Assembly (NCBI GenBank): GCA_030432595.1
Contig: JAUIGU010000001.1
Coordinates: forward strand, 310,001-374,000
Reading direction: 5' to 3'
Length of the DNA: 64,000 bases
Origin: Phycisphaerae bacterium
GTDB lineage: Bacteria > Planctomycetota > Phycisphaerae > Phycisphaerales > Phycisphaeraceae
In this document: positions 1 through 64,000 of the stretch, in pieces
Numbering within the stretch: position 1 is the first letter of the stretch
How the letters are laid out: every line of letters starts with the position of its first letter
The notes under the pieces: model-generated
Database searches by the model: none
The model's input: the letters and a program-made list of their open reading frames with translations, nothing else
What the model was told of the DNA's origin: nothing
Position numbers and translations under genes: made by a program

Positions 1-228
1 GGCATATATAAGCAGGCCGGAATCGATCAGAATTTTAATCTCGTTCAAATGGGAGATTTCAATAGCTTAATTGCTAAATCGCAGGACTGCCAAACTCCGA
101 TTTTTGCGCTTTCAGATGAACAATTGGCTTTGGGAGGCGAACTTTTGAAGAATACAAAAGCCTCCATGAAGCATTTTAATCAGTGTTTCGAGTCTCTTGC
201 CGATCGCGTAATTCAAATCACTGACTAA
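1..228 (+). CDS. Partial C-terminal end of an unrecognised protein, possibly ParA-like ATPase
   Basis: An open frame runs from the window edge to a TAA at 226-228, giving the last 75 residues of a protein whose start lies outside. The tail contains the run SLIAKSQDCQTPIFALSDEQ and then a predicted amphipathic helix. This resembles the end of ParA/MinD-type ATPases, where SQ..(K/T)PIF.L precedes the final helix, but the P-loop part is missing so this is only a guess. The stop lies two bases before the ATG of the HEPN gene, so the two are probably co-transcribed. Base composition is clearly more AT-rich than the rest of the window, which suggests acquired DNA. Confidence 0.55.
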   Translation, partial: GIYKQAGIDQNFNLVQMGDFNSLIAKSQDCQTPIFALSDEQLALGGELLKNTKASMKHFNQCFESLADRVIQITD

Positions 229-230
229 CT

Positions 231-836
231 ATGCCGTCGTTAGCAAAGCAAATCTTCGATCAAGCACTCGTCGACGTTCAGGCGATCGAAGGCCTGCATG
301 TCGCCGTTTCATCGATGACTACAACTGCGCTTGACCCAAGCGACATGCTTCGCGCCGGAATAGTTCTTGTCGCCAGCGCCATTGACACTTACGCTCACAG
401 GATCGCCCTCATTGGCATTGTCGCACAATTCCAAGGACATTTGCCTAAAAAGAACGTCAGAATCCCTATAAATATTGTCGGCTCCGCCACCTCCACTATT
501 TCTACATCTCAGTTTGAAAACGAAATACGCAGTCAATTGAGTTACCAAACATTTCAGCAGCCTGACAAGTATGCAGAGGCACTTAGACATGCCGGAGTAG
601 AGGATTTGTGGCAAAAACTGGGACTCTCGATGGGCGTTGCCGCGAGCGACGCGAAGCGTCAGCTCGCACTAGTCATTGATAGACGAAATAAAATTGCTCA
701 TGAATCCGATTTGGATCGCAGCACACCACCTCAAAAATGGCCCATTTCACTTCAAGACCTCCAATCTGCGCGACATAATGTTGATCGAATTGTTATGGAA
801 ACTGACCTTTTATTGCCAGCTTCTATAGCCTTTTAG
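231..836 (+). CDS. HEPN-domain protein (putative RNase-like or abortive-infection-type)
   Basis: A 201-residue mostly helical protein. The C-terminal half has R152-N-K-I-A-H157, an Rx4H motif typical of catalytic HEPN domains, and the segment around residues 40-60 (ML RAGIVLVASAIDTYAH) looks like the first HEPN helix in RiboL-PSP/MAE-type families. HEPN proteins are often RNases in toxin-antitoxin, CRISPR or abortive infection systems, or their partners. It follows the partial upstream gene by two bases, which suggests a two-gene module. Its codon use is AT-rich compared with neighbours. No signal peptide or membrane segment is seen. The domain call is fairly safe; the biological role is inferred. 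Confidence 0.7.
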   Translation: MPSLAKQIFDQALVDVQAIEGLHVAVSSMTTTALDPSDMLRAGIVLVASAIDTYAHRIALIGIVAQFQGHLPKKNVRIPINIVGSATSTISTSQFENEIRSQLSYQTFQQPDKYAEALRHAGVEDLWQKLGLSMGVAASDAKRQLALVIDRRNKIAHESDLDRSTPPQKWPISLQDLQSARHNVDRIVMETDLLLPASIAF

Positions 837-850
837 TTATGAGCAAGTAG

Positions 851-876
851 GGTGGGTCGAGCGAAGCGGACCCACC
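851..876. repeat. Short inverted repeat with the GGTGGGTC...GACCCACC stem
   Basis: GGTGGGTC (851-858) and GACCCACC (869-876) form a perfect 8-bp stem around the loop GAGCGAAGCG. The stop of the HEPN gene is 15 bases upstream. The unit TAGGGTGGGTCGAGCGAAGC is a type of dispersed intergenic palindrome seen in many bacterial genomes. It could also act as a weak terminator, but there is no U tract. Confidence 0.6.
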
Positions 877-1333
877 ACGACAATCGAACGGGCATCGCCG
901 GGTCCGCTGCCGCTTGACCCGCCCTGCGGCTTTGTTCCAAGGATTTCGAAGATTTCCGGGGGTGCCGGGCCACAACCCCACGCGCTCGCCGCGTGGGGGT
1001 TCGGGGTCGGCGGCGGAGCCGCGTGCGGGGGCCGGCGGTTCCGGGGCTTTCGGGGGGCGGGACCGACACGCACCCCGGCGAGCATCCTCCCCCGTCCCCT
1101 TCCACCCCCGGCCCCCGGAACGGGACGGGCGTTTCGACTTCCGGGGTGGGGGGCTTCCGGTGTCCGGGGGTGCAGGGGTGCAACCCCTGCCGCTCGCCGC
1201 GGAGGCTTGGGGGGTTGATAAGAGAGCGCGGGGCCGACTTTCGTGTTTTTGGCGGAGTTGAGTCACAAGGGCGGTGCGTCAGTCCAGGCAGATTTTCCGA
1301 GACAAGAATCCGCTCGTACTCTATAAATAAGCC
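877..1333. repeat. GC-rich non-coding stretch with two related palindromic units
   Basis: I see no convincing gene here. The stretch is very GC-rich with long G and C runs, in abrupt contrast to the AT-rich HEPN gene. Two related units stand out: one near 966-1010 (CAACCCCACGCGCTCGCCGC followed by a G-rich arm) and one near 1168-1215 (CAACCCCTGCCGCTCGCCGC followed by a G-rich arm). Both can fold as hairpins. The end of the stretch (about 1315-1330, CTCTATAAATAA) is AT-rich and could hold the promoter of the sigma factor gene at 1334. Confidence 0.45.
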
Positions 1334-2050
1334 ATGCGGGGGTGCCCCTCTACGCGCTGGTCGATCATCTCGAAGCTTGCGCGGCCGGACGAGGAAGCGC
1401 GGGAGCGGTCCATCGCCGAGTTTTTGGAGGCGTACCGCCGGCCGCTTGAGGCGTATCTGAATTGGCGGTTCGCGAGCCTGTCGCTGCAGGACCGCGAGGA
1501 CCTGTTGCAGGGCTTCATCGCGGACCGCATGCTTGCCCACAACCTCTACGAAACCGCGATGCGGGGGACCAAGGACTTCCGGCCCTACCTGCAACGCACG
1601 CTGGTCAACTACGTCATCGACGACCTCCGCCGGCGCAGCCGGGACCGCGCGAAGTTCGAGCAGCTCGCCAGCGAGGCCTCGGTCCCCGACGCGTCGCCGG
1701 ATCCTTACGACATCGAGTGGGCACGGGTGGTGATCGTCGAGGCCATCGCCCGGCTGCGGCAGGACTGCATCGACGGCGACCGACTGCTGGTGTGGGACGT
1801 GTTTGATCTGCGGGTGCACCGCCACCTCTTCCACGACCAGCCCGCGGTGGGGTACCCGGCGTTGGCCGAGAAGTTCGGGCGGACCGAATCGGAGCTTCGC
1901 AACCTGCTGGTGACGGGCAAGCGCATGCTGCGTCGGCATCTAATGGACATCGTCAAGGGTTACGTGGTGGGGGACTCCTCGGCCGAGGAGGAACTGAAGG
2001 ACCTACAACGGATCGTTGCCGGGGGGCAGTCGGTGAGCGTGAACGCATGA
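1334..2050 (+). CDS. ECF-like RNA polymerase sigma factor of the planctomycete kinase-linked type
   Basis: A 238-residue sigma-70 family protein. Residues 6-10 (STRWS) and the region-2 helices at about 32-105, including DREDLLQGF and YLQRTLVNYVIDDLRRR, match the ECF-like group common in Planctomycetes. Region 4 is at about 172-205 with the HTH ALAEKFGRTESELRNL. It would direct RNA polymerase to a small regulon. Its stop overlaps the start of the following Ser/Thr kinase by four bases (ATGA), which implies translational coupling; ECF factors paired with such kinases are a known planctomycete arrangement. No anti-sigma gene is seen, so control is probably by phosphorylation. The ATG at 1334 leaves the conserved TRWS motif intact. 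Confidence 0.85.
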   Translation: MRGCPSTRWSIISKLARPDEEARERSIAEFLEAYRRPLEAYLNWRFASLSLQDREDLLQGFIADRMLAHNLYETAMRGTKDFRPYLQRTLVNYVIDDLRRRSRDRAKFEQLASEASVPDASPDPYDIEWARVVIVEAIARLRQDCIDGDRLLVWDVFDLRVHRHLFHDQPAVGYPALAEKFGRTESELRNLLVTGKRMLRRHLMDIVKGYVVGDSSAEEELKDLQRIVAGGQSVSVNA

Positions 2051-4059
2051 ACGACAGCGCCCCACTCCACCGTGACCAGGCCCCCCCGCCCGGCGTACTC
2101 GCAGCGTTGCTCGACGACGTCATGGGGCTGCCGACCGACGCTGGCGGCTGCGAGGGCCACCCGGCCATCAACACCGTCCGGCAGCACGGGTTCGAGCCGA
2201 TCGCGCGGAGCAATCACGGCGGCGTCGCGGAGATCTGGCGCGGTTTTCATCAGAACACCGGCCGCGAGATGGCGATCAAGGTCGGGCTGCGTGACGAGGT
2301 TACGGGCGAGGTTGACCCGGCCACGGCGCGGGTGCTCGAGCAGGAGGCCGACACGCTCGGCCGGCTGTCGGTCCCGGGCGTGGTCACGCTGATCGGTCGC
2401 GGCGGCCGCGGCGTGCGGTGCTTTCTCGCGGTGCCGTGGATCGAAGGGCCGACCATTGACGCGTATGTCGGGCAGCACTCCGATCCCGAGTCCGTGACCG
2501 AAGCCGTCGGTCAACTGATCGACGCGGTGCGGGGGATGCACCGCGACGGTTTGGCCCACGGCGACCTGAAACCTGCCAACATCCTCGTCGGCGAGGGGAA
2601 TCAAGTCCGCCTGATCGACCTGGGGTTTTCGCGGCCGCTCGATCGCGTGGGCGGTGTGGACCTGGGGCTGGCGGTGCGTGGTGGGACGCCGGCGTATCAG
2701 CCGACAGACGAAAGGCCCGACCTAAATGCCGGGCAGCGCGACCTTTTCGCGCTGTCGCTGGTCATTGAAGAACTGATCGAAGGGCACCGGTCGATCCAAG
2801 AAAGCCTGCAGGACCGGCTGCAGCGGTGGCGGTCGGACGACATCCCCACCGACACGGCGGATCAACTCGAAGCGCTAAGCGATGAGCTCTGGTCCGAGCG
2901 CCGCACGTCGAAAAGAATGCTCGGCGTGAGCGCGGCGGTCCTTGTCTTCGCCGTCGCCGGATTGACCTGGTGGCTGGCCAATCTGGCGGCGCCTGCGCAA
3001 GGCGACCCCCGTTTCCAGACGCTCATCCTTCCCACGGCGTCGCGCTGGGCCGGCGTCGTGACCGATCTGGACGACGGCCGCTTGGATGCGGCGCGACTGA
3101 CGTTGGGCCGTGTCGACGCAGGCCGACGCGACTGGGCATGGCGGCACCTCTGGACCGCCACCGGCGAACAGCCGGCGTACCACTTCTTCCCGTTCAGTAT
3201 CGAACCGGTGAGCCACGCCCTCCCCGAGCGCCGCGACCTCGCCGTCGCCGGCACCTGGGACGGTCGGGTCGTCGCCATGGATGGCCAAGGCGAAGTGTGG
3301 TCGTGGCGCGACCAGGCCGGCTTCGCGGTGTCGACGATGGCGTGGTCCCCCGACGCGCGGCGGGTGCTCGTGGCGCTGCGGAGCGGCGAGCTGGTCGAGC
3401 TCGACGCGGACGGCGGCACCGTTCTGCGCAAATCGTCGGTCGATATCCAAGAGATCGGCTCGTTGAACTACGCCGCGGCCGACCTCGTCCGGCTGACGAG
3501 CCGAGGCGGCGAGATCGCCGAGTTCGACCTGAAACGTGGTGCGTTTGTGTCGCGCAACCAGCACCGCCACGTTGTTTTGGCGCAGGGCAGCCGCCGGCAC
3601 TGGCTCGCCGTGGACGGAAAAGGAGAGGGCGCTTTCCGGCTGCGGGTGTTTGGTGCCGCGGGGGGCGTCCTCTGGACGTGCGATCTGGACAGTGGCGAGA
3701 TGCCGTTGTCGTTCGACCTTCACGCAGCAACCGGACGGATCGCCATCGGGCTGACCGGCGGGGCGATGATTCTCAGCAACGTCGGTGAGGCCGCGGTCAC
3801 CCGCCTCGACGCGACCGCCGATACGTTCGTGTCCGCCGTCGCGTTCGACGGCAGCGGTGACCTGGTTCTTGCCGCCGGGCACGACGCGCACCTGGTCAGC
3901 TTCGGTGACCACACCCGCGAGATCACGTTCGAGCTCAACAACGACGACATCGTTATTTCGGCCGACTGGTCGGCGGCCGACGAGGCATTCTCCGTCCAAA
4001 CCACAAAAGGAAACTTCCGTTGGCGCGCCAACCCCGCCCCACAACTGGCTTCACGCTGA
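2047..4059 (+). CDS. Membrane Ser/Thr protein kinase with extracytoplasmic beta-propeller-like domain
   Basis: 670 residues. The kinase domain spans about 47-250: ATP lysine K78 (AIKV), alpha-C glutamate E100, catalytic loop H171-G-D-L-K-P-A-N178 and metal motif D191-L-G in place of DFG. HGD replaces the usual HRD, so this is a non-RD-type kinase, but the catalytic Asp, Lys and Asn are all present. The APE region is altered (AYQPTDE). A single membrane helix lies at 291-312. The remaining 350 residues have repeats such as [17 protein letters not shown] and look like a WD40-type propeller outside the membrane. It probably senses a signal and phosphorylates the coupled sigma factor (overlap 2047-2050). 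Confidence 0.85.
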
Positions 4060-4694
4060 TCGAGTTGCTGGTCGTGATCAGCATCATCGCGCTGCTGATG
4101 GGCATCATCCTGCCGGCGTTGGGCGGTGCGCGCGAGGCCGGCCGGGCCACCGCGTGCACCTCGAACCTGCGCCAGATGGGCATCGGGTGGGAAGCGACCA
4201 TGGCGGATCACCACCGGGTCATCCCACGGACCGTCTACTACCAACTCATCGGCGACGATTGGTACGACCTGCTGGGCGAGTCGCTGTTCGGCCAACTCCG
4301 CAAAGGCGGGCGCGGCGCTTGGATGGAGTGCCCGACCCGCTCGGGCGAGGGCGAAGTCCTCTATCAAGCCGGCCGGATGTTCAGCTACGCCGTCAACAGC
4401 CGCTGGCGGCCCGGCACCGGTTGGGGGGCCAACGAAGGGCGGTCGTGGGACCACGTCCGATCGCCCGACCAATACCTGTGGTTTGCCGAGCCGGCCATCC
4501 TGCCCAGCGGGAACGTGCCACTGGCCAAGGCGTATTTCGGTATCCGCGCCGACGACAACTGGGGGCTGGGGCAGCCGCACGACGAGCAGTGCAACGTCGC
4601 CTACGCGGATGGGCACGTGGCCCGCCTCGCGGTCGGTGAGCAGGCACCCGATGCGGACGTTCAGGGCGTGCCGCTCTGGCTCTTCGACCGGTGA
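4020..4694 (+). CDS. Type IV-pilin-like (pseudopilin) secreted protein with H-X9-DG motif
   Basis: 224 residues starting at a TTG at 4020 inside the end of the kinase gene. The N-terminus has the prepilin signature G10[16 protein letters not shown], with cleavage expected after Gly10 and Glu at +5 of the mature chain. Near the end [14 protein letters not shown] gives the H-X9-DG motif of the large planctomycete pseudopilin family. The protein would be processed by a prepilin peptidase and go to a type II secretion or pilus-like apparatus. The overlap with the kinase suggests that the sigma factor, kinase and pseudopilin form one transcript. The 3' end overlaps the convergent PEP-CTERM gene by 34 bases. 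Confidence 0.85.
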
Positions 4695-5287
4695 CCGCGT
4701 CGTCGGCGTGCGCAAAGTGCCAACACTGGAAGCACCGCCGCGGCTGACGGCTCGGGCGTCGCCGTGACCTGAAAACCGTACGAGCCGGTGGTCACGCCGC
4801 TCGGCGGGTCCGGGACCAGTCCGAACACCGACACCGTGTTGACGCCGCCGTTCAGGAGGTTCAGGTTGCTGATCCGCCAGCGGCCCGGCCCGCTCGGCTC
4901 GATGACCGGTGGGGGGAACACGAACATCAACGGGTCGCCCAGCGTCAGCCCCGGCGACACCACAAAGACGTCGTCCGGCTTGCTGCCGGTCTCCCAGATC
5001 ATCTCCGTGATGGTTTCGCCGGAGTTGTTGATCAGGTTGACGAAGATCGACACCGGCACCGCCAACCCCCCCGCCGTTGTCGGCCACGTCGCCGTGACGG
5101 CCTCCCCCTGCGCTTTGACCAGGACCGTGGCGTCCGCCGATGGACTGGCGGGATTGGTGTAATCGATGAACGGCGTCCCGGACAACATGCCGGCACCCAT
5201 CACCTCAACGGTCGGCGTGAGCACCCCCGCCGACACCGTCCCCGCCGACCAGCCAAGGATCAGTACAACCAAAGCTCGAAATCTCAT
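4661..5287 (-). CDS. PEP-CTERM surface protein of unknown function
   Basis: 208 residues if translation starts at the ATG at 5287 ([13 protein letters not shown]), which begins a clear signal peptide ending near VSAG; an in-frame ATG at 5308 would add seven residues. The C-terminus carries [21 protein letters not shown], the PEP motif, hydrophobic segment and Arg cluster of PEP-CTERM sorting signals that are cut by exosortase. The middle is beta-rich without a recognised domain. It overlaps the convergent pseudopilin gene. No exosortase is in the window. The real role is unknown, probably a surface or matrix protein. Confidence 0.8.
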
Positions 5288-5560
5288 CTCGGTCCCTTCC
5301 GAAGACATGTCAGAAAAAAAAGTTATTCGGCCGCGCAGCGCGGAGCGGATTCCGTCGTTTGTATTTACAGAACAGGAAAAGTGGAACGACGACCCTTCTT
5401 TGCGTCACCGCTTTCGACTACGGCCGCGGCCAGCCCGGAGATCGTACCGGCTGGCAAAAAGCGGCGTGAATCTAGGGGATTTACCACGACTTCTCGCAGA
5501 CCAAGGTGATTCCGGGCACCTTGTTCTGTTGACCCACTCTCCCGGGAAAAGGGGTGTTGT

Positions 5561-5854
5561 ATGCCTACGGACTATCTCATCAGTGTCGATTCGCCTTGCT
5601 CCGGTGACCAGACGGTCACACAGCAAGGCACCAACGTCTACGGCGGCGGTCAGGGGGATTTCACCTACGCCTTGTTGAATCTGGACCCCAACGAGACCCG
5701 GTGGAAGTTCACGGTCTACGACTACGAACGCACGACTGCGTGCAGCCCATCCAAAACCTTCCTTCAGGACCCGCCGGGTGACGCCAGCGATCCGTCGGGG
5801 GACTACTCGGAAGTCGGCGGGTCGGGTTCGGCGTCAGTGACGGCCCAGCCTTAA
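5561..5854 (+). CDS. Small hypothetical protein
   Basis: 97 residues, acidic, Gly/Ser/Asp-rich, with two Cys (residues 13 and 41) and no signal peptide or membrane helix. AAAGGGGTG lies just upstream of the ATG at a good distance for a ribosome binding site, which supports expression. The chain looks beta-rich in the middle (FTYALLNLDPNETRWKFTVY) and disordered at its end. I do not recognise a family. It is followed after 31 bases by another small gene on the same strand. Confidence 0.5.
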   Translation: MPTDYLISVDSPCSGDQTVTQQGTNVYGGGQGDFTYALLNLDPNETRWKFTVYDYERTTACSPSKTFLQDPPGDASDPSGDYSEVGGSGSASVTAQP

Positions 5855-5885
5855 CGGATCTTGCGCAACGTCGGGGCCACGTGTT

Positions 5886-6125
5886 ATGGATGACGCTTTC
5901 AACAACCCGTCCGCATTGGCCCGCGTCGCCGACCTGCTCCGCTCGGACCGAACCGAGCGCGAGATCGCGGCCGAACTGAGTTGGCCGATCGGCGCCACGC
6001 GCCAGGTGATCGGGCGGCTCATCGAGTCGCCCGGCGGCGGCTCGGCGTGGGCGGGCAGCGGCGTTGGCCCCTCGTCGGCCACGACAGACGACGGATCGCG
6101 ACAACCCGATCCAACGACAACCTGA
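5886..6125 (+). CDS. Small hypothetical protein with HTH-like N-terminus
   Basis: 79 residues. Residues 10-47 (ARVADLLRSDRTEREIAAEL, then an RQVIGRLIES helix) look like a helix-turn-helix with the feel of a sigma region 4 or small regulator. The last 30 residues are Gly/Ser/Pro/Thr-rich and look unstructured. It lies just downstream of the 97-residue gene and just upstream of a long bulged hairpin that may end the transcript. The call as a gene is moderate; the function is unknown. Confidence 0.4.
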   Translation: MDDAFNNPSALARVADLLRSDRTEREIAAELSWPIGATRQVIGRLIESPGGGSAWAGSGVGPSSATTDDGSRQPDPTTT

Positions 6126-6136
6126 AAGACTCGAGT

Positions 6137-6206
6137 GAGACCGGGCCGCATCAAACCGAGGTGCACCCAAACTGGATCCCCCCCGCGCACCTCGCGGCCC
6201 GGTCTC
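6137..6206 (+). terminator. Long bulged hairpin followed by a T-rich run
   Basis: GAGACCGGGCCGC (6137-6149) pairs fully with GCGGCCCGGTCTC (6194-6206), and inside it GAGGTGC (6158-6164) pairs with GCACCTC (6187-6193). The bases after it are TTCTTTCC. It can act as an intrinsic terminator for the two small plus-strand genes, but it is larger than usual and could be a structured RNA or a mobile palindrome. Confidence 0.5.
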
Positions 6207-6258
6207 TTCTTTCCTCCGGATTCTGTGGATCAATGCCGAAGCCTAATGGTCAAGGCCC

Positions 6259-6298
6259 AAAAAAAACGTCCGGTGCCTCGCGAGGAGAACACCGGACG
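6259..6298 (-). terminator. Rho-independent terminator of the sugar isomerase transcript
   Basis: On the minus strand CGTCCGGTG (6298-6290) pairs with CACCGGACG (6275-6267), and the stem is followed directly by eight T residues (complement of 6259-6266). It lies 86 bases beyond the stop of the minus-strand isomerase gene. Confidence 0.85.
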
Positions 6299-6383
6299 CT
6301 TCCGGGGGCAATATCAATATTTAGTGTAGTGACTTCCCTGGCACCTGCAAACCGAATCCACCCGGAGCCAGCGAACAAAGCGA

Positions 6384-7223
6384 CTAAACCTGCTGGTAGC
6401 GTTCAAGGACTAAATCCAAGTAGTCATCCTGATTCATCGCCCAATACTGTTCGCTGAAGACCTCGACCTCGTTAAACCCGTGGAAGCCGGCCGCCTCGAC
6501 CTTTTTGCGGATGCCGGCGATGTCGATGCAGCCGTCGCCCATGAGGCCGCGGTCGGTGAGCAGGTGGCGGGTTTCGAGGCGCCAGTCGCAGACGTGGAAG
6601 CCCAGCAGCCAGCCGCCTTTGCCGAGTTTGTCGATCTCGGCGTCGAGGTCCGGGTCCCACCAGACGTGGTAGACGTCCACGGCCACGCCTAAGTGCCCAT
6701 CGGCGTCCGCGTTGAGCGCTTCGCAGATTTCACGGGCTTCGGCGATGCGGTTGATGCACGACTTGTCGCCCGCGTACATCGGGTGCAGCGGCTCGATGCT
6801 GAGCTTCACGTGGACGGCCTTCGCGTGGTCGAGACACGCCGCGATGCCGTCCCGGACCTGCTGGCGAGAATCACTGAGCGCCATACCCGGCACCGCGCCG
6901 ACGACGAGCACCACCTGGTCCGCGCCCAACGCCGCGGCCTCGTCGAGCATCGTCTTGTTGTGGTCGATGGCTTTCTGACGCTCGGCACTTCCGGGGGCCG
7001 GGAAGAAGCCGCCGCGCACGTACGCCGGCACCGCCAAACCCGAACCTTTCACAATCTTCACCGCTTCATCCAACCCGACGCCGCCCTCTTCGGGGGCGAC
7101 CGTGTTCCGCCAGATGGAGATGCCGCCCACGCCGGCCGCGGCGTACTTCGCGCAGCACTGGGCAAGCGACCACGGCTTGTTGGTCATGGTGTGGATCGCG
7201 CATCGTGACAGGTCTTCTGACAT
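6384..7223 (-). CDS. Sugar phosphate isomerase/epimerase, xylose isomerase-like TIM barrel
   Basis: 279 residues, the usual length for the family. The metal-site pattern is visible: E144 (SIEPLHP), D183 and H186 (VDVYHVWWD), H210 (GFHVCDW) and E254 (NEVEVFS). Members isomerise or epimerise sugars or keto-sugars. The gene lies downstream of a Gfo/Idh/MocA dehydrogenase on the same strand, next to uronate catabolic genes, so it may process a related sugar; it is one candidate for the missing isomerase step of that pathway, but this is inference. A good terminator follows at 6259-6298. The real substrate cannot be read from the sequence. Confidence 0.8.
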   Translation of the reverse strand: MSEDLSRCAIHTMTNKPWSLAQCCAKYAAAGVGGISIWRNTVAPEEGGVGLDEAVKIVKGSGLAVPAYVRGGFFPAPGSAERQKAIDHNKTMLDEAAALGADQVVLVVGAVPGMALSDSRQQVRDGIAACLDHAKAVHVKLSIEPLHPMYAGDKSCINRIAEAREICEALNADADGHLGVAVDVYHVWWDPDLDAEIDKLGKGGWLLGFHVCDWRLETRHLLTDRGLMGDGCIDIAGIRKKVEAAGFHGFNEVEVFSEQYWAMNQDDYLDLVLERYQQV

Positions 7224-7259
7224 GGTTCGACTCTTCGAGGGGATTCATGAACGGCCAAC

Positions 7260-7289
7260 AAAGCCCGGGGACAGCAGTCCCCGGGCTTT
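7260..7289 (-). terminator. Hairpin between dehydrogenase and isomerase genes
   Basis: AAAGCCCGGGGA (7260-7271) pairs with TCCCCGGGCTTT (7278-7289). On the minus strand it lies between the stop of the dehydrogenase (7326) and the start of the isomerase (7223). The T tract is short, so it may be a partial terminator that lowers isomerase expression, or an mRNA end-protecting structure. Confidence 0.55.
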
Positions 7290-7325
7290 AGGTGATTTCA
7301 TAAGTCAAAAACACTGCCTGAACAC

Positions 7326-8507
7326 TCACAGCTTCGGCACATCCACCCAGCACCGCTCCTTCCAGCTCTGCATCCCCAGCTCCGCGAGTTGAACGCCGCG
7401 GGCCCCGGCCATGAGGTCCCAACGGAACGGTTCGTCCAGGGCGACGTGGCGGAGGAACAGCTCCCACTGGATCTTGAACGCGTTGTCGTATTCGATGTTG
7501 TTCGGGACTTCCTCCCAGCCGGCGTAGAAATCGATCGGCTGAGGGATGTCGGGGTTCCACACGGGCTTGGGGGTGTTGGCGGCGGCCTGGGTGACGACTT
7601 CGCGCAGGCCGGCGACTGCGCTGCCCTTGGTGCCATCGACGTGGACGGTGAGCAAGTCGTCACGCCGGACACGGGTACACCATGACGAGTTGAACTGGCA
7701 CATCGTGCCGTCTTCGAGCAGGAACATCGCGTAGGCGGAGTCGTCGGCGGTGGCCTTGAACGGCTTGCCGTCCTCGGCGCGGCGTTCGGGAATATCGACG
7801 TTGCCGTACGCGACGAGGGATTTGATCGGGCCGAACAGGTTGGAGATGACGTATTCCCAGTGGCAGAACATGTCGATCATCATGCCGCCGCCGTCTTCCG
7901 CGCGGTAGTTCCAACTCGGGCGTTGGGCGGGCTGGTCGAGGTCCATGCCGGAGAACACCCAGTAGCCGAAGTCGCCCTTGACGCTGAGGATGTCGCCGAA
8001 GAACCCGAGCTCTTTGAGCATCGCGAGCTTGCGGAAGCTGGGCAGCCAGAGCTTGTCCTGGACGACGCCGTTTTTCTTGCCGGCTTTTTCCACCATCTCC
8101 GCGAGGCGGACGGCTTCCTTGGTTTCCGTCGCGGTGGGCTTCTCGCAGTAGATCGCCTTGATCATCTTTGAGGCGGAAGCTTTTTCGAGGAATCCGGCGC
8201 GTTGCAACGTGCCCGAGGCGTCGAAGAAGACCTCGAAATCGCCGTGCTTACCGTCGATCACGCCGTCCACGTCGGTGGTGTAGGCGTAGGGCTTGCCGAT
8301 CGCGCCGGGGCCGTGGGCGTCGGCGAGGGCCTTGAGTTTGTTCTCGTTGCGCCCGGTGAGGATCGGGTCGGGCATGAGCGTGAGGTCCGGGCTGATGCGG
8401 ACGCCGCCCTGCTTGATGATCGCGGTGATCGAGCGGATGAGGTGCTGGTTGGTGCCCATGCGTCCGGTGACGCCGTTCATGATGATGCCGATGCGGCGGG
8501 TTTCCAT
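7326..8507 (-). CDS. Gfo/Idh/MocA-family NAD(P)-dependent oxidoreductase
   Basis: 393 residues. The N-terminus IGIIMNGVTGRMG is the dinucleotide-binding Rossmann segment, and Y120-C-E-K-P124 is the conserved (E)KP motif holding the catalytic lysine. The C-terminal half is the alpha/beta substrate domain (EDGGGMMIDMFCHWEY). Such enzymes oxidise or reduce sugars, inositols and sugar acids. It is transcribed towards the TIM-barrel isomerase, and the AraC regulator gene lies upstream on the same strand. Together with GH88 and the KDG genes this suggests sugar or uronate breakdown, with substrate unknown. Confidence 0.85.
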   Translation of the reverse strand: METRRIGIIMNGVTGRMGTNQHLIRSITAIIKQGGVRISPDLTLMPDPILTGRNENKLKALADAHGPGAIGKPYAYTTDVDGVIDGKHGDFEVFFDASGTLQRAGFLEKASASKMIKAIYCEKPTATETKEAVRLAEMVEKAGKKNGVVQDKLWLPSFRKLAMLKELGFFGDILSVKGDFGYWVFSGMDLDQPAQRPSWNYRAEDGGGMMIDMFCHWEYVISNLFGPIKSLVAYGNVDIPERRAEDGKPFKATADDSAYAMFLLEDGTMCQFNSSWCTRVRRDDLLTVHVDGTKGSAVAGLREVVTQAAANTPKPVWNPDIPQPIDFYAGWEEVPNNIEYDNAFKIQWELFLRHVALDEPFRWDLMAGARGVQLAELGMQSWKERCWVDVPKL

Positions 8508-8647
8508 GGGGAGGCTCCGAGAGAAGTGGGTCTTGGGTGCCGGGGGGCGTCGATGGTCAGAGGTTATCCGCCGTCAGGCGAGACGGCCCTGACCGATCCA
8601 GACAGGAAAATGGCGCATCCAGACACCCGGAACAAGCAAGGGAATCG

Positions 8648-9655
8648 TCAGAAGTTGTGCGGGTCGGCCCGGAAGGCCCGCGGGCTCTGGCCGGCCAGCC
8701 GGGTAAACCACCGGCTGAACGCCGCGGGCGAGCTGAAGCCCAGGCGTTCGGCGACGTCGCCCACACGGCAGTCGTCGTCGCGCAGCAGGCCGCGCGCCGC
8801 GTCGAGCCGGCGGGTCGCGAGGAACTCGTGCGGCGTGCAGCCAAAGTCGTGCCGGAAGCGACGTGCGAAGTGGCGCGAGGACATCGACGCGGCGTCGGCC
8901 AGTTCGTCCAGGCTGGGCGGGTCGTCGAAGCGCGTCCCGAGTTGTTCGATGACCCGGCGGACGCGTACGGATGCGCCGTCGCCGGCGTCGTGGACGTCTG
9001 AGTCCGAGGCGGTGGCTGTCTCCGATACGTCGGCGGCGGAGTTGGGCCAGACGCAGATCGCCGTCGCCAGCCTCGCGAGCGCGGTCGCGTTGACCCCGAG
9101 GGGCGTCCAATCCCGCACGAATTCCGCGACCGCCGACGACAGCGCGGGCACGTCATTCAACCCGGTGAGTAGAGCCGGCAAGGCAGACGCCGCGCCACCA
9201 CGACCGGAACGGGCCGGCGCACCGACACGAAGTTTCACCAGCCAGACCGCGGCGTCGGGGCCGGCGGGTTGGAGGGTGTAGCCGTGCCGCTGCCCGGGCG
9301 GCGAGGCCATGAGCGTGGTGCCTGCGATGGGATTCTCGGTGTCGTCGAGCGTCGCGTGCCCGGTGCATCCGCGGATCAGGTCCAGTTGGAGCACGTCGGC
9401 GTGGTGATGGGGCGCGATCTCGAAGCGCCGGGTGATCGGGTGCGACAGCGCGTCGGTGATGCGGGCCGGGTCGTCGAAGATCATCGCGCACCACGCCCGG
9501 CGTGCGGCCGCTCCCGCATCGCCGGTATGACCGACGCCGCGCGGCGAGGTTCCACGCTGCCGGGCCAAACGTTTTGCCGTTTTCTTCGCCACGATCCATT
9601 TATCATATCCGGCCACGGCTGGTCGTGAAGTGTCACCCGCCTCCGACATCGACAA
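8648..9655 (-). CDS. AraC-family transcriptional regulator
   Basis: Up to 335 residues. The C-terminal hundred residues contain two helix-turn-helices (LDELADAASMSSRHFARRF and VGDVAERLGFSSPAAFSRWF) as in AraC/XylS regulators. The N-terminal half (HHHADVLQLDLI onward) is a cupin-like sensor. The 57 residues before Met58 look non-conserved and AT-rich, so a start at 9484 is a realistic alternative; that would leave about 240 bases to the divergent GH88 gene for a shared control region. It probably controls the GH88/KDG operon and perhaps the two sugar genes downstream of it. Confidence 0.85.
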   Translation of the reverse strand: MSMSEAGDTSRPAVAGYDKWIVAKKTAKRLARQRGTSPRGVGHTGDAGAAARRAWCAMIFDDPARITDALSHPITRRFEIAPHHHADVLQLDLIRGCTGHATLDDTENPIAGTTLMASPPGQRHGYTLQPAGPDAAVWLVKLRVGAPARSGRGGAASALPALLTGLNDVPALSSAVAEFVRDWTPLGVNATALARLATAICVWPNSAADVSETATASDSDVHDAGDGASVRVRRVIEQLGTRFDDPPSLDELADAASMSSRHFARRFRHDFGCTPHEFLATRRLDAARGLLRDDDCRVGDVAERLGFSSPAAFSRWFTRLAGQSPRAFRADPHNF

Positions 9656-9724
9656 TGTAGGATGAATTACTCACGCCGCGGCTTCTCTCGCGGACCATCC
9701 CCGACCCTTCTTGCCGGCCCGCCC

Positions 9725-11134
9725 ATGCAGATCGACCCCAAAGCCAGCCCCAAGTTCCTCGCCAGTGCCACGAAGCGCGTGTTCGAGCTCGCCGCGCGGA
9801 AGGCGAAGAACATCGACAAGACCTGGGACCCCGCCGACGGCACGCCCGTGTTCACCGTCGAGGGCAAGTACACCACCCGAGGCTGGACCGAGTGGACACA
9901 GGGGTTCCAGTACGGCTGCATGATTCTCGCCGGCGACGGGCTCAAGGACGACAAGCTCATCCAGCTCGGCAAACGCCGCACGATCAAGCACATGCTCCCG
10001 CACGTCACGCACACCGGCGTGCACGACCACGGGTTCAACAACCTCTCGACCTACGGCAACCTGCTCCGCCTGCTCAAAGAAAAGCGGATGAGCTACGACG
10101 GCTGGGAAGAGGTCGCGTACTCAAACGCGATCGCCGCGTCGGGCGCGGTCCAGGCGTCGCGCTGGTCCGGGACCGCGCCCGTGAAGTCGAAGCACACCGC
10201 CAACGCCCCGGCGCTCGGCTACATCTACAGCTTCAACGGCCCGCACTCGCTGTTCATCGACACGATGCGCACCACGCGCATCCTCGGCGTCGCCTGGCAA
10301 CTCGGGCACCCGCTCATGCACGAGGGCGACCGCGCCGCCAACCTGCTCAAACGCTCCGTGCTGCACGGCCTGACCACATCGCACTACATCGTCTTCCACG
10401 GCGACAGCGAACACACCTACGACGTCCGCGGCCGGACCGCCCATGAGGGCACGTTCAACCGCAACGACGGCGCGTTCCGCGCCCGCGCAACCCAACAGGG
10501 CTACTCGCCGTTTTCGACATGGACGCGCGGCTTGGCGTGGGCGATGCTCGGGTACGCCGAGGAACTCGAATTCTTCAAGACCATTTCGGCCGCCGAATTC
10601 AAGAAGGCGGTGGGCATGAACAAGGCCGACGTGGTCAAGGTCTACGAGCGCAACGCCAAGGACACCTGCGATCACTACCTGAACGAAGCGTCCGCGCTCG
10701 ACGGCGTGACGTACTGGGACGACGGTGCCCCCAACCTGCACAAGCTCGGCAACTGGCAGAACGCCCCGGCCGACCCGTACAACGACCACGAACCCGTCGA
10801 TGCCTCGGCCTCCGCGATCGCGGCGCAGGGCTTGATCCGCTTCGGCAACTACCTCGGTAAGACCGGCAAGGGCAAGAAGTACCTCCAGGCCGGGCTCACG
10901 CTGGCGGGCACACTGTTCGACGAGCCCTACCTCTCGACCAAACGCGACCACCAGGGCCTGCTGCTGCACTCGATCTACCACTGGCCCAACGGCTGGGACC
11001 ACGTGCCCAAGGGCAGCAAGGTCGCGCACTCCGAGTCGAGTTTGTGGGGCGACTACCACCTGCTCGAACTCGCGTTGCTCGTCCACCGCATGGCGGGCAA
11101 CGGGCCGTACCCGACGTTCTTCCTGAGCAAGTAA
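9725..11134 (+). CDS. Glycoside hydrolase family 88-like unsaturated uronyl hydrolase
   Basis: 469 residues from the ATG at 9725; an upstream ATG at 9662 would add 21 low-complexity residues and overlap the likely promoter. The alpha6/alpha6-barrel signature is present: H100-D101-HGFNN and F177-I-D179-TM correspond to the two catalytic aspartates of GH88 enzymes, and TWTRGLAWAMLGYAEEL and LWGDYHLLELAL are typical. It removes a 4,5-unsaturated uronic acid from oligosaccharides made by polysaccharide lyases. No signal peptide is seen, so it acts in the cytoplasm. It is the first gene of a run with SDR, eda and kdgK, which handle the released sugar. Confidence 0.8.
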   Translation: MQIDPKASPKFLASATKRVFELAARKAKNIDKTWDPADGTPVFTVEGKYTTRGWTEWTQGFQYGCMILAGDGLKDDKLIQLGKRRTIKHMLPHVTHTGVHDHGFNNLSTYGNLLRLLKEKRMSYDGWEEVAYSNAIAASGAVQASRWSGTAPVKSKHTANAPALGYIYSFNGPHSLFIDTMRTTRILGVAWQLGHPLMHEGDRAANLLKRSVLHGLTTSHYIVFHGDSEHTYDVRGRTAHEGTFNRNDGAFRARATQQGYSPFSTWTRGLAWAMLGYAEELEFFKTISAAEFKKAVGMNKADVVKVYERNAKDTCDHYLNEASALDGVTYWDDGAPNLHKLGNWQNAPADPYNDHEPVDASASAIAAQGLIRFGNYLGKTGKGKKYLQAGLTLAGTLFDEPYLSTKRDHQGLLLHSIYHWPNGWDHVPKGSKVAHSESSLWGDYHLLELALLVHRMAGNGPYPTFFLSK

Positions 11135-11161
11135 CCGAGAGTCTTCCGAGAGAAAGCACGC

Positions 11162-11950
11162 ATGTCTTCGTCCCCCACCGACAAACCCGTCGCGCTCGTG
11201 ACCGGCGGCAGCCGAGGTATCGGCTTCGGCGTCGCGCAGGAACTCGCCAAGTCCGGATTCGACATCACGATCAACGGCCGGCGTCTGCAGGCTGACGTGC
11301 AGGACGCGATCGATGGCCTGACCGCGCTCGGGGCCGAGGTGCTCTACTGCGCGTGCGATATCGCCGACCTCGAAGCGCACGGGCAGATGCTCGGCGCGAT
11401 CCGCAATAAATTCGGCCGGCTCGACGCGCTGGTGAACAACGCGGGCGTCGCGCCCAGCGTCAGGGCGGACATCCTCGACGCCTCGTCCGAGAGCTTCGAT
11501 CGACTGGTCAACATCAACCTGCGCGGCCCCTACTTCCTGACGCAGGCCGCGGCGCGGTGGATGATCGAGCAGAAGAATGCCGACGCGAGCTTCCGGGGGA
11601 CGATCGTGAACGTCTCCTCAATCAGTGCGACCGTGGTGTCGGTCAACCGCGGTGACTACTGCATCAGCAAGGCGGGCGTCGCGATGGCGACGCAGCTCTG
11701 GTCGGCGCGGCTTGGGGCCGAGGGCATCGCGGTCTATGAAGTCCGGCCCGGCGTGATCAAGACCGACATGACCGCGGGCGTCACCGAAAAATATGACAAG
11801 CTCATCGCCGAGGGCTTGACCGTCGAGCCGCGCTGGGGGAGCCCGGAAGACGTCGGCAAGGCCGTGGCGTCACTGACGCGCGGCGACTTCGCGTATGCCA
11901 CCGGCAACGTCGTCATGGTGGACGGCGGGCTGACGTGCCAGCGACTTTGA
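11162..11950 (+). CDS. Short-chain dehydrogenase/reductase, possibly KduD-like
   Basis: 262 residues with the classical SDR layout: T14-GGSRGIG21 cofactor motif, N92-N-A-G, catalytic Ser near 152-153, and Y166-x3-K170 (YCISK). It starts 27 bases after GH88 and lies before the KDPG aldolase. In uronate breakdown KduD reduces 2,5-diketo-3-deoxygluconate to KDG, and this gene is well placed for that step; the sequence alone could equally be a FabG-type reductase. GAGAG lies ten bases before the start. Confidence 0.8.
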   Translation: MSSSPTDKPVALVTGGSRGIGFGVAQELAKSGFDITINGRRLQADVQDAIDGLTALGAEVLYCACDIADLEAHGQMLGAIRNKFGRLDALVNNAGVAPSVRADILDASSESFDRLVNINLRGPYFLTQAAARWMIEQKNADASFRGTIVNVSSISATVVSVNRGDYCISKAGVAMATQLWSARLGAEGIAVYEVRPGVIKTDMTAGVTEKYDKLIAEGLTVEPRWGSPEDVGKAVASLTRGDFAYATGNVVMVDGGLTCQRL

Positions 11951-12002
11951 CTATCCTCGCTTTTCCAGAACGAACGACAAACCCCCACTCGCCCGGCCCA
12001 CC

Positions 12003-12653
12003 ATGAGTCCACCCGCCCCCGCCAAGTCTGACGTACCCGGGTTCATTGCCCACCACCGGATCGTGCCGATTATCACGATGCGCGACGCGGCCCAGGCCGA
12101 CCCGCTGGTCGAGGCGCTGCTGGCCGGCGGGCTGCCGATCGCGGAGGTCACGTTCCGCACCGACGCGGCCGCGGCGAGCATCGAGGCGATGAGCAAGCAC
12201 GACGGGCTGTTGGTCGGCGCGGGCACGGTGCTCAAACCCGACCAGGTCGATGAGGCCCGCGACCGCGGTGCGACGTTCATCGTCACGCCCGGCTTCAGCC
12301 CAAAGGTCGTGACGCGCGCGCTTGAGCTCGATCTGCCCATCTACCCGGGCGTGTCGAACCCCACGGACATCGAGATGGCGCTCGACCACGGGCTGGACTC
12401 GGTGAAGTTCTTCCCGGCCGAGTCGTACGGCGGGCTCAAAACCCTTAAGGCCATCGCCGCGCCGTACCACATGGTCAAGTTCGTGCCCACCGGCGGCATC
12501 AACACCGACAACATCCGCGACTACCTGGCGTTCAAGCCCGTCGTCGCGTGCGGCGGCAGCTGGATGGTCAAGCCCGACCTGTTTGCCGACGGCGACTTCG
12601 GTCCGGTCGAGGCCGCGGTGAAAGCGGCGGTCCGGGCCGTGGCCGAAGTTTGA
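12003..12653 (+). CDS. eda: 2-dehydro-3-deoxy-6-phosphogluconate (KDPG) aldolase
   Basis: 216 residues, typical of class I KDPG aldolases. Active-site residues are visible: E48 (AEVTFRT), R52, the phosphate/loop motif VGAGTVL and the Schiff-base lysine K135 in VKFFPAE, followed by PTGGI. It cleaves KDPG into pyruvate and glyceraldehyde 3-phosphate, the last step of the KDG route. The KDG kinase follows 74 bases later, so the pair converts KDG to central metabolites. Confidence 0.9.
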   Translation: MSPPAPAKSDVPGFIAHHRIVPIITMRDAAQADPLVEALLAGGLPIAEVTFRTDAAAASIEAMSKHDGLLVGAGTVLKPDQVDEARDRGATFIVTPGFSPKVVTRALELDLPIYPGVSNPTDIEMALDHGLDSVKFFPAESYGGLKTLKAIAAPYHMVKFVPTGGINTDNIRDYLAFKPVVACGGSWMVKPDLFADGDFGPVEAAVKAAVRAVAEV

Positions 12654-12727
12654 AGCGGAAGTCGTTGCGTTCGTGTCGCAGCCCGACTTTCTGACCTGTC
12701 ACTTTCAACTTTTCACGCACTCTCCCC

Positions 12728-13828
12728 ATGGCCAAGCTCGACCTCAAGCCCGCGTCCGACTGCCGCTTCGACTGCGTTTCGCTGGGCGAGGTGATGCTGC
12801 GCCTGGACCCCGGCGAGGGCCGCGTGCGCAACGCGCGCTCGTTCCGCGCCTGGGAAGGCGGCGGCGAGTACAACGTCTCGCGCGGGCTGCGGCGCTGCTT
12901 CGGGCTGCGCACGGCGCTGGTCAGCGCGTTCGCGGACAACGAGGTCGGCCGGCTGCTCGAAGACCTGATCCTGCAGGGCGGCGTGGACATGTCGCGGGTG
13001 AAATGGATCCCCTACGACGGCGTCGGCCGGCGGGTGCGCAACGGGCTGAACTTCACCGAGCGCGGCTTCGGCGTCCGTGCGGCGCTGGGCACGTCGGACC
13101 GCGGCCTGAGCGCCGCGTCGCAGATGAAACCCGGTGACGTGGATTGGGATGGCCTCTTCGGTACCGAGGGCGTCCGCTGGTTCCACACCGGCGGGATCTT
13201 CGCGGCGCTGTCTGACACCACGCCCGACTTCATCGAGGACGCGCTGAGCAAAGCGAAAACGCACGGCGTCGTCACGTCTTACGACCTGAACTACCGCCCG
13301 TCCCTCTGGAAAGACATCGGCGGCCACGCGCGGTGCCAGGAAGTGAACCAACGCCTGGCGCAATACATCGACGTGATGATCGGCAACGAGGAAGATTTCA
13401 CCGCTTGCCTCGGGCTCGAGGTCGAGGGTGCCGACGAGAACCTCACCGAGCTTGAAGTCGATGCGTACAAGAAGATGATCGAGCGGGCCTTGAAGACCTA
13501 CCCCAACTTCAAGATGACGGCGACCACGCTGCGCGGCGTCAAGACCGCGACCGTCAACGACTGGAGCGCGCTGTGCTGGTACGACGGCACGTTCCATCAC
13601 GGCCTGGAACTCAACGACCTCGAAATCATGGACCGCGTCGGCGGCGGCGACAGCTTTGCGTCGGGCCTCATCTACGGCATGCTCACCACCGGCGACGCCG
13701 CGAAGGCGGTGAACTACGGCGTCGCCCACGGCGCGCTGGCGATGACCACGCCCGGCGACACGTCGATGGCGTCGCTCAACGAGGTCGAAAAACTCATGGG
13801 CGGCGGCAGCGCCCGCGTCGTGCGGTAA
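12728..13828 (+). CDS. kdgK: PfkB-family sugar kinase, probable 2-dehydro-3-deoxygluconate kinase
   Basis: 366 residues of the ribokinase/PfkB fold, somewhat longer than the usual 310-340. The start has the family segment SLGEVMLRLDPGEGR and GGGEYNV; the anion-hole/catalytic motif is G305-GGD308-SFASG with D308 as base. It would phosphorylate KDG to KDPG for the aldolase just upstream. Substrate choice rests on gene context. It ends 26 bases before the convergent trmD fusion gene, with no clear terminator in between. Confidence 0.85.
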   Translation: MAKLDLKPASDCRFDCVSLGEVMLRLDPGEGRVRNARSFRAWEGGGEYNVSRGLRRCFGLRTALVSAFADNEVGRLLEDLILQGGVDMSRVKWIPYDGVGRRVRNGLNFTERGFGVRAALGTSDRGLSAASQMKPGDVDWDGLFGTEGVRWFHTGGIFAALSDTTPDFIEDALSKAKTHGVVTSYDLNYRPSLWKDIGGHARCQEVNQRLAQYIDVMIGNEEDFTACLGLEVEGADENLTELEVDAYKKMIERALKTYPNFKMTATTLRGVKTATVNDWSALCWYDGTFHHGLELNDLEIMDRVGGGDSFASGLIYGMLTTGDAAKAVNYGVAHGALAMTTPGDTSMASLNEVEKLMGGGSARVVR

Positions 13829-13854
13829 ACCAACGACGCTCCAAGACGAATCCA

Positions 13855-15180
13855 TCACCCCTTTTCAAACGCATCGACGTATGCGATCTCACCGCCATCC
13901 ACGGCTTTGCCGGGGCGGAGGTTCAGCATCAGAAAGTTCGGGTACTCGCCCCCAACGCGCCTGAATCCCTCTGCTTCGGCATCGACAAACCCGAACCGGG
14001 TGTAGAAACGGGGGTCGCCCCAGACGAACAGTCGTGCCGCCCCGGCGCGCTTCGCCTCGGCGATGCAGGCGCGCACCAGCGCCGAACCCAGGCCTCGGCC
14101 GTGAAACAGCGGCCGCACGCTCACCGGCCCCAGCGCGAGCAAGCCACGCACGGCCGGCTGGTCCACCAAGGCCGCTTCCGTGACCAGCGCGTGTCCGGCA
14201 ATGCGACCGTCCACCTCGGCGACCATCGAAGCCAGCGGCGCATCCTCCCGGTGGATGCGCCGCACCACGCCCGCCTCGTACTCTCCGCCGAAGGCTTCGC
14301 GGTGAACCGCCGCGGCACCTTCCACGTCACCATCGTCTGCTTCCCGGACGACGACTACGGGCAGTTTCGACGTGTCGGTTCCGCCGGTCAGTAGATCCGG
14401 CCGGCAACGCTCGGTTCGTTCGCGCGACTGCACTTCCCGCCACGCCGCGATCGCGGCGTGGTCGCCGCTGCGCAGCACTGCCGGCACGTCGATCCCGTCC
14501 CAGGTCGCGGGCTGCGTGTAGTGCGGGTGGTCGAGGAGACGCGACACGCCGGGCGAGAACGAGTCGTGCTTTGCAGAATCCGCGTCGCCTAAAGCGCCCG
14601 GCAATAATCGAACGACCGCGTCGAGGATGCTCATCGCCGGCAACTCGCCGCCGGAGAGCACGAAGTCGCCGACGCTGATCTCGTCGAGGCCTGGCTCGCC
14701 ATCGGCGACTCCGTTCGGTGGTTCGTCGCGCAGCCGATCCAGCACGCGCTGGTCGAAGCCCTCGTAGTGCCCGCAGATCAGGAGCAAGCGCCCGCCGCCG
14801 TCGGCGTCGAACAAGCCGGCGAGTTCTTCCGCGACGCGTTGCGTGAACGGCCGGCCGGTTGGCGTGACAAAGACGCGCCTTGTTGTTCGCCGCGACTCGT
14901 GCGCTTCAACATGTTTGACCGCGTCCCACAGCGGCTGGCACTGCATCACCATGCCCGGCCCCCCGCCGAACGGCGGCTTGTCCACTTTCTGATGTCTGGC
15001 GTCCGCCGAGAAGTCTCGCAACTGGTGCAGGTGATACGACGCCACCGGCTCGCGCACACGTCGCGGGTCCTCCGGGGCGGAGGGGTCCGGCACGGGTTCG
15101 GCCGCGCGCTTCAGGATGCTGCCGCCCAGCACCCCCGCGAACATCTCCGGGAACAGCGTGATGATGTCGAAGCGGAGCAT
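13855..15180 (-). CDS. trmD: tRNA (guanine-37-N1)-methyltransferase fused to a GNAT acetyltransferase
   Basis: 441 residues from the ATG at 15180 (MLRFDIITLFPEMF, the canonical TrmD start). Residues 1-265 form TrmD: FGGGPGMVM (71-79), the SPOUT knot parts ICGHYEGFDQRVL (135-147) and SVGDFVLSGGELP (169-181), and LDHPHYTQP (216-224). It makes m1G37 in tRNAs with SAM. Residues 276-441 are a complete GNAT domain, with the acetyl-CoA loop HGRGLGSAL (360-368) and GDPRFYTRFGF near the end. TrmD is normally about 240-260 residues without such a domain, so the fusion is unusual; no frameshift is visible at the joint. It follows rpsP by 67 bases, across a terminator-like hairpin. Confidence 0.92.
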   Translation of the reverse strand: MLRFDIITLFPEMFAGVLGGSILKRAAEPVPDPSAPEDPRRVREPVASYHLHQLRDFSADARHQKVDKPPFGGGPGMVMQCQPLWDAVKHVEAHESRRTTRRVFVTPTGRPFTQRVAEELAGLFDADGGGRLLLICGHYEGFDQRVLDRLRDEPPNGVADGEPGLDEISVGDFVLSGGELPAMSILDAVVRLLPGALGDADSAKHDSFSPGVSRLLDHPHYTQPATWDGIDVPAVLRSGDHAAIAAWREVQSRERTERCRPDLLTGGTDTSKLPVVVVREADDGDVEGAAAVHREAFGGEYEAGVVRRIHREDAPLASMVAEVDGRIAGHALVTEAALVDQPAVRGLLALGPVSVRPLFHGRGLGSALVRACIAEAKRAGAARLFVWGDPRFYTRFGFVDAEAEGFRRVGGEYPNFLMLNLRPGKAVDGGEIAYVDAFEKG

Positions 15181-15190
15181 GACTTCAAAA

Positions 15191-15218
15191 AGATAGCCCC
15201 GCATTCACATGCGGGGCT
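15191..15218 (-). terminator. Terminator-like attenuator between rpsP and trmD
   Basis: On the minus strand AGCCCCGCAT (15218-15209) pairs with ATGCGGGGCT (15204-15195), with a four-base loop, and the next bases are ATCTTTTT. It is placed after the rpsP stop and ten bases before the trmD start. It probably ends most transcripts after rpsP and leaves low read-through into trmD, and may also occlude the trmD ribosome binding site. Confidence 0.7.
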
Positions 15219-15247
15219 CGGGGGGTTGCGTGACGATGGAGCTTGGG

Positions 15248-15529
15248 TCAGGCGGAAGCCGGTGTAGCTTTTCCGGTCTTCTTGTCCACGACGCCGGCCT
15301 TGGCGAGCAGGTCACGGACGGTGTCGGACGGCTGGGCGCCGGTGCCGAGCCAGTAGCGGACGCGGTCTTCCTTGAAGACGAACTGCTGGGCCTCGTCGGC
15401 CAGGGTGGGGTCGTAGTGCCCGAGCTCTTCGATCGCCTCGCCGTTGCGCGGGTTGCGCTTGTCCATGGCGCAGAGGCGGTAGAAGGGCTGGTGGGTGCGG
15501 CCGAAACGCTTGAAACGCAGACGAACCAT
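15248..15529 (-). CDS. rpsP: 30S ribosomal protein S16
   Basis: 93 residues with the conserved S16 pattern: MVRLRFKRFGRTHQPFYR at the start, the central D-K-R-N-P-R-N-G motif, and ELGHYDP. It binds 16S rRNA early in 30S assembly. The start has GGAG eight bases upstream. rpsP precedes trmD as in many bacteria, but rplS, usually the last gene of this operon, is about 3 kb away on the other strand. The last residues (KKTGKATPASA) are a small basic tail. Confidence 0.95.
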   Translation of the reverse strand: MVRLRFKRFGRTHQPFYRLCAMDKRNPRNGEAIEELGHYDPTLADEAQQFVFKEDRVRYWLGTGAQPSDTVRDLLAKAGVVDKKTGKATPASA

Positions 15530-15558
15530 GTTGAGGTCTCCGGGGGCCCGCCCACTCG

Positions 15559-15583
15559 TTCAACCCCCTATCGCGGGGTTGAA
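15559..15583 (-). promoter_or_regulatory. Hairpin in the rpsP 5' leader
   Basis: TTCAACCCC (15559-15567) pairs perfectly with GGGGTTGAA (15575-15583). It lies 29 bases before the rpsP start, in the expected leader mRNA. It could be a regulatory leader element for ribosomal protein expression; only the base pairing is seen. Confidence 0.35.
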
Positions 15584-15696
15584 ACTTCCGGGGGGCGTGA
15601 CGGGTACGGGGTCGCGAGAGCACGCCGCTCAGGCGAGCCCGGCAGTGTAACCCGGTCAACGGGGCGTGCCAAACGCAGGTCGGCCGCGGGCCGAGG

Positions 15697-16230
15697 CTAG
15701 CCGTCGTGACGGCGGGGGAGCGGTTTGGCCTTGCGGCGGCCGGAGTACGCCGGCAACTGCCCCTGCATGACGACCTTGCAGTTGCCCAGATGGGTCATGG
15801 CGGCGTCGATCAGCTCGATGGTTTCTTCGCGTCCGGTCTGATCGAGTTGGCCGCCGTGCAGGGTCGGCCGCTGCTGGACGAGCACCCGCACCAGCGACGC
15901 CATCGCCAGCACCGCGAGGTCCATCGCGTCGTGCCGGGCTTTGGTGTCGGCGTCCCTGTGCAGCGTGGCGTCGTCGTTGAGCCACTCGACGCGGACCGGC
16001 AACTCCTTGGTAAAGGTGTCGACCAGCGCCCGGCGGACCTCCGGCGAACTGACCGAGCGCATCAACGCCACCATCTCCGAGAACTCCGGCTCGCTCTGGC
16101 CGGAAAGCCAGCGGTAGACCGTCGAGTCACCCCGCCCGGTGATGTCGCAGATCTCCTTCACGGAGGTAACGCGTTGCGCGACGAGTTGGCTGAGCACGGT
16201 GTCGATCATGAGCTTCTTCAAACGACTCAT
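15697..16230 (-). CDS. Small HTH protein of unknown role
   Basis: 177 residues from the ATG at 16230 (MSRLKKLMIDTVLSQL), with GAGG upstream; a start at 16278 would add 16 residues. The N-terminal part contains a helix-turn-helix, VKEICDITGRGDSTVYRWLSG, similar to phage CII-type or XRE-type regulators. The remainder is helical and ends in a basic tail (RRKAKPLPRRHDG). No sensor domain is recognised. It lies between rpsP and a PEP-CTERM-like gene and is divergent from the latter, so it may regulate that gene. Confidence 0.65.
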   Translation of the reverse strand: MSRLKKLMIDTVLSQLVAQRVTSVKEICDITGRGDSTVYRWLSGQSEPEFSEMVALMRSVSSPEVRRALVDTFTKELPVRVEWLNDDATLHRDADTKARHDAMDLAVLAMASLVRVLVQQRPTLHGGQLDQTGREETIELIDAAMTHLGNCKVVMQGQLPAYSGRRKAKPLPRRHDG

Positions 16231-16448
16231 CCTAAACCTCGCGTCGGAGCGTGCCCGCCCGGAAACGGGAAAAAACAACTACGTTTGGCGGGTTCCCCAA
16301 ACGCGGGGAATCAACGGCCAAATAGCCGCAAAATTGTCATAACTGGTCTGGCTGAAACAATCGTCATCAATAGACTTGATTGCGTGTTCGGGTTGGTGAG
16401 TCGCCGACCCAGTTTGTTTCAACCATTCTAATCGGGAAGGGTATTCAC

Positions 16449-17183
16449 ATGTTCCGTACGGGTATGACTGTAGCGGGTAGCCTGGCGGTGTCGGCGTTTG
16501 CGTCGGCCGAAACCGTTGTCACGTTCAATAGTCTGGCACCCAACACCATCCTGACCAACCAGGTCCCGGGCCTGAGCTTCTCGGCCACGAACCCCAACGC
16601 CGGCGGTTCGACCCAGATCAAGGTCTGGGACTTCTCGGGCAACCCCAGCGCCCAATCGACCGGCCAGCAGGGCCCGCCGTGGTCCGGCGGCAACGTGCCG
16701 ACCAACGAAGACCTGGGCAACGGCATCGTCATCAATGGTGTCAACGGCGGGCTGCTCGAAGGCCGCCGCCCCGCCGGCGACATCTTCATCGACTTCGCCC
16801 AGCCCGCGACCCGCTTCGGGTTCACCATCGTTGACGTCGAGGGCGTCGAGGAATTCCAGACCGACTCGGGCTTCTTCCTGGACTTCTTCAGCGGCGGCAG
16901 CGAGATCGGTACCGTGTTCTTCGGCAACCTCATCACCGACGACAACCCGTTCTACGACGGCACGATCGCCTTCGGCAACGGCACCGCCAACCGCATCAGC
17001 CCCATCAGCGCGTCCGAATTCGGCGCCAGCTCGTTTGATCGCGTCGAGATCTCGCTGGGTGGCTCGGCCGTCGTGGCCCAGCTCCGCTACGAGTCGATCC
17101 CGACCCCGACCGCCGCGTTGGGCGGCCTGGCCCTGCTGGGCGGCACCGTGCTCCGCCGCCGCGGCCAGTCCGTGGACGCGTAA
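16449..17183 (+). CDS. PEP-CTERM-like secreted protein with variant motif
   Basis: 244 residues from the ATG at 16449 (GGAAGGG precedes it), which begins a signal peptide MFRTGMTVAGSLAVSAFASA. The body is beta-rich (DIFIDFAQPATRFGFTIVDV), like many exported planctomycete proteins. The C-terminus IPTPTAALGGLALLGGTVLRR keeps the hydrophobic segment and Arg cluster of PEP-CTERM tails but has PTP instead of PEP, so recognition by the usual exosortase is uncertain. Function is unknown. Confidence 0.8.
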   Translation: MFRTGMTVAGSLAVSAFASAETVVTFNSLAPNTILTNQVPGLSFSATNPNAGGSTQIKVWDFSGNPSAQSTGQQGPPWSGGNVPTNEDLGNGIVINGVNGGLLEGRRPAGDIFIDFAQPATRFGFTIVDVEGVEEFQTDSGFFLDFFSGGSEIGTVFFGNLITDDNPFYDGTIAFGNGTANRISPISASEFGASSFDRVEISLGGSAVVAQLRYESIPTPTAALGGLALLGGTVLRRRGQSVDA

Positions 17184-17271
17184 ATCGGGCCGACCACCGT
17201 CCGACCTTCCCGGTTCCGGTGGCCGTCGGGCCCACCTCACGCCCGACGGACCGTCGCCAACCCCCGGAACG

Positions 17272-17302
17272 CAGCCGCCAAGCCCTTGTGACTTGGCGGC
17301 TG
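17272..17302. terminator. Bidirectional hairpin between convergent genes
   Basis: CAGCCGCCAAG (17272-17282) pairs with CTTGGCGGCTG (17292-17302), with a nine-base loop. It lies between the PEP-CTERM-like gene and the convergent ABC ATPase gene. T-rich bases (TTGCGTTT) follow on the plus strand, so it fits a terminator for the former at least. Confidence 0.6.
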
Positions 17303-17330
17303 TTGCGTTTGCACGGGCCGTGCCCCCTGC

Positions 17331-18404
17331 TCAGGCCGGCACCGCCGCTTCCGCGGACGGCGACACGAAGTGCCCCGGCTCGCCCGGCACCGCCTCCAGC
17401 GGCGGGCGGTCCAGCAGCGACTCTCGGGTGACGTATTCGAAGCCTTCCTTGCGCTCGGCGTCCAGTTCCGCTCTTTCGTCGGCGGACAGGGCCTCGGCCG
17501 GGCGGTCGTCCTCGTCGTAGAAATGGATCGGGGACGGCACGTCGCCCAACAGCATGATCCGCCGACGCTGGGCACTCGGCTCGGGCATCGGCGCCGCAGA
17601 CAGCAACGCCTTGGTGTACGGATGCAACGGGTTGCGGTACAGCGTGTCGCGGTCGGCCAGCTCGACGATCCGTCCGAGGTACATCACCGCAATCCGGTCG
17701 CAGAAGTGCTCAACCACCGCGAGGTTGTGAGCGATGAACAAATAGCTCAAGCCCAGCTCGTCCTGCAGGTCGTTGAGCAGGTTGAGCACCTGGCCCTGGA
17801 TCGACACGTCCAACGCCGACACGGGCTCGTCGCAGACGATGAACTTCGGGTTGAGCGCCAGCGCCCGCGCGATGCCGATGCGTTGGCGCTGGCCGCCGGA
17901 GAACTCGTGCGGGTAGCGTTGCGCGTGCTCGGGGAGCAGGCCGACCTTGGTCAGCAGCGTGGCCACGCGGTCGCGCAGCTCCGAGCCGGTCGCGAGTTTG
18001 TGGACGACCAGCGGCTCGCCGATGATGTTGCCCACGGTCATGCGCGGGTTCAGCGAGCCGACGGGGTCCTGGAAGATGATCTGCATCTCCCGGCGGAGGG
18101 CCCGCATCCGCCCCGAAGAGGCCGCGAGCACATCCTCGCCGCCGTAGTGCACCGAGCCGGACGTGGTCGGCACCAGCCGCAGGATCGACCGCCCGACGGT
18201 GGACTTGCCGCAGCCCGACTCGCCGACAAGCCCGAGCGTCTCGCCGGGGAAGATGTCGAAGCTGACGCCGTCCACCGCCTTGACCACCCCGACCTCCCGC
18301 TTGAGCAGGCCCCGCTTGACCGGGAAGTGCGTCACCAGGTCGCGGACGGACAGCAGCGGGCCGGTGTCGGGCGCGGCGGCGGGCACGGGCGTTCCTTCGC
18401 TCAT
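17331..18404 (-). CDS. Oligopeptide/dipeptide-type ABC transporter ATP-binding protein (OppF/DppF-like)
   Basis: 357 residues from the ATG at 18404. Walker A G61-ESGCGKST69, signature [15 protein letters not shown] and Walker [13 protein letters not shown] are intact. After the ATPase core comes the peptide-transporter C-terminal segment ([19 protein letters not shown]), followed by an acidic tail. It would power import of peptides or other small solutes. No permease, binding protein or second ATPase is next to it, so it is an orphan here and partners must be encoded elsewhere. Confidence 0.85.
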
Positions 18405-18635
18405 GACGCGGAGTGTACCCTCGCCCCCAGCCTGACTTCGGCCACCCCGCGCGACCGGTGCGGCCGCCCTGCGGCCTCCTCGACAACCCCCCCGCCGCCG
18501 GTTACACTGCTCGGCTCGCCGTCGGGCGTCGTGCCCTCCGGAAATAGACTGGCCGTGGTCCCACCCGAACCTGTCCGGGCCGGTGTCCACGCCAACCGAA
18601 GCCTTCCCCGAACCCCTCACCCACAGGCCCCCGCC

Positions 18636-19088
18636 ATGAGCGCCGCCCTCATCGCCGCCGTCGAGCAAGACCAGCTCAAGTCCAACCTGCCCGTCCTGCA
18701 CGTGGGCGACACGGTGGACGTCCACGTCCGCATCATCGAAGGCTCCAAGGAACGCATCCAGGTGTTCAACGGCGTCATCATCAAGATGCAGGGCAAGGGC
18801 CTGACCGCCACCGTCACCGTCCGCCGCATCGTCGCCAACGAGGGCGTCGAGCGGACCCTGCCGCTGCACTCGCCCAAGATCGCCAAGATCGAGGTCAAGC
18901 GGCGCGGCGACACCCGCCGGGCCAAGCTGTACTACCTGCGCGACCGCGTCGGCAAGAAGCGCCGCCTCCGCGACAAGCGCCGCGGCCTGGACGCGCTCAC
19001 CAAGCAGGAAGTCGCCGCCACCGAGCAGCAGCAGGCCGCCGAAGCCGCCGCCGCGAGCGCGAGCGAAGAGAAACCTGGCGACGAATAA
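18636..19088 (+). CDS. rplS: 50S ribosomal protein L19
   Basis: 150 residues. The L19 core is clear: [35 protein letters not shown] and the basic [20 protein letters not shown]. The start at 18636 gives the usual short N-terminus. The last 35 residues form an Ala/Glu-rich tail ([20 protein letters not shown]) longer than in most bacteria and probably disordered. It sits at the 30S-50S interface. Unlike in many genomes it is not in one operon with rpsP and trmD. A terminator follows at 19143-19169. Confidence 0.93.
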
Positions 19089-19142
19089 AACACCCCGGCA
19101 CCGCCCGGGCGGGTGGTGCCGTGCTCCTCAAGCTTCACGAAG

Positions 19143-19169
19143 ACCCCACCCGCAACGGTGGGGTTTTTT
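19143..19169 (+). terminator. Rho-independent terminator after rplS
   Basis: CCCCACC (19144-19150) pairs with GGTGGGG (19157-19163), followed by six T residues (19164-19169). It lies 55 bases after the rplS stop. Confidence 0.9.
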
Positions 19170-19228
19170 GTTACTTCGAACGTTTGAGCACGAGGCACAA
19201 GCTGCACCGAACGGACATGAACCCACGA

Positions 19229-19341
19229 ATGAACCGCCAAGACGCCAAGATCGCCAAGGCACGCGATGAGTCTGCCGTGGGATTGCGACCACACCTTTCC
19301 TTCATGCCGGACTTGGCGTCCTTGGCGTCTTGGCGGTTCAT
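19229..19341. repeat. Intergenic inverted repeat with 21-bp perfect arms upstream of lysS
   Basis: ATGAACCGCCAAGACGCCAAG (19229-19249) and its exact reverse complement (19321-19341) flank about 70 bases. The arms contain the GCCAAGACGCCAAG unit that is seen as a dispersed intergenic repeat in several bacterial groups. The rest of the 19170-19415 gap holds no gene; the region just before lysS should contain its promoter. Confidence 0.75.
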
Positions 19342-19415
19342 CTGACTCATTGATTCCATATCTGTGTCTATTGTGCCTTTTGTGGCCATTCCACCCGCCC
19401 CGTACGATCCACGCC

Positions 19416-21092
19416 ATGCCCGACGACGCCCCGCACCACGACCAGTCCGGCCACTCCACCGACGAATTGCTCGCCATCCGCAAGGCCAAGCTCGAACGCA
19501 TCCGCGACGAGTTCGGCCTCGACCCCTACGGCCAGCGCACCGAAGGCCTGATCCCCCTCGCCGACGCCCGCGCCGCGTACGACCAAGCCGCTGACCAACA
19601 GTTCAAAGACAACCCGGACGCGGGAGATCCGCGCCCCGTCGTCAAGGTCGCCGGCCGGGTGATGCAGCATCGCGTCATGGGCAACCTCATCTTCATGTCG
19701 TTGCGCGACGCGACGGACGAGGGCCTGCAGATCGCGGTCAGCAAGAAGGCCGTGGGCAACGAGACATTCAAGCTCGCCAAGCTCACCGACCTCTCCGACA
19801 TCGTCATCGCCCAAGGCCCGCTCGCCACCACCAAGACCGGCGAGGTCACCGTCTGGGCGGGTATGGGGTCTGGGGCTTCGGGTCTGGGGTCTGGCCCGGC
19901 AGCCGACACCAACGACGCGCCGAACACGCCCGCCAACGCGGACAGTGATGCCTCCCCCAACCCCAAGCCCCAGACCCCAGCTCCCGCCTTCACCGTCATC
20001 ACCAAATCCCTCGCACTGCCCCCCGGCAAGTTCCACGGCCTCCAGGACCCCGAAACCCGCTACCGCAAGCGCTACGTCGACCTCTACACCAACCCCCACG
20101 TCATGAAGACGATGCAGCAACGCATCGCCATCATCGACGCGATGCGCGATTACCTCCGCGACAAGGGCTTCCTCGAAGTCGAGACGCCGATGCTGCAGAC
20201 CTTGCACGGCGGCGCGGCCGCGCGGCCGTTCCACACCCACCACAACGCGCTGGACCTGCCGCTCACACTGCGCATCGCCCCGGAGCTGTATCTCAAGCGC
20301 CTGCTCGTCGGCGGGATGCCCAAGGTCTTCGAGATCAACCGCAACTTCCGCAACGAGGGCGTCAGCCCCCGCCACAACCCCGAGTTCACCATGCTCGAGG
20401 CCTACGAGGCGTTCGGCTCCTACGAAACCATGGCCGAGTTGGTCGAAGACATGGTCTGCACCGTCGCCCAAAAAGTGTTCGGCACGCTGACCATCGAACA
20501 CAAGAACGAAGACGGCGAAGTCACGCGCACCATCAACCTCGAGCGACCGTGGCGACGGGTATCGATGGTTGACTTGGTGGAAGAACGGACAGGTTGGAAG
20601 TTCGATCAACAACCCGCGAGTGATGAGATCATTGATCGCCTGCGCAGCGAGAACAAAGGCAAGGACCTGGACTTTTCCGGAACCCCCGCCGAGCAACTCG
20701 TCGAGGTCTACGAAAAACTCATCGAGCCCACGCTCATCGACCCGTGCTACGTCACGCACGTGCCGAGTGTCATCATCCCACTCGCGAAGAAGAACCGGGA
20801 AGACCCGTTCTTTGCCGACGTGTACGAGCTCGCGATCAACGGCGTCGAGATCAGCCCGGGCTACTCCGAACTCAACGACCCGGCCGTGCAGGAAGCCAAC
20901 TTCCGCAGCCAAGTCGGCGACGAGGCCGAGCAGCAGCAGATCGACGAGGACTTCCTCGAAGCCCTGCGCGTCGGCATGCCCCCCGCCGGCGGCATGGGCC
21001 TGGGGATCGACCGCCTGGTCATGATGCTCACCGGCGCCCCGAGCATCCGCGACGTCATCCTCTTCCCGCTCATGCGGCCTGAGAAGCAGTGA
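19416..21092 (+). CDS. lysS: Lysine--tRNA ligase (class II) with a low-complexity insertion
   Basis: 558 residues from the ATG at 19416. The N-terminal OB-fold anticodon-binding domain (about 65-148) is followed by the catalytic domain with class II motif 1 (KGFLEVETPML), motif 2 (NRNFRNEGVSPRHNPEFTMLE) and motif 3 (GMGLGIDRLVMML). It charges tRNA-Lys. Between the OB fold and the catalytic domain, residues about 149-190 are a Gly/Ser/Pro/Asn-rich insert that ordinary LysRS proteins lack; its DNA is a palindromic repeat (see separate feature). A second unusual segment, DFSGTPAEQL, belongs to the core. The gene is bounded on both sides by intergenic inverted repeats. Confidence 0.93.
   Translation: MPDDAPHHDQSGHSTDELLAIRKAKLERIRDEFGLDPYGQRTEGLIPLADARAAYDQAADQQFKDNPDAGDPRPVVKVAGRVMQHRVMGNLIFMSLRDATDEGLQIAVSKKAVGNETFKLAKLTDLSDIVIAQGPLATTKTGEVTVWAGMGSGASGLGSGPAADTNDAPNTPANADSDASPNPKPQTPAPAFTVITKSLALPPGKFHGLQDPETRYRKRYVDLYTNPHVMKTMQQRIAIIDAMRDYLRDKGFLEVETPMLQTLHGGAAARPFHTHHNALDLPLTLRIAPELYLKRLLVGGMPKVFEINRNFRNEGVSPRHNPEFTMLEAYEAFGSYETMAELVEDMVCTVAQKVFGTLTIEHKNEDGEVTRTINLERPWRRVSMVDLVEERTGWKFDQQPASDEIIDRLRSENKGKDLDFSGTPAEQLVEVYEKLIEPTLIDPCYVTHVPSVIIPLAKKNREDPFFADVYELAINGVEISPGYSELNDPAVQEANFRSQVGDEAEQQQIDEDFLEALRVGMPPAGGMGLGIDRLVMMLTGAPSIRDVILFPLMRPEKQ
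19865..19978. repeat. Palindromic repeat inserted in frame within lysS
   Basis: GGGGTCTGGGGCTTCGGG (19865-19882) and CCCCAAGCCCCAGACCCC (19961-19978) are reverse complements at 17 of 18 positions, with a partial second copy of the left arm at 19881-19895. The DNA between and around them encodes the low-complexity linker of LysRS. It looks like a repeat element that entered the gene at a domain boundary and kept the frame. Confidence 0.7.
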
Positions 21093-21182
21093 AACCACGG
21101 ATGAACACGGATGAACGCCGATGAGTAGAACACCCGTTCGTCACCGGTGAGCATCCCGCTTTATCGGGGTTCATCGGTGGTT
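21093..21182. repeat. Intergenic inverted repeat between lysS and the transporter genes
   Basis: AACCACGGATGAA (21093-21105) pairs at 12 of 13 positions with TTCATCGGTGGTT (21170-21182). The left side contains the direct units CGGATGAACACGGATGAACG. Inside the right side CCCGCTTTATCGGGG is a further small hairpin. This is of the dispersed intergenic type and could also end the lysS transcript. Confidence 0.65.
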
Positions 21183-21187
21183 CCCAT

Positions 21188-22912
21188 ATGTACAAACGCC
21201 TGCTCATCCTGAAGTACCTCCGCCGCAAGCTCGCGCCGCTGTTCGCGGCGTTGGCGGTGACGCTGTGTACGGCGATGGTCATCATCGTCATCAGCGTCAT
21301 GGGCGGGTTCCTCGACATGCTGCGCGACTCGGCCAAGTCGGTCACGGGGGACCTGGTGGTCGAGGCGGCGTACGGGCTGCGCGGGTTTTCGCACTACGAG
21401 GGGCTGGTCGAGGCGCTGGAGGCGATGGAGGACGTCGAGGTCGCGACGCCGGCGATCCAGGCGATGGGGCTGATCAACTTCCGCGAAGGCCCGCTGCCGG
21501 TGATCGTGCAGGGCGTCGAGTTCGAGAAGCTCGACCGCATCATCGGGCTGGGTGAACGGACGATGTGGACCCGGGAGCAGATCGAAGAACGCACCGCGCG
21601 GAACGCGGACTACGGCTTCTACAGCCGGCAGGGCCTGGAGAACGGCGCGGAGGTGATGCGCGCCCCGTACCCGGTGGGCCCGAGCGGCGAAGAAGTGCGC
21701 AATGAGGGTGAAGAAGCCGGTGATGGTGATGGTGATGTCGGAGGCGTCGCGACCGCGTGGCTGGGCATCGAGGTGTTCCCGGGCAACTTCCGCAACGACG
21801 CGGGCGGGTACGACTTCGTCAACAGCCCGGTGGGCTACGACTTTACGCTCACGGTCGTGCCGATCAACCGCAGCGGCACGGCCGGGTCGTACACGCCGTC
21901 GCGCAAGACGTTCCTGGTCGGCAACGAGTTCAAGAGCGGGCTGTTCGACGTGGACCGGCAGACGGTGCTGGTGCCGCTGGGCGTGTTGCAGGACATGCTG
22001 GAGATGGGGCCGGTCGAGGAATTCGTCGGCGCCGACCCGATCACACTCGAAGGAGGCCGGCTGGAGATGACCGAGCCGGGCCGGGTGAATCAGGTAATTA
22101 TCAAGGTCACCGACGACGTCTCGGCGACGCGTGACCTTCAGGAAGTTCGGACCGAGGTGGAGAAGCAGGTGCGGGCGTACTTCGAGCGGGTCGACGGTGG
22201 GCTGCCGCCGTACGTCGTGACGTGGGAAGAGGTGCATGGCCAGTTGATCGGGGCGGTCAAGAACGAGAAAGGATTGATCACGTTTTTATTCGTTGTGATC
22301 AGCGCGGTGGCGGTGGTGATGGTGGCGACGACGTTCTACATGACCGTGCTGGAGAAGACGCGGGACATCGGCACGCTCCGGGCCATCGGCGCGTCACGCG
22401 TCGGCATCGCGGCACTGTTCCTCGGTTACGGCCTGGCGATCGGACTGGTCGGCGCGGCCGCGGGCACCGGGTTCGCGGCGCTCGTGGTCCTGTACCTCAA
22501 CGAGATCCAGGCGTTCCTCGCGTCGTACCTGGGCGTGACCGGCAAGCTGGCGATCGCGCTGCTGGGCGGGGCTCTGGGCGGGGCGATCGTCGGCGTGGCG
22601 GTCGGGTTTGTCCGCCGGCGGCTGTTGCTCTGGACGTCACGCCTGGCCATCGTGGGCGCCGCGGCGCTGTTCGTGCCGGCGCTGTTGCAGATACTGCTTC
22701 AGGACGGGCACGCGGCGATGCTCAATACCAAGTATTCGTTCCAGATGTGGGACCCGCAGACTTACTTTTTCGACGAGATCCCCGCGCGGCTGAGTGGGGT
22801 CGAAGTGGTCTGGATCGCCGCGGGCGCGGTGGTGAGCAGCGTGCTGGGCGCGGTGATCCCGGCGTTGGTCGCGTCGGCTCAGGACCCGGTGGAGGCGTTG
22901 CGCTATGAGTGA
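21188..22912 (+). CDS. ABC transporter permease of the LolC/LolE/MacB type
   Basis: 574 residues, much longer than the usual 400-420. The first helix (about 16-40) and a large extracytoplasmic domain are followed by the FtsX-like region with FYMTVLEKTRDIGTLRAIGAS. The end RIPALVA..DPVEALRYE-type motif (ASAQDPVEALRYE) is typical of lipoprotein-releasing permeases. I count about five C-terminal helices instead of three, because an extra pair lies near residues 455-505. An acidic insert (NEGEEAGDGDGDVGG) lies in the extracytoplasmic domain. It overlaps the ATPase gene by eight bases. It probably extracts lipoproteins or exports a small substrate. Confidence 0.83.
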   Translation: MYKRLLILKYLRRKLAPLFAALAVTLCTAMVIIVISVMGGFLDMLRDSAKSVTGDLVVEAAYGLRGFSHYEGLVEALEAMEDVEVATPAIQAMGLINFREGPLPVIVQGVEFEKLDRIIGLGERTMWTREQIEERTARNADYGFYSRQGLENGAEVMRAPYPVGPSGEEVRNEGEEAGDGDGDVGGVATAWLGIEVFPGNFRNDAGGYDFVNSPVGYDFTLTVVPINRSGTAGSYTPSRKTFLVGNEFKSGLFDVDRQTVLVPLGVLQDMLEMGPVEEFVGADPITLEGGRLEMTEPGRVNQVIIKVTDDVSATRDLQEVRTEVEKQVRAYFERVDGGLPPYVVTWEEVHGQLIGAVKNEKGLITFLFVVISAVAVVMVATTFYMTVLEKTRDIGTLRAIGASRVGIAALFLGYGLAIGLVGAAAGTGFAALVVLYLNEIQAFLASYLGVTGKLAIALLGGALGGAIVGVAVGFVRRRLLLWTSRLAIVGAAALFVPALLQILLQDGHAAMLNTKYSFQMWDPQTYFFDEIPARLSGVEVVWIAAGAVVSSVLGAVIPALVASAQDPVEALRYE

Positions 22913-23633
22913 CGTGCTGCTCGAAGCCCGCGCCGTCGGCCGGACGTTCCGTGAAGGCGGGCGCACGCTGACCGTGCTCGACGGGGTGGACCTGACGCTG
23001 AACGACGGCGGGTGCGTGGCCGTGCTCGGGCGCAGCGGCTCGGGCAAGAGCACGCTGCTACACCTGCTCGGCGGGCTGGACCGCCCCACCGCCGGCAGCG
23101 TCCACTTCCGCGGCACCGACCTGTTCGCGATGAATGAGTTGGCCATTGACCGCTACCGCAACCGGCAGGTCGGATTCGTGTTTCAGCAGTACCACCTGTT
23201 GCCGGAGTTGACGGCGTTGGAGAACGTGCGCGTCGCGTCGATGATCGGCCGCGCGCCCCGGAAGCCCGTCGCCGACGGTGGCCAACGCGAAAGCAGAACC
23301 GAACTGCGCGATCGTGCCGAGGCGCTGCTCACCCGCGTCGGCCTGGGCGAACGGCTGCGCCACAAACCCAGCAAGCTCTCCGGCGGCGAGCGCCAGCGCG
23401 TCGCCATCGCCCGGGCGCTCATGAACCGGCCCGCGGTGCTCTTGGCCGACGAGCCGACCGGCAACCTTGACGCCGACACCGGCGCGTCGGTGATGGAACT
23501 GTTCAGCCAACTCCACGCCGAGGGCCAGGCGATGGTGCTGGTCACGCACGACGACAACGTCGCGGCGCGGGCGGACCGGGTGGTACGGCTGGTCGGCGGG
23601 CGGTTGCAGGATGAATCAGCGAACGCGGCATAG
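22905..23633 (+). CDS. ABC transporter ATP-binding protein (LolD-like)
   Basis: 242 residues. Walker A G42-RSGSGKST50, Q-loop FVFQQYHLLPELTALENV, signature LSGGERQRVAIARAL and Walker B VLLADEPTGNLD are intact, as in the MacB/LolD group. It contains a short extra segment around residues 115-130 (RAPRKPVADGGQRESRTEL). It overlaps the upstream permease gene by eight bases and is its energising partner. Only one permease is present, so the complex may be a homodimer. Confidence 0.88.
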   Translation: MSDVLLEARAVGRTFREGGRTLTVLDGVDLTLNDGGCVAVLGRSGSGKSTLLHLLGGLDRPTAGSVHFRGTDLFAMNELAIDRYRNRQVGFVFQQYHLLPELTALENVRVASMIGRAPRKPVADGGQRESRTELRDRAEALLTRVGLGERLRHKPSKLSGGERQRVAIARALMNRPAVLLADEPTGNLDADTGASVMELFSQLHAEGQAMVLVTHDDNVAARADRVVRLVGGRLQDESANAA

Positions 23634-23660
23634 GTGGACCGGTGGCCTCATCCGCTCTGC

Positions 23661-24410
23661 TCAGTTGCCGGCGTACAGGAGATGAGCTTCTTCGAACCAC
23701 GCCTGCCGGCTGAGGTGGTGCATGTTGCGGCTCGGCGGGTTGCGAAGGACGTGCGTTTCGGTTTCGGAGCTGTCCACGCTGCCGTCGATGAAGAGGATGT
23801 TGCTTCTCTTCTCGTCGGGGTGGCTGATCCAAGGTGTCCCGCTGGGAAAGGCACCGATGAAGCCATGGTCTTCTTCAGTGTTCAGGTCGCTGACGATGGC
23901 GTAGCGTTCCATCTCCCGAGCCCGGTCCATGGTGTACCAAGCCGTGGGGTCGCCGGCGAGCGTATCGAACGGGTCGCTTTGGTAGCGGTAGAAATAGAGG
24001 TAGGACGACCCGGCAGAGGTGGCCGTGAACCAGTTGTCCTCGTCCATCACTCGGTCCTCGGCCATGTTGCGGCCGGGGTCCTGAAGCGCACCGAACGCGA
24101 GGTAGCCGCGATCGACCAGCAACCCCAAGCCGACCGGTTGTCCGCCGGTACGCGTGTTGGGCGTTGACGTGGCGCGGAACCAGTTCTCTGAAGGCGGCGC
24201 GTTCTTCTTGGCGGCGGGCACTTTCCGGTCGTTGTGATCGACGGCGAAAGCGTGGATGGCCTGCCCGATGCTCCGCATGTTCGACTGACACCGAACGAAC
24301 TGGGCGACGGACTTCGCGTTGCTCAGGGCAGGCAGCAGCAGCGCAACGAGCAACGCGATGATCGAGATGACCACGAGCAACTCGATGAGCGTGAATCCGC
24401 GCCGAGACAT
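23661..24410 (-). CDS. Type IV-pilin-like (pseudopilin) secreted protein
   Basis: 249 residues. The N-terminus [19 protein letters not shown] has the prepilin signature with cleavage after Gly5 and Glu at +5. The rest is a globular domain with [13 protein letters not shown] near the end, close to the (A/F)DGSV ending of the H-X9-DG family, although the spaced His is D-E-K-R here and the full motif is not conserved. It is convergent with the LolD-like gene. It is one of two pseudopilins in the window; function is unknown. Confidence 0.82.
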
Positions 24411-24531
24411 GGCTTTATCTTACGCGCGAGAGGCCGTGCCCCCAACGACAAACTCCCGGCAAGGCGCACTGCTCCCCCGCCAGGCTGACCTGTGGCCGGC
24501 TTGGCAAAGGTCCATCCGACCGCTACTATAT

Positions 24532-24560
24532 CTTGAGACTGGTTTTCAACTAACCTCAAG
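24532..24560 (+). promoter_or_regulatory. Putative iron-responsive operator upstream of feoAB
   Basis: The outer arms CTTGAG (24532-24537) and CTCAAG (24555-24560) are an exact inverted pair, and the right half CTAACCTCAAG resembles the DtxR/IdeR half-site (TTAGGTTAGSCTAACCTAA type). TACTATAT directly upstream could serve as a -10 region. The location 44 bases before feoA is right for metal-dependent repression. Symmetry of the inner bases is imperfect. Confidence 0.35.
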
Positions 24561-24603
24561 CCCCTCGGCCAAGCCCCGCGGGCGTCGGGGCGGAGCCCAC
24601 GAG

Positions 24604-24990
24604 ATGGCCGAAGACGCTCACAGACTTCATGACGATGGCGGCGGGACCGCCCTGGACCCCCACGCCCCGGGCTGCCTGGACCTGACGCCCCGGGCCCTTT
24701 CCAGCCTGGAACCCATGCGGGTGGCGGTCATCGAGCGCGTGGACGAGGACCACGATCACGCCGACCGGCTCAAGTCGCTGGGCCTGTGCGTCGGCCGGAA
24801 GCTGCAGGTGATCAAGACCGGCGACCCGCTGATCGTTCGCGTGCTGGGGTCGCGGCTGGGGCTGTCCGCGCGGCTGGCCGACCGGGTGTACGTCACGCCG
24901 TGTATGAACAGCGGAGCCGCATCGACAGCGCAAGCGACGGCCGCGAGCCAACCTGAAGCCACGCGTCCCGTGCAGGAGCGCGGCGCGTGA
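24604..24990 (+). CDS. feoA: FeoA-domain protein
   Basis: 128 residues from the ATG at 24604. Residues about 38-100 form the SH3-like FeoA fold (DRLKSLGLCVGRKLQVIKTG, then LGSRLGLSARLADRVYV). FeoA is a small cytoplasmic partner of FeoB in ferrous iron uptake. The N-terminal 35 residues and the Ala-rich tail are extra to the usual 75-residue protein. Its stop overlaps the GTG start of feoB by four bases. Confidence 0.85.
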   Translation: MAEDAHRLHDDGGGTALDPHAPGCLDLTPRALSSLEPMRVAVIERVDEDHDHADRLKSLGLCVGRKLQVIKTGDPLIVRVLGSRLGLSARLADRVYVTPCMNSGAASTAQATAASQPEATRPVQERGA

Positions 24991-27029
24991 CCACGCTCAG
25001 CCTGCCCGTTGCCCCCTCGTCCCGTCGGCCCAAGCTCCAGCCGGGTGGCCTCCAGCGCGTCGCGCTGGTGGGCAACCCCAACGCCGGCAAGACTTCGTTG
25101 TTCAACGCGCTCACCGGCCTGCGGGCCAAGACCTCGAACTTTCCCGGCACCACCGTTGAGAAACGGCACGGCCAGCTGAAGCTGTCGCACGGGCCGGTCA
25201 CACTCATCGACCTGCCCGGGCTTTACGCGCTCGAGGCCGCTACGCCGGAGGAGCAGACCGCGCGGGACATCCTGCTCGGTCGCTTCGCCGAGGACCAGAC
25301 GCCCGACGCGCTCGTGCTGGTGCTGGACGCGACGAACCTGGACCGCAACCTGTTCCTGGCGTCGCAGGTGCTTCCGTTGCAGGTGCCGACAGTTGTGGCG
25401 TTGACGATGATGGACGCGGCCCGGCGGGGTGGCATCGATCTGGACCTGCCGAAGCTTTCGACTGAACTGGGCTGCCCGGTCATCCCGGTCAACGCGCCCC
25501 GGAACGAAGGGATCGACGCGCTGCGGACCGCGCTGGAAGGCATCGTCGCGGCACCGCAGGCACCGAAGGTGTCGCCCGCGCTCGCCGAATGCGGGACGTG
25601 TTCCGGCTGCCCGTTCTCGGCTCGGTACGACTGGGCCGAGTCCGTCGGTGCGGGCTGCGCGACCCAGCCGGGCGAATCGCACGGCAAGACCACCGAACGC
25701 CTCGACCGCGTGCTCACGCACAAGCGCGTGGGCGTGCTGCTTTTCGCGCTGGTCATGCTCGTGGTGTTCTGGATGATCTTCTCGATCGCGCAGCACCCGA
25801 TGGGCTGGATCGAGGGGATTTTCGGGTTCGCGGGCGAGGCGGTTTCGTCCGTAATCCCCGAGGGCGGCGTGTGGGACGACGTCGGGTCGCTTTTGGTAGA
25901 CGGCGTGATCGGCGGCGTAGGCGGGATGCTGATCTTCCTGCCGCAGATAGCGATCCTGTTCTTCTTCATCGCCCTGCTCGAAGACTCGGGCTACCTCGCA
26001 CGCGCCGCGTTCGTGATGGACCGGCTGATGCACCGGGTGGGCCTGCCGGGCAAGAGCTTCGTGCCGCTGCTGTCCGCCCACGCTTGCGCGTTGCCGGCGA
26101 TCATGTCGACGCGCGTCATTGAGAACAAGCGTGACCGGCTGGTGACCATCCTGGTCGCGCCGCTGATGACGTGCTCGGCCCGGGTGCCGGTGTACGCGTT
26201 GATCGTTGCGTTGCTGTTCGCGGATCGGCCGTGGCTGGCGTCGCTGACGTTCGCCGGGGCGTACGCCCTGGGCGTGGTTGCGGCGCTGGTGATGGCGATG
26301 CTGTTCAAGCGGACGATCCTGCGCGGCGAGACCGACCCGACGGTGATCGAACTGCCGAACTACAAGTGGCCGTCGCTGCGCAACGCGCTGTTGCTGACGC
26401 TGGACCGTTGCTGGATCTTCATCAAGAAGGCGGGCACGATCATCCTGCTGATCTCGGTGATCCTGTGGGCAATGGCGACGTACCCCAAGGCTGAACCGCC
26501 GGCCGAAGCGGTCGCGCTGGAAGCCCAGGCGGCACTGGTTGAGGGCGAGGGCGATGCCGGGGCCGCCGAAGCGCTGCGGGCCGAGGCTGAGCACCTCACG
26601 TCCCAGCACGCGCTGGACCACTCTATCGCCGGCCGGGTCGGCAACTTCATCGAGCCGATCTTCGCGCCGCTGGGGTTCGACGAGCGGATCAGCATCGGCG
26701 TGCTCACGTCGTTCGCGGCGCGGGAGGTGATCGTGTCGACGCTGGCCGTGCTCTACGGGGTGGGCGAGGACGCCGCGGAGGACGAGGGCACGATGCGCGA
26801 GACGCTCTTGTCCGCCCGGCGCGACGACGGCAGCCCGGTCTTCACCACCGCGACGTGCCTGAGCCTGCTGGTGTTCTACGTGTTGGCGATGCAGTGCCTG
26901 CCGACCCAGGCGGTCACCAAACGCGAGACCGGCTCGTGGGGCTGGGCGGGCTTCCAACTCGCGTACATGACCGCGCTGGCCTACATCGCGGCGCTGGTAA
27001 CCTTCCAGGTCGCCTCGATCTGGGTGTAG
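24987..27029 (+). CDS. feoB: Ferrous iron transport protein B
   Basis: 680 residues starting with GTG at 24987, coupled to feoA. The G-domain has G1 G29-NPNAGKTS37, switch I FPGTTVE and G3 D75-LPG, but G4 reads T140-M-M-D143 instead of N-x-x-D, which may change GTP specificity. Four Cys (202, 205, 208, 224) form a C-x2-C-x2-C-x15-C cluster between the G-domain and the membrane part. The membrane part has the two Gate motifs, with PLLSAHACALPAIMSTR and PLMTCSARVPVYALI. It imports Fe2+ across the inner membrane. The final Cys-rich FeoC-type tail is absent. Confidence 0.93.
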   Translation: MTTLSLPVAPSSRRPKLQPGGLQRVALVGNPNAGKTSLFNALTGLRAKTSNFPGTTVEKRHGQLKLSHGPVTLIDLPGLYALEAATPEEQTARDILLGRFAEDQTPDALVLVLDATNLDRNLFLASQVLPLQVPTVVALTMMDAARRGGIDLDLPKLSTELGCPVIPVNAPRNEGIDALRTALEGIVAAPQAPKVSPALAECGTCSGCPFSARYDWAESVGAGCATQPGESHGKTTERLDRVLTHKRVGVLLFALVMLVVFWMIFSIAQHPMGWIEGIFGFAGEAVSSVIPEGGVWDDVGSLLVDGVIGGVGGMLIFLPQIAILFFFIALLEDSGYLARAAFVMDRLMHRVGLPGKSFVPLLSAHACALPAIMSTRVIENKRDRLVTILVAPLMTCSARVPVYALIVALLFADRPWLASLTFAGAYALGVVAALVMAMLFKRTILRGETDPTVIELPNYKWPSLRNALLLTLDRCWIFIKKAGTIILLISVILWAMATYPKAEPPAEAVALEAQAALVEGEGDAGAAEALRAEAEHLTSQHALDHSIAGRVGNFIEPIFAPLGFDERISIGVLTSFAAREVIVSTLAVLYGVGEDAAEDEGTMRETLLSARRDDGSPVFTTATCLSLLVFYVLAMQCLPTQAVTKRETGSWGWAGFQLAYMTALAYIAALVTFQVASIWV

Positions 27030-27255
27030 GCCGCACTCGAATTCCGACGGAGGCGTAGCCGGCTGGGGGCTCCTCCGGGCTGGTTTTCGCGCGTCTACGC
27101 CTGCTATCCGGCTCAGAACGGGGAAAATCAGCAAAATCGGCCAACAAACCTTTACTTTTCTCACGCAATTCCTACGTTTGGACGACTCTGTCTTCACATT
27201 TTCTTAACAGAGCGGGCGCACCGGGCGTCCGGAGTCGTACGCAAGCGGGGCCGGC

Positions 27256-28491
27256 ATGAGAGAACACCCGGATGGATCGGACCGCCGCACGCTGACGCGG
27301 TGGAAGTTGACGCTCGTGTTGGGCGGCGTCTTTTTGATTGTTTCGTCGTACCTGCAACTGGCCGGCAGCGCGATGCCCTGGCCGGCGTGGGTCACGCTGG
27401 GCTCGGAGATGACGCTCGGGGCGTGGTGGTCGTCGGGGCTGCTGCTGCTGGCGGGCATGGTCGCGTTGGCGCTGGCCTCGACGGCAAGGGATCAAGGGCT
27501 GCCGGGCCGCTTGGCGTTTCTGGGGCTGGGCGTCGTGCTGGTGGCGTTGTCGCTGGACGAGATCGCCTCGCTCCACGAGCGTTACGACTGGAGCGAGATC
27601 GCCATCCCACGACTGCTGCGCCTTCCGCCGATCGCGCTGCTGATTGCGCTGACGCTGGCTTACGCGCTCTGGCAATTCTGGAAGCACCGCGGCACTTACG
27701 GCTCGCTCTGGTGGCTCGGCCTGATCGCGGGTTTCGGGGCGATGGGCAGCATCTACGCCTTTGAATTGATGGAACACGAGCTGCACTGGCCGGAATCATG
27801 GCTACCGGCACGGATGGCTTTCGAAGAAGGCGTCGAGCTGCTCGGCATGGGGCTGCTGCTGGTGGCCTTGATGCGTGTGCGACTGTCGCTGTCGCACGGC
27901 GATGAGCGTGGGCAAGCCGACCGTGAGGGGGCGTGGGCGGCGGGGCTGCTCATCGCGGCCGTCGCGCCCCTTCTGATCGTGCTGCACCACCTGATGCCGC
28001 TGGAAGGCAAGTGGCAACACATGGGCTGGCCCGGTCTGGCGGCGCCGTCACTGCTGCTGCTGGTGACGGCGTTCGCCGCCTACGCCGGCGCGGGGTTGAA
28101 GTCCGAGCATCGCTGGGCGTGGTTCGCCGCCGCGGCCGTGTTGCTGCTGGGTTCCTTGGAAACCACGATGGCGACCAAAGGGTTGCTGTTCGATGTGCCG
28201 GTGGACCGCTTCCGCCCGGACCTGACGTTCGTCGGCATCGGGCTGGCGGTGACAATGCTTGGACTGTTGTCGCGGCGGCGTTCGTGGTGGGTCGTGGGCG
28301 CCGCGGTGGTCGCGATCAACCTCGTGGGGCTGGCCATCTACAAGACGCCGATCGCCCAGTTCAAAGCCGCGGCCTCCGCGGGCCTGTTGCTGGCGTTGAT
28401 GGCCCAGCCCGGAACGGTGCGCCAGGCGGTCGCTTCCCGGCTCCCGGGCGGCGCGTGGCTCGCGAACGAGCCGGCCAACACCCCCTCGTGA
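27256..28491 (+). CDS. Polytopic membrane protein of unknown function
   Basis: 411 residues with about ten hydrophobic segments and a short basic N-terminus. Two polar motifs lie inside or beside helices: SLDEIASLHERYD (about 95-107) and FELMEHELHW/FEEGVELLGM (about 170-200). The repeated Glu/His pattern could bind metal or catalyse a reaction in the membrane, but I know no named family with certainty. It lies between feoB and rpe on the same strand with a 226-base gap after feoB and may be in one transcript with rpe (47 bases). Confidence 0.65.
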   Translation: MREHPDGSDRRTLTRWKLTLVLGGVFLIVSSYLQLAGSAMPWPAWVTLGSEMTLGAWWSSGLLLLAGMVALALASTARDQGLPGRLAFLGLGVVLVALSLDEIASLHERYDWSEIAIPRLLRLPPIALLIALTLAYALWQFWKHRGTYGSLWWLGLIAGFGAMGSIYAFELMEHELHWPESWLPARMAFEEGVELLGMGLLLVALMRVRLSLSHGDERGQADREGAWAAGLLIAAVAPLLIVLHHLMPLEGKWQHMGWPGLAAPSLLLLVTAFAAYAGAGLKSEHRWAWFAAAAVLLLGSLETTMATKGLLFDVPVDRFRPDLTFVGIGLAVTMLGLLSRRRSWWVVGAAVVAINLVGLAIYKTPIAQFKAAASAGLLLALMAQPGTVRQAVASRLPGGAWLANEPANTPS

Positions 28492-28538
28492 ATCGGGCCT
28501 TCGCCCGGAAACCGTCCGCCGCGAGTTACACTGCGCCG

Positions 28539-29231
28539 ATGCTCGACCTGACGCAGACGCCGACCCGCCCGCTGGTTGCGCCTTCCGTACTCGCGTCGGA
28601 CTTCGGCGCAATGGCGGCCGACGCGCAGGACGCGCTCGACGCCGGCGGCGACCTGCTGCACGTCGACGTCATGGACGGGCACTTCGTCCCGAACCTGACC
28701 TTCGGGGCCGACATGATCAAGGGGCTTCGGCGGCACCTGCCCGACGCGTACCTCGATGTCCACCTCATGGTGGTTCGGCCGCAGGACTACGTGAAGCCCT
28801 TCGCCGACTCGGGCGCGAACGGGTTCACGTTCCACATCGAGGTGTGCGACCCGTACCTCACGCGCGGCATCGAGCCCAAGTATTTGATCGAAGACATCCG
28901 CAAGGCGGGCATGACCCCGGGCATCACCGTCAACCCCGCGACGCCGACCGCTTGGATCGAGCCGCTGCTCGACCACGTCGACCTCGCGTTGGTGATGAGC
29001 GTGCAGCCGGGCTACGGTGGGCAGTCCTTCCGGCCCGAAACCGTCGAGAAAGTCCGGCTTCTGCGTGAGTTGGGCGGCGACCGCCTCCGCGTCGAGATGG
29101 ACGGTGGGCTGGACCCCGACACCTCGCGCCAGGCCGTCGCCGCGGGCGTGGACGTGCTCGTCGCCGGCTCGGCCGTGTTCGGCGCGGAAGACCGCGCCGC
29201 CACCATCAAGGCGATGCAGCAGCCGGCGTAA
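28539..29231 (+). CDS. rpe: Ribulose-phosphate 3-epimerase
   Basis: 230 residues. The TIM-barrel epimerase motifs are clear: VAPSVLASDFG, LLHVDVMDGHFVPNLTFG, HLMV, MSVQPGYGGQSF and VEMDGGL, with the metal-binding and catalytic His/Asp residues inside them. It interconverts ribulose 5-phosphate and xylulose 5-phosphate in the pentose phosphate pathway. The start at 28539 fits the family's N-terminus. It is convergent with the PA14 protein gene. Confidence 0.95.
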   Translation: MLDLTQTPTRPLVAPSVLASDFGAMAADAQDALDAGGDLLHVDVMDGHFVPNLTFGADMIKGLRRHLPDAYLDVHLMVVRPQDYVKPFADSGANGFTFHIEVCDPYLTRGIEPKYLIEDIRKAGMTPGITVNPATPTAWIEPLLDHVDLALVMSVQPGYGGQSFRPETVEKVRLLRELGGDRLRVEMDGGLDPDTSRQAVAAGVDVLVAGSAVFGAEDRAATIKAMQQPA

Positions 29232-29277
29232 CGCGGCCGCTCCGCCGCACGATCATCTTTTAAGTACGGCTTCTCCG

Positions 29278-30783
29278 CTACTCCGCGGCGTCGGCGTCTG
29301 GCTTGAACTCGGGCCACGCGAACCCGACCTCCGCCAACGACGCCTCCATCACCGCGACGCGCTGCGGAAACAGCCGGCGGACGCTCGACAACTGTTCGGC
29401 GTCGCCGTTCGTGCTCAGGTACAGCCGCAAGAACTCGGCGAAGTCCTCGAACGGGTTCAGCCGGGCGTAGTGCGACAACGAAAGCAACTCGCCCTCCCAC
29501 GCGACCCGCCAGTCTTCGAGGCAGCGCGTCCGGTCCATCAGCAAATGCCCGGCCTCGTGGCTAAACGTCGAGTCGAGGTTGTCCAGCGACGCCGGCCCTC
29601 CCAGCCGGACCCAGATCGTTCCGCCGCCGCCGTTGAACTCCGACGCCGTGCCGTACGGCTCCACCGTGATCCGACGCACCAGGTTCCGCAGCGCCGCGGG
29701 CAACCCCGCCAGCGCCTGCGGGACGCGCTCCTGCTCCGCCGCGCCCTCGATCGGCGTAAACACGGTTACGGCGTGCCCGTCCTCAAACGTCACGACCTGC
29801 TTATACCCCTCGCGTTGCGCACCGCGCCAGCCGTCGTAGTCCGTTGGTTCGGGTTCGGTGCTGGTGTACGCGGCGCGGTGCAGCACCTCGCCGCGCTCCG
29901 TTTGCCCGTTCGGCCAGCCGCGCAGGAACCCCGCGAGCACCTTGAGCTGGTGCCAGTAAGGCAACTCGTCGTAGTTCGTCTGTTCGAGCAGGTGGTTGAA
30001 GTCACGCCGGACCGCGGCGCTGTAGAGCGTCGGACCCTCGAGCAGGTCCACCATCAGGTCGCCCTCGTGCTCGGGCAACTCGAAGAAGCCCTGGGTCTGA
30101 AACACCTTGCGGTACGCGTAGGCCGGGTCGTCCGCGTGCAGCGCCGCCGGATCGTCGAGCGCGCGGCGGGCGGCTTCGTACCGCTCCACCGAGACCCGCA
30201 GCCGCTCGCCGGGGATCGGCGCGAGATCTTCCGCGCCCGGCGGCTGCCACAGCACGTTCAGGTTCACCCCGCCGTCACCCTGGTAGTGACTCACCCGCAG
30301 CTCGTGCCAACCCTCGACCAACTCGACCGTGCCCCGCGTCGGCGGCGTGTTCCCGCCGGCCCAGACGTTCCGCCCCAGCGGCTCGTTGGCAACGATCAAC
30401 TCCGCCCCGTCGTCGGCCTTGATCGTGAACACATACTCTCCGCTCCGCGGCGCGAAAACCTCCCCCGCAATCTCGATCTGGATCGAGTCCTTTCGCCCTT
30501 CAAACCCCGCGTCGCGGGTAAAGTGCAGCTGGCCCAGAATGCCCACATTCTTGGGCGGGACCCCCGGCAGCAGATTGCGGATCGTCTTGGGCCGACGCGG
30601 CAGCTCGTAGAGTTCGTAGAGCAGGCCAGGCCTGGTCTGGCTGTCCACCCCGACGGTCGGCGACACCTTCGACGCAGGCGCTTCCACCCCCGGCTCGGCG
30701 GCATGCACGGCCAGGCAAGCCTCGTACCCCAGCCCGCCCGCCAAACCTATCGCCACGAGAAACCGTCGGAGTGCGTCGTTCAT
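29278..30783 (-). CDS. Secreted PA14-domain protein with anthrax-lethal-factor-like zinc peptidase domain
   Basis: 501 residues with a signal peptide (about 1-29, ending AVHA). Residues about 50-190 form a PA14 domain (GLLYELYELP, then EYVFTIKADDGAELIVANE and WHELRVSHYQGDGG), a module that often binds sugars. The C-terminal part has H409-EAGH413, an HExxH zinc site, and the downstream E-D-F-A-E450, which matches the third ligand region in M34/lethal-factor-like peptidases (…EDFAEFLRLY). The combination suggests a secreted protease held on a polysaccharide. It has no PEP-CTERM or LEPR motif. The peptidase call is inferred from motif and spacing. Confidence 0.7.
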   Translation of the reverse strand: MNDALRRFLVAIGLAGGLGYEACLAVHAAEPGVEAPASKVSPTVGVDSQTRPGLLYELYELPRRPKTIRNLLPGVPPKNVGILGQLHFTRDAGFEGRKDSIQIEIAGEVFAPRSGEYVFTIKADDGAELIVANEPLGRNVWAGGNTPPTRGTVELVEGWHELRVSHYQGDGGVNLNVLWQPPGAEDLAPIPGERLRVSVERYEAARRALDDPAALHADDPAYAYRKVFQTQGFFELPEHEGDLMVDLLEGPTLYSAAVRRDFNHLLEQTNYDELPYWHQLKVLAGFLRGWPNGQTERGEVLHRAAYTSTEPEPTDYDGWRGAQREGYKQVVTFEDGHAVTVFTPIEGAAEQERVPQALAGLPAALRNLVRRITVEPYGTASEFNGGGGTIWVRLGGPASLDNLDSTFSHEAGHLLMDRTRCLEDWRVAWEGELLSLSHYARLNPFEDFAEFLRLYLSTNGDAEQLSSVRRLFPQRVAVMEASLAEVGFAWPEFKPDADAAE

Positions 30784-30968
30784 CCCCGCACTCTAGCCAT
30801 GGCACGCCGCCAACCCAACCGCCCGCCCAACCGCCCGGCCCAGCCCACCGCTCAACCAAAGCCCGGCCGCAGTCTGGCCGAATGAAACCGCCGCCCCTCA
30901 AACTTTCACGTTTGACGCTCTCGGGGCCGATGCGTAGCATCGTGGATTCGGCGGAGACGCCGGACGCC

Positions 30969-31039
30969 AGGCCCATGGTGTAATGGTAGCACAGCAGATT
31001 CTGGTTCTGTTAGTCGGGGTTCAAATCCCTGTGGGCCTG
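30969..31039 (+). tRNA. tRNA-Gln (anticodon CTG)
   Basis: The cloverleaf is complete: acceptor AGGCCCA/TGGGCCT (30969-30975 with 31032-31038), D-arm GTGT-AATGGTA-GCAC, anticodon stem GCAGA/TCTGT with loop TTCTGGT, and T-arm CGGGG-TTCAAAT-CCCTG. The discriminator base is G. No CCA is encoded, so it is added after transcription. Confidence 0.93.
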
Positions 31040-31136
31040 TTTCAAGACTGATCACCTCTTCGTCGCGCACCGCGCGATCTTGAAACGGATAGAACCGAAC
31101 ACCCAATCCAACCGTATGACGCGATTCGGTGCGCGC

Positions 31137-31170
31137 AAAAAGGAAGGGGCACGTACGAGTACGTGCCCCT
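31137..31170 (-). terminator. Strong hairpin, probable terminator of the minus-strand polysaccharide gene block
   Basis: AGGGGCACGTAC (31145-31156) and GTACGTGCCCCT (31159-31170) are perfect complements around a two-base centre. On the minus strand the stem is followed by TCC and TTTTT (complement of 31137-31144). It is about 215 bases beyond the last gene of the block. The rest of 31040-31385 contains no gene that I can support. Confidence 0.65.
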
Positions 31171-31385
31171 CCGCGAGGAGATAGGCGACGGTTGGTGGAA
31201 ACCGTCGCCATCGGGGGAGTTGTCGAAACGCCTAAAAACAAGTTGGCGTTTAAAACCGAAACCGCGAACACAGACCTGCAAAGAGATCACAACGACACGA
31301 AGCGCGTGCGACACCCGGGCACATCACAACCCAGGTTGCTTCAGGCCAAAGGCTAAACCGACGAACCGGCAGGATGGCCGCGAGG

Positions 31386-32672
31386 TTACGTCACCGCTTC
31401 GATCTGCCGACCGGGCGTCCCCGCCAACGTCGGGCGCGCCGGTTCGAGGGTCGCGTCTTCGGGACGCGGGACCGGCGTGACCGTGCCGACGAGCTTCTGA
31501 TAAAAGTCGATCAGGACGCTGCGGCTGTGGCCCCAACGCAGCTGCGACTCAAAGCGGGCCCGCCCGAACTCGGACATGTGCGCCATCCGGACCGGGTCCT
31601 GGAGCAGGTCGATGATGGCCTGCCCCATCAGGTCCTCACGGTTGTCCGAGATATAGACCGCGGCGTCCTCGGCGCTGTACCGGCTTTCCTTGAGGTCGAA
31701 ACTGATGATCGGCAGACCGAACGCCATGTATTCAACGATCTTGTTCATTGTCGACACGTCGTTCAGCGGGTTTTTTGGGTCCGGGGCGAGCCCGAAGTCC
31801 GCCGTCGAGAAGTAGGTCCGCAGCTCGTAGTCGTTGATCCGGCCGGTGAAGTGGACCTTGCCTTCGAGCCCGAGCTCTTTGTTGAGCTCGACCAGCCGCG
31901 GTGTTTCGTCGCCACGACCAATGAACGCGAAGGTCGTGTCGGTGAGGCCGCGGTCGAAGGCGTGGCGTACCGCACGGAGGGCGTAGTCCACGCCGTCCTG
32001 CTTGCCCATCACGCCCAGGTAAACGCCCAGGTTTTTGCAACCGCGCTTGAGGCCGGGGTCTTCGCGGACGGGCGTGAATCGATCTTTGGCCGGGCCACTG
32101 CGCACAACGACCACGTCGTCGGGGTTCATCCGACCGCGGCTGAGCGCCACGTCGCGGTATGTCTGGTTGGTCGAGATGACGCCGTCCGCCGCCTCGAACT
32201 GCTTCCGCTCCACCCAGCACAGCGCCTTCCACAACAGGTCGCGCCGGCCGAACTTCGACTCGTAAAGCTCTGGGCACAGGTCATGATGATCGAAGACGTA
32301 CTTGACCCCGCGCCGCTGATACGACCGGGCCAGCGTCCAAAACAGGTCCGGCGGGTTGCAGGTCTGGATCACGTCGAACGGGCAGTCGTTCCAGACGCGC
32401 CGCATCATCTTGCGCGTGTGGCGGAGGCTGTACGCGTACTCGCGAAAGAACGCGAGCTTGCCCGTGGCCTGCGGCGGCGTGGGGTAGCGGTAGACGAAGA
32501 TGCCGTCGATCTCGCGGACCGGCTCGTCGTCGCCGTTCTCGGGGTAGGGCGAGATCACGCTCACGCGGAACCCGGCGTCGCGCAGCGCGGTCGACTCCAT
32601 CCAGACCCGTCGATCAAACGGGACGGGCAGGTTCTGCACCAGAATCAGTATGTGCGCACGGTAGTTCTTCAT
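31386..32672 (-). CDS. Glycosyltransferase, GT4-like (GT-B fold)
   Basis: 428 residues from the ATG at 32672 (MKNYRAHILILVQNLPV), preceded by a purine-rich GGAAAGGATGGAG. It has the two-lobed GT-B layout: an N-terminal domain with HDLCPELYESKFG, and a C-terminal nucleotide-sugar domain with VYLGVMGKQDGVDYALRA and the ExxE-type region DVSTMNKIVEYMAFGLPII. It adds a sugar from an NDP-sugar at the cytoplasmic face. It is the last gene of the polysaccharide block, after the GDP-mannose dehydrogenase. Donor and linkage cannot be read. Confidence 0.85.
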   Translation of the reverse strand: MKNYRAHILILVQNLPVPFDRRVWMESTALRDAGFRVSVISPYPENGDDEPVREIDGIFVYRYPTPPQATGKLAFFREYAYSLRHTRKMMRRVWNDCPFDVIQTCNPPDLFWTLARSYQRRGVKYVFDHHDLCPELYESKFGRRDLLWKALCWVERKQFEAADGVISTNQTYRDVALSRGRMNPDDVVVVRSGPAKDRFTPVREDPGLKRGCKNLGVYLGVMGKQDGVDYALRAVRHAFDRGLTDTTFAFIGRGDETPRLVELNKELGLEGKVHFTGRINDYELRTYFSTADFGLAPDPKNPLNDVSTMNKIVEYMAFGLPIISFDLKESRYSAEDAAVYISDNREDLMGQAIIDLLQDPVRMAHMSEFGRARFESQLRWGHSRSVLIDFYQKLVGTVTPVPRPEDATLEPARPTLAGTPGRQIEAVT

Positions 32673-33010
32673 CGCTCCATCCTTTCCCCCGGAGGACACC
32701 CACAAAGCCAGGCCTTCTTCTCTCGATCCGATTGCATGCCTTTGCAATCTCATCCTCCCGCGGGCGCGTAAGCCCTCAGGATGTAATAAACCCGTGACAC
32801 CGTCTGCGTAAGAACAGCGAAGCTCTTGTTTCGCCGTCCACGCGAGGTACCGGATTTACGCCGAACACTTTACCGAAAAACGTCTGCGAACGCTCGCGAA
32901 TTCATGGGCGTCCCAGTAGGTATTTACCCGGGCAGCAACACCGGGCGATGATCCGCGTTCGAATCAACCATCGCGGTCTGTCTCACCGACGAATCAGCGG
33001 CGGCTGCGCT
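32673..33010. other. Intergenic region without genes, upstream of the GT4 gene
   Basis: 338 bases between the GT4 start and the dehydrogenase stop. I see no gene. The element GGTACCTCG (minus strand, about 32850) recurs upstream of the PEP-CTERM gene at 36199, and a tRNA-like stretch at 32930-33025 was considered and rejected. The gap is large enough for a separate promoter for the GT4 gene. Confidence 0.4.
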
Positions 33011-34321
33011 CTACCAATAAAGCCCGTCGGTCTTGACTTCGTTCGCCGTGAAATCGGATACACCGACCAGATCAAAGACCCGCTGATCGTCCTCCAGGTT
33101 CTCCAAAGCCTCCATGATCTCAGGCGTGTGGTGGCCAACGACGATCAGATCGGCGTCGATGATGGCACGGCGCGGCGAAGTCAGTAAGCGTCGCAGGTGT
33201 GGGAGCTCCTGCTCGATGTAGCGCTTGTTCGCACCGTGCAGCGCCGCATATTTGACGCTGGGGTCGGCGATGCGGACGTCGTAACCACGCCCGATCAATC
33301 GTTCGGCCAGCGACAGCAGCGGGCTTTCGCGCAGGTCGTCAGTCCCGGGCTTGAAGCTCAACCCCAGCAGCGCGATCCGCCGGCAGCCGTGCGCCATCAC
33401 CCGCCGGGCCACGGCCTCGATCTGGTCGCGGTTGCTCTGCAGCATCCCGTTGAGCATCGGGATCGCGGCGTCGGTCTGCCGCCCCGCGTAGGTAAAGGCG
33501 CGGAGGTCTTTGGGCAGGCAGCTCCCGCCGAAGGCAAACCCCGGCCGCAGGTACCTCGGCGAGATGTTGAGCTTCTGATCCTGGCACACCAGTTCCATCA
33601 CCGCACGAGCGTCCACACCAAGCCCTTTGCAGACCGCCCCGATCTCGTTCGCGAACGTGATCTTGACGGCGTGGAACAGGTTGCACGCGTACTTGACCGC
33701 CTCGGCCGTGTGGACCGAGACGTGGTGGATCGGCCGATCAATGTCCGCGAATAGCTTCGCCACCCGCTCGAATTCGCCTTCGCACTCGGTCCCGACGATC
33801 GTGTAGGGCGGGTCGTCGAAGTCGCGGATGGACGTCCCTTCGCGCAGGAATTCCGGGTTCATGCTCAGGCCGAACGCCTCGCCCATCGCCCCGCCGGTCG
33901 CGGCTTCGAGGATCGGCTGCACCACCCCCAGCGTCGTGCCCGGCAGCACTGTCGAGCGGATCACCACCGAGTGGTAAGCGCCCTTCTGACGGATCGCCTC
34001 GCCGATCTGCTGACACACGCGTTCGACGTGGGTCGTGTCCAGACTGCCGTTGGGGCGTGACGGCGTCCCGACGCACACGATGGAGAGGTCCGAATGCTTC
34101 ACCGCCTCGGCGCAGTCCGACGTAACGCTGATCTTGCCGGCCTTCACCATTGCGCCGATCAACTCGTTGAGCCCCTCCTCGACGATCGGGCTGCGGCCCA
34201 GCCGGATCAGTTCGAGTTTGCGCTCATCGACATCGACGCCGATGACACTATTGCATCGTTGGGCCAAACACGACGACGTCACCGCGCCGACGTAACCCAG
34301 ACCAAAAACTGAGATATTCAT
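33011..34321 (-). CDS. GDP-mannose 6-dehydrogenase (AlgD-like)
   Basis: 436 residues, the length of Pseudomonas AlgD. The N-terminal Rossmann motif is GLGYVGAV (8-15), and the catalytic cysteine lies at C268 in GGSCLPKD, the same number as in AlgD. The variant SCLPKD (not SCFPKD) also favours GDP-mannose over UDP-glucose. The enzyme oxidises GDP-mannose twice to GDP-mannuronate with NAD+, supplying a uronic acid donor. It lies in the polysaccharide block between two glycosyltransferases. UDP-glucose dehydrogenase remains the alternative. Confidence 0.85.
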   Translation of the reverse strand: MNISVFGLGYVGAVTSSCLAQRCNSVIGVDVDERKLELIRLGRSPIVEEGLNELIGAMVKAGKISVTSDCAEAVKHSDLSIVCVGTPSRPNGSLDTTHVERVCQQIGEAIRQKGAYHSVVIRSTVLPGTTLGVVQPILEAATGGAMGEAFGLSMNPEFLREGTSIRDFDDPPYTIVGTECEGEFERVAKLFADIDRPIHHVSVHTAEAVKYACNLFHAVKITFANEIGAVCKGLGVDARAVMELVCQDQKLNISPRYLRPGFAFGGSCLPKDLRAFTYAGRQTDAAIPMLNGMLQSNRDQIEAVARRVMAHGCRRIALLGLSFKPGTDDLRESPLLSLAERLIGRGYDVRIADPSVKYAALHGANKRYIEQELPHLRRLLTSPRRAIIDADLIVVGHHTPEIMEALENLEDDQRVFDLVGVSDFTANEVKTDGLYW

Positions 34322-34377
34322 GGGTTACTCTTTTCAAAAGGAGAATGGATGAATGATGCAGGCCGCGCCTCGCGCCG

Positions 34378-35250
34378 TTACGGCGTCGCCGCGGGCAGTC
34401 GGGTGGTCTCGTCCCGTTCCCACGCGTACTGCGCGAGCCTGGGCAGTTGACGTCGGGCCCGCCAGACCGTGGCCAACGCGATCAAGCCGTAGGCGAGTTG
34501 TTCCGCCAGCCGTGCCGGCGGCCACCACGCGACCCGGTTTTCGCTTCGCGGAACGGGCTCTTCACGGAACAGTTCGGGGAAGCGTTGCCGCAATTCGTAC
34601 CGCCCAAGCCGGCTGCGCGTCTTGACCTTGATCAGGTCGCGCACGCGGCGCGGCGCACGGATTGTGAATTGGGCGTCAGGCACACGGCGTCGTTCGTCGC
34701 TGCGGAAAAGACGCCGGATGTATTCGTCGTCCGCGATCACGGCCGGGAACGTTTCGAATCGCGCCCGACCGTCAGCCGACAGGGCGTAAACCCCGGCCCC
34801 CAGCGGGTTGTCACGGTGGTAGCCCCGCCGGAGCCAGACACGGTAGAACGCCCTGACGGGCCACGAACTGGCGGAGGCATCGACGTGCAACGACGGCGCG
34901 GCCGCCAACGCGCCGGGTACTTCGAGCACCGCGACCGTCCGACGCAAGTCCTCGGCCTGCAGCGTCACATCGGCGTCGAGGTAGATGCGCGGCGAGGACG
35001 CCGCCGCGGCGTCGCCGGCGTTGAGCGCGGCGATCTTGGACGGCTGTTCGATCTCTAGCACCCGGACGTCCGCCCCGAAGCGGCGGGCCCGCCTGGCGGT
35101 GTCGTCCGTGCAGCCGTTGCAAGCGACCACGACATCGAACTCGCCCGGGCGCGCATCCGCGAGCAGTGCATCCAGCGTGCGCTCGATAACGGCCGCCTCG
35201 TTGTGGGCGGGGATGATGATGGACGCGATGGGGCTGGCGAACGAAGACAA
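34378..35250 (-). CDS. Glycosyltransferase family 2 (GT-A fold)
   Basis: 290 residues. The start ASIIIPAHNEAAVIERTLDAL and the metal-binding D-A-D (YLDADVTL) are typical for GT2 inverting transferases. The end has positively charged and hydrophobic helices (EQLAYGLIALATVWRA) that could touch the membrane. It precedes the dehydrogenase gene by 56 bases on the same strand and so probably works on the same polysaccharide. Donor is unknown. Confidence 0.85.
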   Translation of the reverse strand: MSSFASPIASIIIPAHNEAAVIERTLDALLADARPGEFDVVVACNGCTDDTARRARRFGADVRVLEIEQPSKIAALNAGDAAAASSPRIYLDADVTLQAEDLRRTVAVLEVPGALAAAPSLHVDASASSWPVRAFYRVWLRRGYHRDNPLGAGVYALSADGRARFETFPAVIADDEYIRRLFRSDERRRVPDAQFTIRAPRRVRDLIKVKTRSRLGRYELRQRFPELFREEPVPRSENRVAWWPPARLAEQLAYGLIALATVWRARRQLPRLAQYAWERDETTRLPAATP

Positions 35251-35425
35251 GACAACCTCCGGAGTCCCGGTTCGATGTGACCCGTCTGATCAAATAAACA
35301 GCCGCCGCGGTCAGGATGAACGCGTCCGCATGGCTGAGAACAATCCAAGGTGTCAACAGCCCGGAATCAAGCCAAGGGCCCGCCCGCGTCGAAGATTCGA
35401 GTCCGCGCCGGGGCCGGGCGTGTCG

Positions 35426-36199
35426 TCAAACCGCGCGGCGACGTCGTGTCAACATCATGGTGCCAAGAAGCCCCACGGCGGCCACGCCAGGCTCGGGGAT
35501 GATGGCCCGGATGTCGCCGGTGACGGCCACGATGTTGGTCAGGATCGGCCGGGTCGGGTTGGTCCCGAAATTGACCTGCTCGACATCGAAGCTATCGAGC
35601 TGACGGTTCGTATCGACCGGCACACCGATGACGAAGATGCTGAGGCGGTCCATGTCTTCGACGATGCCGGACGTGGTGTTGAAGCTGTCGAGGAGTTGGA
35701 TGAGCGGCGTTTCGGACGGCGGAAGGTTTGTCCAGTTTCTGGCCACGACGCGGGTCGTGACGCTGCCGTCGGCGTAATTGAGGGTCACGTCCAGGTCCGC
35801 GTCGCTGATCGTGCCGAACCCGTGGAGTTGCAGGCTGTTGTACGTCGCCATCACGTTCGGCGTGATCGTGAAGCCCTCGCCGCCACCAAACCTCACCGAG
35901 TTGGCTGAATCGTAGCCGCCAAACTGCACGATCTCGGCCCCGAAAGGCACGGCACCGCTGTCGGGAAGACCCACCGGGTCCACGTCACCCGACGCGACGA
36001 CCGCCGACTGGGTCGCCAGCGCCATGTCCTGACCGTCCGCGGCCACCGCAGAATCACCGGGTAACGTCGAAAAAACGATGTCAGCGTTGAACAGCGGCGT
36101 CAGATCGAATTGCATGAACCCCGCATTTGCCCCTGAGGTGGCGACCGCAGACAGCATGGAAGCGGTCACAACACGGCAGGCCGGACTGATCTGTTTCAT
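35426..36199 (-). CDS. PEP-CTERM surface protein within the polysaccharide locus
   Basis: 257 residues with a signal peptide (about 1-28) and a C-terminal IIPEPGVAAVGLLGTMMLTRRRRAV, a standard PEP-CTERM sorting signal. The body is beta-rich, for example ITPNVMATYNSLQLHGFGTI, of unknown fold. It sits just downstream of the Wzc-like gene. PEP-CTERM proteins and exopolysaccharide genes are known to occur together, and the protein may be a matrix component. A TATAAG-like element and GGTACCTCGGGTATTTAC lie upstream, within 36200-36264, as a possible own promoter. Confidence 0.82.
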   Translation of the reverse strand: MKQISPACRVVTASMLSAVATSGANAGFMQFDLTPLFNADIVFSTLPGDSAVAADGQDMALATQSAVVASGDVDPVGLPDSGAVPFGAEIVQFGGYDSANSVRFGGGEGFTITPNVMATYNSLQLHGFGTISDADLDVTLNYADGSVTTRVVARNWTNLPPSETPLIQLLDSFNTTSGIVEDMDRLSIFVIGVPVDTNRQLDSFDVEQVNFGTNPTRPILTNIVAVTGDIRAIIPEPGVAAVGLLGTMMLTRRRRAV

Positions 36200-36264
36200 C
36201 TTTCTCCCATTCTTCCTACCTCAACCTAGTAAATACCCGAGGTACCATACTTATATCGAGGACG

Positions 36265-38625
36265 TTAGAACGGGTCAATGGGGTCATCTTGGGAATCTGA
36301 CCGTTTCGGCACCTCTTCCAACAGCCGAAGTTCTTTCTCTTTTCCCGACTTGCGTTTAGGGCTGGATTTGGACCGGCCGTTGAGTTCCGGGAGGTAGGCG
36401 AAGATGGCGGAGGCCAGCGGACCGAACGCCTGCGCCTGGGGCGAGGTGGGCGCCGCCTTGATGAAGTGGTTGCCGCCGCGGTCGTCCTGACTCATGCGCG
36501 AGCCGATCGACGACCGGTAGCACTTGTAGTCGTCCTGGTTGGCCAGGTTGTAGATGATGCCGACCAGCCGCGTGCTCCGGGCCTTGATCTTTTCGATCGC
36601 TGCCCGCGTGTCGTCGCGGCACTCGGCCTTGGCGACCATCAGCACGACTTGGTCCGCTTCCGGCAACGCGTAGCCGCACTCGATACTTCCCAACACCGGC
36701 CCGGAATCGATCACGACAACGTCAAATCCCTTGCGGACCCGACGCAGCAACGACCCGACCGCCTTGGGGTTGAGCGTACCGACGTCCTGGATCGACGCGT
36801 CGCCGACCGGGAGCACCCAGAGGTGGTGGGTGCCCGTGGCGGTGATGCATTCGCTCAGTTTCTCACCGTTGAAGGCCTCGACGATGCCGCCGGGGTCCTC
36901 GGCGTCCGGGTTGGCCAAGTGGCTGCAACGGCTGACGCCCCTGCCGACGAAGTCGAGATCGACCAGCAACGTCCGCATGCCGCTGCGAGCGAACGACATC
37001 GCCAACGCCGACGAGAGGCTGGTCTTCCCGGCACCGGGGCCGGCACTGGTGATCAGCACGACGTGTCCGTCTTCCTGGTCGCCGCGCTCGTGCTGGAGTT
37101 GAGACCGGATTTCCTGCACGGTCATGGCGGCGTTCAGCGTGCTCTCGCCTTCCTCGGATTCGACGGCCTCAAGATCCAAATTGGGCAAAAGCCCAAGGAT
37201 GGGCATCGACGGCATGGTCTCGAGCACGTCGCGGACGTTACGGACGCGGCGGTCGAACCAACCCAATAGCATGACCAGCCCCACCCCTACACCGGCCCCG
37301 CCGCCGGCACCGAGGACCGTCGCCTGCTTGCGCTTGTTGCCCAGGTGCGCGGTGGACACCGGGTTGTCGGCGCTGAGGACGTTGAGCCGGCTGTCGCCCT
37401 GCGACTCGATCCGGATCTTTTCCAGCTCGCGCTCGAAGTCCCGCAGATTCTGTCGGACGAAGGTGATCTCTTCCTGGATGTCGCGAAGGTCCACCACCCG
37501 CCGGCTGAGTCCGGCCGTTTCGGACTCAAGACTCTTGCGCCGTTCCTGGAGCATCGTCACTTGTGCCTCGTACTGCTCGGCGGAGACGGCCACGTCCGGG
37601 CCCGTTCTCCCGTTGCCCGGGTCGATCACCGTCGGACTCACCGAATCCTGCAACGCCTCGAGCCGAGAAGCGATGTGTTCGTCGAGGTCGGCCCGCTGCT
37701 GTTCGAGTTGGACGCGCCGGGTGTGTCGGGCCCCGATCTGCGGCCCCAACAGCGCGAGTTCGCGGTCGATCATGGCGCGGGTCCGCAGGTACGCGTCAAG
37801 CGTCTCGTCGGCCTGCGCCATGCGTTCGGCGGCCGCGTCAAGGGATCCCGGGTCGGACGCAAGATCGGTGCCCGGCTCGACGCCGCCGCCCGGGCCCCGC
37901 ATCGCTTGCATAGCGCGAACGACCTCGAGGTCGCGGATCGTCTGGTTGAGGTCGGCAAGCCGCGCTTCGTACAGCCGGTGAAGACCCGTGGCGTCGAGTT
38001 CGCCGCTGAGTTTGACCTCGCGGGCCTGGAGTTCCTGAAGCCGTGAGCGCGTCTGTTCTTGATTCGCCTGGAGCTGTTGGTATCGCTTGTCGGACTCTTG
38101 CCGATCGAACGCCTGGAAGTTCGCCACGAACGCCTCGGCCGCGACCTTAGCACCGACCTGGGCGACCCGCGGGTGCTCGTGCTCGAACATCAGTTCGACA
38201 TGCTGGGCCCGCTTGCCCCGCTTGGTGATGATCGAGTTGAGGAACTTCCGCGGTGAGATATCTCCGATCTCACCCATCTCGATCCACAATGGCGAACTCA
38301 TCGCCGCCTGGGCCACCGACTCGCTCTGAAGCTGAAGGAGCCGGGTATCGACGTAGGTGTCGAACAACGGCGTGACCCGGTCGTCACCGTAGAGCACCTT
38401 GGGGTCCACCGCCTTGAATTCGAGGACGGCCTGACCGCGGTACGTGGGCTGGACGAGGGAGTGGCCCACCACGGCACCAACGGCGGCCAGCACCGAACCG
38501 GCGATGGCCGCGAACCACCACCGGCCGCGCAGAAGCTGGCGGGCCGTATCGAGCAGCGACCCGGGGGCGTCCGCGGAATCCGCGGCGGATCCATTGAATG
38601 GGGCGGCAGGGATACTCATGGGCAA
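36265..38625 (-). CDS. Wzc-type polysaccharide co-polymerase with BY-kinase-like ATPase domain
   Basis: 786 residues. An N-terminal Wzz domain with a membrane helix (about 34-57) is followed by long coiled-coil segments (about 175-430), a second helix (about 440-465) and an ATPase domain. Walker A is S-A-GPGAGKTS with K534, Walker A' is TLLVDLDFVGRG and Walker B is VVVIDSGPV. The C-terminus (…SDSQDDPIDPF) has no tyrosine cluster, so typical autophosphorylation is unlikely even though the ATPase is intact. It probably sets chain length and couples synthesis to export. No Wza-type exporter or phosphatase gene is in the window. Confidence 0.88.
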   Translation of the reverse strand: MPMSIPAAPFNGSAADSADAPGSLLDTARQLLRGRWWFAAIAGSVLAAVGAVVGHSLVQPTYRGQAVLEFKAVDPKVLYGDDRVTPLFDTYVDTRLLQLQSESVAQAAMSSPLWIEMGEIGDISPRKFLNSIITKRGKRAQHVELMFEHEHPRVAQVGAKVAAEAFVANFQAFDRQESDKRYQQLQANQEQTRSRLQELQAREVKLSGELDATGLHRLYEARLADLNQTIRDLEVVRAMQAMRGPGGGVEPGTDLASDPGSLDAAAERMAQADETLDAYLRTRAMIDRELALLGPQIGARHTRRVQLEQQRADLDEHIASRLEALQDSVSPTVIDPGNGRTGPDVAVSAEQYEAQVTMLQERRKSLESETAGLSRRVVDLRDIQEEITFVRQNLRDFERELEKIRIESQGDSRLNVLSADNPVSTAHLGNKRKQATVLGAGGGAGVGVGLVMLLGWFDRRVRNVRDVLETMPSMPILGLLPNLDLEAVESEEGESTLNAAMTVQEIRSQLQHERGDQEDGHVVLITSAGPGAGKTSLSSALAMSFARSGMRTLLVDLDFVGRGVSRCSHLANPDAEDPGGIVEAFNGEKLSECITATGTHHLWVLPVGDASIQDVGTLNPKAVGSLLRRVRKGFDVVVIDSGPVLGSIECGYALPEADQVVLMVAKAECRDDTRAAIEKIKARSTRLVGIIYNLANQDDYKCYRSSIGSRMSQDDRGGNHFIKAAPTSPQAQAFGPLASAIFAYLPELNGRSKSSPKRKSGKEKELRLLEEVPKRSDSQDDPIDPF

Positions 38626-38700
38626 AGCCGGCTTGGGCCGGACAAACTTACAGGCAATAGAACGAGCATAGAGGCTAACGGGTTCGGACCGATCCGATCT

Positions 38701-39291
38701 TCAGCGGAGCGTTTTCCGACGAAGGATGGCCGGCAAGGCAATGAAAACCACGGCGAACATCGCGGGTTCGGGGATCACCGACGTCCCCACCGAGAGACTC
38801 CCGGAAACCAGCGTGACGCCGGCAATCTCGCCGCCGGAGTTGGACAACTGCGTGAGTTCGGGGACGAAGTCCAGCGAGAGCGAACCCGAACCCGTCGCGC
38901 TCACGTCGATCAGCAACTCAGCCAGCACGTACTGCCCGACCGCAAGCGTAACATCGCTGTCGCCGAAATCGAACACGGCGATCTCCGTGTCCGGCACGTC
39001 GTCAAACGAGATGAAGTTGGCCGCACCGAACACCTCGCCGGGTAACGCGATGGCCACGTTCGGCGTCGCGGTGATCGGCGAGCCGCCGGTGTCCCAGGTC
39101 ATTCCCAGCGAGACCGCGCCCAGGTCCACCGCGCTGTCGGTCACGTCAACGCGAACCGGGAGTTGCACGCTCTGGCTGTTCCCGCCGCTGAGGTCCAGGA
39201 ACGCCGAGTCGATCGACAGTGAAACCGCCGCCACGGCCGATGACGGCCAGCAAAGCACGACGGACACAAAAAGCAGGAAGACGATACGCAT
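38701..39291 (-). CDS. PEP-CTERM protein with cohesin-like domain
   Basis: 196 residues with a signal peptide ending near SSAVA and a C-terminal VIPEPAMFAVVFIALPAILRR PEP-CTERM tail. The body (LSIDSAFLDLSGGNSQSVQL, FISFDDVPDTEIAVFDFGD) resembles the beta-sandwich of cohesin-like domains. A dockerin-like region is present at the end of the giant protein upstream in the same block, so a pairing is possible but unproven. It is between the acetyltransferase and the Wzc gene, with 61 and 75 bases to these neighbours. Confidence 0.75.
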   Translation of the reverse strand: MRIVFLLFVSVVLCWPSSAVAAVSLSIDSAFLDLSGGNSQSVQLPVRVDVTDSAVDLGAVSLGMTWDTGGSPITATPNVAIALPGEVFGAANFISFDDVPDTEIAVFDFGDSDVTLAVGQYVLAELLIDVSATGSGSLSLDFVPELTQLSNSGGEIAGVTLVSGSLSVGTSVIPEPAMFAVVFIALPAILRRKTLR

Positions 39292-39352
39292 GCGCGGGGT
39301 CCTTCAAAACGAAACGGATGGCCCGGGGCAACAAGCCGGCCAACAAAACGAA

Positions 39353-40138
39353 TCAGCCGACTCCGTTCGCCTGAACACTTGTAGAAAACTCTGACGACAC
39401 GGCGTGGCCGAGACCCGGTGACGCCGTATCGGCGGGCGGCGTGTCAAGCCCGAACCGACGCCGCAGCGCATCGCCCGCCGCCACCTCGGTCAAGGGCTCA
39501 AGGTCGGACGACAGCTCTTCGATGGAGCGTTCCCACCAGTGGGTCGCGGCGACCGCGTCACGCGTGGCCTCGTCGAAGCGGTAACGCAACACCTTGGCCG
39601 GCACCCCGCCGACGATCGCGAAGTCCGGCACGTCCCGGGTGACCACGGCACCGGCCCCGACGATCGCGCCCAACCCGACGCGTCGGCACCCCGGCGTCAC
39701 CACGGCGTTGCGCCCGATCCACACGTCCGGGCCGATCTCCAGCCAGTGCCGCGGCAGGCTCTCCTGTTTCACCACGCCCAGACGCGGGTCGTAGAAAAAC
39801 GGGTGCGTCGAGCACCAGTCGGTCGGGTGGTTCTGGTTGTAGACGCGCACGCCCGGAGAGATCGACGCGTAACGCCCGACGCGGACCTGCGGCGGGAACC
39901 GGCCGGGCACGAGGCACTCGCCGTAGGCGTACGCCCCCACTTCGACCTGGTGGTGGTCACGCAGCAGGTCACGGGTCGTCGCGCCGCGCCCGGGCCCGCC
40001 TTCTAAGCGGTTCGCCCACCGACACACCGTCCACGCCAGCCGCCAGCGTTTCGAGCCGTTGACCGCGCGGTGCAGCGCCTTGATCGCCGGCGACAGCCGG
40101 CTGTGACGCAGTTCGGGGTAGTCAAACGCGGACCGCAA
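39353..40138 (-). CDS. Left-handed beta-helix acetyltransferase (hexapeptide repeat)
   Basis: 261 residues if translation begins at TTG 40138, which has AGGAG seven bases upstream; the longer open frame to 40537 only overlaps the sulfotransferase gene and lacks conserved sequence. Hexapeptide repeats are clear, for example VRVGRYASISPGVRVYNQNH and VWIGRNAVVTPG..GAIVGAGAVVTRDVP, ending in AIVGGVPAKVLRYRF as in CatB/WcaF-type O-acetyltransferases. It probably O-acetylates a sugar of the polysaccharide. It is the last gene of the 14-gene run and overlaps the previous sulfotransferase by 17 bases. Confidence 0.8.
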   Translation of the reverse strand: MRSAFDYPELRHSRLSPAIKALHRAVNGSKRWRLAWTVCRWANRLEGGPGRGATTRDLLRDHHQVEVGAYAYGECLVPGRFPPQVRVGRYASISPGVRVYNQNHPTDWCSTHPFFYDPRLGVVKQESLPRHWLEIGPDVWIGRNAVVTPGCRRVGLGAIVGAGAVVTRDVPDFAIVGGVPAKVLRYRFDEATRDAVAATHWWERSIEELSSDLEPLTEVAAGDALRRRFGLDTPPADTASPGLGHAVSSEFSTSVQANGVG

Positions 40139-41048
40139 GGGCGGGCTCCTGGCGTGAACCGGACGGGCCGCCGCGCGGGGACGGCGTGGGGGCATCGACC
40201 CAGCGGTCGTCGGCCGCGTAGCCGAGCTCCCGCAACAGGTCGCCGGCGTGCTCCTGGAAGAAGGCCCGGTCGTCCGCCCCGAAGGCCTGCCGCCACTTGG
40301 CGGGTTCCCGGCCCCGGAACCGCCCGAGCACGGCCGTCGTCTGCGGATGCACACGCGTCGCCCGCTCCCACAGCCGGTGCCACCGACCCCGGAACCGTTT
40401 GGGCAAGTATGGCTCAACCAGCCGGGGCGACAACCCCAAATGCTCGCCGATCCGCTCGATCGCGGCCCGCGGCTCCGCCAGCACGTCCTCATATGCCACG
40501 GCGAGCACGCCCGGACGGGCCCGCCAGGCCCGCACATGCTCGGCCCAGGTCGAGACCCGGTTCAGCCCGGTCGCCGCGTCCGGCTGACGGAGGAACTCGG
40601 CTAAGGTGACCCGCGCGGACGGGTCGGCGATCTGCAGCCACACATGGGCCGAGCAGAGCACGTCCCGGCCGTCGCGGTAGACATAGACCGTCCGACCGGA
40701 GGCGTAGAGGCTCGCCACAAAGCCCGCATACGCCGCGCCCAGTTCCCGGAAACCGGGCCGGCAATGCGTCTTGACCACCGGACGCGGCGCCCGCCGCAGC
40801 AGCCGATTCGCCTTGGACGGGGCAATCAGCCATCCGTGGCCGGCCCGCATGTGATCGACGTCGAGGTAAACGTGATCCAGATACTCGCCCGGCCACTTCC
40901 AACTCCGGCATTCGGCGAACTGCCGGCGGATCAGGTCGATCGTGACGTGCGTCCCCGAACGCGGGTGCGACGCCACGAACACCGGGCGGCATGTGCGCGG
41001 CACTTCGGCGCCGCCGGCCGACATGTTCCTGGTCTTAGACGACAGCAT
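40122..41048 (-). CDS. PAPS-dependent sulfotransferase (1 of 5)
   Basis: 308 residues from the ATG at 41048, preceded by GGAGG six bases upstream; it overlaps the previous gene by 14 bases. The 5'-phosphosulfate loop is S27-HPRSGTHV35 and the 3'-phosphate site VYVYRDGRDVLCS (121-133), as in the Sulfotransfer_1 family. It transfers sulfate from PAPS to a hydroxyl, presumably of the polysaccharide under construction. It is quite different from the four other sulfotransferases in the locus, so each may act at its own position or sugar. Confidence 0.85.
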   Translation of the reverse strand: MLSSKTRNMSAGGAEVPRTCRPVFVASHPRSGTHVTIDLIRRQFAECRSWKWPGEYLDHVYLDVDHMRAGHGWLIAPSKANRLLRRAPRPVVKTHCRPGFRELGAAYAGFVASLYASGRTVYVYRDGRDVLCSAHVWLQIADPSARVTLAEFLRQPDAATGLNRVSTWAEHVRAWRARPGVLAVAYEDVLAEPRAAIERIGEHLGLSPRLVEPYLPKRFRGRWHRLWERATRVHPQTTAVLGRFRGREPAKWRQAFGADDRAFFQEHAGDLLRELGYAADDRWVDAPTPSPRGGPSGSRQEPALAVRV

Positions 41049-41910
41049 GGCCCGCCTCCGCGTGAGTCTCGACCCGGGCACACTCGGTTTGCGAGCCGGA
41101 TTGCCGTTCCGGCTGGCCGTTCCGGCTGGGGTGAGCCCGGGCCGCTTCGATCAGCTTGTATTCCGGCTCGAGCAGCTCGCGCGCGTCGTCTCTTTCGACT
41201 TGCGTTACCTCAACGTCGATCGGCGTCACCCTGCGCCGCTGGGCACGCAACGCCAACCCCAGACTCGTCCCCAGCCGTTCCAAGTCCTGGTCGAACGTCT
41301 CGGTCATCATGACGTGAGAGCACGCCATGACCCGGTCGATCGCCTCGTGGATGTCGAAGCGCGGCGAGAACATCGTCAGTTGCCGCATCAGGTGCGCCCG
41401 CGGCGCAACCCGCAGAAACCCCGAAAGCCCGCCGCGCACCCAGCCGCCCTCTCGCTTGCGAAGGACCGGCCCGGCCGTGTCCGTCTGCAGGAGGTGAACC
41501 AGCATCTTGTAGTGCGAGACCAGCCGGGCGACCGGGTCACGGAAGATCGTCACCGTGCACGTCTGCGGCGGCAAAGGGATTTCCGGCCACGCAAAGTGCG
41601 AGTTGGCGAAGAAGTAGTGCCCCTGCCGGATCAGGTAACGGTTGTGGCTCACGAAGACCTTGCCGCCGGCCACGACGCGGTGCTGTCGGTCGGCACGCAG
41701 CGCCCGATGGACCGCCTCGTCGTCCGCGTCGCCCAGCGCCCAGAACGCCGCGTTGAGGCTCGTGCCCGCGGTCTTGCGCAGGTGGTAGTGGTAGACCCGT
41801 CGCGAACCGTCGGCGAAACTGAAATCGCGCGTCAGGCGACGCGCTTCCGCGCCGCCACGGACCGACCACACGGCCTGGCACGGGATCGCGAGGCGTTGCT
41901 TGAGGTTCAT
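41035..41910 (-). CDS. Sulfotransferase family 2-like (heparan/chondroitin-type) (2 of 5)
   Basis: 291 residues from the ATG at 41910, overlapping the stop of the preceding GT2 gene by four bases. R45-KTAGTSLN53 is the PAPS-binding loop in the style of the carbohydrate sulfotransferase family (RKTAGTS…), and F123-RDPVARLVSHY134 is the 3'-phosphate motif. This family includes heparan 2-O and chondroitin sulfotransferases and thus points to a carbohydrate acceptor. The C-terminal tail is low in conserved features. Confidence 0.83.
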   Translation of the reverse strand: MNLKQRLAIPCQAVWSVRGGAEARRLTRDFSFADGSRRVYHYHLRKTAGTSLNAAFWALGDADDEAVHRALRADRQHRVVAGGKVFVSHNRYLIRQGHYFFANSHFAWPEIPLPPQTCTVTIFRDPVARLVSHYKMLVHLLQTDTAGPVLRKREGGWVRGGLSGFLRVAPRAHLMRQLTMFSPRFDIHEAIDRVMACSHVMMTETFDQDLERLGTSLGLALRAQRRRVTPIDVEVTQVERDDARELLEPEYKLIEAARAHPSRNGQPERQSGSQTECARVETHAEAGHAVV

Positions 41911-42881
41911 GCGGCACCGCCCTTCGTTGCCCCGTGCCCGCCCCAACCGTGCCACCACAGCCACGGCCGCCAGACGATGTCGTGGTAAGACCCGGTCAGA
42001 CGTTTGGCTCGGTCCGTGCCGATCACCGGCCGCAGCAGCCAGCCCGCGAGGTAACGCTGTGCGTGGTAGCACCACGTCGTCACGCCGAACATCCAGAGCT
42101 TCGCCTTCGGCTCGTGCTTGCGGAGCAGGTGGAACCGCCCACGCACCATGTGCAGGATCCGGGCCGGCGTCTTGCGCTGGCCGCCGCCGCCCAGATGCAC
42201 GATCTGGATCGACTCGTCCACCAGCAACGGACGCCCCGCCTTCCGCACCCGCATGCACAGGTCGACTTCCTCGGCGTACATGAAGAATGATTCGTCGAAC
42301 CCGCCGAGCGCTTCCCAGACGTCGCGATGGATCAACGTGAAGGCACCGTTGAGCACCGGGACATCAAACACCCCGTCGCCCAGCGCCCGCCGTTCGTTCA
42401 GCCAGCCCTGGCTGACCCAGATCAGGTTCAACGCCGCGCGGACCAGCGATGGCGGCCGCTGGAACGAGCCCGGGTCTTTGTCCCCGCTGGGCAGCCGGCA
42501 CATCCCGCTGACCGCACCGGCCTCGGGGTGCGCATCGGCGAAGGCGACCAGCCGACCGATCGCGTTGTCTTCGATCACTGTGTCAGGGTTTAGAAGCAGC
42601 AGGTACCGACCACGCGCATCGCGCGAAAGGCGGTTGTTGCCCCGGGCAAAGCCCAGGTTCCCGCCGGCGTCGATCCGTCGGACCCACGGGTATGACGCCG
42701 ACAACATCTCCATCGAACCGTCGTCCGAGTTGTCGAGGAACAACACCTCGTAGTTGACGCCGCGCGTGTGCGCTCTCAACCCGTCCAGGCACGGCCCCAG
42801 CAGGTCCAGCGAACGGTAGCCAACGATCAGCACGCTGACGTCGGGAGTCGGCTCGGAACTCGGGGACGGAAAGTCGGACAT
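41907..42881 (-). CDS. Glycosyltransferase family 2, rhamnosyltransferase-like
   Basis: 324 residues. VSVLIVGYRSLDLLGPCLDGL, the DxD-like LLLNPDTVIEDNAI, and GAFTLIHRDVWEALGGFDESFFMYAEEVDLCMR with the ED dyad are typical of the WcaA/rhamnosyltransferase GT2 group. The last part is a basic and aromatic region (WLLRPVIGTDRAKRL). It is coupled by ATGA overlap to the sulfotransferase after it. The donor is a guess; rhamnose is common for this subgroup. Confidence 0.85.
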   Translation of the reverse strand: MSDFPSPSSEPTPDVSVLIVGYRSLDLLGPCLDGLRAHTRGVNYEVLFLDNSDDGSMEMLSASYPWVRRIDAGGNLGFARGNNRLSRDARGRYLLLLNPDTVIEDNAIGRLVAFADAHPEAGAVSGMCRLPSGDKDPGSFQRPPSLVRAALNLIWVSQGWLNERRALGDGVFDVPVLNGAFTLIHRDVWEALGGFDESFFMYAEEVDLCMRVRKAGRPLLVDESIQIVHLGGGGQRKTPARILHMVRGRFHLLRKHEPKAKLWMFGVTTWCYHAQRYLAGWLLRPVIGTDRAKRLTGSYHDIVWRPWLWWHGWGGHGATKGGAA

Positions 42882-42907
42882 AACCCAACAATACGGGACG
42901 AAAAACG

Positions 42908-43858
42908 TTACGCAGGGCTCGCCGACAACACCGACGGGGTCGCGCCGCGCTCGGCGGCCTGCCGATGGATCAACGCAAAGCGGCGTTTGAAATCAACATC
43001 GCGCTTCGCGTCGTACAGCCCGTAGGCCACGGCCTCGGGCAGACGCAAAACCGTCCGGTTCAACGCGCGACGGACCCGCCACCAGCTCCGCGGGTGGCCG
43101 ACCGCCGCTTCCATCCGTTCGATCCACGGCCGCGCCCGGCCTTCGATCATCGGGTCCAGCTCCCGCGCCATCGGCAGCCAACTCGAAGAGAGGTACCACC
43201 GCACCTCTTCGGGCATCGGCAGCTCTTCCTGCAACCCCATATGCCGATACGTCTGGCCCTTGCGTTCGGTCAATACTTCGTCGGCGGGGCGACGGTCCGG
43301 GTCGGCGCCGAGGTGTTTCAGCACGTCGATGTAGAGCCCGACCGCGTCGTTCACGATCCGGTCCTGGGTCTCGATCAGCAGCGGCTCGCGGCCGTACACG
43401 TCCCGCCAGGTGCGGATCACCGAGACGTAGTCGGTGTATCGCCGGGTCCGAGCGCGTTCGAAGCGCCGCAAGAACTGCCCGACGGTCATATTCTGGACGG
43501 GCTTTTTCTCGACCCAGACCCGTTCGAGCAGCGCCTGCTTCCACGTCCGCTCGACGGGGTCACGGATGAGGTACACCAGCCGAACGTCGGGCAGCAACCG
43601 GTGGATCGCGCGGACGGCGGCGGGCTTGAGCTTCGAGTAGTTCGGCGTGATCTCGCCGATGACCGTGGCGTCCGGCTTGCCGCCGTCATCGGCGAACTGG
43701 TCTTCGTACCAGTGCAGGTCGCGCTGGCGGAGGTACTGGTAGAAAAAGTTGACCTCTTTGGTCCGGCCCATGCGCACCTGCGGGTGCTTGACCAGGCCGC
43801 GGTACAGCCAACTGGTCCCGCAGCGTTGGCTTCCGATGCCGAGGAACGTGGGCAGCAT
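42908..43858 (-). CDS. PAPS-dependent sulfotransferase (3 of 5)
   Basis: 316 residues. G9-SQRCGTSWL18 is the PAPS loop and LVYLIRDPVERTWKQALLE the 3'-phosphate site; KEVNFFYQYL after the loop is characteristic of the heparan N-/3-O-type branch. It acts presumably in the cytoplasm on lipid-linked or nucleotide-linked sugar before flipping. It lies 26 bases ahead of the GT2 gene and 66 bases after the GT4 gene in the run. Confidence 0.87.
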   Translation of the reverse strand: MLPTFLGIGSQRCGTSWLYRGLVKHPQVRMGRTKEVNFFYQYLRQRDLHWYEDQFADDGGKPDATVIGEITPNYSKLKPAAVRAIHRLLPDVRLVYLIRDPVERTWKQALLERVWVEKKPVQNMTVGQFLRRFERARTRRYTDYVSVIRTWRDVYGREPLLIETQDRIVNDAVGLYIDVLKHLGADPDRRPADEVLTERKGQTYRHMGLQEELPMPEEVRWYLSSSWLPMARELDPMIEGRARPWIERMEAAVGHPRSWWRVRRALNRTVLRLPEAVAYGLYDAKRDVDFKRRFALIHRQAAERGATPSVLSASPA

Positions 43859-43924
43859 GGGACGGTCCCGAGAAAACTAGGAAATCACAAGCACAAGACG
43901 CGCAAACGCGATTCCCGGTGAGGG

Positions 43925-45163
43925 TCAAGCGTTGGCCGGCACCGCGACCGGTCCGGAAACACCCGTAGACACAGCAGCGGCACGGGCTCCCTGGATCTTC
44001 GCCAATAATCGACGCGCCCACGCCCGGTCACTGAACGAACGCACGGCCCGGTCCCGGGCGGCGCGGCCGAGACGTTCACGCAAATCAGGTTGCTGTGCGA
44101 GCGTCGCGATGCGATCCGCGAGCGCCGCGACGTCGCGTTGGCCAACGAGGAAACCGTCCACGCGGTCGTCGATCATGTCGGGCGTCCCGCCGATGACCGA
44201 GCTGATCACCGGCAGCCCGCAGGCCATGGCCTCCATCACGGCCACCGGCGCCGCTTCGCCCAGCCCGACGCTGGGAAGGATCAGGGCGTCCGACCCGCGG
44301 AGCAGTTCGAGCACGCGGTCTTCTCCGACCGAACCCAGGAGTCGGACGCGCTCTTCCAAACCGAGTTCACCGATCTGTTGTTCGATGTTCGCCCGTTCCG
44401 GCCCGTCGCCGGCGAGCACCAGTCCGGCATCGACGCCGGCGTCCAGGGCGCGTCTCAGCGCCTGGAGCGCGAAGGTGTGTCCTTTGCAGTCCTGCAGCCG
44501 GGCGACGCTCGCCAGGCGCAAACACCCGTCCGTGCTCGAACGTGTTTCGTCGGGGCAAAACCGGTCGATGTTCACGCCCATCGGGAGCAGAGGCACGCGG
44601 TCCGACGACAACCCGAGTGTCTCGATCAGTTGAGACTGCAGCGCCCGGGTCACGGGCGCAACGAACGCGGCGTCCCGGGTTTTGCTGGCGTGATCGACGC
44701 CGTACACCGGCAGGTCGCCGTGGAGGCGGAGGCTGTACGGCGTGCCGACCATCCGGTGGGCCATCGCCGCGAGGTGCGCGGCGTCGGCGCAAGAATGCAC
44801 ATGCAGGTGATCGATCCCGCGGCGCTTCATCACCCGCGCCAGCGCCGCGGCGACCGGCAGCGCGGCGAGGTAGCGCAGCTTCCGGTGCCACACCGATTCA
44901 TTCAACCCCGCAACGTAACCCGCGGACCGCAGCACGCCGCGCCCATGAACCGTCCCCGAAACCGCGTCCCAACCCGGCGGGACGAGGTAGGTGGTCTCGC
45001 GTCGTGCCGGCTCGGAAAAAGCGTGCGGACAATCTTCCCGCGGGCGTCGCGTCGATAGCAACACCACGTCCACGCCCTCTTCGCGCAGGGCACAGACCTC
45101 GCGCCAGAAAAACGCGTGCGTCTGCCGCGGAAACTCGGGGACCAGGTACCCAAGGCGCATCAC
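43925..45163 (-). CDS. Glycosyltransferase family 4 (GT-B fold)
   Basis: 412 residues. GYLVPEFPRQTHAFFWREV starts the N-lobe, and the C-lobe has LRLASVARLQDCKGHTFAL and the E-x7-E motif region LPSVGLGEAAPVAVMEAMACGLPVI. This is similar to WcaL/colanic-acid-type transferases. It starts within the stop of the preceding DUF6492-like gene by four bases. Donor sugar unknown. It ends 66 bases before the next sulfotransferase. Confidence 0.87.
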   Translation of the reverse strand: MMRLGYLVPEFPRQTHAFFWREVCALREEGVDVVLLSTRRPREDCPHAFSEPARRETTYLVPPGWDAVSGTVHGRGVLRSAGYVAGLNESVWHRKLRYLAALPVAAALARVMKRRGIDHLHVHSCADAAHLAAMAHRMVGTPYSLRLHGDLPVYGVDHASKTRDAAFVAPVTRALQSQLIETLGLSSDRVPLLPMGVNIDRFCPDETRSSTDGCLRLASVARLQDCKGHTFALQALRRALDAGVDAGLVLAGDGPERANIEQQIGELGLEERVRLLGSVGEDRVLELLRGSDALILPSVGLGEAAPVAVMEAMACGLPVISSVIGGTPDMIDDRVDGFLVGQRDVAALADRIATLAQQPDLRERLGRAARDRAVRSFSDRAWARRLLAKIQGARAAAVSTGVSGPVAVPANA

Positions 45164-46062
45164 ACGGACTCCAGAACGGGCTTGACCACCGGCTCCCCAC
45201 GCGACGCCAACGCCAGCATCCGCCGAAGCGACGCCGCCCGCTGCTCCAGGCTGAACTGCTTGTTGGACTGGATCAGCACCGCGCGGTGGTGCGGCGCCAG
45301 CGAGCGTTCAAATTCCGCCAGCCCCGCGTCGCTGAGCACGTCGAAGTGCCAGGAGCAGTGGCAGATCTCGCGCGGCGTGATCGCGTGGCCGTGGTCGCCT
45401 TCGTAGGCGTGCTCGATGAACACGCCGTAGAGGATGTATTCCGAAAAATGCAGGCTGCGGAACAGCGCGGTGCGCCAGTCGCGCCCGGTGACCGTCTCGA
45501 TCCGGGCACCCAGGTCGCGGACACGCTGCGGAATCCACGCGACAAGCTGACCGATGTAATCCGCGCCGAAATAGGGCTGGGGCGGCAGGCCCAACAAGCG
45601 TGCGGCCGATTCGTGCCAGCGCCGGTGTGTGTCTTTGGTCCCTTGGCCGGGCATGCTGAGCAGCGGCACCCGGCCGTCGGGCTCGAACAGGTCTTCCGTC
45701 TGGACCGGCCGCACAAACTGCACGTCCGAATCGACGAACACGCATGCGTCGGTGTCGAGCGACGCCGCGGTCGCGAGTTTCGTGACCTGCTGCATGATCC
45801 AGCCGCGCACCGGCAGCGCCCCGCGGACCAGCCACCACTTCTGCGAACCCGGCAGCGGACGGACGCGACCGTCCAGGATCGACTCGACGTCGCGTAGCTC
45901 CCGCCGGCCGTGCGCGAGGTGGGCGAACGCCGCGCGGTCGCGCCGCGGCACCACCAGCAGGTGCGGCAGCGCGTCGTCCACATGCTCGTCTACGCTGCGG
46001 CAGAGACGCTCGCAGACGGCGCGGTCCGGGCCGTAACTCACGGTGACCAGGGTGGCGTTCAT
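45160..46062 (-). CDS. DUF6492-like glycosyltransferase
   Basis: 300 residues. LVTVSYGPDRAVCERLCRSV, the central C-V-F-V-D-S-D-V (a DxD-type metal site), and FSEYILYGVFIEHAYEGD with the late CHCSWHFD motif match the DUF6492 group of GT-A-like proteins found in polysaccharide loci. Enzymatic role is inferred from fold and context. Both ends overlap neighbouring genes by four bases, so its expression is coupled to the Wzy polymerase upstream and the GT4 downstream. Confidence 0.75.
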   Translation of the reverse strand: MNATLVTVSYGPDRAVCERLCRSVDEHVDDALPHLLVVPRRDRAAFAHLAHGRRELRDVESILDGRVRPLPGSQKWWLVRGALPVRGWIMQQVTKLATAASLDTDACVFVDSDVQFVRPVQTEDLFEPDGRVPLLSMPGQGTKDTHRRWHESAARLLGLPPQPYFGADYIGQLVAWIPQRVRDLGARIETVTGRDWRTALFRSLHFSEYILYGVFIEHAYEGDHGHAITPREICHCSWHFDVLSDAGLAEFERSLAPHHRAVLIQSNKQFSLEQRAASLRRMLALASRGEPVVKPVLESV

Positions 46063-47414
46063 GCGGGCGCTCCCTCCTGTTCCGTCGCGACCATCCGGAC
46101 GGCTCTCGCCTCGTCACGGCAGGCCTGCCCCAAACCGACCGCGGCCCCCATCCACATCCACAGCAGCACGCCCGCGGTCGAGAACACCGCCACCGAGAAC
46201 TGCGCGATCGCGAACATCACGATCGAGAAACACACCGCCCGGGCCAACCGCGTCGTCGCCGTGTCCTGCCCGAACCACACCCACTTCGCGGCGCCCAGAC
46301 ACGCCGCCACCATGAACAGGACCCACACCGTCACGCCGACCACGCCGCGGTTCAACAGCACCATGAGGTAGTGGTTGTCGACCGACTGCGCGTAACCGCC
46401 GACGAAGTTCTCGGGGGTGCTGAGCCCGTGCCCGAGCATCCAGTGGCCGGGCATCGCGTCCATCACCCGGCGGTAGAGCTGCCAGCGGTAGTGCCACGCC
46501 ATCGGGCTGCTGAGGTGCAGCTTCATCATCAGGATGCGCATCAGCGGCCGGCCGGACAGGAAGTCAAGGCCGTACCAGACGGTCGGCGCCCCGACCCAGG
46601 CCATCGCCCAGCGGTCCGCGGAACGCCCCGGGCCCCGCCGTTCCCACACGTGCAGCGCGATCACGATCAGCGCCGCCGCAAACGCCCCGGAAGACACCGA
46701 CCAGAACACGCCCAGCAGGCACAGCCCGATCTTCAGGTTCACCGACCGCCCGAAGCACCCGCTGCGCTCGGCCCGGGCGTAGAGCAGCAGCGGCAGCACC
46801 GACGCGTACACCAGCCCGAACATGATCGGGTGGTCCGTCCACGCCTTGACCCGCGTGACGCCCATCCGCATCTCCGGGTGGATGCCGCGGCCGGCGTCGC
46901 CGATCAGGCCCCACACCTCACGGTGCACATTCACTCGGAACAGCGCCTCCAACACCGCCACCACGCTGAACACACACAACACATCGATCAGCCGCCGAAC
47001 GACGTGCTCGAAGCGATGACGGTCCTGCGTCAGCCACCGGCCCACCAGGTAAGGCAAGCCCGAGTCGAGCGTCTGCCGACCGATGGCCTCCGCAGCGCGA
47101 ACGGGCCCGCCAGTTTTGGCGAACGTGATGAAACCCACCAGAAACACGACCGCCATCGCGGCGTCGGGCAACCCCCACCGGATCCGCCCGCGCGACAGCA
47201 TCAGCGGCATCAGCACCAACGCGATCGCCCGCATCGGCGTCAGTTGCAGCGGCCCGGCGTTAAACGCGATCTTCCCGGGCACGAAGAACGCCAGCACGAA
47301 CACCGTCACCAGCCCGGCCAGCATCGGGTCCGACACGACCGCGCGCTTCGACGGGTTCATCCCCAGATCGACGGGGACATCCACGAGCGACGAACTTTTC
47401 ACCGTCACGTTCAC
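46059..47414 (-). CDS. O-antigen polymerase/ligase-like membrane protein (probable Wzy)
   Basis: 451 residues with about eleven hydrophobic helices and a large outer loop between about 250 and 335. The segment GHWMLGHGLSTPENFVGGYAQSVDNHYLMVLLNRGVVG is of the Wzy/WaaL family pattern GxGxxxP...HNxxL near the last helices. It probably joins repeat units outside the inner membrane. It is coupled by four-base overlaps on both sides, to a GT4 and to the DUF6492-like gene. A ligase function cannot be excluded. Confidence 0.82.
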   Translation of the reverse strand: MNVTVKSSSLVDVPVDLGMNPSKRAVVSDPMLAGLVTVFVLAFFVPGKIAFNAGPLQLTPMRAIALVLMPLMLSRGRIRWGLPDAAMAVVFLVGFITFAKTGGPVRAAEAIGRQTLDSGLPYLVGRWLTQDRHRFEHVVRRLIDVLCVFSVVAVLEALFRVNVHREVWGLIGDAGRGIHPEMRMGVTRVKAWTDHPIMFGLVYASVLPLLLYARAERSGCFGRSVNLKIGLCLLGVFWSVSSGAFAAALIVIALHVWERRGPGRSADRWAMAWVGAPTVWYGLDFLSGRPLMRILMMKLHLSSPMAWHYRWQLYRRVMDAMPGHWMLGHGLSTPENFVGGYAQSVDNHYLMVLLNRGVVGVTVWVLFMVAACLGAAKWVWFGQDTATTRLARAVCFSIVMFAIAQFSVAVFSTAGVLLWMWMGAAVGLGQACRDEARAVRMVATEQEGAPA

Positions 47415-48811
47415 ACGCGGGGCTCCGTCACCGGCGGCGGCCCGCCGATCAATCCATCAAGGTAGGCCGCGAGGTCCGACGCTTGACGCCGCCGACTGAA
47501 CGCTGCAAGCAACGAATCGTGCTGTGCCGACTCTGCGCGTTCGTTCCGCGGCCGGTTCATCAGCCGCAGCAACGCCTCGGCGATCTGGTCCGGTCGGCAG
47601 GGATCGGCGACCTCGGCCCGACCCGTCGCCATCACCCACTCCCGCGCGTCGCCCTCCGGCACCGCCGCCAGGATCGGCGTGCCCGACGCCGCGTACTCGT
47701 ATGCCTTGCCCGGCACGATCAGGCTGCGCTGACCGGGAGGCAAACCGTGCAACGGCAGAAACAACGCGTCGGCCCGCCGCATCCACGCCACCGACGCCCG
47801 GTGCGGCAAATACCCGGTGAACCGAACCCGATCAATCATCCTTTCCCGAACCAGCAGCGCCCGTGTCGCCGGGTCTTCCGGGCCGACCTGCACCACGTCG
47901 ACTTTGCGGGTCGCACTCCCGGACTTTTCCAACAAACGGACCGCCCGCAACAGGGGCATCAGGGTCCGCCCTTGAATGTCGATCGGGCGGGCACGGAAGT
48001 GTTTCACGCGCCGAAGAAACCCGCGCAGTCCAAGCGTCTTGAGGTAGGCGCCGCTGTGCAGCGTGCCGACGTGGACCAGGGTGAACACGTTGGGATCGCC
48101 GGCCCCTTCTTTGTCGAGGCACTCGTCGTGCTCCGCTTCCCCGGTCTCGGCGAAGTCTTCCGGGTCAAACCCGTTGGGGATCACGGCCAGGGGCACCTTC
48201 AAAGAGATCGCAAACTTCGCCAACGCGCGGCCCGCTTCGGGAGTGTTGGCAACCACGCCATCTGCTTTTTCCAGCGCCAAGCTCATGCACGCGTGCGAGT
48301 GTTCCCATTGGCGACGATTCGCGTAGAGCGGCGCACCGTCCAACGCCCAGGGGTCGCGCAGGTCGTACACGACCGGAATATCGAAACGCTTCTGCAACGC
48401 CGCGCCCAGCGCCCACAACCCGTACGGCGGCATGGTCAGCAGGATCGCGTCGTGCGGTTCCGCTTCGAGCAGGTCCGACGCTTCCTTTGTCGCCGCCCGG
48501 ACCCATGGGTGGTCGGCGTCGTTGGCGTCGGCGTGCATCGGCACGGGCGGATCGTCGGTCAGCCCGGCCACGCGTCGCACCCGGACCGACGCGCCCAGTT
48601 CGTCCTGCAGGCTCGCGTCTTCCGGCTCCCAGCTCTGCCGCGACGCCGGCGGACGACGCGTCAATACCGTGGGCGACCACCCGGACTCCGGCAGATACCG
48701 CGCGAACTTGGCCGCCCGCTGCGTGCCACCGCCCCCGTCCGGCGGAAAGTAGTACGAGATCAACAGAACACGTCGCAACGGCCGTCTCCGAAGTCCGCGA
48801 GCGTCCGGCAC
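47411..48811 (-). CDS. Glycosyltransferase family 4 (GT-B fold)
   Basis: 466 residues. VLLISYYFPPDGGGGTQRAAKFARYL is the typical glycine-rich N-terminal start, HDAILLTMPPYG and VYDLRDPWALDGAPLYANRR lie in the N-lobe, and the C-lobe has TLVHVGTLHSGAYL and IVPGKAYEYAASGTPILAAV. It transfers a sugar to the growing lipid-linked unit. It overlaps the Wzy gene by four bases and follows a GT2 gene by 16 bases. Donor unknown. Confidence 0.86.
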   Translation of the reverse strand: MPDARGLRRRPLRRVLLISYYFPPDGGGGTQRAAKFARYLPESGWSPTVLTRRPPASRQSWEPEDASLQDELGASVRVRRVAGLTDDPPVPMHADANDADHPWVRAATKEASDLLEAEPHDAILLTMPPYGLWALGAALQKRFDIPVVYDLRDPWALDGAPLYANRRQWEHSHACMSLALEKADGVVANTPEAGRALAKFAISLKVPLAVIPNGFDPEDFAETGEAEHDECLDKEGAGDPNVFTLVHVGTLHSGAYLKTLGLRGFLRRVKHFRARPIDIQGRTLMPLLRAVRLLEKSGSATRKVDVVQVGPEDPATRALLVRERMIDRVRFTGYLPHRASVAWMRRADALFLPLHGLPPGQRSLIVPGKAYEYAASGTPILAAVPEGDAREWVMATGRAEVADPCRPDQIAEALLRLMNRPRNERAESAQHDSLLAAFSRRRQASDLAAYLDGLIGGPPPVTEPRV

Positions 48812-48827
48812 GACGCCCGGCCATGGT

Positions 48828-49631
48828 TCACACGGACCGCGGCGGCGTGTACACCTTCAACCGGGCGTTCAGGGCCGGCACGCCCGGCACGCGCTCCAGC
48901 CACTGCTTGATCCGGCGCTTCCGCCGACGCGACCGGTTCCGCACCTCGAAGAACTGCTGCTTCAGCTCTTCCAGCCCCGGGTTCTTGTCGAACGCCGGGC
49001 CCGACGCGTGAAACACCTTGACCGACGGCAGCAGCGCCAGCTCGTAGCCCGCCTTCTTCAGCGCCGCCGTGTAAAGCGTGTCCTGGCTGAAGTAGATGAA
49101 GTCGGGGTTCTGTTTCTTGCCGCCCACCGACTCGTCAACGCGGCGAGACACCATCGTGCACCAACCACCGGCCGGGCCGTCGAGCAGTTCGACCCCAGCC
49201 ACTTCACGGCTTTGGTACTTGTGGGCGTCCCGGCGGTAGCGGATGTCGGCGGCGCGGCTCTGGCCGTCGTCGGTCACGTCGGCCGCCAGGTACGCGACGT
49301 TCTCCGGCTCGACCTTCTGGTACGCCTCGAGCATCGTGCGGTCCCACTGCGGCGGCGCGTCGATCACGTCGTCGTCGAGCTCGACCAGGTAGTCCTGCGT
49401 CGTGCGCTCGAACGCGGGCCGGTACGCGTTGAGCCCGATGTTCTCCGGGCTGTGAATGACTTGAAGCCGCGGGTCGGTCAGGCCGTCGAGGTACTCCTTG
49501 GTCCCGTCGGACGAGGCGTTGTTCCACACGATGACCTCGCGCGTCATCGGCGAGGTGACGGCGATCACCTTCTCCATCGTCTGCCGCAGCAGGTGCAGAC
49601 GGTCGCAGGTCACGATGACGATGCTGATCAT
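48828..49631 (-). CDS. Glycosyltransferase family 2
   Basis: 267 residues. ISIVIVTCDRLHLLRQTMEKVI is the N-terminal strand-loop of GT2 enzymes and LVELDDDVIDAPPQWDR carries the acidic metal-binding site. The C-terminal part is rich in Lys/Arg (RNRSRRRKRRIKQWLERV) and may bind membrane. It lies 45 bases after a sulfotransferase gene and 16 before a GT4 gene. Donor unknown. Confidence 0.85.
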   Translation of the reverse strand: MISIVIVTCDRLHLLRQTMEKVIAVTSPMTREVIVWNNASSDGTKEYLDGLTDPRLQVIHSPENIGLNAYRPAFERTTQDYLVELDDDVIDAPPQWDRTMLEAYQKVEPENVAYLAADVTDDGQSRAADIRYRRDAHKYQSREVAGVELLDGPAGGWCTMVSRRVDESVGGKKQNPDFIYFSQDTLYTAALKKAGYELALLPSVKVFHASGPAFDKNPGLEELKQQFFEVRNRSRRRKRRIKQWLERVPGVPALNARLKVYTPPRSV

Positions 49632-49676
49632 GGACGGTTCTCGGTGGGGCCGCGCGGCGGACGCGCGGTGCCCGGC

Positions 49677-50609
49677 TTACGCGTCGCCCCACGGCAACGG
49701 TCGGCCCAACCATTCGGCCAGTTGCCGGTTCGGCTCGGCAAACACCCGCTCCAGACGGGCCCGCGACGCGGCGGGCATCCGGCCGGCACCGCGGTACGTG
49801 CGCCACGGCCGGGTCCACCGCCCCACCGCCGCCGCGGTCGAACGCGCCCACGGTCCGCCGGCGTCGGCGACCCGGCGCGCGGCCCGCGTTGCGCGATCCA
49901 CGGCCGGCCACTTCGGGTAGTCCGCACGGTTTTTCCCGGCCGGCGCCAGGTCCGCCGGGATGGCATCCGCCGATAGCCCGAGATGCTCGAACACGCCGCG
50001 CATCGTACCGGCCGGGTCACGCTTGAGGTCCGGCAGCAACACCACATGCAACGCTTCCGCACCAAACGCGTCCGCATACATGTTCAAATGTTCGGCATAC
50101 CGCCCACGATGCACGTACCCGAACATCATGCGGTCGTCGTCGGTCCCCGATGACAATCGATCCGCCTCGGCCTCGAGCGCGTCGGTGAACCCGAGCGTCT
50201 CCGTCCCCCGCCGGATCTGGTGCCAGTAGTGCGACCACGCCCGATCCACCGGGTCACGGAGCACCGCGAGCAACCGCACCTCCGGCAACGCTTCACGGAT
50301 ACGACGGCAGGCGCCGGCGTCGCTGAGGTAGTTCGGCGTCGCCTCGCCGCAGTACGCGTCGCCCGGCGCGGACTCGAACAGCGCGGCGTAACGCGCCAAG
50401 CCGTCATGCTCATACCGGCCGTGCTGCGGGAACTTCGCGTAGCTGCCGAAAAAGTGCAGTTCCTTGTCATCGGGCAAAAACACGCGCGGGCTGCGGCTGA
50501 GCAGGTCCCACAGCGTGGTCGTGCCGCACTTCATCTCGCCGAGGATGATGAAATCCGGCAGCCGCATCGGCGCGGCCACGTCCGGGATGGCGGGCGCGGG
50601 GATGGTCAT
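49677..50609 (-). CDS. PAPS-dependent sulfotransferase (4 of 5)
   Basis: 310 residues from the ATG at 50609, overlapping the Wzx stop by four bases. The PAPS loop is G24-EMKCGTTTL33, followed by KELHFFGSYAKF, and the 3'-phosphate motif is LRDPVDRAWSHYWHQIRRG. This is the NDST/heparan 3-O sulfotransferase-like branch, related in pattern to the third sulfotransferase but clearly distinct. It presumably sulfates the polysaccharide repeat unit. Confidence 0.87.
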   Translation of the reverse strand: MTIPAPAIPDVAAPMRLPDFIILGEMKCGTTTLWDLLSRSPRVFLPDDKELHFFGSYAKFPQHGRYEHDGLARYAALFESAPGDAYCGEATPNYLSDAGACRRIREALPEVRLLAVLRDPVDRAWSHYWHQIRRGTETLGFTDALEAEADRLSSGTDDDRMMFGYVHRGRYAEHLNMYADAFGAEALHVVLLPDLKRDPAGTMRGVFEHLGLSADAIPADLAPAGKNRADYPKWPAVDRATRAARRVADAGGPWARSTAAAVGRWTRPWRTYRGAGRMPAASRARLERVFAEPNRQLAEWLGRPLPWGDA

Positions 50610-52150
50610 AGGGCCGGCTCCGGTTGCTTCGCGGCCTTGGGTGGCCGGAGGAATTGGCGCAGCGACGCGAGTTGCGCCAGATCGCCCATCACCGCCAACA
50701 CGGCGAAGTAGGTCACCGCCCCCACCGCGCCGCCGGCCAGCGCCAGCCAACGCGGGTCGTCGAACGCCACGCGCTCGCCCACGAACCACGCGACGCCCAC
50801 CGCCGCCGCCGTCGCCACGACCGGCCCGCGCAACGCCCGCAACAGGCCCATCAGGTTGGCCGGGGACTTCCGCAGGGCAAGGGTCAGCAACCACGGCAAC
50901 ACCGCCCAGGTCACGGCGCCGTAAGCCCACGCCATCGCCTCGATCCCCAGCGTGACCACCGACGCGAACGCCGCCACCAGGATCACCGTGTTGACCACGC
51001 TGTAGAAGAAGAAACGCCCCGTCCGGTCCGTGGCGATCATCAACCAGTTGCAGGCGCCGATGATCGGCTGGGCGAGCGACCCCAGCGCAAAGATCCGGAA
51101 CACCTCGGCGGCCTGGTCCCACTGCGGCCCGAGGATCAGCCGCGTCATGCCCAACGGGAACAGCGCCAACAGAGCCAGCAGCGGGATGCACACCACCGCC
51201 TGGAAATGCGCCGCCCGGTAGAAGTAGTTTGCGAGCTTCTGCGGCTGGTCGTGCAGGCGACTCATCGCCGGCACCATGACTGTGCTCAGCGGCCGACCCA
51301 GGTGCTGCACGGGCAGCATCACCACGCTATACGCCTTGCTGTACGCACCCAGCAGTGTGGGGCCGAGCATGGCGCCGATGAGCAGGTTGTCGACGTTCTT
51401 GCTGAGGTACGTTGTCAGGTTCGCGGCCGTGAGGTTCCCGCCGAACATCAGCAGCCGTTTGATCCCGCCGCCCACCGCCGGCCGACCGGGCCGCCAAGGC
51501 GACAACCACCAGAACGCGGCCGCGTTGTAAACCCCGTTGACGATCTGCGAGAGCACGAGCGCCCAGTAGCTCAAGCCCATCCACGCGAACGCGATCGCCG
51601 ACCCCGTCCCCAGCGCCATCCCGACGACCTGCGTCTGGTTGATGGCGGCGAAACGCATCTCCCTGCGGAGCAGCGCCCGGTGCTGCGCGCTCAGCCCGCC
51701 GAGTATGAACCCCGACGCCGCGACCACGACCAGCATCGTCAGACGGTCGTCCCCGAACACCCGGGCGATCAGCGGCGCCGCCGCCGCAGTCAGCGCCGCC
51801 AGCAGCAGGCTCATCCCCACGTTGATCCAGAACAGGCTGTTGACCTGCTGGTGGGTCAGCGTCGGGCTCTGCACCGTCGCCATCGGCAGGCCCATCTGCC
51901 GGAACAGCAGCGCGAACCCCGTCACGGCCGTGACCACCGCGACCAGGCCGAAGTCTTCGGGCGCCAGCAGCCGCGCCAGCACGACCACGCCCGCGAGTTG
52001 CAGCCCCCCCTTGAGGGCTTGCGTGATCGCGGTGTGCGCCCCGCCGCGCACCGTCCGCTCCTTGAGCTGGGGCAGCAGGTGGTCGGTCGCGAAGGCGCCG
52101 GAGCCGTTCCGGTCCTCGGGCGGGTCAGTCGGAGGGGAGACGCGGGTCAT
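50606..52150 (-). CDS. Wzx-type polysaccharide flippase (PST/MVF family)
   Basis: 514 residues from the ATG at 52150. About fourteen hydrophobic helices and the early motifs GAHTAITQALKGGLQLAGVVV and LLAPEDFGLVAVVTAV match oligosaccharide flippases of the RfbX/WzxC type. It would move the lipid-linked repeat unit across the inner membrane for Wzy. Its ends overlap the adjacent sulfotransferase genes by four bases on each side, which ties sulfation and export in one transcript. Confidence 0.88.
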   Translation of the reverse strand: MTRVSPPTDPPEDRNGSGAFATDHLLPQLKERTVRGGAHTAITQALKGGLQLAGVVVLARLLAPEDFGLVAVVTAVTGFALLFRQMGLPMATVQSPTLTHQQVNSLFWINVGMSLLLAALTAAAAPLIARVFGDDRLTMLVVVAASGFILGGLSAQHRALLRREMRFAAINQTQVVGMALGTGSAIAFAWMGLSYWALVLSQIVNGVYNAAAFWWLSPWRPGRPAVGGGIKRLLMFGGNLTAANLTTYLSKNVDNLLIGAMLGPTLLGAYSKAYSVVMLPVQHLGRPLSTVMVPAMSRLHDQPQKLANYFYRAAHFQAVVCIPLLALLALFPLGMTRLILGPQWDQAAEVFRIFALGSLAQPIIGACNWLMIATDRTGRFFFYSVVNTVILVAAFASVVTLGIEAMAWAYGAVTWAVLPWLLTLALRKSPANLMGLLRALRGPVVATAAAVGVAWFVGERVAFDDPRWLALAGGAVGAVTYFAVLAVMGDLAQLASLRQFLRPPKAAKQPEPAL

Positions 52151-53088
52151 GTTGAAACGCTCGCGCCTCCGCGCGTCACGGCAGACTCGGCATCGGGCAT
52201 CGGGCCGAACACGGCACGCGACAACTCCAACACCTCGTCGTTGAACAACCCGAGATAGCGCGGGTCGTCGATCAGCTTCCGCCAGCGCTCGTCGGTGCGC
52301 ATCCGGGCGGCGTCGCCGTGGTACGCGGTGCCGTCGAAAGAGCTGCCGCCGCCGATTCCGCTGACCTGGTCGCCCCCGCGCTGCCAGTCGTCCAGGCCCA
52401 GCGTCTCGGCCAACGCCCGGCGGTACGCGTCGTCCACGCACCAGCGGTTGTAGTTAACCTTGATCAGGTCGCCGTCCGCTTCGCCAGTGTCTTCCACCCA
52501 CGCCCGGGCGTGCGCCATCCACCCGTCCACAATCCGCGTCGGAACCGCACCGTACTTGTGCAGCCGGCTGGCGAACAGGTTGAACGGATCACGCATGATC
52601 AACATGTGCTGGCAAATTTCATGACTTCCGAGCCAGCGCGACGCCTGATCGTGCAGCGTGTCCAGGTGCTCGCCGCGCAGCGGGTGATCTTCGTAACTCA
52701 CCACCGTCAACGCCTTGTGCGGGTGGGCCAAGTGCAGGTGACGGACCTTCTCGCCCTTGTCGGGGTCTTCCGGCTCGATCACCACCGAGCCGTCCGGCCC
52801 GAACGCCTCGACCTGCCCGCAACTCACCAACGGGTTGAGGTGATGCCCGGTCCGGACGCAATTCAAAAACAGCGAAGGCTTCGGCGCGTTGTGCAACACC
52901 CAGTTGATGATCGCGTGGTTGCCGCTGCGGCGCATCCCCGAGACCACGAGCAGCCGCCCCGCCACCATCCCCCGCGACGCCGCGTCGAAGCCCGCGTACA
53001 ACGCCTGGTCCCAACGCCCGGCGCGACGCCGCTTCCGGGCGCTGTGCACCGCCTTGATCACCTTCTTGTCCAGGCGTCGCAGGCTCAT
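52147..53088 (-). CDS. Sulfotransferase-like protein (5 of 5)
   Basis: 313 residues from the ATG at 53088. The PAPS-type loop is S50-GMRRSGNHA59 and the second motif is MLIMRDPFNLFASRLHK. It is more distant from the standard families than the other four, and the loop has RRSGNHA in place of (P/K)xxGTT, but both nucleotide sites are recognisable. The N-terminal 40 residues are basic. It overlaps the first GT2 gene and the Wzx gene by four bases each. Substrate is inferred from context only. Confidence 0.78.
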   Translation of the reverse strand: MSLRRLDKKVIKAVHSARKRRRAGRWDQALYAGFDAASRGMVAGRLLVVSGMRRSGNHAIINWVLHNAPKPSLFLNCVRTGHHLNPLVSCGQVEAFGPDGSVVIEPEDPDKGEKVRHLHLAHPHKALTVVSYEDHPLRGEHLDTLHDQASRWLGSHEICQHMLIMRDPFNLFASRLHKYGAVPTRIVDGWMAHARAWVEDTGEADGDLIKVNYNRWCVDDAYRRALAETLGLDDWQRGGDQVSGIGGGSSFDGTAYHGDAARMRTDERWRKLIDDPRYLGLFNDEVLELSRAVFGPMPDAESAVTRGGASVST

Positions 53089-54023
53089 GAAACCGGTCTC
53101 GCGATCGAGGGGTTGTTCGGGGTCGCCGGGGTCGCGAAAGCCTTCTCGCGGTAGCCGTGCAGCAGGCCCCGGTTGATGCTCAGCCCGTACGCGGCGCGGA
53201 AACGGCCTTGCTCGGAACCGACTAGTCGGGTCGCGGCCGATCGCAATTGACTCGTCACCCACCGGCGCCAGACCCACCACGGACATCCGAACACTCCCAC
53301 ACCGCCGGACGGCGTCAGGGACGCCCGCGACCGGCCGTTGTGGTACCCGCGTTCGATCAGCCACCGCGCGTCGGATCGTTCACGGGGAACCCAGTGCCAC
53401 ACCCGCGCCGCCGGGACGTATTCCCAGGCGAGGCCGCGTTGGAGCAGTGCGTCCTGCACGAAGTCTTCGTCGCCGACACGCACCACCTGGCCCGGGCCGA
53501 CGTGTTCCGGGAACCCGCCCGCAGCGCGGACGTCTTCGGCGTGGGCCGCCCAGTTGAAGCCCAGGAAGTGCATCGGGCGGTCCGCGCCGTACGTGCCTTC
53601 GGGCTCCCATCCGCGGGCCGAGAACGGCAGGTACTTGATCAGGTACGACGGCGGCGGCGTCTCGTAATCCACCGCACAAGGCCCGCCGTAGTACGCCCGC
53701 GGTTGCGCTGCGGCGGCTTGCGTGTAAGCCGTTAGCGTTTCGGGTGCCAGGCGCACGTCGTCGTCGAGGAACACGACCAGCCCCGGGTCCAACGTCGCCA
53801 GCCCCGCGTTGAGTGCGCCGCACTTGCCCGGTTCTTCCCGGAACATGTAGCGGGCCCGAAGCGACGGCGATGCATTGGCGACCGCTTCTTCCACGCCGCG
53901 TCGACCGCCGTTTTCCACCACGATGACTTCCCGGAACGTGTCGGGCAAAGCGCAGCTCGCCAGCGAATCCAGCGTGCGGGTCAGCAGCTCTGGGCGCGCG
54001 GCGGTGGCGATCAGCACATACAT
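53085..54023 (-). CDS. Glycosyltransferase family 2, first gene of the 14-gene run
   Basis: 312 residues. MYVLIATAARPELLTRTLDSL and VVFLDDDVRLAPETL give the GT2 nucleotide-sugar and metal sites, and HFLGFNWAAHAEDVRAAGGF is the acceptor region. Its stop overlaps the start of the sulfotransferase by four bases. Its start is 63 bases downstream of the giant LEPR protein, so the operon promoter could be in this gap or farther upstream. Donor unknown. Confidence 0.86.
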   Translation of the reverse strand: MYVLIATAARPELLTRTLDSLASCALPDTFREVIVVENGGRRGVEEAVANASPSLRARYMFREEPGKCGALNAGLATLDPGLVVFLDDDVRLAPETLTAYTQAAAAQPRAYYGGPCAVDYETPPPSYLIKYLPFSARGWEPEGTYGADRPMHFLGFNWAAHAEDVRAAGGFPEHVGPGQVVRVGDEDFVQDALLQRGLAWEYVPAARVWHWVPRERSDARWLIERGYHNGRSRASLTPSGGVGVFGCPWWVWRRWVTSQLRSAATRLVGSEQGRFRAAYGLSINRGLLHGYREKAFATPATPNNPSIARPVS

Positions 54024-54086
54024 CGAGAAAACCCGTGTTTAACGCGCGACGGTCCGGTACCACTCAATGCATTCATCCTGCGTCAC

Positions 54087-57000
54087 TCACGGCTCGCCGC
54101 CGGGCAGCCGTGAGAACTGCGCCGAACGGACGAGGTTCAGGTCGTCGTTGCTGATCGACCCGTCGCCGTTGAGGTCGGCCCAGACGCTGAAGCCAGCGTC
54201 GTTGAACGTCTCACCCAGCCGGTCCCGGACGTAGATCAGGTCGTTGCCCAGCACGATCGGGCTCGCGGAGTTCACCGTGTCGCCGGGCAGCACGTTCAGC
54301 CGCATGCTCAGGCTTCCGCCGGTGGTGCCGTTACCGCTGGCCGTGCTGACGCCGTCTGTCCATTCGCCGTCGAGCGCGTTGCCCGCCAGGTCGGTGACCG
54401 TGTCGGCCAGGTCGAGCCGCAGTTTGTCGACCCCGATCGGGGCGTCGAGGGTCCACATCGCCGTCCGCGTAGGGGAGTCGTAGCTGAAGGCGCTGAATGT
54501 GTAGCTGGCGTTGACCCCGCTGATCACCAGGTCGTTCTGGCCGACCGTCACGTCCTCGTCGAACACGATCGAGACGCGGTCGAGGTTCGCCCAGGGCAAG
54601 GCCAACAACTGATCGACGCCGTTTGAGGCCAGGTACCCCTGGCCCGTCGCCGGGTCGATGGTGTTGAGGAAGTCCGGCGACCACAACGAACCCGAGACAT
54701 ACACGCCGGTGACGGTCGGTGCGACGCCGTCCGCGCCGCCGGTCACGGTCACCAAGTGGTCCTCGACCTCGCCGCCGACCACCAGGCCGGTCGGGCCGAC
54801 GCCCGCCGCCTCGTTGGACAGCCGCAGCCGCAGCACGGTCGATCCGTCGAGCGCGGAAACCGGCACGGTCACCGGCAGAGTGTTCAACCCGCCGGTCACG
54901 AACACCGCGTCCAAAACGTGCTCGTCGGCGTCGAGGAAGTCGCCGTCCTGATTCAGGTCCAGCCACGCATCGAGGAACCCCGAGCCCGTGACGGTGACGT
55001 CGATCTGGCTCGCGCCGCCGGCCACGAGCGTCGCGCCCGCAAGGCCGTCTTCGTCATCGCCCGCATCGAGGTCGTCGCCGTCAGCACCCGCCGTCGGCAA
55101 GCCGTCGGCTTCGGTATCCACCGACGGCCCGAGCGCGGGCGACGCCGGTTCGCTGGCGGCGCCGCTGGGCCGCAAGTGCCGGGCGCCGTCGTCGGCCAGC
55201 AGCGTGCCGTAGGTCGCCGCCGCGTCGCCGAAGTCGTAGTCCGGCGTATCGTCGTATTTGATCACGATCACGTCGGTCGGGGCACCGGTGACGCCGCCCT
55301 CATTGACCACCGCCGTAAACATGTTGAACCCGGCGATGTCCAGCGGGCTCGTGTCCGTCAACGTAATCGCAAAATCCACGAACCCGCCGGCACCGATCAC
55401 GTCGGTCCATTCGTCGATCGCCACGATCGAGTTGGACTCCAGCAGGTCGATGTCGAAGCCGCCGTTGGGCACGTCCTCCAGGAACAGCCCGGCTTCGAGC
55501 CGCAACAGCGAGACCGTCTCCCCAACCTGACCGAAGACGCGGATGGTCTGGTTCGGGTCGCCCACGACCGTGCCCGAACGCCCGGGCGACAGCGCTTCGA
55601 GGATCAGGCCGACCGCCTCGATGCCCGTGGGCGCGGCGGGGACGTCCGCGTTGATCGTGGCCTGGGACGCGTGTTGCGTGCCCGGCACCGGGTAGGTGTA
55701 CGAGGTGAGGATCGACCCGTCGCTGAACTCGATCGTGACGGTCGCACCCGAGAGCTCGGTCCCGCTCACGCTCGCGGCGTGTTCGGGGCCGGGCGGTTCC
55801 GAGCCCTTCACGCTGGTCGGATCGACGTCCAGGCCGAAGAGGAACGACTCGCCGGGGTTGAAGTCGGTGAAGTCGATCTCGACCGCGTCGTAGCCGCCGT
55901 CGTGCGGAGACAGCAACGTATGGCCCGCGAAACCGGTCTCGACGCTGCCGCCGCCGGACACGAGGTCGCGGCCGTCGGTGTCGCCGGCCAGGCCGTCGGG
56001 GTCGAACACGGAGTCAGTCAGGATTGCGGTCGACAGGTCAATGGTCACCCGCGTGATGTTGCTGCCGTCCGTCGAGTCGTTGAACAGGCGGAACGACTGG
56101 GTGCCGAAGGTGCTCGCCCGCTTGATGTTGGTCGTCCCGGGCTGAATGACCAGACGCCCGGCCGTGTTGGGCACTGCGCCCAGGCCCGCCAGCGAGATCG
56201 AGACGCTGCCGCCGATGCCGGTGTGCGTGATCGCCAGGTCGCCGGTGAAGCTCGCCTCGGTCAGCGGGTTGAACTGCACATCGACGGTGACCGACTGCCC
56301 GGGCGCGAGCACAATCGGCGTGGCGCTGGGCAGGATCAGCGTGAAGGCGTCGGTGTCGCCGGTCAACTGGATCGGGTCCAGCGTGATGTCCGGGTCGGTG
56401 CCGTCGCCGAGGTTGGTCAGCACAACCGACCGGACCGTCGTCTGCGCCGGCGCGACCGTGCCGAAGTCCAGCGACGCCACATCGACGCCGAGCTGGTTCG
56501 CCTGGTCGGCATCGACCTCGATGAAGTCCCACGTCGCGTCGAACGGCGTGCCGCTGGCCGACGCACGGATGCCCGCCGCCAACGCCGCCGACCCATCGAC
56601 CCAACTCATGGGCACCGACACGCTCGCGGGCAGGTCGACCCGCGTCTCCAGCGAGCCGTTCCGCGAAACCACGTACGCCGCGCTCACCGTCTCGGCCACC
56701 GGGTCCACCGTCAGGATCAGATCGACGTAGTCGATATCGACCATGTTCAGCGGCTGCGTCTGCGACGAGATCACCACGTCGCCGAACTCATCGCCGAACT
56801 GCACCTGGCCCCCGGCGTCGCCGCTGAGCACGAGCTGCACGAAGTTGGACTGCGTGCCGTCGCCGACGTAAAGCCCCATCTCCTGCCCAGGCAGCGGGTT
56901 GTCGAAGAACGGCGTGATCAGCCGCGTGGTGACCGTGAACGTGTCGTTGATCAGCGTCGGGTTGACGCCGAACTGGAACGCGTTGAGCTGCGTGTTGGCG

Positions 57001-60000
57001 GACCCCACCGCCGTGCCGGCGTCGATGTTGCCGATGGTCAATACCTGGCCTGCCCCGCCGGTGGAACTCGACTGGTCGAGTTGCAACAGCTCCTGCCACG
57101 TGTTTGTGTCGTCGAGCATCAGCCCGGTGAACCCGAGCTGGAAGAAGCCGTTGTCGGCGTTGGTGAAGTCGTAACGCACGACGCCGGTGTTGAGCCCGTT
57201 CGTGTCGTCGATGGCGAACGCGTCGTCGACGTCGAAGACCGTGTCGTTGTCGTCGTCGTCGTCGAGCAGGTCGGAGAGGAAGTCGCCATCGTTGTCCGAG
57301 GGGATGCTGCCGGCGTTGTTGGGGTCGGTGCCGTTGGCGTTTTCGTCGTCGTTGGAGTAGCCGTCGCCGTCGAGGTCGTTGGGGTCGCCGGTCCCGCCGC
57401 CGCCGTCGAAGTCGGCGGGCTCGAACACGACGATCTGGTTGGTCGCCCAGTCGCCGGTCCAGACGGTGCCGGGGAACGGACCGTCGTCGCCCAGCGCGGT
57501 CACGTCCAGCGGCGCAGCGCCCACCGACGTGAACAGCGGCTGCTTGAGCAGGACGTTCTGCCCCGACGGGTCGAGGCGGAGGCGCCAGATCGTGTTGCCG
57601 CCGAAGAACGACGCCGCCAACAGGTCGCCCTGCATCGCCGACCCGAAGTTCGTGGCCGTGTACTCGACCAGGCCGTTGGTCGAGGTGTCGAAGGTGACCA
57701 GCGCCCCCTCGCCGACGGTCTGCGGGACGGTGAAGTAGGCCTCGGCCGGGTTTTCCGGCACGTCGATCGTCGGGGACTGCGGGTTGGTCGGGTTGAAGGT
57801 GATGTTATGCGTCGCGCGGACGGGGTTGGGCGAGCCGCCGTAGAAGCCGGGGTTGGGGATCACCTGAAGGTTGTCTTCGGTGGCGATGCCGCCGCCATCA
57901 ACGGGCGCGTTGGTCGGGAAGTCGTCGGACGGGTCGCCCGGCGTGCCGTTGTCGTCGATGACCGGCGCGCCGCCCCAGCCGCCGTTGGCGCCGTTGTCGA
58001 TGGTGTAGAAGTTGCCGTTGCTGTGGATGACCAGGTCGTAGGGGTTGCGCCAGCCGGGCGAGTAGACCTGGACCGGGCCGTTGAGCTCGAGCTTCGCCTG
58101 GTTCTTGCCGTTGTTGCCGCCGAAGACGTCCTGGATGCCGGCCGTGAGGTCGACGTCGGATCCGAAGCCGTCAAAGTCGCGGTCCTCGTCGTCGAGCGTG
58201 GGCAGGTCGTATTTGAAGAAGTTGTCGTCGAAAGTGTCGCCGTCGACGTCCGGGTTCACGGGGTCCAACTGCGTGGGCAGCGCGTCGAGGGCGTCGAGGT
58301 CGAACGAGAGAATCGCCGCGGAGTAGGCATATTCCGACAGGTAGCCGAAGTTGCTGGAAGGCGCGCCTGCGTTGGTGTTGCCGCCGTACGCGAGGTACAG
58401 CGTGTTGGTGTTGGCGTCGTACTCCATGCCGTTGCCGCCGTGCAACTCTTCGGAGCGCGGCAGGCCACGGACCAGATCAACCTTCTCCCAAGCCGCGCCG
58501 GTCCAGGTCAACCGTGAGAGGATGCCGGAGTTGGTATCGACGTTGGCGTTGCCGCCCGAGCCGCCGCGCGGGTCGCTGCTGATGGTGTAGATGACCGGGT
58601 TGACCGACGTGCCGGCGACGTAGATGCCGGTCATCAGCCGCCCCTCCACCGGGTCGGGCACGCCGACGTCGTTGTGGTTGGGGATGTTGTAGACCAGGTC
58701 GATGGTCTCGGCGGCCGTCACCGCGTAGTCGTTCGCGGCGTTGCGCGTGATGGTGTACACATTGATCGTGCCGTCCTGGTGCCCGACGTAGAGCCGGCCG
58801 TCCGGCCCGAACTGCAGCGACGTCGGGTTTGACGTGTTGTTCACGTTGGCGAGCGTGCTCTTCCCGAAGCCGATGGGCGCGGCGTCGGTGGCGACGGCGT
58901 CGAGGCTGAGCACCAGCGTCCGCACCTGCGGGTCGCCGTCGACCGTGTACTCGACCGTCAGCGTCGCGGCGTTGGTGGTCGTCGCGGCCGGCGCATACGC
59001 CACGTCGATGTCGAACGACTGCCCGGGCTGGAGCACGACCGGGGTCAGGTCGTCGAAGTTGTCGGTGAACTCGGTGTCGCCGGTGATGGTGGTCGACTGG
59101 ATCGTGATCGCGGCGTCGCCGGTGGTCCCCAGGTGCGTGACGCTCGCCGTCTTGATCGAGGGCCCGGGCAGCTGCACCGTGCCGAAGTTGATGCCGTCGA
59201 CAAACAGCCCCTCGACCTCCGTGCCCAGCGCGACGGTGGGCTCGACCTGGATGATCTCGAAGCCGGAGATCAGCGGGTCGCCCGAGTTGCCGTGGAAGAA
59301 GTCGATGTCCAGGTTGCCGTCGGCGTCGACGATGAACGAACGCATCGTCCCCGTGTAGCCGCCGACCTCGCTGAAGATGTCGAAGTCCTGCAGCGCGACC
59401 GCGTTCTCGATGAACACGTCGAACACGTCCGCCCCGCCGAAGTTCTCTGGCTCGAAGATCGCCGCGAAATACAGCCGCACCTCGTACATCCCCGGCGTCA
59501 CCGCAAAGTCCCACTGCATCTCCTCAAGCTGCTGCGGGTCGTCGCGGTAGCTCTTGAAGATCTGCTCGGGCGTGCCGATCGGCACGGTGGCGTCGAACAC
59601 CACCGGCGTGGGCGAGCTGTAGGTGCTGCTGCCCGACGCCTCGCGGTTCGTGTACGGCAACGCCGGCTTGTCGTCCTCCCACTCGGGGTTGCCCGAGACC
59701 CCATTGCCGCCCGCGTTCACCCGGTACACGATCAGGCTCGGGTCCGGCGCCTCCGCCACCTCCAGGTCGAACATCGTCGTCGCACTCAGCAGTTCCGGCG
59801 TCCCGACCTCGGTCACCGTGACTTCGATGCCGGTGAACACCGCCGCGTCCCCGAGCTGCGGCTGCAACTCCACCGTACCGGTTCCGTCGCCGTTATCCAC
59901 CACCGAAATGAACGCCGGCAACGCCGCGCCGCCCGACAGCGTCGCCGACAACGCCAGCGTGTGCCCGTCCACGTCCTGCGCCTGGATCGGGATCGACAGC

Positions 60001-60983
60001 GTGTCGCCTTCGAGCAACGCCTGATTGGCGATCGCGTCGATCGTCGGCGCGGTGTTGATGATCTCGGTCACGGCCTCGCCCGCAAAGGCCAGCGCCAGCG
60101 GCGTGTTCACGCCCGAGTGCGCCAGCTCCACCGTCGCGCTATCGAGGCCCTCCGCCGCGGGGTCGTACGTCGCGTTGACCACCAGCGTGTCGCCTGGCTG
60201 GAGAACCTGCCCGCTCACGTCGTCGAGGGTGAAGTCCGTGAAGTCCCCCGCCGTCACCGTCGCAGTGCCCAGCGTGATCGCCGGATCGCCGGTGGTGCCG
60301 AGGTTCTTGAGCGTGACGGCGAGGTTGCCCGGCGTGCCGATCTCGGTCAGCCCGAAGTCCAGCGCCGTCACGTCCGCGCCCAGCGTGTCCGGCTGGATCA
60401 CGCTGAGGATCTCGATGCCGTTGATGTACGGGTTCTCGACCAGCCGGTCGAAGTCGATGTCGAGGTTCGCGTCGCTCTGCACCGTGAACGAGCGCATGAT
60501 CCCGGTCAGGATCCCGCCCGACTCCGCGAACACGTCGAAGTCGTCCAGGACCAGTTGCCCCTCGATCGACACGTCGAACACGGTCTGCCCCGCGGCCGTC
60601 ACGTCGTCGTCCAGCTCCGCGAAGTACAGCCGAACTTCGTACAGGTCCGGCGCGACCGGGAAGTCCCACTGCATCTCGTCGAGCTGGCCCGGGTCGTAGC
60701 GGAACCGCTGGAAGATGTCCGTCGGCGTCCCGACGGGCACGGAGCCATCGAGCGTCACCGGCGTGGGGTTGCCGAACGTCGCGCTGCCCGAGGTCGGCTG
60801 GTTCACGTAGCTGATCGCCGGCTTGTCGTCCTCCCAAACGGGCGTGCCCGCGACCTCGTCGCCGCCCGCGTTCACGCGGTACACAACGTCGCCGCTGAGC
60901 AAAACGCGCGGCTCCAGCGGCTCGAAGAACGAAACCGGGCCGGCGTCATCATGGGGGTCACGGGGGGTGGTCATCTCAGACAA
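54087..60983 (-). CDS. Giant exported multidomain protein with planctomycete LEPR motif
   Basis: 2298 residues. L23-EPRVLLSGD32 is the planctomycete-type N-terminal export motif. Then follow, in order: malectin-like domain (about 34-195), choice-of-anchor-D-like repeat, cadherin/Ig-like part, second malectin-like domain (about 415-580), another anchor-D-like repeat, a propeller resembling sugar/sorbosone dehydrogenases (about 705-1190), a TSP3-like Ca-binding stretch rich in D-x-D-x-D (about 1195-1270), a lectin-like domain, anchor-D-like repeats, a GEVED domain (GGEVEDHLV, about 2100) and a C-terminal dockerin-like region (ADLNGDGSISNDDLNLV, 2269-2285). It is probably a surface carbohydrate-binding protein. 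It lies 63 bases upstream of the sulfated-polysaccharide run. Confidence 0.88.
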   Translation of the reverse strand: MSEMTTPRDPHDDAGPVSFFEPLEPRVLLSGDVVYRVNAGGDEVAGTPVWEDDKPAISYVNQPTSGSATFGNPTPVTLDGSVPVGTPTDIFQRFRYDPGQLDEMQWDFPVAPDLYEVRLYFAELDDDVTAAGQTVFDVSIEGQLVLDDFDVFAESGGILTGIMRSFTVQSDANLDIDFDRLVENPYINGIEILSVIQPDTLGADVTALDFGLTEIGTPGNLAVTLKNLGTTGDPAITLGTATVTAGDFTDFTLDDVSGQVLQPGDTLVVNATYDPAAEGLDSATVELAHSGVNTPLALAFAGEAVTEIINTAPTIDAIANQALLEGDTLSIPIQAQDVDGHTLALSATLSGGAALPAFISVVDNGDGTGTVELQPQLGDAAVFTGIEVTVTEVGTPELLSATTMFDLEVAEAPDPSLIVYRVNAGGNGVSGNPEWEDDKPALPYTNREASGSSTYSSPTPVVFDATVPIGTPEQIFKSYRDDPQQLEEMQWDFAVTPGMYEVRLYFAAIFEPENFGGADVFDVFIENAVALQDFDIFSEVGGYTGTMRSFIVDADGNLDIDFFHGNSGDPLISGFEIIQVEPTVALGTEVEGLFVDGINFGTVQLPGPSIKTASVTHLGTTGDAAITIQSTTITGDTEFTDNFDDLTPVVLQPGQSFDIDVAYAPAATTTNAATLTVEYTVDGDPQVRTLVLSLDAVATDAAPIGFGKSTLANVNNTSNPTSLQFGPDGRLYVGHQDGTINVYTITRNAANDYAVTAAETIDLVYNIPNHNDVGVPDPVEGRLMTGIYVAGTSVNPVIYTISSDPRGGSGGNANVDTNSGILSRLTWTGAAWEKVDLVRGLPRSEELHGGNGMEYDANTNTLYLAYGGNTNAGAPSSNFGYLSEYAYSAAILSFDLDALDALPTQLDPVNPDVDGDTFDDNFFKYDLPTLDDEDRDFDGFGSDVDLTAGIQDVFGGNNGKNQAKLELNGPVQVYSPGWRNPYDLVIHSNGNFYTIDNGANGGWGGAPVIDDNGTPGDPSDDFPTNAPVDGGGIATEDNLQVIPNPGFYGGSPNPVRATHNITFNPTNPQSPTIDVPENPAEAYFTVPQTVGEGALVTFDTSTNGLVEYTATNFGSAMQGDLLAASFFGGNTIWRLRLDPSGQNVLLKQPLFTSVGAAPLDVTALGDDGPFPGTVWTGDWATNQIVVFEPADFDGGGGTGDPNDLDGDGYSNDDENANGTDPNNAGSIPSDNDGDFLSDLLDDDDDNDTVFDVDDAFAIDDTNGLNTGVVRYDFTNADNGFFQLGFTGLMLDDTNTWQELLQLDQSSSTGGAGQVLTIGNIDAGTAVGSANTQLNAFQFGVNPTLINDTFTVTTRLITPFFDNPLPGQEMGLYVGDGTQSNFVQLVLSGDAGGQVQFGDEFGDVVISSQTQPLNMVDIDYVDLILTVDPVAETVSAAYVVSRNGSLETRVDLPASVSVPMSWVDGSAALAAGIRASASGTPFDATWDFIEVDADQANQLGVDVASLDFGTVAPAQTTVRSVVLTNLGDGTDPDITLDPIQLTGDTDAFTLILPSATPIVLAPGQSVTVDVQFNPLTEASFTGDLAITHTGIGGSVSISLAGLGAVPNTAGRLVIQPGTTNIKRASTFGTQSFRLFNDSTDGSNITRVTIDLSTAILTDSVFDPDGLAGDTDGRDLVSGGGSVETGFAGHTLLSPHDGGYDAVEIDFTDFNPGESFLFGLDVDPTSVKGSEPPGPEHAASVSGTELSGATVTIEFSDGSILTSYTYPVPGTQHASQATINADVPAAPTGIEAVGLILEALSPGRSGTVVGDPNQTIRVFGQVGETVSLLRLEAGLFLEDVPNGGFDIDLLESNSIVAIDEWTDVIGAGGFVDFAITLTDTSPLDIAGFNMFTAVVNEGGVTGAPTDVIVIKYDDTPDYDFGDAAATYGTLLADDGARHLRPSGAASEPASPALGPSVDTEADGLPTAGADGDDLDAGDDEDGLAGATLVAGGASQIDVTVTGSGFLDAWLDLNQDGDFLDADEHVLDAVFVTGGLNTLPVTVPVSALDGSTVLRLRLSNEAAGVGPTGLVVGGEVEDHLVTVTGGADGVAPTVTGVYVSGSLWSPDFLNTIDPATGQGYLASNGVDQLLALPWANLDRVSIVFDEDVTVGQNDLVISGVNASYTFSAFSYDSPTRTAMWTLDAPIGVDKLRLDLADTVTDLAGNALDGEWTDGVSTASGNGTTGGSLSMRLNVLPGDTVNSASPIVLGNDLIYVRDRLGETFNDAGFSVWADLNGDGSISNDDLNLVRSAQFSRLPGGEP

Positions 60984-61084
60984 TTCCTTTCAACTCCTGA
61001 TCACAACACCGGCCCGCACGTCGCCGTGCGCGCCGGATCGCCTAGGCCCGGGGTGGACGCGGCGAGACCAAACCAATGGAACAA

Positions 61085-61109
61085 CCGGGAGCGCGGTGAG
61101 CGCTCCCGG
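61085..61109 (-). terminator. Hairpin between the beta-helix and LEPR protein genes
   Basis: CCGGGAGCGC (61085-61094) pairs perfectly with GCGCTCCCGG (61100-61109) around a five-base loop. On the minus strand it comes 62 bases after the stop of the beta-helix gene and is followed by TTGTTCCATTGG, a weak T-rich run, so it could separate the two transcripts. Confidence 0.55.
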
Positions 61110-61170
61110 TCGAGGGAATCGGGTTGTGTTCTGCCGGGCGGGCGGGCCGCGCCGTGCAGACGGGTGGGGG

Positions 61171-63921
61171 TCAGTCGGCCCCGACGAAGCCGCGAACCGT
61201 CGCGCCGACCTCGTACCAGTTGGTGGGGGCCTGGTTCCCGTTGAACGTGCTGTTCTCGATGGTGAACGTGTCCACCCGGGTGTGGAAACGGCCGGAATTG
61301 CGGAGCACGCTGAGCCCGACGAACCGCGAGTCCTTGGTGTACACGTTGCGGAACACGGTGTCCGGCTGACGGCTGCCCCAGACGTAGGCCTTGTCGTTCT
61401 CGATGTCCGAGTTGACGATGGCGAAGCCGTTGATGGTCTGCGGGCCGCCCTCGTAGCCTTCGACGCTACCGTTACGGACCTTCAGGCCGTAGATGATCAC
61501 GTCGTTGCCGAACGGCCGCTCGCCGATGTCGCCGTGGTACTTGGTGCCGGCCGGCCGCTTGAGGTTGGTCATGCGGGTGTTGATGATGGCGTAGTAGCTG
61601 CGGAGCACGTCCTCGCCGATCTCGTCGAAGTGGGTGCCGCGGACGAAGTCGCCGGCGCCGAAGCGCAGGTCGTGGATGTAGCTGTCCGTGTACCACTCGC
61701 CGCCGTCGAAGCGCTTGATCTCGCGGCCGTCGCGCTCGTTGCCTTCGGTGTACTCGACGTTGTCCAGCCACAGGGCCGAGGCCTTGGTCTCGTTGCCCAT
61801 GAGGTGGGACATGAGCTTGACGTTGGCGATCTTGACGCGGGCGCCGCCGAACTTGTAGCCGTCGCCGTTCTCGAGGACGACCTTGTCGCGGTCCACGCCG
61901 GGCGCGGCGGTCACGGTGAACCACCGCTGGTTGCCGCCGTCGAGCTTGACGGCCTCGGGCAGGCGGTGCGTGCCGGCGGGCAGTTCGACCACCACGCCTT
62001 CGCCGTTGCCGGCCTTGTTGACCGCGTCTTCCAGGGACGACGCGTCCTGACCGACACGGATCACCCGCTTGGGCCCGGCGTCGTTGTAGAGCACGAGCGT
62101 GTTTTCATTGCGCACCGGGACGACCTTGGGCTTGCCCGCCTTGGGGTACGCGACCGCGGAGACCTGCACCTTGCCGCGGGGCAGCTTGGCGGGGTCGAGC
62201 ACGGCGACGTATTCCTCGACGCCGGTGCGCGGGTTCACGGTCATCTCGGTGACGGCCGACCACGGGCCGCCGTTGACGCTGAACTCCACCCGGTCGATGC
62301 CGTTGGCGTGGAACGCCATGACGCCGACGGCGAAGGGCTCGTTGAAGCTCTGCCAGGGCACCACGTCCCAGCGGGCGATGGCGGGCTTGTCGGCGGCATA
62401 CCCGGTGCCGACCTGGTTCATATTCGGCGTCGACGCCGTCTGGTCCGACGTCGCCGGCTTGAGCACCGGGGCGCCCGACAGGTCTGCCGGAATCGGCTTG
62501 GGGTCGGCGACGCTGGGCGTCGGGTCGGGGTCAGGGGTCGGATCGACCGTCGGGGACGGCTCGGGGTCCGGGGTCGGCGTCACCGTGGGGGTTGTCGGCG
62601 TCGTCGGGTCCAGGACCGGCGTCAGATCATTCAAGATGTCAAACACGACCGTGCGGCGGCTGAGCGTCTCGCCGTCGAGGTAGGCGACGGCGGTCAGGCT
62701 GTAACGGCCGTTGGGCATCTGCGTGGTGTCCCAGCCGCGCGGGTTGCCGTTGGTGTCGCCGCCAAAGTAGTACGGGGCCTCCGACTCACGGTGCGACATC
62801 GGCTGCGGGCCCTGCAGGGCGAAATCGACCCGGCCCGGCTGCGTGCCGGTCACGGCCGCCGCGATGTTGACCTTCCCGGACAGCAGGTTCCCGGCGGGGA
62901 TGCCGGTGAAGCCTTCGATCACGGTGTCCACGGTCGGCGTGACGGGCTCGGGCTGCGCGGGCGTGGTCGGTTCGGGGTCCGGAGCCGGCGGGGTGATCTG
63001 GGGTTCCTCGGGCTGGGCCGGGGCGTCGGGCACGTTGTCGACCGTGAAGCCGACCACCTTGGCCGCAGACGCGGTGTCGTCGGCGTCGACGGCATACACC
63101 CGCAGTTCGTAGTCGCCGTCGGGCGCGGTCGCGGTGTCCCAGCCGCGGGGGTTGCCGTTGCGGTCGCCCTTGAAGTAGTAGGGCGCGACCACCTCGGTGT
63201 GCTTCATCGACACCGGGCCGGTCAGCTCAAACACCACATTGGCCGGCACGTCGTTCCAGACGTCGGCGGCGATGTTCAGGGTTCCGGCCACGGTGCCGCC
63301 GTCCTGGACACCGGTGATGGTGCCGACGGTCAGCGGGTCGTCCGTGAGCGTCGGTGCGGGTTCCACCGGCGTCGGAGCCACGGGCGTCGGGCTCGGAGTC
63401 GGGTCCGTCGGGGCCGGGGCGATCACGACGTCGTTGCGGACCTCGAAACGGAACACCTTCTGGCCCACCTCGCGGCGGCCGTCGATCGCGGTCGCGGTCA
63501 GCGTGTAATGCCCGTCGGGGACCTGCGTCGTGTCCCAGCCACGGGGGACCCCGTTCTTGTCGCCGCCGAAGTAGTAAGGCGCCGACCGCTCGGTGTCGCG
63601 GGCCGTCGAAGGACCGGCCAGGTCGAAGATGACCTTGTCCGCTTCGACGTCGAAGTCCACCTTCATGGCCACGTTGCCGGACACGACAAACGACCCGGAC
63701 GAACTGGTCAGGGACAGGGTCTGCGTGGCGGGCGCGGCCTCGGTGTCAGCCGGGAGCCCCGCGGAGACAACAATCGCGGCTGCAAGCATGGCGGTCGTAA
63801 ACGGATGCCGGTTTCGCGGTCGCCTGACATGCTTCAGCCATGAGGGACGGCTGGAGCCCGGGTCGGACCAAGAAAACGAATTGGTGCTCGGGTCGAAGGC
63901 TTGGTTGCGGGGAAGCAACAT
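61171..63921 (-). CDS. Secreted protein with three repeated Ig-like domains and a C-terminal parallel beta-helix
   Basis: 916 residues from the ATG at 63921 (AGGGAG lies upstream). The first 40 residues are polar and basic, then a hydrophobic export segment (45-56) ends near EAAPA; a start at Met45 (63789) is possible. Three similar domains (about 66-170, 195-300, 335-435) share A-P-Y-Y-F-(G/K)-G-D-(K/R/T)-N-G-x-P-R-G-W-D-T and are joined by Pro/Thr/Glu-rich linkers. A fourth beta domain follows and then a right-handed beta-helix (about 630-910) with the start VIRVGQDASSLEDAVNKAG. Beta-helix proteins often cut or epimerise polysaccharides; no specific catalytic motif is certain here. Confidence 0.82.
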   Translation of the reverse strand: MLLPRNQAFDPSTNSFSWSDPGSSRPSWLKHVRRPRNRHPFTTAMLAAAIVVSAGLPADTEAAPATQTLSLTSSSGSFVVSGNVAMKVDFDVEADKVIFDLAGPSTARDTERSAPYYFGGDKNGVPRGWDTTQVPDGHYTLTATAIDGRREVGQKVFRFEVRNDVVIAPAPTDPTPSPTPVAPTPVEPAPTLTDDPLTVGTITGVQDGGTVAGTLNIAADVWNDVPANVVFELTGPVSMKHTEVVAPYYFKGDRNGNPRGWDTATAPDGDYELRVYAVDADDTASAAKVVGFTVDNVPDAPAQPEEPQITPPAPDPEPTTPAQPEPVTPTVDTVIEGFTGIPAGNLLSGKVNIAAAVTGTQPGRVDFALQGPQPMSHRESEAPYYFGGDTNGNPRGWDTTQMPNGRYSLTAVAYLDGETLSRRTVVFDILNDLTPVLDPTTPTTPTVTPTPDPEPSPTVDPTPDPDPTPSVADPKPIPADLSGAPVLKPATSDQTASTPNMNQVGTGYAADKPAIARWDVVPWQSFNEPFAVGVMAFHANGIDRVEFSVNGGPWSAVTEMTVNPRTGVEEYVAVLDPAKLPRGKVQVSAVAYPKAGKPKVVPVRNENTLVLYNDAGPKRVIRVGQDASSLEDAVNKAGNGEGVVVELPAGTHRLPEAVKLDGGNQRWFTVTAAPGVDRDKVVLENGDGYKFGGARVKIANVKLMSHLMGNETKASALWLDNVEYTEGNERDGREIKRFDGGEWYTDSYIHDLRFGAGDFVRGTHFDEIGEDVLRSYYAIINTRMTNLKRPAGTKYHGDIGERPFGNDVIIYGLKVRNGSVEGYEGGPQTINGFAIVNSDIENDKAYVWGSRQPDTVFRNVYTKDSRFVGLSVLRNSGRFHTRVDTFTIENSTFNGNQAPTNWYEVGATVRGFVGAD

Positions 63922-64000
63922 AGTGGGGCACTCCCTAGATTGCCAGTGTTTCCTGTGTTCGCACAGGAGACCCTATTTTCACAACCAGGCCACGCCGAAG

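Follow-up and report, generated by a model that had tools for sequence, protein, structure and literature searches.

A TrmD-type tRNA methyltransferase fused to a YhbS-like GNAT domain in a family of Phycisphaerales

The stretch of DNA analysed here (64,000 nucleotides from a Phycisphaerae bacterium, hereafter the window) carries on its minus strand a gene in which trmD is joined in frame to the coding sequence of a YhbS-like GNAT domain. The fusion is inherited in part of the bacterial family, and the catalytic motifs of both halves are intact in the window. Judging from its sequence, the product is most likely a working m1G37 methyltransferase with an active acetyltransferase tethered to it. 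Nearly all bacteria have TrmD, an enzyme that is usually essential to them and that serves as a drug target.

The fused gene and its two halves

The features of the locus are as follows.

13855..15180, minus strand: fused trmD-GNAT gene, 441 aa plus stop
14389..15180, minus strand: TrmD domain, predicted m1G37 tRNA methyltransferase, residues 1-264
14752..14772, minus strand: GHYEGFD, AdoMet trefoil-knot motif, residues 137-143, with little or no variation in alignments
14608..14610, minus strand: R191, alignment counterpart of Arg154, a catalytic residue in characterised TrmD
14563..14565, minus strand: D206, alignment counterpart of Asp169, likewise catalytic in characterised TrmD
14359..14388, minus strand: short interdomain linker, residues 265-274
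13858..14358, minus strand: GNAT domain, YhbS-like by Pfam and PDB profile matches, residues 275-441
14086..14103, minus strand: HGRGLG, acetyl-CoA pyrophosphate loop, residues 360-365; five fused relatives have lost it
14002..14004, minus strand: Y393, predicted general-acid Tyr, present in all 7 intact fused GNATs and in all 18 free ones
15248..15529, minus strand: rpsP (ribosomal protein S16), upstream neighbour of trmD-GNAT
18636..19088, plus strand: rplS (L19), apart from rpsP-trmD and opposite to it in strand

With translation table 11, the open reading frame ends at 13855 and is open from 15204 (449 aa); alignment with homologous relatives supports the ATG at 15180 as the start, giving 441 aa. 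A sequence-only reading of the window had claimed that a complete TrmD runs without a stop into a complete GNAT domain. This was borne out: one 441-aa frame holds both domains, each scoring above its profile cut-offs, and the TrmD part stops at residue 264 (14389), inside the range of about 14380-14420 in which the junction had been placed. GC content by codon position was of coding type in the TrmD half (0.73/0.48/0.84) and, in the same frame, in the GNAT half (0.78/0.49/0.78). The probability that the junction is an artefact of assembly or sequencing is practically negligible: the coding signal is unbroken across both domains, and the same in-frame joint is found in 12 independently assembled genomes. 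Because these genomes have the fusion in common, a base-calling error at the joint is excluded. An internal start yielding a separate GNAT was also rejected, since no in-frame start with a convincing Shine-Dalgarno sequence was found at the onset of the GNAT domain in any of the 12 fused genes.

The TrmD half matched Pfam tRNA_m1G_MT (E=2.4e-45) and the NCBIfam TrmD equivalogs NF000648 (248.1 bits, cut-off 220) and TIGR00088 (224.7 bits, cut-off 195); its closest solved relatives are TrmD structures in the PDB (E to 3e-49). The knot-region motifs GHYEG and GDFVLSGGELP are both present, and R191 and D206 align with Arg154 and Asp169, the catalytic residues of a characterised TrmD (PMC5372744). 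Compared with TrmD of the SPOUT family (TIGR00088, PF01746), the whole domain, the catalytic residues, the knot motifs and the position after rpsP are alike, whereas the fused protein differs in its added C-terminal GNAT and in longer loops in the SPOUT part. In an AlphaFold model of the full protein, pLDDT was mostly 85-97 in the TrmD part and mostly below 60 in the GNAT part, for which the alignment held one GNAT row only. The genome is 99.1% complete, and the fused gene is the sole trmD found there; if it is the only copy, as the search indicates, and if this organism, as is the rule, cannot do without m1G37, the modification has to come from a functional TrmD half.

The GNAT half scored 40 bits with Pfam Acetyltransf_1 (PF00583; cut-off 20.7) and 35.1 bits with Acetyltransf_9 (PF13527; cut-off 25), residues 286-406 being covered by Pfam GNAT matches. 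A profile of seven fused GNATs matched the acyltransferase structures PDB 4rs2 (E=3e-32) and 4zbg (E=3e-30), with which the acetyl-CoA loop, the general-acid Tyr, a YxxxGF motif and the C-terminal strand are shared. A tyrosine serves as general acid in GNATs (PMC6199490). At the first position of the consensus loop Q/R-x-x-G-x-G the window protein has His, and the other intact fused members have Gln or Arg. By these motifs, the GNAT half has the parts expected of a working acetyltransferase. Pfam searches of the fused protein gave no match of the TmcA type (helicase plus GNAT). For E. coli YhbS, no substrate was reported in the literature searched, and it was not among the GNATs chosen as lysine acetyltransferases in one screen (PMC6199490).

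In six fused relatives (G002, G003, G004, G016, G036 and G037) rplS lies directly 3' of the fused gene, so that the GNAT part occupies the position between trmD and rplS. The rplS genes of the window and of a same-genus relative lie on the opposite strand at a distance of about 3.5 kb; in the window, a gene for an oligopeptide-type ABC ATPase lies between rpsP-trmD and rplS. The rpsP/trmD intergenic region contains a GC-rich hairpin with 10 perfect pairs and a T-run (15195-15218, minus strand), which ends about 15 bases short of the trmD start. The same hairpin occurs in the same-genus relative G008, and similar ones precede trmD in G036, G037 and G018; with a hairpin at this position, expression of trmD would depend on read-through or on a separate start beyond the hairpin. 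On the other side of the fused gene, a plus-strand run of genes (9662-13828) resembles, by eye, a uronate catabolism cluster, with an unsaturated glucuronyl hydrolase-like protein, an SDR reductase, a KDPG aldolase and a KDG kinase.

Distribution and ancestry of TrmD-GNAT fusions

The fusion proved to be shared by part of the family only. Whether orthologues have it had been posed as a check: 12 of the 44 readable genomes carry it, in frame and at the same joint directly after the RRPDLL end of TrmD, and the remaining 32 have plain TrmD. The sequence-only reading had further held that two separate genes in related genomes would speak against a fusion. Separate genes do exist, 18 free-standing YhbS-like GNATs having been collected from the family, but they make the fusion a derived state and no artefact. 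YhbS-like GNATs are free-standing in many Phycisphaerales, and the free homologues in this family sit away from trmD; in the window the domain is joined to TrmD.

In the GNAT tree, one branch (support 82/78) parted the 12 fused GNATs from the 18 free-standing ones. The TrmD tree was poorly resolved and implies several changes of fusion state, and a single fused clade was not rejected in it (AU p=0.18). One ancestral fusion fits best, because the fused GNATs group together against the free-standing ones. Outside the family, the stronger matches, which are those listed for 397 genomes of the class and 294 of the phylum, did not reach the GNAT part. A scan with the fused alignment, whose conserved patterns lie in TrmD, returned single-domain TrmDs as its best 80 matches listed, none with a GNAT tail (0/80); beyond Planctomycetota and Actinomycetota, the sample comprised 80 loci and a few genomes. 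No relative was found in the viral contigs scanned with the GNAT alignment.

A second TrmD-GNAT family came from Actinomycetota. In a 119-genome sample from the phylum of an actinobacterial locus, there was one TrmD (G794) for which the match extended into the GNAT part. The tail of this protein is a GNAT (PF00583, 48 bits) of another subfamily, which the profile of the fused YhbS-like GNATs did not match at E 1e-3. Within the family to which G794 belongs, at least 75 of 99 genomes had a full-length match, and the acetyl-CoA loop and Tyr were intact in all 20 members read. The domain order and the joint after RRPDLL are the same as in the window; the GNAT subfamily differs, and the catalytic motifs are kept in every member read. 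Because the actinobacterial GNAT belongs to an unrelated subfamily, the architecture has at least two separate origins, with the joint in the same place in both.

The statement that TrmD is normally a single domain is mostly true, but TrmD-GNAT is common in one actinobacterial family, and TrmD-Tm1570 of Calditerrivibrio nitroreducens is a published natural fusion in which methylation is carried by the TrmD half (PMC11187310). The latter, which PDB 8b1n probably represents, judging by its length of 436 aa, is the nearest described precedent. It too has a second enzyme domain on the C-terminus of TrmD, but the partner is a SPOUT methyltransferase instead of a GNAT, and the C-terminal SPOUT domain that marks it (PF09936) gave no Pfam match in the fused protein. 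In the literature searched, which covered few subscription papers, a TrmD-GNAT fusion was not found.

Loss of catalytic residues and retention of the domain

Of the 12 fused GNATs, seven (the window's and those of six relatives) retain an intact loop for acetyl-CoA as well as the general-acid Tyr. In the other five (G003, G004, G036, G037 and G042), the catalytic residues typical of YhbS-like GNATs are gone: R362, G363, G365, G388 and Y393 are lost in every copy, whereas R279, A321, L368, G397, A401 and G430 are kept in 5/5. Loss amounted to 25/25 cells of the catalytic set against 44/110 cells elsewhere (Fisher p 5e-9, with cells that are not independent, a residue set picked after the alignment was inspected, and degenerate rows whose alignment is uncertain in places). 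Four of the five dead copies group together in the GNAT tree, and they are split in the TrmD tree. Since all these residues are lost, acetylation by the fused domain would seem to be dispensable in the five lineages.

None of the five copies is shortened by an early stop. For G003/G004, the one pair that could be tested, a codon model gave omega 0.13 for the dead GNAT (dS about 1.45) and 0.065 for TrmD of the same pair, and omega=1 was rejected for the GNAT (2dlnL 61.8); most other pairs have saturated synonymous sites, at which omega is not estimable. In the pair from the window's genus, omega of the GNAT was 0.12, but dS was saturated. The dead domain of G003/G004 is thus still constrained, and because it is under purifying selection, a non-catalytic role of the GNAT domain is probable as well. 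Some lineages can apparently do without catalysis yet keep the domain, which favours an added structural or binding role. The remnant in G042 is short and very divergent and could reflect plain decay. Besides its dead fused GNAT, G036 encodes a YhbS-like GNAT that is free-standing and whose motif is intact (L066, G036:C1:3408698-3410269), as if another gene provided the activity.

Possible functions of the fused protein

The account that we favour, tentatively and at a little under even confidence, combines a single ancestral fusion, a bifunctional protein in the window, an acceptor of its own for the GNAT half, and a structural or binding use of the GNAT fold. A single event, in an ancestor of some members of the Phycisphaerales family, would have placed a YhbS-type GNAT gene between trmD and rplS and fused it in frame with the 3' end of trmD. 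In the window, the TrmD half would form a homodimer and carry out the usual m1G37 methylation, and the GNAT half would act as a tethered acetyl-CoA-dependent acetyltransferase with its own acceptor, a protein or a small molecule. The GNAT fold would also have become a structural or binding part, so that the dead domain was kept where catalysis was lost. We infer that both halves are active and that the acceptor is independent of tRNA. Among the possible roles of the GNAT half, we put an independent acceptor first, a translation-linked one second and acyl-CoA sensing third.

Acetylation on the path of TrmD, the target being the bound tRNA, an aminoacyl-tRNA, or a ribosomal or translation protein, would allow the fusion to channel or couple modifications; we consider this possible but rather unlikely. 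The sequence-only reading had named the ribosome and tRNA among the conceivable targets. RNA-acting GNATs do exist (TmcA, Elp3 and the GNAT toxins acting on aminoacyl-tRNA), the architecture has at least two origins that involve different GNAT subfamilies but share the position of the joint, and none of the actinobacterial members read has lost the loop or the Tyr. E. coli YhbS was, moreover, recovered in RNA-dependent Hfq complexes (PMC6773851). Such a role is harder to reconcile with five fused relatives that apparently lost catalysis but kept the domain, and with free YhbS homologues of the same family that lie remote from trmD.

It is unlikely that the GNAT half is mainly a sensor, which would bind acetyl-CoA or another acyl-CoA and tune the activity or stability of TrmD to the metabolic state. 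Constraint on a domain without catalytic residues and an intact acetyl-CoA loop in 7/12 copies are consistent with sensing, but the dead copies are without that loop, so that no usual acetyl-CoA sensing is expected there, and the AlphaFold model, with its low pLDDT in the GNAT part, gives no interdomain contact. Quite unlikely, too, is a neutral gene fusion that brought co-expression only, with the GNAT as a passenger decaying in some lineages. Its patchy occurrence (12/44), the wide loss of active-site residues and the faster evolution of the GNAT than of TrmD (51% versus 80% identity in G000/G008) would agree with a passenger, whereas the lack of early stops in the dead copies and the constraint on G003/G004 would not; recurrence of the architecture in Actinomycetota argues against a purely accidental join.

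That the TrmD-GNATs of the two phyla are convergent bifunctional enzymes, in which m1G37 methylation is coupled to a modification in translation that depends on acetyl-CoA (its target being the tRNA, the charged amino acid or a ribosome partner), seems improbable to us; if true, a second modification, so far undescribed, would take place at that step. That TrmD has captured an acetyltransferase domain more than once hints that acetyl-CoA may be linked to tRNA modification or to translation. Within the family, fused GNATs that are apparently active and others that are catalytically dead form a natural series, by which catalytic and structural roles of the domain can be told apart.

Follow-up and report, generated by a model that had tools for sequence, protein, structure and literature searches.

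What does a very large multi-domain protein do at the head of a run of polysaccharide genes? This question is raised by a gene in the 64,000-nucleotide stretch of a Phycisphaerae genome analyzed here (the window); to our knowledge, most large multi-domain surface proteins in Planctomycetota have no assigned function. The gene is a single unbroken open reading frame on the minus strand (54087-60983; GC3 0.94), with 2298 codons from a TTG at 60983 to the stop at 54087; an earlier note made from the sequence alone had reported its 2298 residues. Because of an AAAGGAA sequence nine bases upstream, we prefer the ATG at 60974 over this TTG as the more likely start, which shortens the protein to 2295 amino acids. 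At E 1e-3 the protein matched only itself in its own genome, and a PDB search with the whole protein as query found nothing. The gene product is a very large bacterial protein, and probably a secreted one.

The features assigned to the gene and its surroundings are collected in Table 1. The domain list of the earlier note was essentially right, but it lacked three choice-of-anchor-D domains (choice_anch_D, 53.8 bits against a cut-off of 45 in three stretches), a lectin-like sandwich and an unnamed region of about 270 residues. The LEPR export motif near the N-terminus and the GEVED part, both named in that note, score above their cut-offs. The N-terminal motif is common to the studied protein and the LEPR-XLL large surface proteins (NF012209), and it is found above cut-off at ten places in the genome, the studied protein included.

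Table 1. Features of the studied gene, its product and the neighboring DNA (positions in the window).
Feature	Residues	Position	Strand	Basis or remark
LEPR-XLL motif (FEPLEPRVLLSGD)	20-35	60879..60926	-	NF012209, 23.9 bits, cut-off 17
Malectin domain 1	30-200	60384..60896	-	Pfam
Choice-of-anchor D / ASPM-SPD-2-Hydin Ig-like domain 1	206-303	60075..60368	-	Pfam/NCBIfam and relatives
Segment, Ig-like by position	305-415	59739..60071	-	common to L032/L033
Malectin domain 2	415-585	59229..59741	-	Pfam
Choice-of-anchor D domain 2	590-712	58848..59216	-	Pfam/NCBIfam and relatives
Soluble glucose dehydrogenase/AA12-type beta-propeller	712-1195	57399..58850	-	profile comparison
TSP3-type Ca-binding Asp-rich stretch	1200-1275	57159..57386	-	Pfam, sub-threshold at 1203-1224
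Lectin-like (ConA/LamG-type) beta-sandwich	1276-1495	56499..57158	-	fold from low-confidence model
Choice-of-anchor D domain 3	1497-1600	56184..56495	-	Pfam/NCBIfam
Unnamed conserved region, about 270 residues	1606-1890	55314..56168	-	segment searches against relatives
GEVED domain (PF20009)	2004-2079	54747..54974	-	48.4 bits, cut-off 24.4
C-terminal module, first part, Ig-like by eye	2083-2227	54303..54737	-	common to many proteins of the same bacterial family
Dockerin-like tail	2228-2298	54090..54302	-	loop 1 broken, loop 2 DLNGDGSISNDD intact
CDS from preferred ATG		54087..60974	-	2295 aa
Family-2 glycosyltransferase, next downstream		53085..54023	-	63-base gap
Wzx-type flippase (Polysacc_synt_3)		50606..52441	-	polysaccharide run
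Sulfotransferase ORF		49677..51191	-	listed start overlaps flippase; true start probably later
Strong GC-rich hairpin upstream of gene		61082..61112	-	-27.3 kcal/mol with flanks

Two malectin-like domains had been proposed, and both are clearly recognizable: PF11721 matches two stretches with 95.5 bits (curated cut-off 23), and the domains are identical at 92 of 172 aligned columns. In the PDB, a profile built from 21 malectin domains of the studied and related proteins matched FERONIA (E 1e-17) as well as animal malectin (E 1.3e-10). The domains thus fall into the same family by sequence as malectin and the ectodomains of plant malectin-like receptors (PF11721, PF12819), and they are paired as in FERONIA and ANXUR; unlike these proteins, however, the studied protein is bacterial and carries spacers between its two malectin domains. 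For the ligand site, the equivalences between the diglucose-contact positions of animal malectin and those of domains 1 and 2 are presumed. At the presumed equivalent of Y67, an invariant Trp is found; the ERY position holds Tyr in domain 1 and Asp in domain 2, and the other contact sites are mixed. The diglucose contacts of animal malectin, given as Y67, Y89, Y116, F117 and D186 in passages of PMC7783096, seem to be kept just partly in the studied protein, domain 2 being poorer than domain 1.

Downstream of the malectin domains lies what the earlier note had listed as a propeller, without recognizing that it is of the glucose-dehydrogenase type and the most conserved part of the protein. With a profile of 18 propeller rows, the first-ranking PDB entry was soluble quinoprotein glucose dehydrogenase 1c9u (E 1.3e-6), in an alignment that superimposes the catalytic His, places a GLPRSEENH-type stretch on GLPSSKDH and GLRNAYDLVLTENGRLYTTDNGPNA on GHRNPQGLAFTPNGKLLQSEQGPNS. 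Comparison by hhalign with E. coli YliI and the GSDH proteins of the genome gave 96.5% (E 7.5e-10) over columns 3-467, nearly the whole propeller. Pfam GSDH (PF07995) has a cut-off of 25 bits, which the isolated propeller with 21.0 bits (E 2.3e-4) does not reach. Judged by sequence, the propeller is a member of the soluble glucose dehydrogenase/AA12 superfamily, homologous along its length to soluble glucose dehydrogenase, aldose sugar dehydrogenase (PF07995; 1c9u; YliI) and the fungal AA12 pyranose dehydrogenase. GSDH-family genes occur at nine places in the genome; a second LEPR-XLL protein (G000, contig C23, 57793-61872; L121, L281) carries a C-terminal GSDH-family domain above cut-off.

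The sugar side of the dehydrogenase pocket is strictly conserved. Three residues, His848, Arg979 and Asn980 (137, 268 and 269 in propeller numbering), are the same in all 18 aligned propellers and correspond to His144, Arg228 and Asn229 of the dehydrogenase, where the numbering of the latter two, like that of Arg406, is presumed. The cofactor side differs from that of soluble glucose dehydrogenase and AA12: in the sequence alignment, the Arg408 site is Leu or Ile in all 14 rows that reach it. Within the R-I-R-D-V stretch of YliI, it is the second Arg that is replaced by Leu or Ile in the 14 rows, and one Arg and two Lys are found for the first; the Lys377 site falls in a gapped loop of the alignment and gives no clean score. 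According to passages of PMC6881789, His144 is the catalytic residue, Arg408 and Lys377 belong to the PQQ site, and AA12 binds PQQ without Lys377, so that binding of PQQ by the studied propeller is less likely rather than excluded. No PqqE match above cut-off was found in the genome, which is 99.1% complete, and the Pfam matches of the studied protein include no cytochrome or other electron-acceptor domain. The propeller, in its huge multi-domain setting, is thus best described as dehydrogenase-like rather than as a PQQ enzyme.

The propeller is followed by an Asp-rich stretch that had been called a TSP3-like Ca-binding region. The stretch is present, but with TSP3_bac (PF18884) it scores 24.6 bits, 0.4 under the cut-off of 25; the relative in G749 passes TSP_3 with 26.8 against 25 bits. 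Structure prediction of each segment had been suggested in the earlier note, and we ran it for two parts, with weak lectin and AA12 likeness for one and no match for the other. The AlphaFold model of the propeller-TSP3-lectin part has a mean pLDDT of 40.9, which is poor, and its matches from Foldseek and VIA-align serve as weak support only. AA12 entries match part of this low-confidence model in Foldseek (E 2.7e-4); GH43 rows among the structure matches were rejected, with an rmsd near 20. The last 215 residues of the model resemble L-type lectins, ERGIC-53 and a C-terminal fragment of thrombospondin with Z about 11 and rmsd 3.0-3.8 at low confidence (VIA-align), and we tentatively read residues 1276-1495 as a lectin-like sandwich. 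The order of TSP3 repeats followed by an L-type-lectin-like domain is that of the thrombospondin signature region (PDB 1ux6; Z 11.0, rmsd 3.0, 154 aligned, tied with many lectins, for a model of low confidence). A profile of the TSP3-lectin part matched no chain among the PDB sequences, and the thrombospondin likeness is an analogy only. The unnamed region of about 270 residues, present once in the studied protein and as three tandem copies each in L032 and L033 (Acidimicrobiia), shows up as a conserved unit at about 1608-1880 in the segment searches and stays without a Pfam match up to E 10; its profile finds no PDB sequence, and its model (mean pLDDT 55.1) no structure under E 1e-3.

The C-terminal end had been described as dockerin-like, with a degenerate first and an intact second Ca loop. 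Both statements about the loops are borne out, but the dockerin assignment itself is weak: one good loop of 12 residues with similar spacing is present, yet dockerin type I (PF00404) gives 14.5 bits with this part alone and 16.2 when the genome is scanned, short of its cut-off of 22.9, and a dockerin has two Ca loops where only loop 2 is found here. Loop 1 is likewise missing in the relatives L004 and L023 (loops were counted in 14 of 19 module rows, leaving out the second copy in L025, the three in L030, and L019), so its loss is not peculiar to the studied protein. The module of Ig-like (by eye) and dockerin-like parts, residues 2083-2298, occurs once in the genome and in many large proteins of the same bacterial family. 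It is absent from all seven other LEPR-type reading frames of the genome whose ends were examined, several of which carry a different dockerin-like segment (..QGDLDLVLQNWG..). The module is sometimes in tandem, with two copies in L025 and three in L030, and often more residues lie downstream of it; a C-terminal sorting tag, considered for its recurrence on many large proteins, was rejected on account of these tandem copies and the residues beyond. Dockerin is too strong a name for this end. That it plugs the protein into a cohesin-based surface complex is very improbable: the intact loop and the cohesin/dockerin "planctosome" proposed for other Planctomycetes (in passages of PMC6461901) speak for such a complex, but cohesin has no match in the genome and is over cut-off in only one of 41 genomes, the tail stays below the dockerin cut-off, and internal tandem repeats are unlike a docking end.

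We then considered how far this architecture is spread. The core (residues 30-1480) was found at E 1e-20 in six of the 392 genomes of a phylum sample, the genome itself counted, and named records add Flavobacteriaceae (L031, L034) and Acidimicrobiia (L032, L033). The order propeller, TSP3 stretch, lectin-like sandwich is kept in the relatives as a conserved unit. Identity to the studied propeller is 45-56% in 11 relatives from Planctomycetota, Flavobacteriaceae and Acidimicrobiia, 40% in G075 and 32-34% in five relatives of a second group. The malectin domains vary in number and side: two precede the propeller here and three in G475, one follows it in G749, G190, L031 and L034, and several flank it on both sides in L032 and L033. 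A propeller tree fully supports the two groups and leaves the nearest neighbor of the studied propeller unresolved; accordingly, we infer no transfer between phyla. In the family of G475, 15 of 26 genomes match the propeller profile, several of them with many copies (up to seven), all of which, except one in G475 and one in G521, score far lower and fall into the second group. The relative in G010 (L132/L133), from the same family as the studied bacterium, has the same domain order; its end is a CHRD-like segment followed by Kelch-like repeats (by eye) in place of GEVED and dockerin-like parts. The modules are known ones in a variant combination, of which a limited literature search returned no description.

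In the window, the gene is followed after 63 bases (54024-54086) by the next gene of the same strand. The earlier note had placed it 63 bases ahead of a sulfation run; the gap is right, but the adjoining gene encodes a family-2 glycosyltransferase rather than a sulfotransferase, and the nearest sulfotransferase reading frame begins about 2.9 kb beyond. The run, all on the same strand, continues with a Wzx flippase, three sulfotransferase genes, a weak Wzy match, more glycosyltransferases, a hexapeptide transferase, a Wzc-like tyrosine kinase and a UDP-glucose dehydrogenase; in its scanned part, no degradation or uptake genes were recognized. It also holds two genes (35426-36199 and 38701-39291, minus strand) for small secreted-looking proteins with PEP-CTERM-like tails by eye (PEPGVAAVGLLGTMMLTRRRR; PEPAMFAVVFIALPAILRRK). 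A terminator scan found no terminator-like site in the 63-base gap. On the other side, 196 bases separate the ATG from the previous gene and contain the hairpin of Table 1, which is absent from the list of the terminator scan and possibly marks the end of the upstream transcript. This upstream neighbor (61171-63921, minus strand) encodes 916 residues, of which one Big_7 Ig match above cut-off is the only assigned part.

Three related proteins are also found within polysaccharide loci. The related reading frame of G475 (L206/L207), as called, begins 6 bases past a Wzc-like gene. That of G115 (L152) lies 58 bases ahead of a gene for a membrane protein with 10 TM segments, followed on the same strand by glycosyltransferases and a Wzc-like gene; the membrane protein has no Pfam match, and a Wzx-like identity is a guess. 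In L035, a related frame, cut by the contig end before any propeller is seen, lies 394 bases past a glycosyltransferase that follows a Wzc-like gene. For a wider comparison, the 17 run genes of the window served as a phmmer panel for 30 neighborhoods of relatives (29 with an anchor; G176 has none) and 36 control stretches, from which L249 was excluded because it flanks a test locus. Panel genes are not enriched around the relatives (15 in 1001 kb against 11 in 670 kb of controls). A same-strand panel gene lies within 3 kb of 3 of 19 anchors against 9.4% of random placements, a difference that is not significant and in which the control fraction is an upper bound, as random placements may overlap panel genes; within 500 bases the count is 1 of 20. 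Pfam and hydropathy brought out two genes that had escaped the panel, the Wzc-like one in L035 and that for the 10-TM protein in L152. No panel gene is near the relatives in G010 (L132/L133), G129, G749, G681 and L031-L033, and G190 has one at 16 kb. Around propeller paralogues from one other family, 364 kb contain one panel gene, which is no more than a descriptive contrast. The link to polysaccharide operons is thus suggested as a recurring but unproven association.

Based on these observations, we propose that the gene encodes a secreted glycan-binding protein, Ca-dependent and multivalent, which belongs to the cell surface or the slime matrix and is produced along with the polysaccharide of the run that it heads; we rate this reading at nearly an even chance. 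The LEPR-XLL N-terminus would direct export, the two malectin domains and the lectin-like sandwich would grip sugar chains, and the choice-of-anchor-D, GEVED and Ig-like domains would act as spacers, stiffened by calcium through the TSP3 stretch and the single good dockerin-like loop. The propeller may bind the sugar end or act on it in some other way. The kept sugar-side pocket (His, Arg, Asn) together with the missing Arg408 makes this more likely than a classical PQQ dehydrogenase. The earlier note had suggested that the protein binds the product of the operon at the surface. Its malectin domains are real and three other relatives sit in polysaccharide loci, but there is no enrichment over all relatives, and binding of the operon's product is therefore plausible rather than established. 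The gene may share its transcript with the run.

Two other readings have to be weighed against this proposal. The protein could capture foreign polysaccharides, such as algal glycans, at the surface for uptake, its place ahead of the run being incidental. The lack of linkage enrichment, the same architecture in G010 without polysaccharide neighbors, and the proposal that Planctomycetes bind and take up whole polysaccharides (in passages of PMC8882080) agree with such a role, but the head position with its short gap, the three further proteins within polysaccharide loci and the lack of recognized degradation or uptake genes in the scanned part of the run argue against it, and we regard it as unlikely. 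The main competing reading is that the propeller acts as an enzyme on the sugar end; it might be a working sugar dehydrogenase with PQQ or another cofactor that oxidizes the sugar ends of a bound polymer. The fungal AA12 enzyme likewise joins its propeller to a carbohydrate-binding module and tolerates the loss of one PQQ ligand, Lys377 (passages of PMC6881789), and the best PDB sequence match, the AA12 likeness of the low-confidence model and the three invariant pocket residues would all fit an enzyme. Against it stand the Leu or Ile at the Arg408 site, the sub-threshold Pfam score, and the absence of PqqE above cut-off in the genome and of an electron-acceptor domain among the Pfam matches; a working dehydrogenase appears distinctly improbable.

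It is conceivable, though we hold this only tentatively, that the propeller-TSP3-lectin-like unit defines a family, without a name so far and spread across phyla, of secreted proteins that act on polysaccharides. Such a family would be a branch of the soluble glucose dehydrogenase/AA12 group that kept the sugar pocket and the catalytic His and dropped the canonical PQQ arginine, and hence would use another cofactor or serve as a lectin or a sensor of sugar ends; in several Planctomycetota it would be part of the exopolysaccharide machinery. The protein has an anatomy that can be tested and is conserved in three phyla, with sugar-binding modules joined to a propeller of the dehydrogenase type whose cofactor site is altered. 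Should this propeller work without PQQ, a well-studied enzyme fold would have been put to a new use on polysaccharides.
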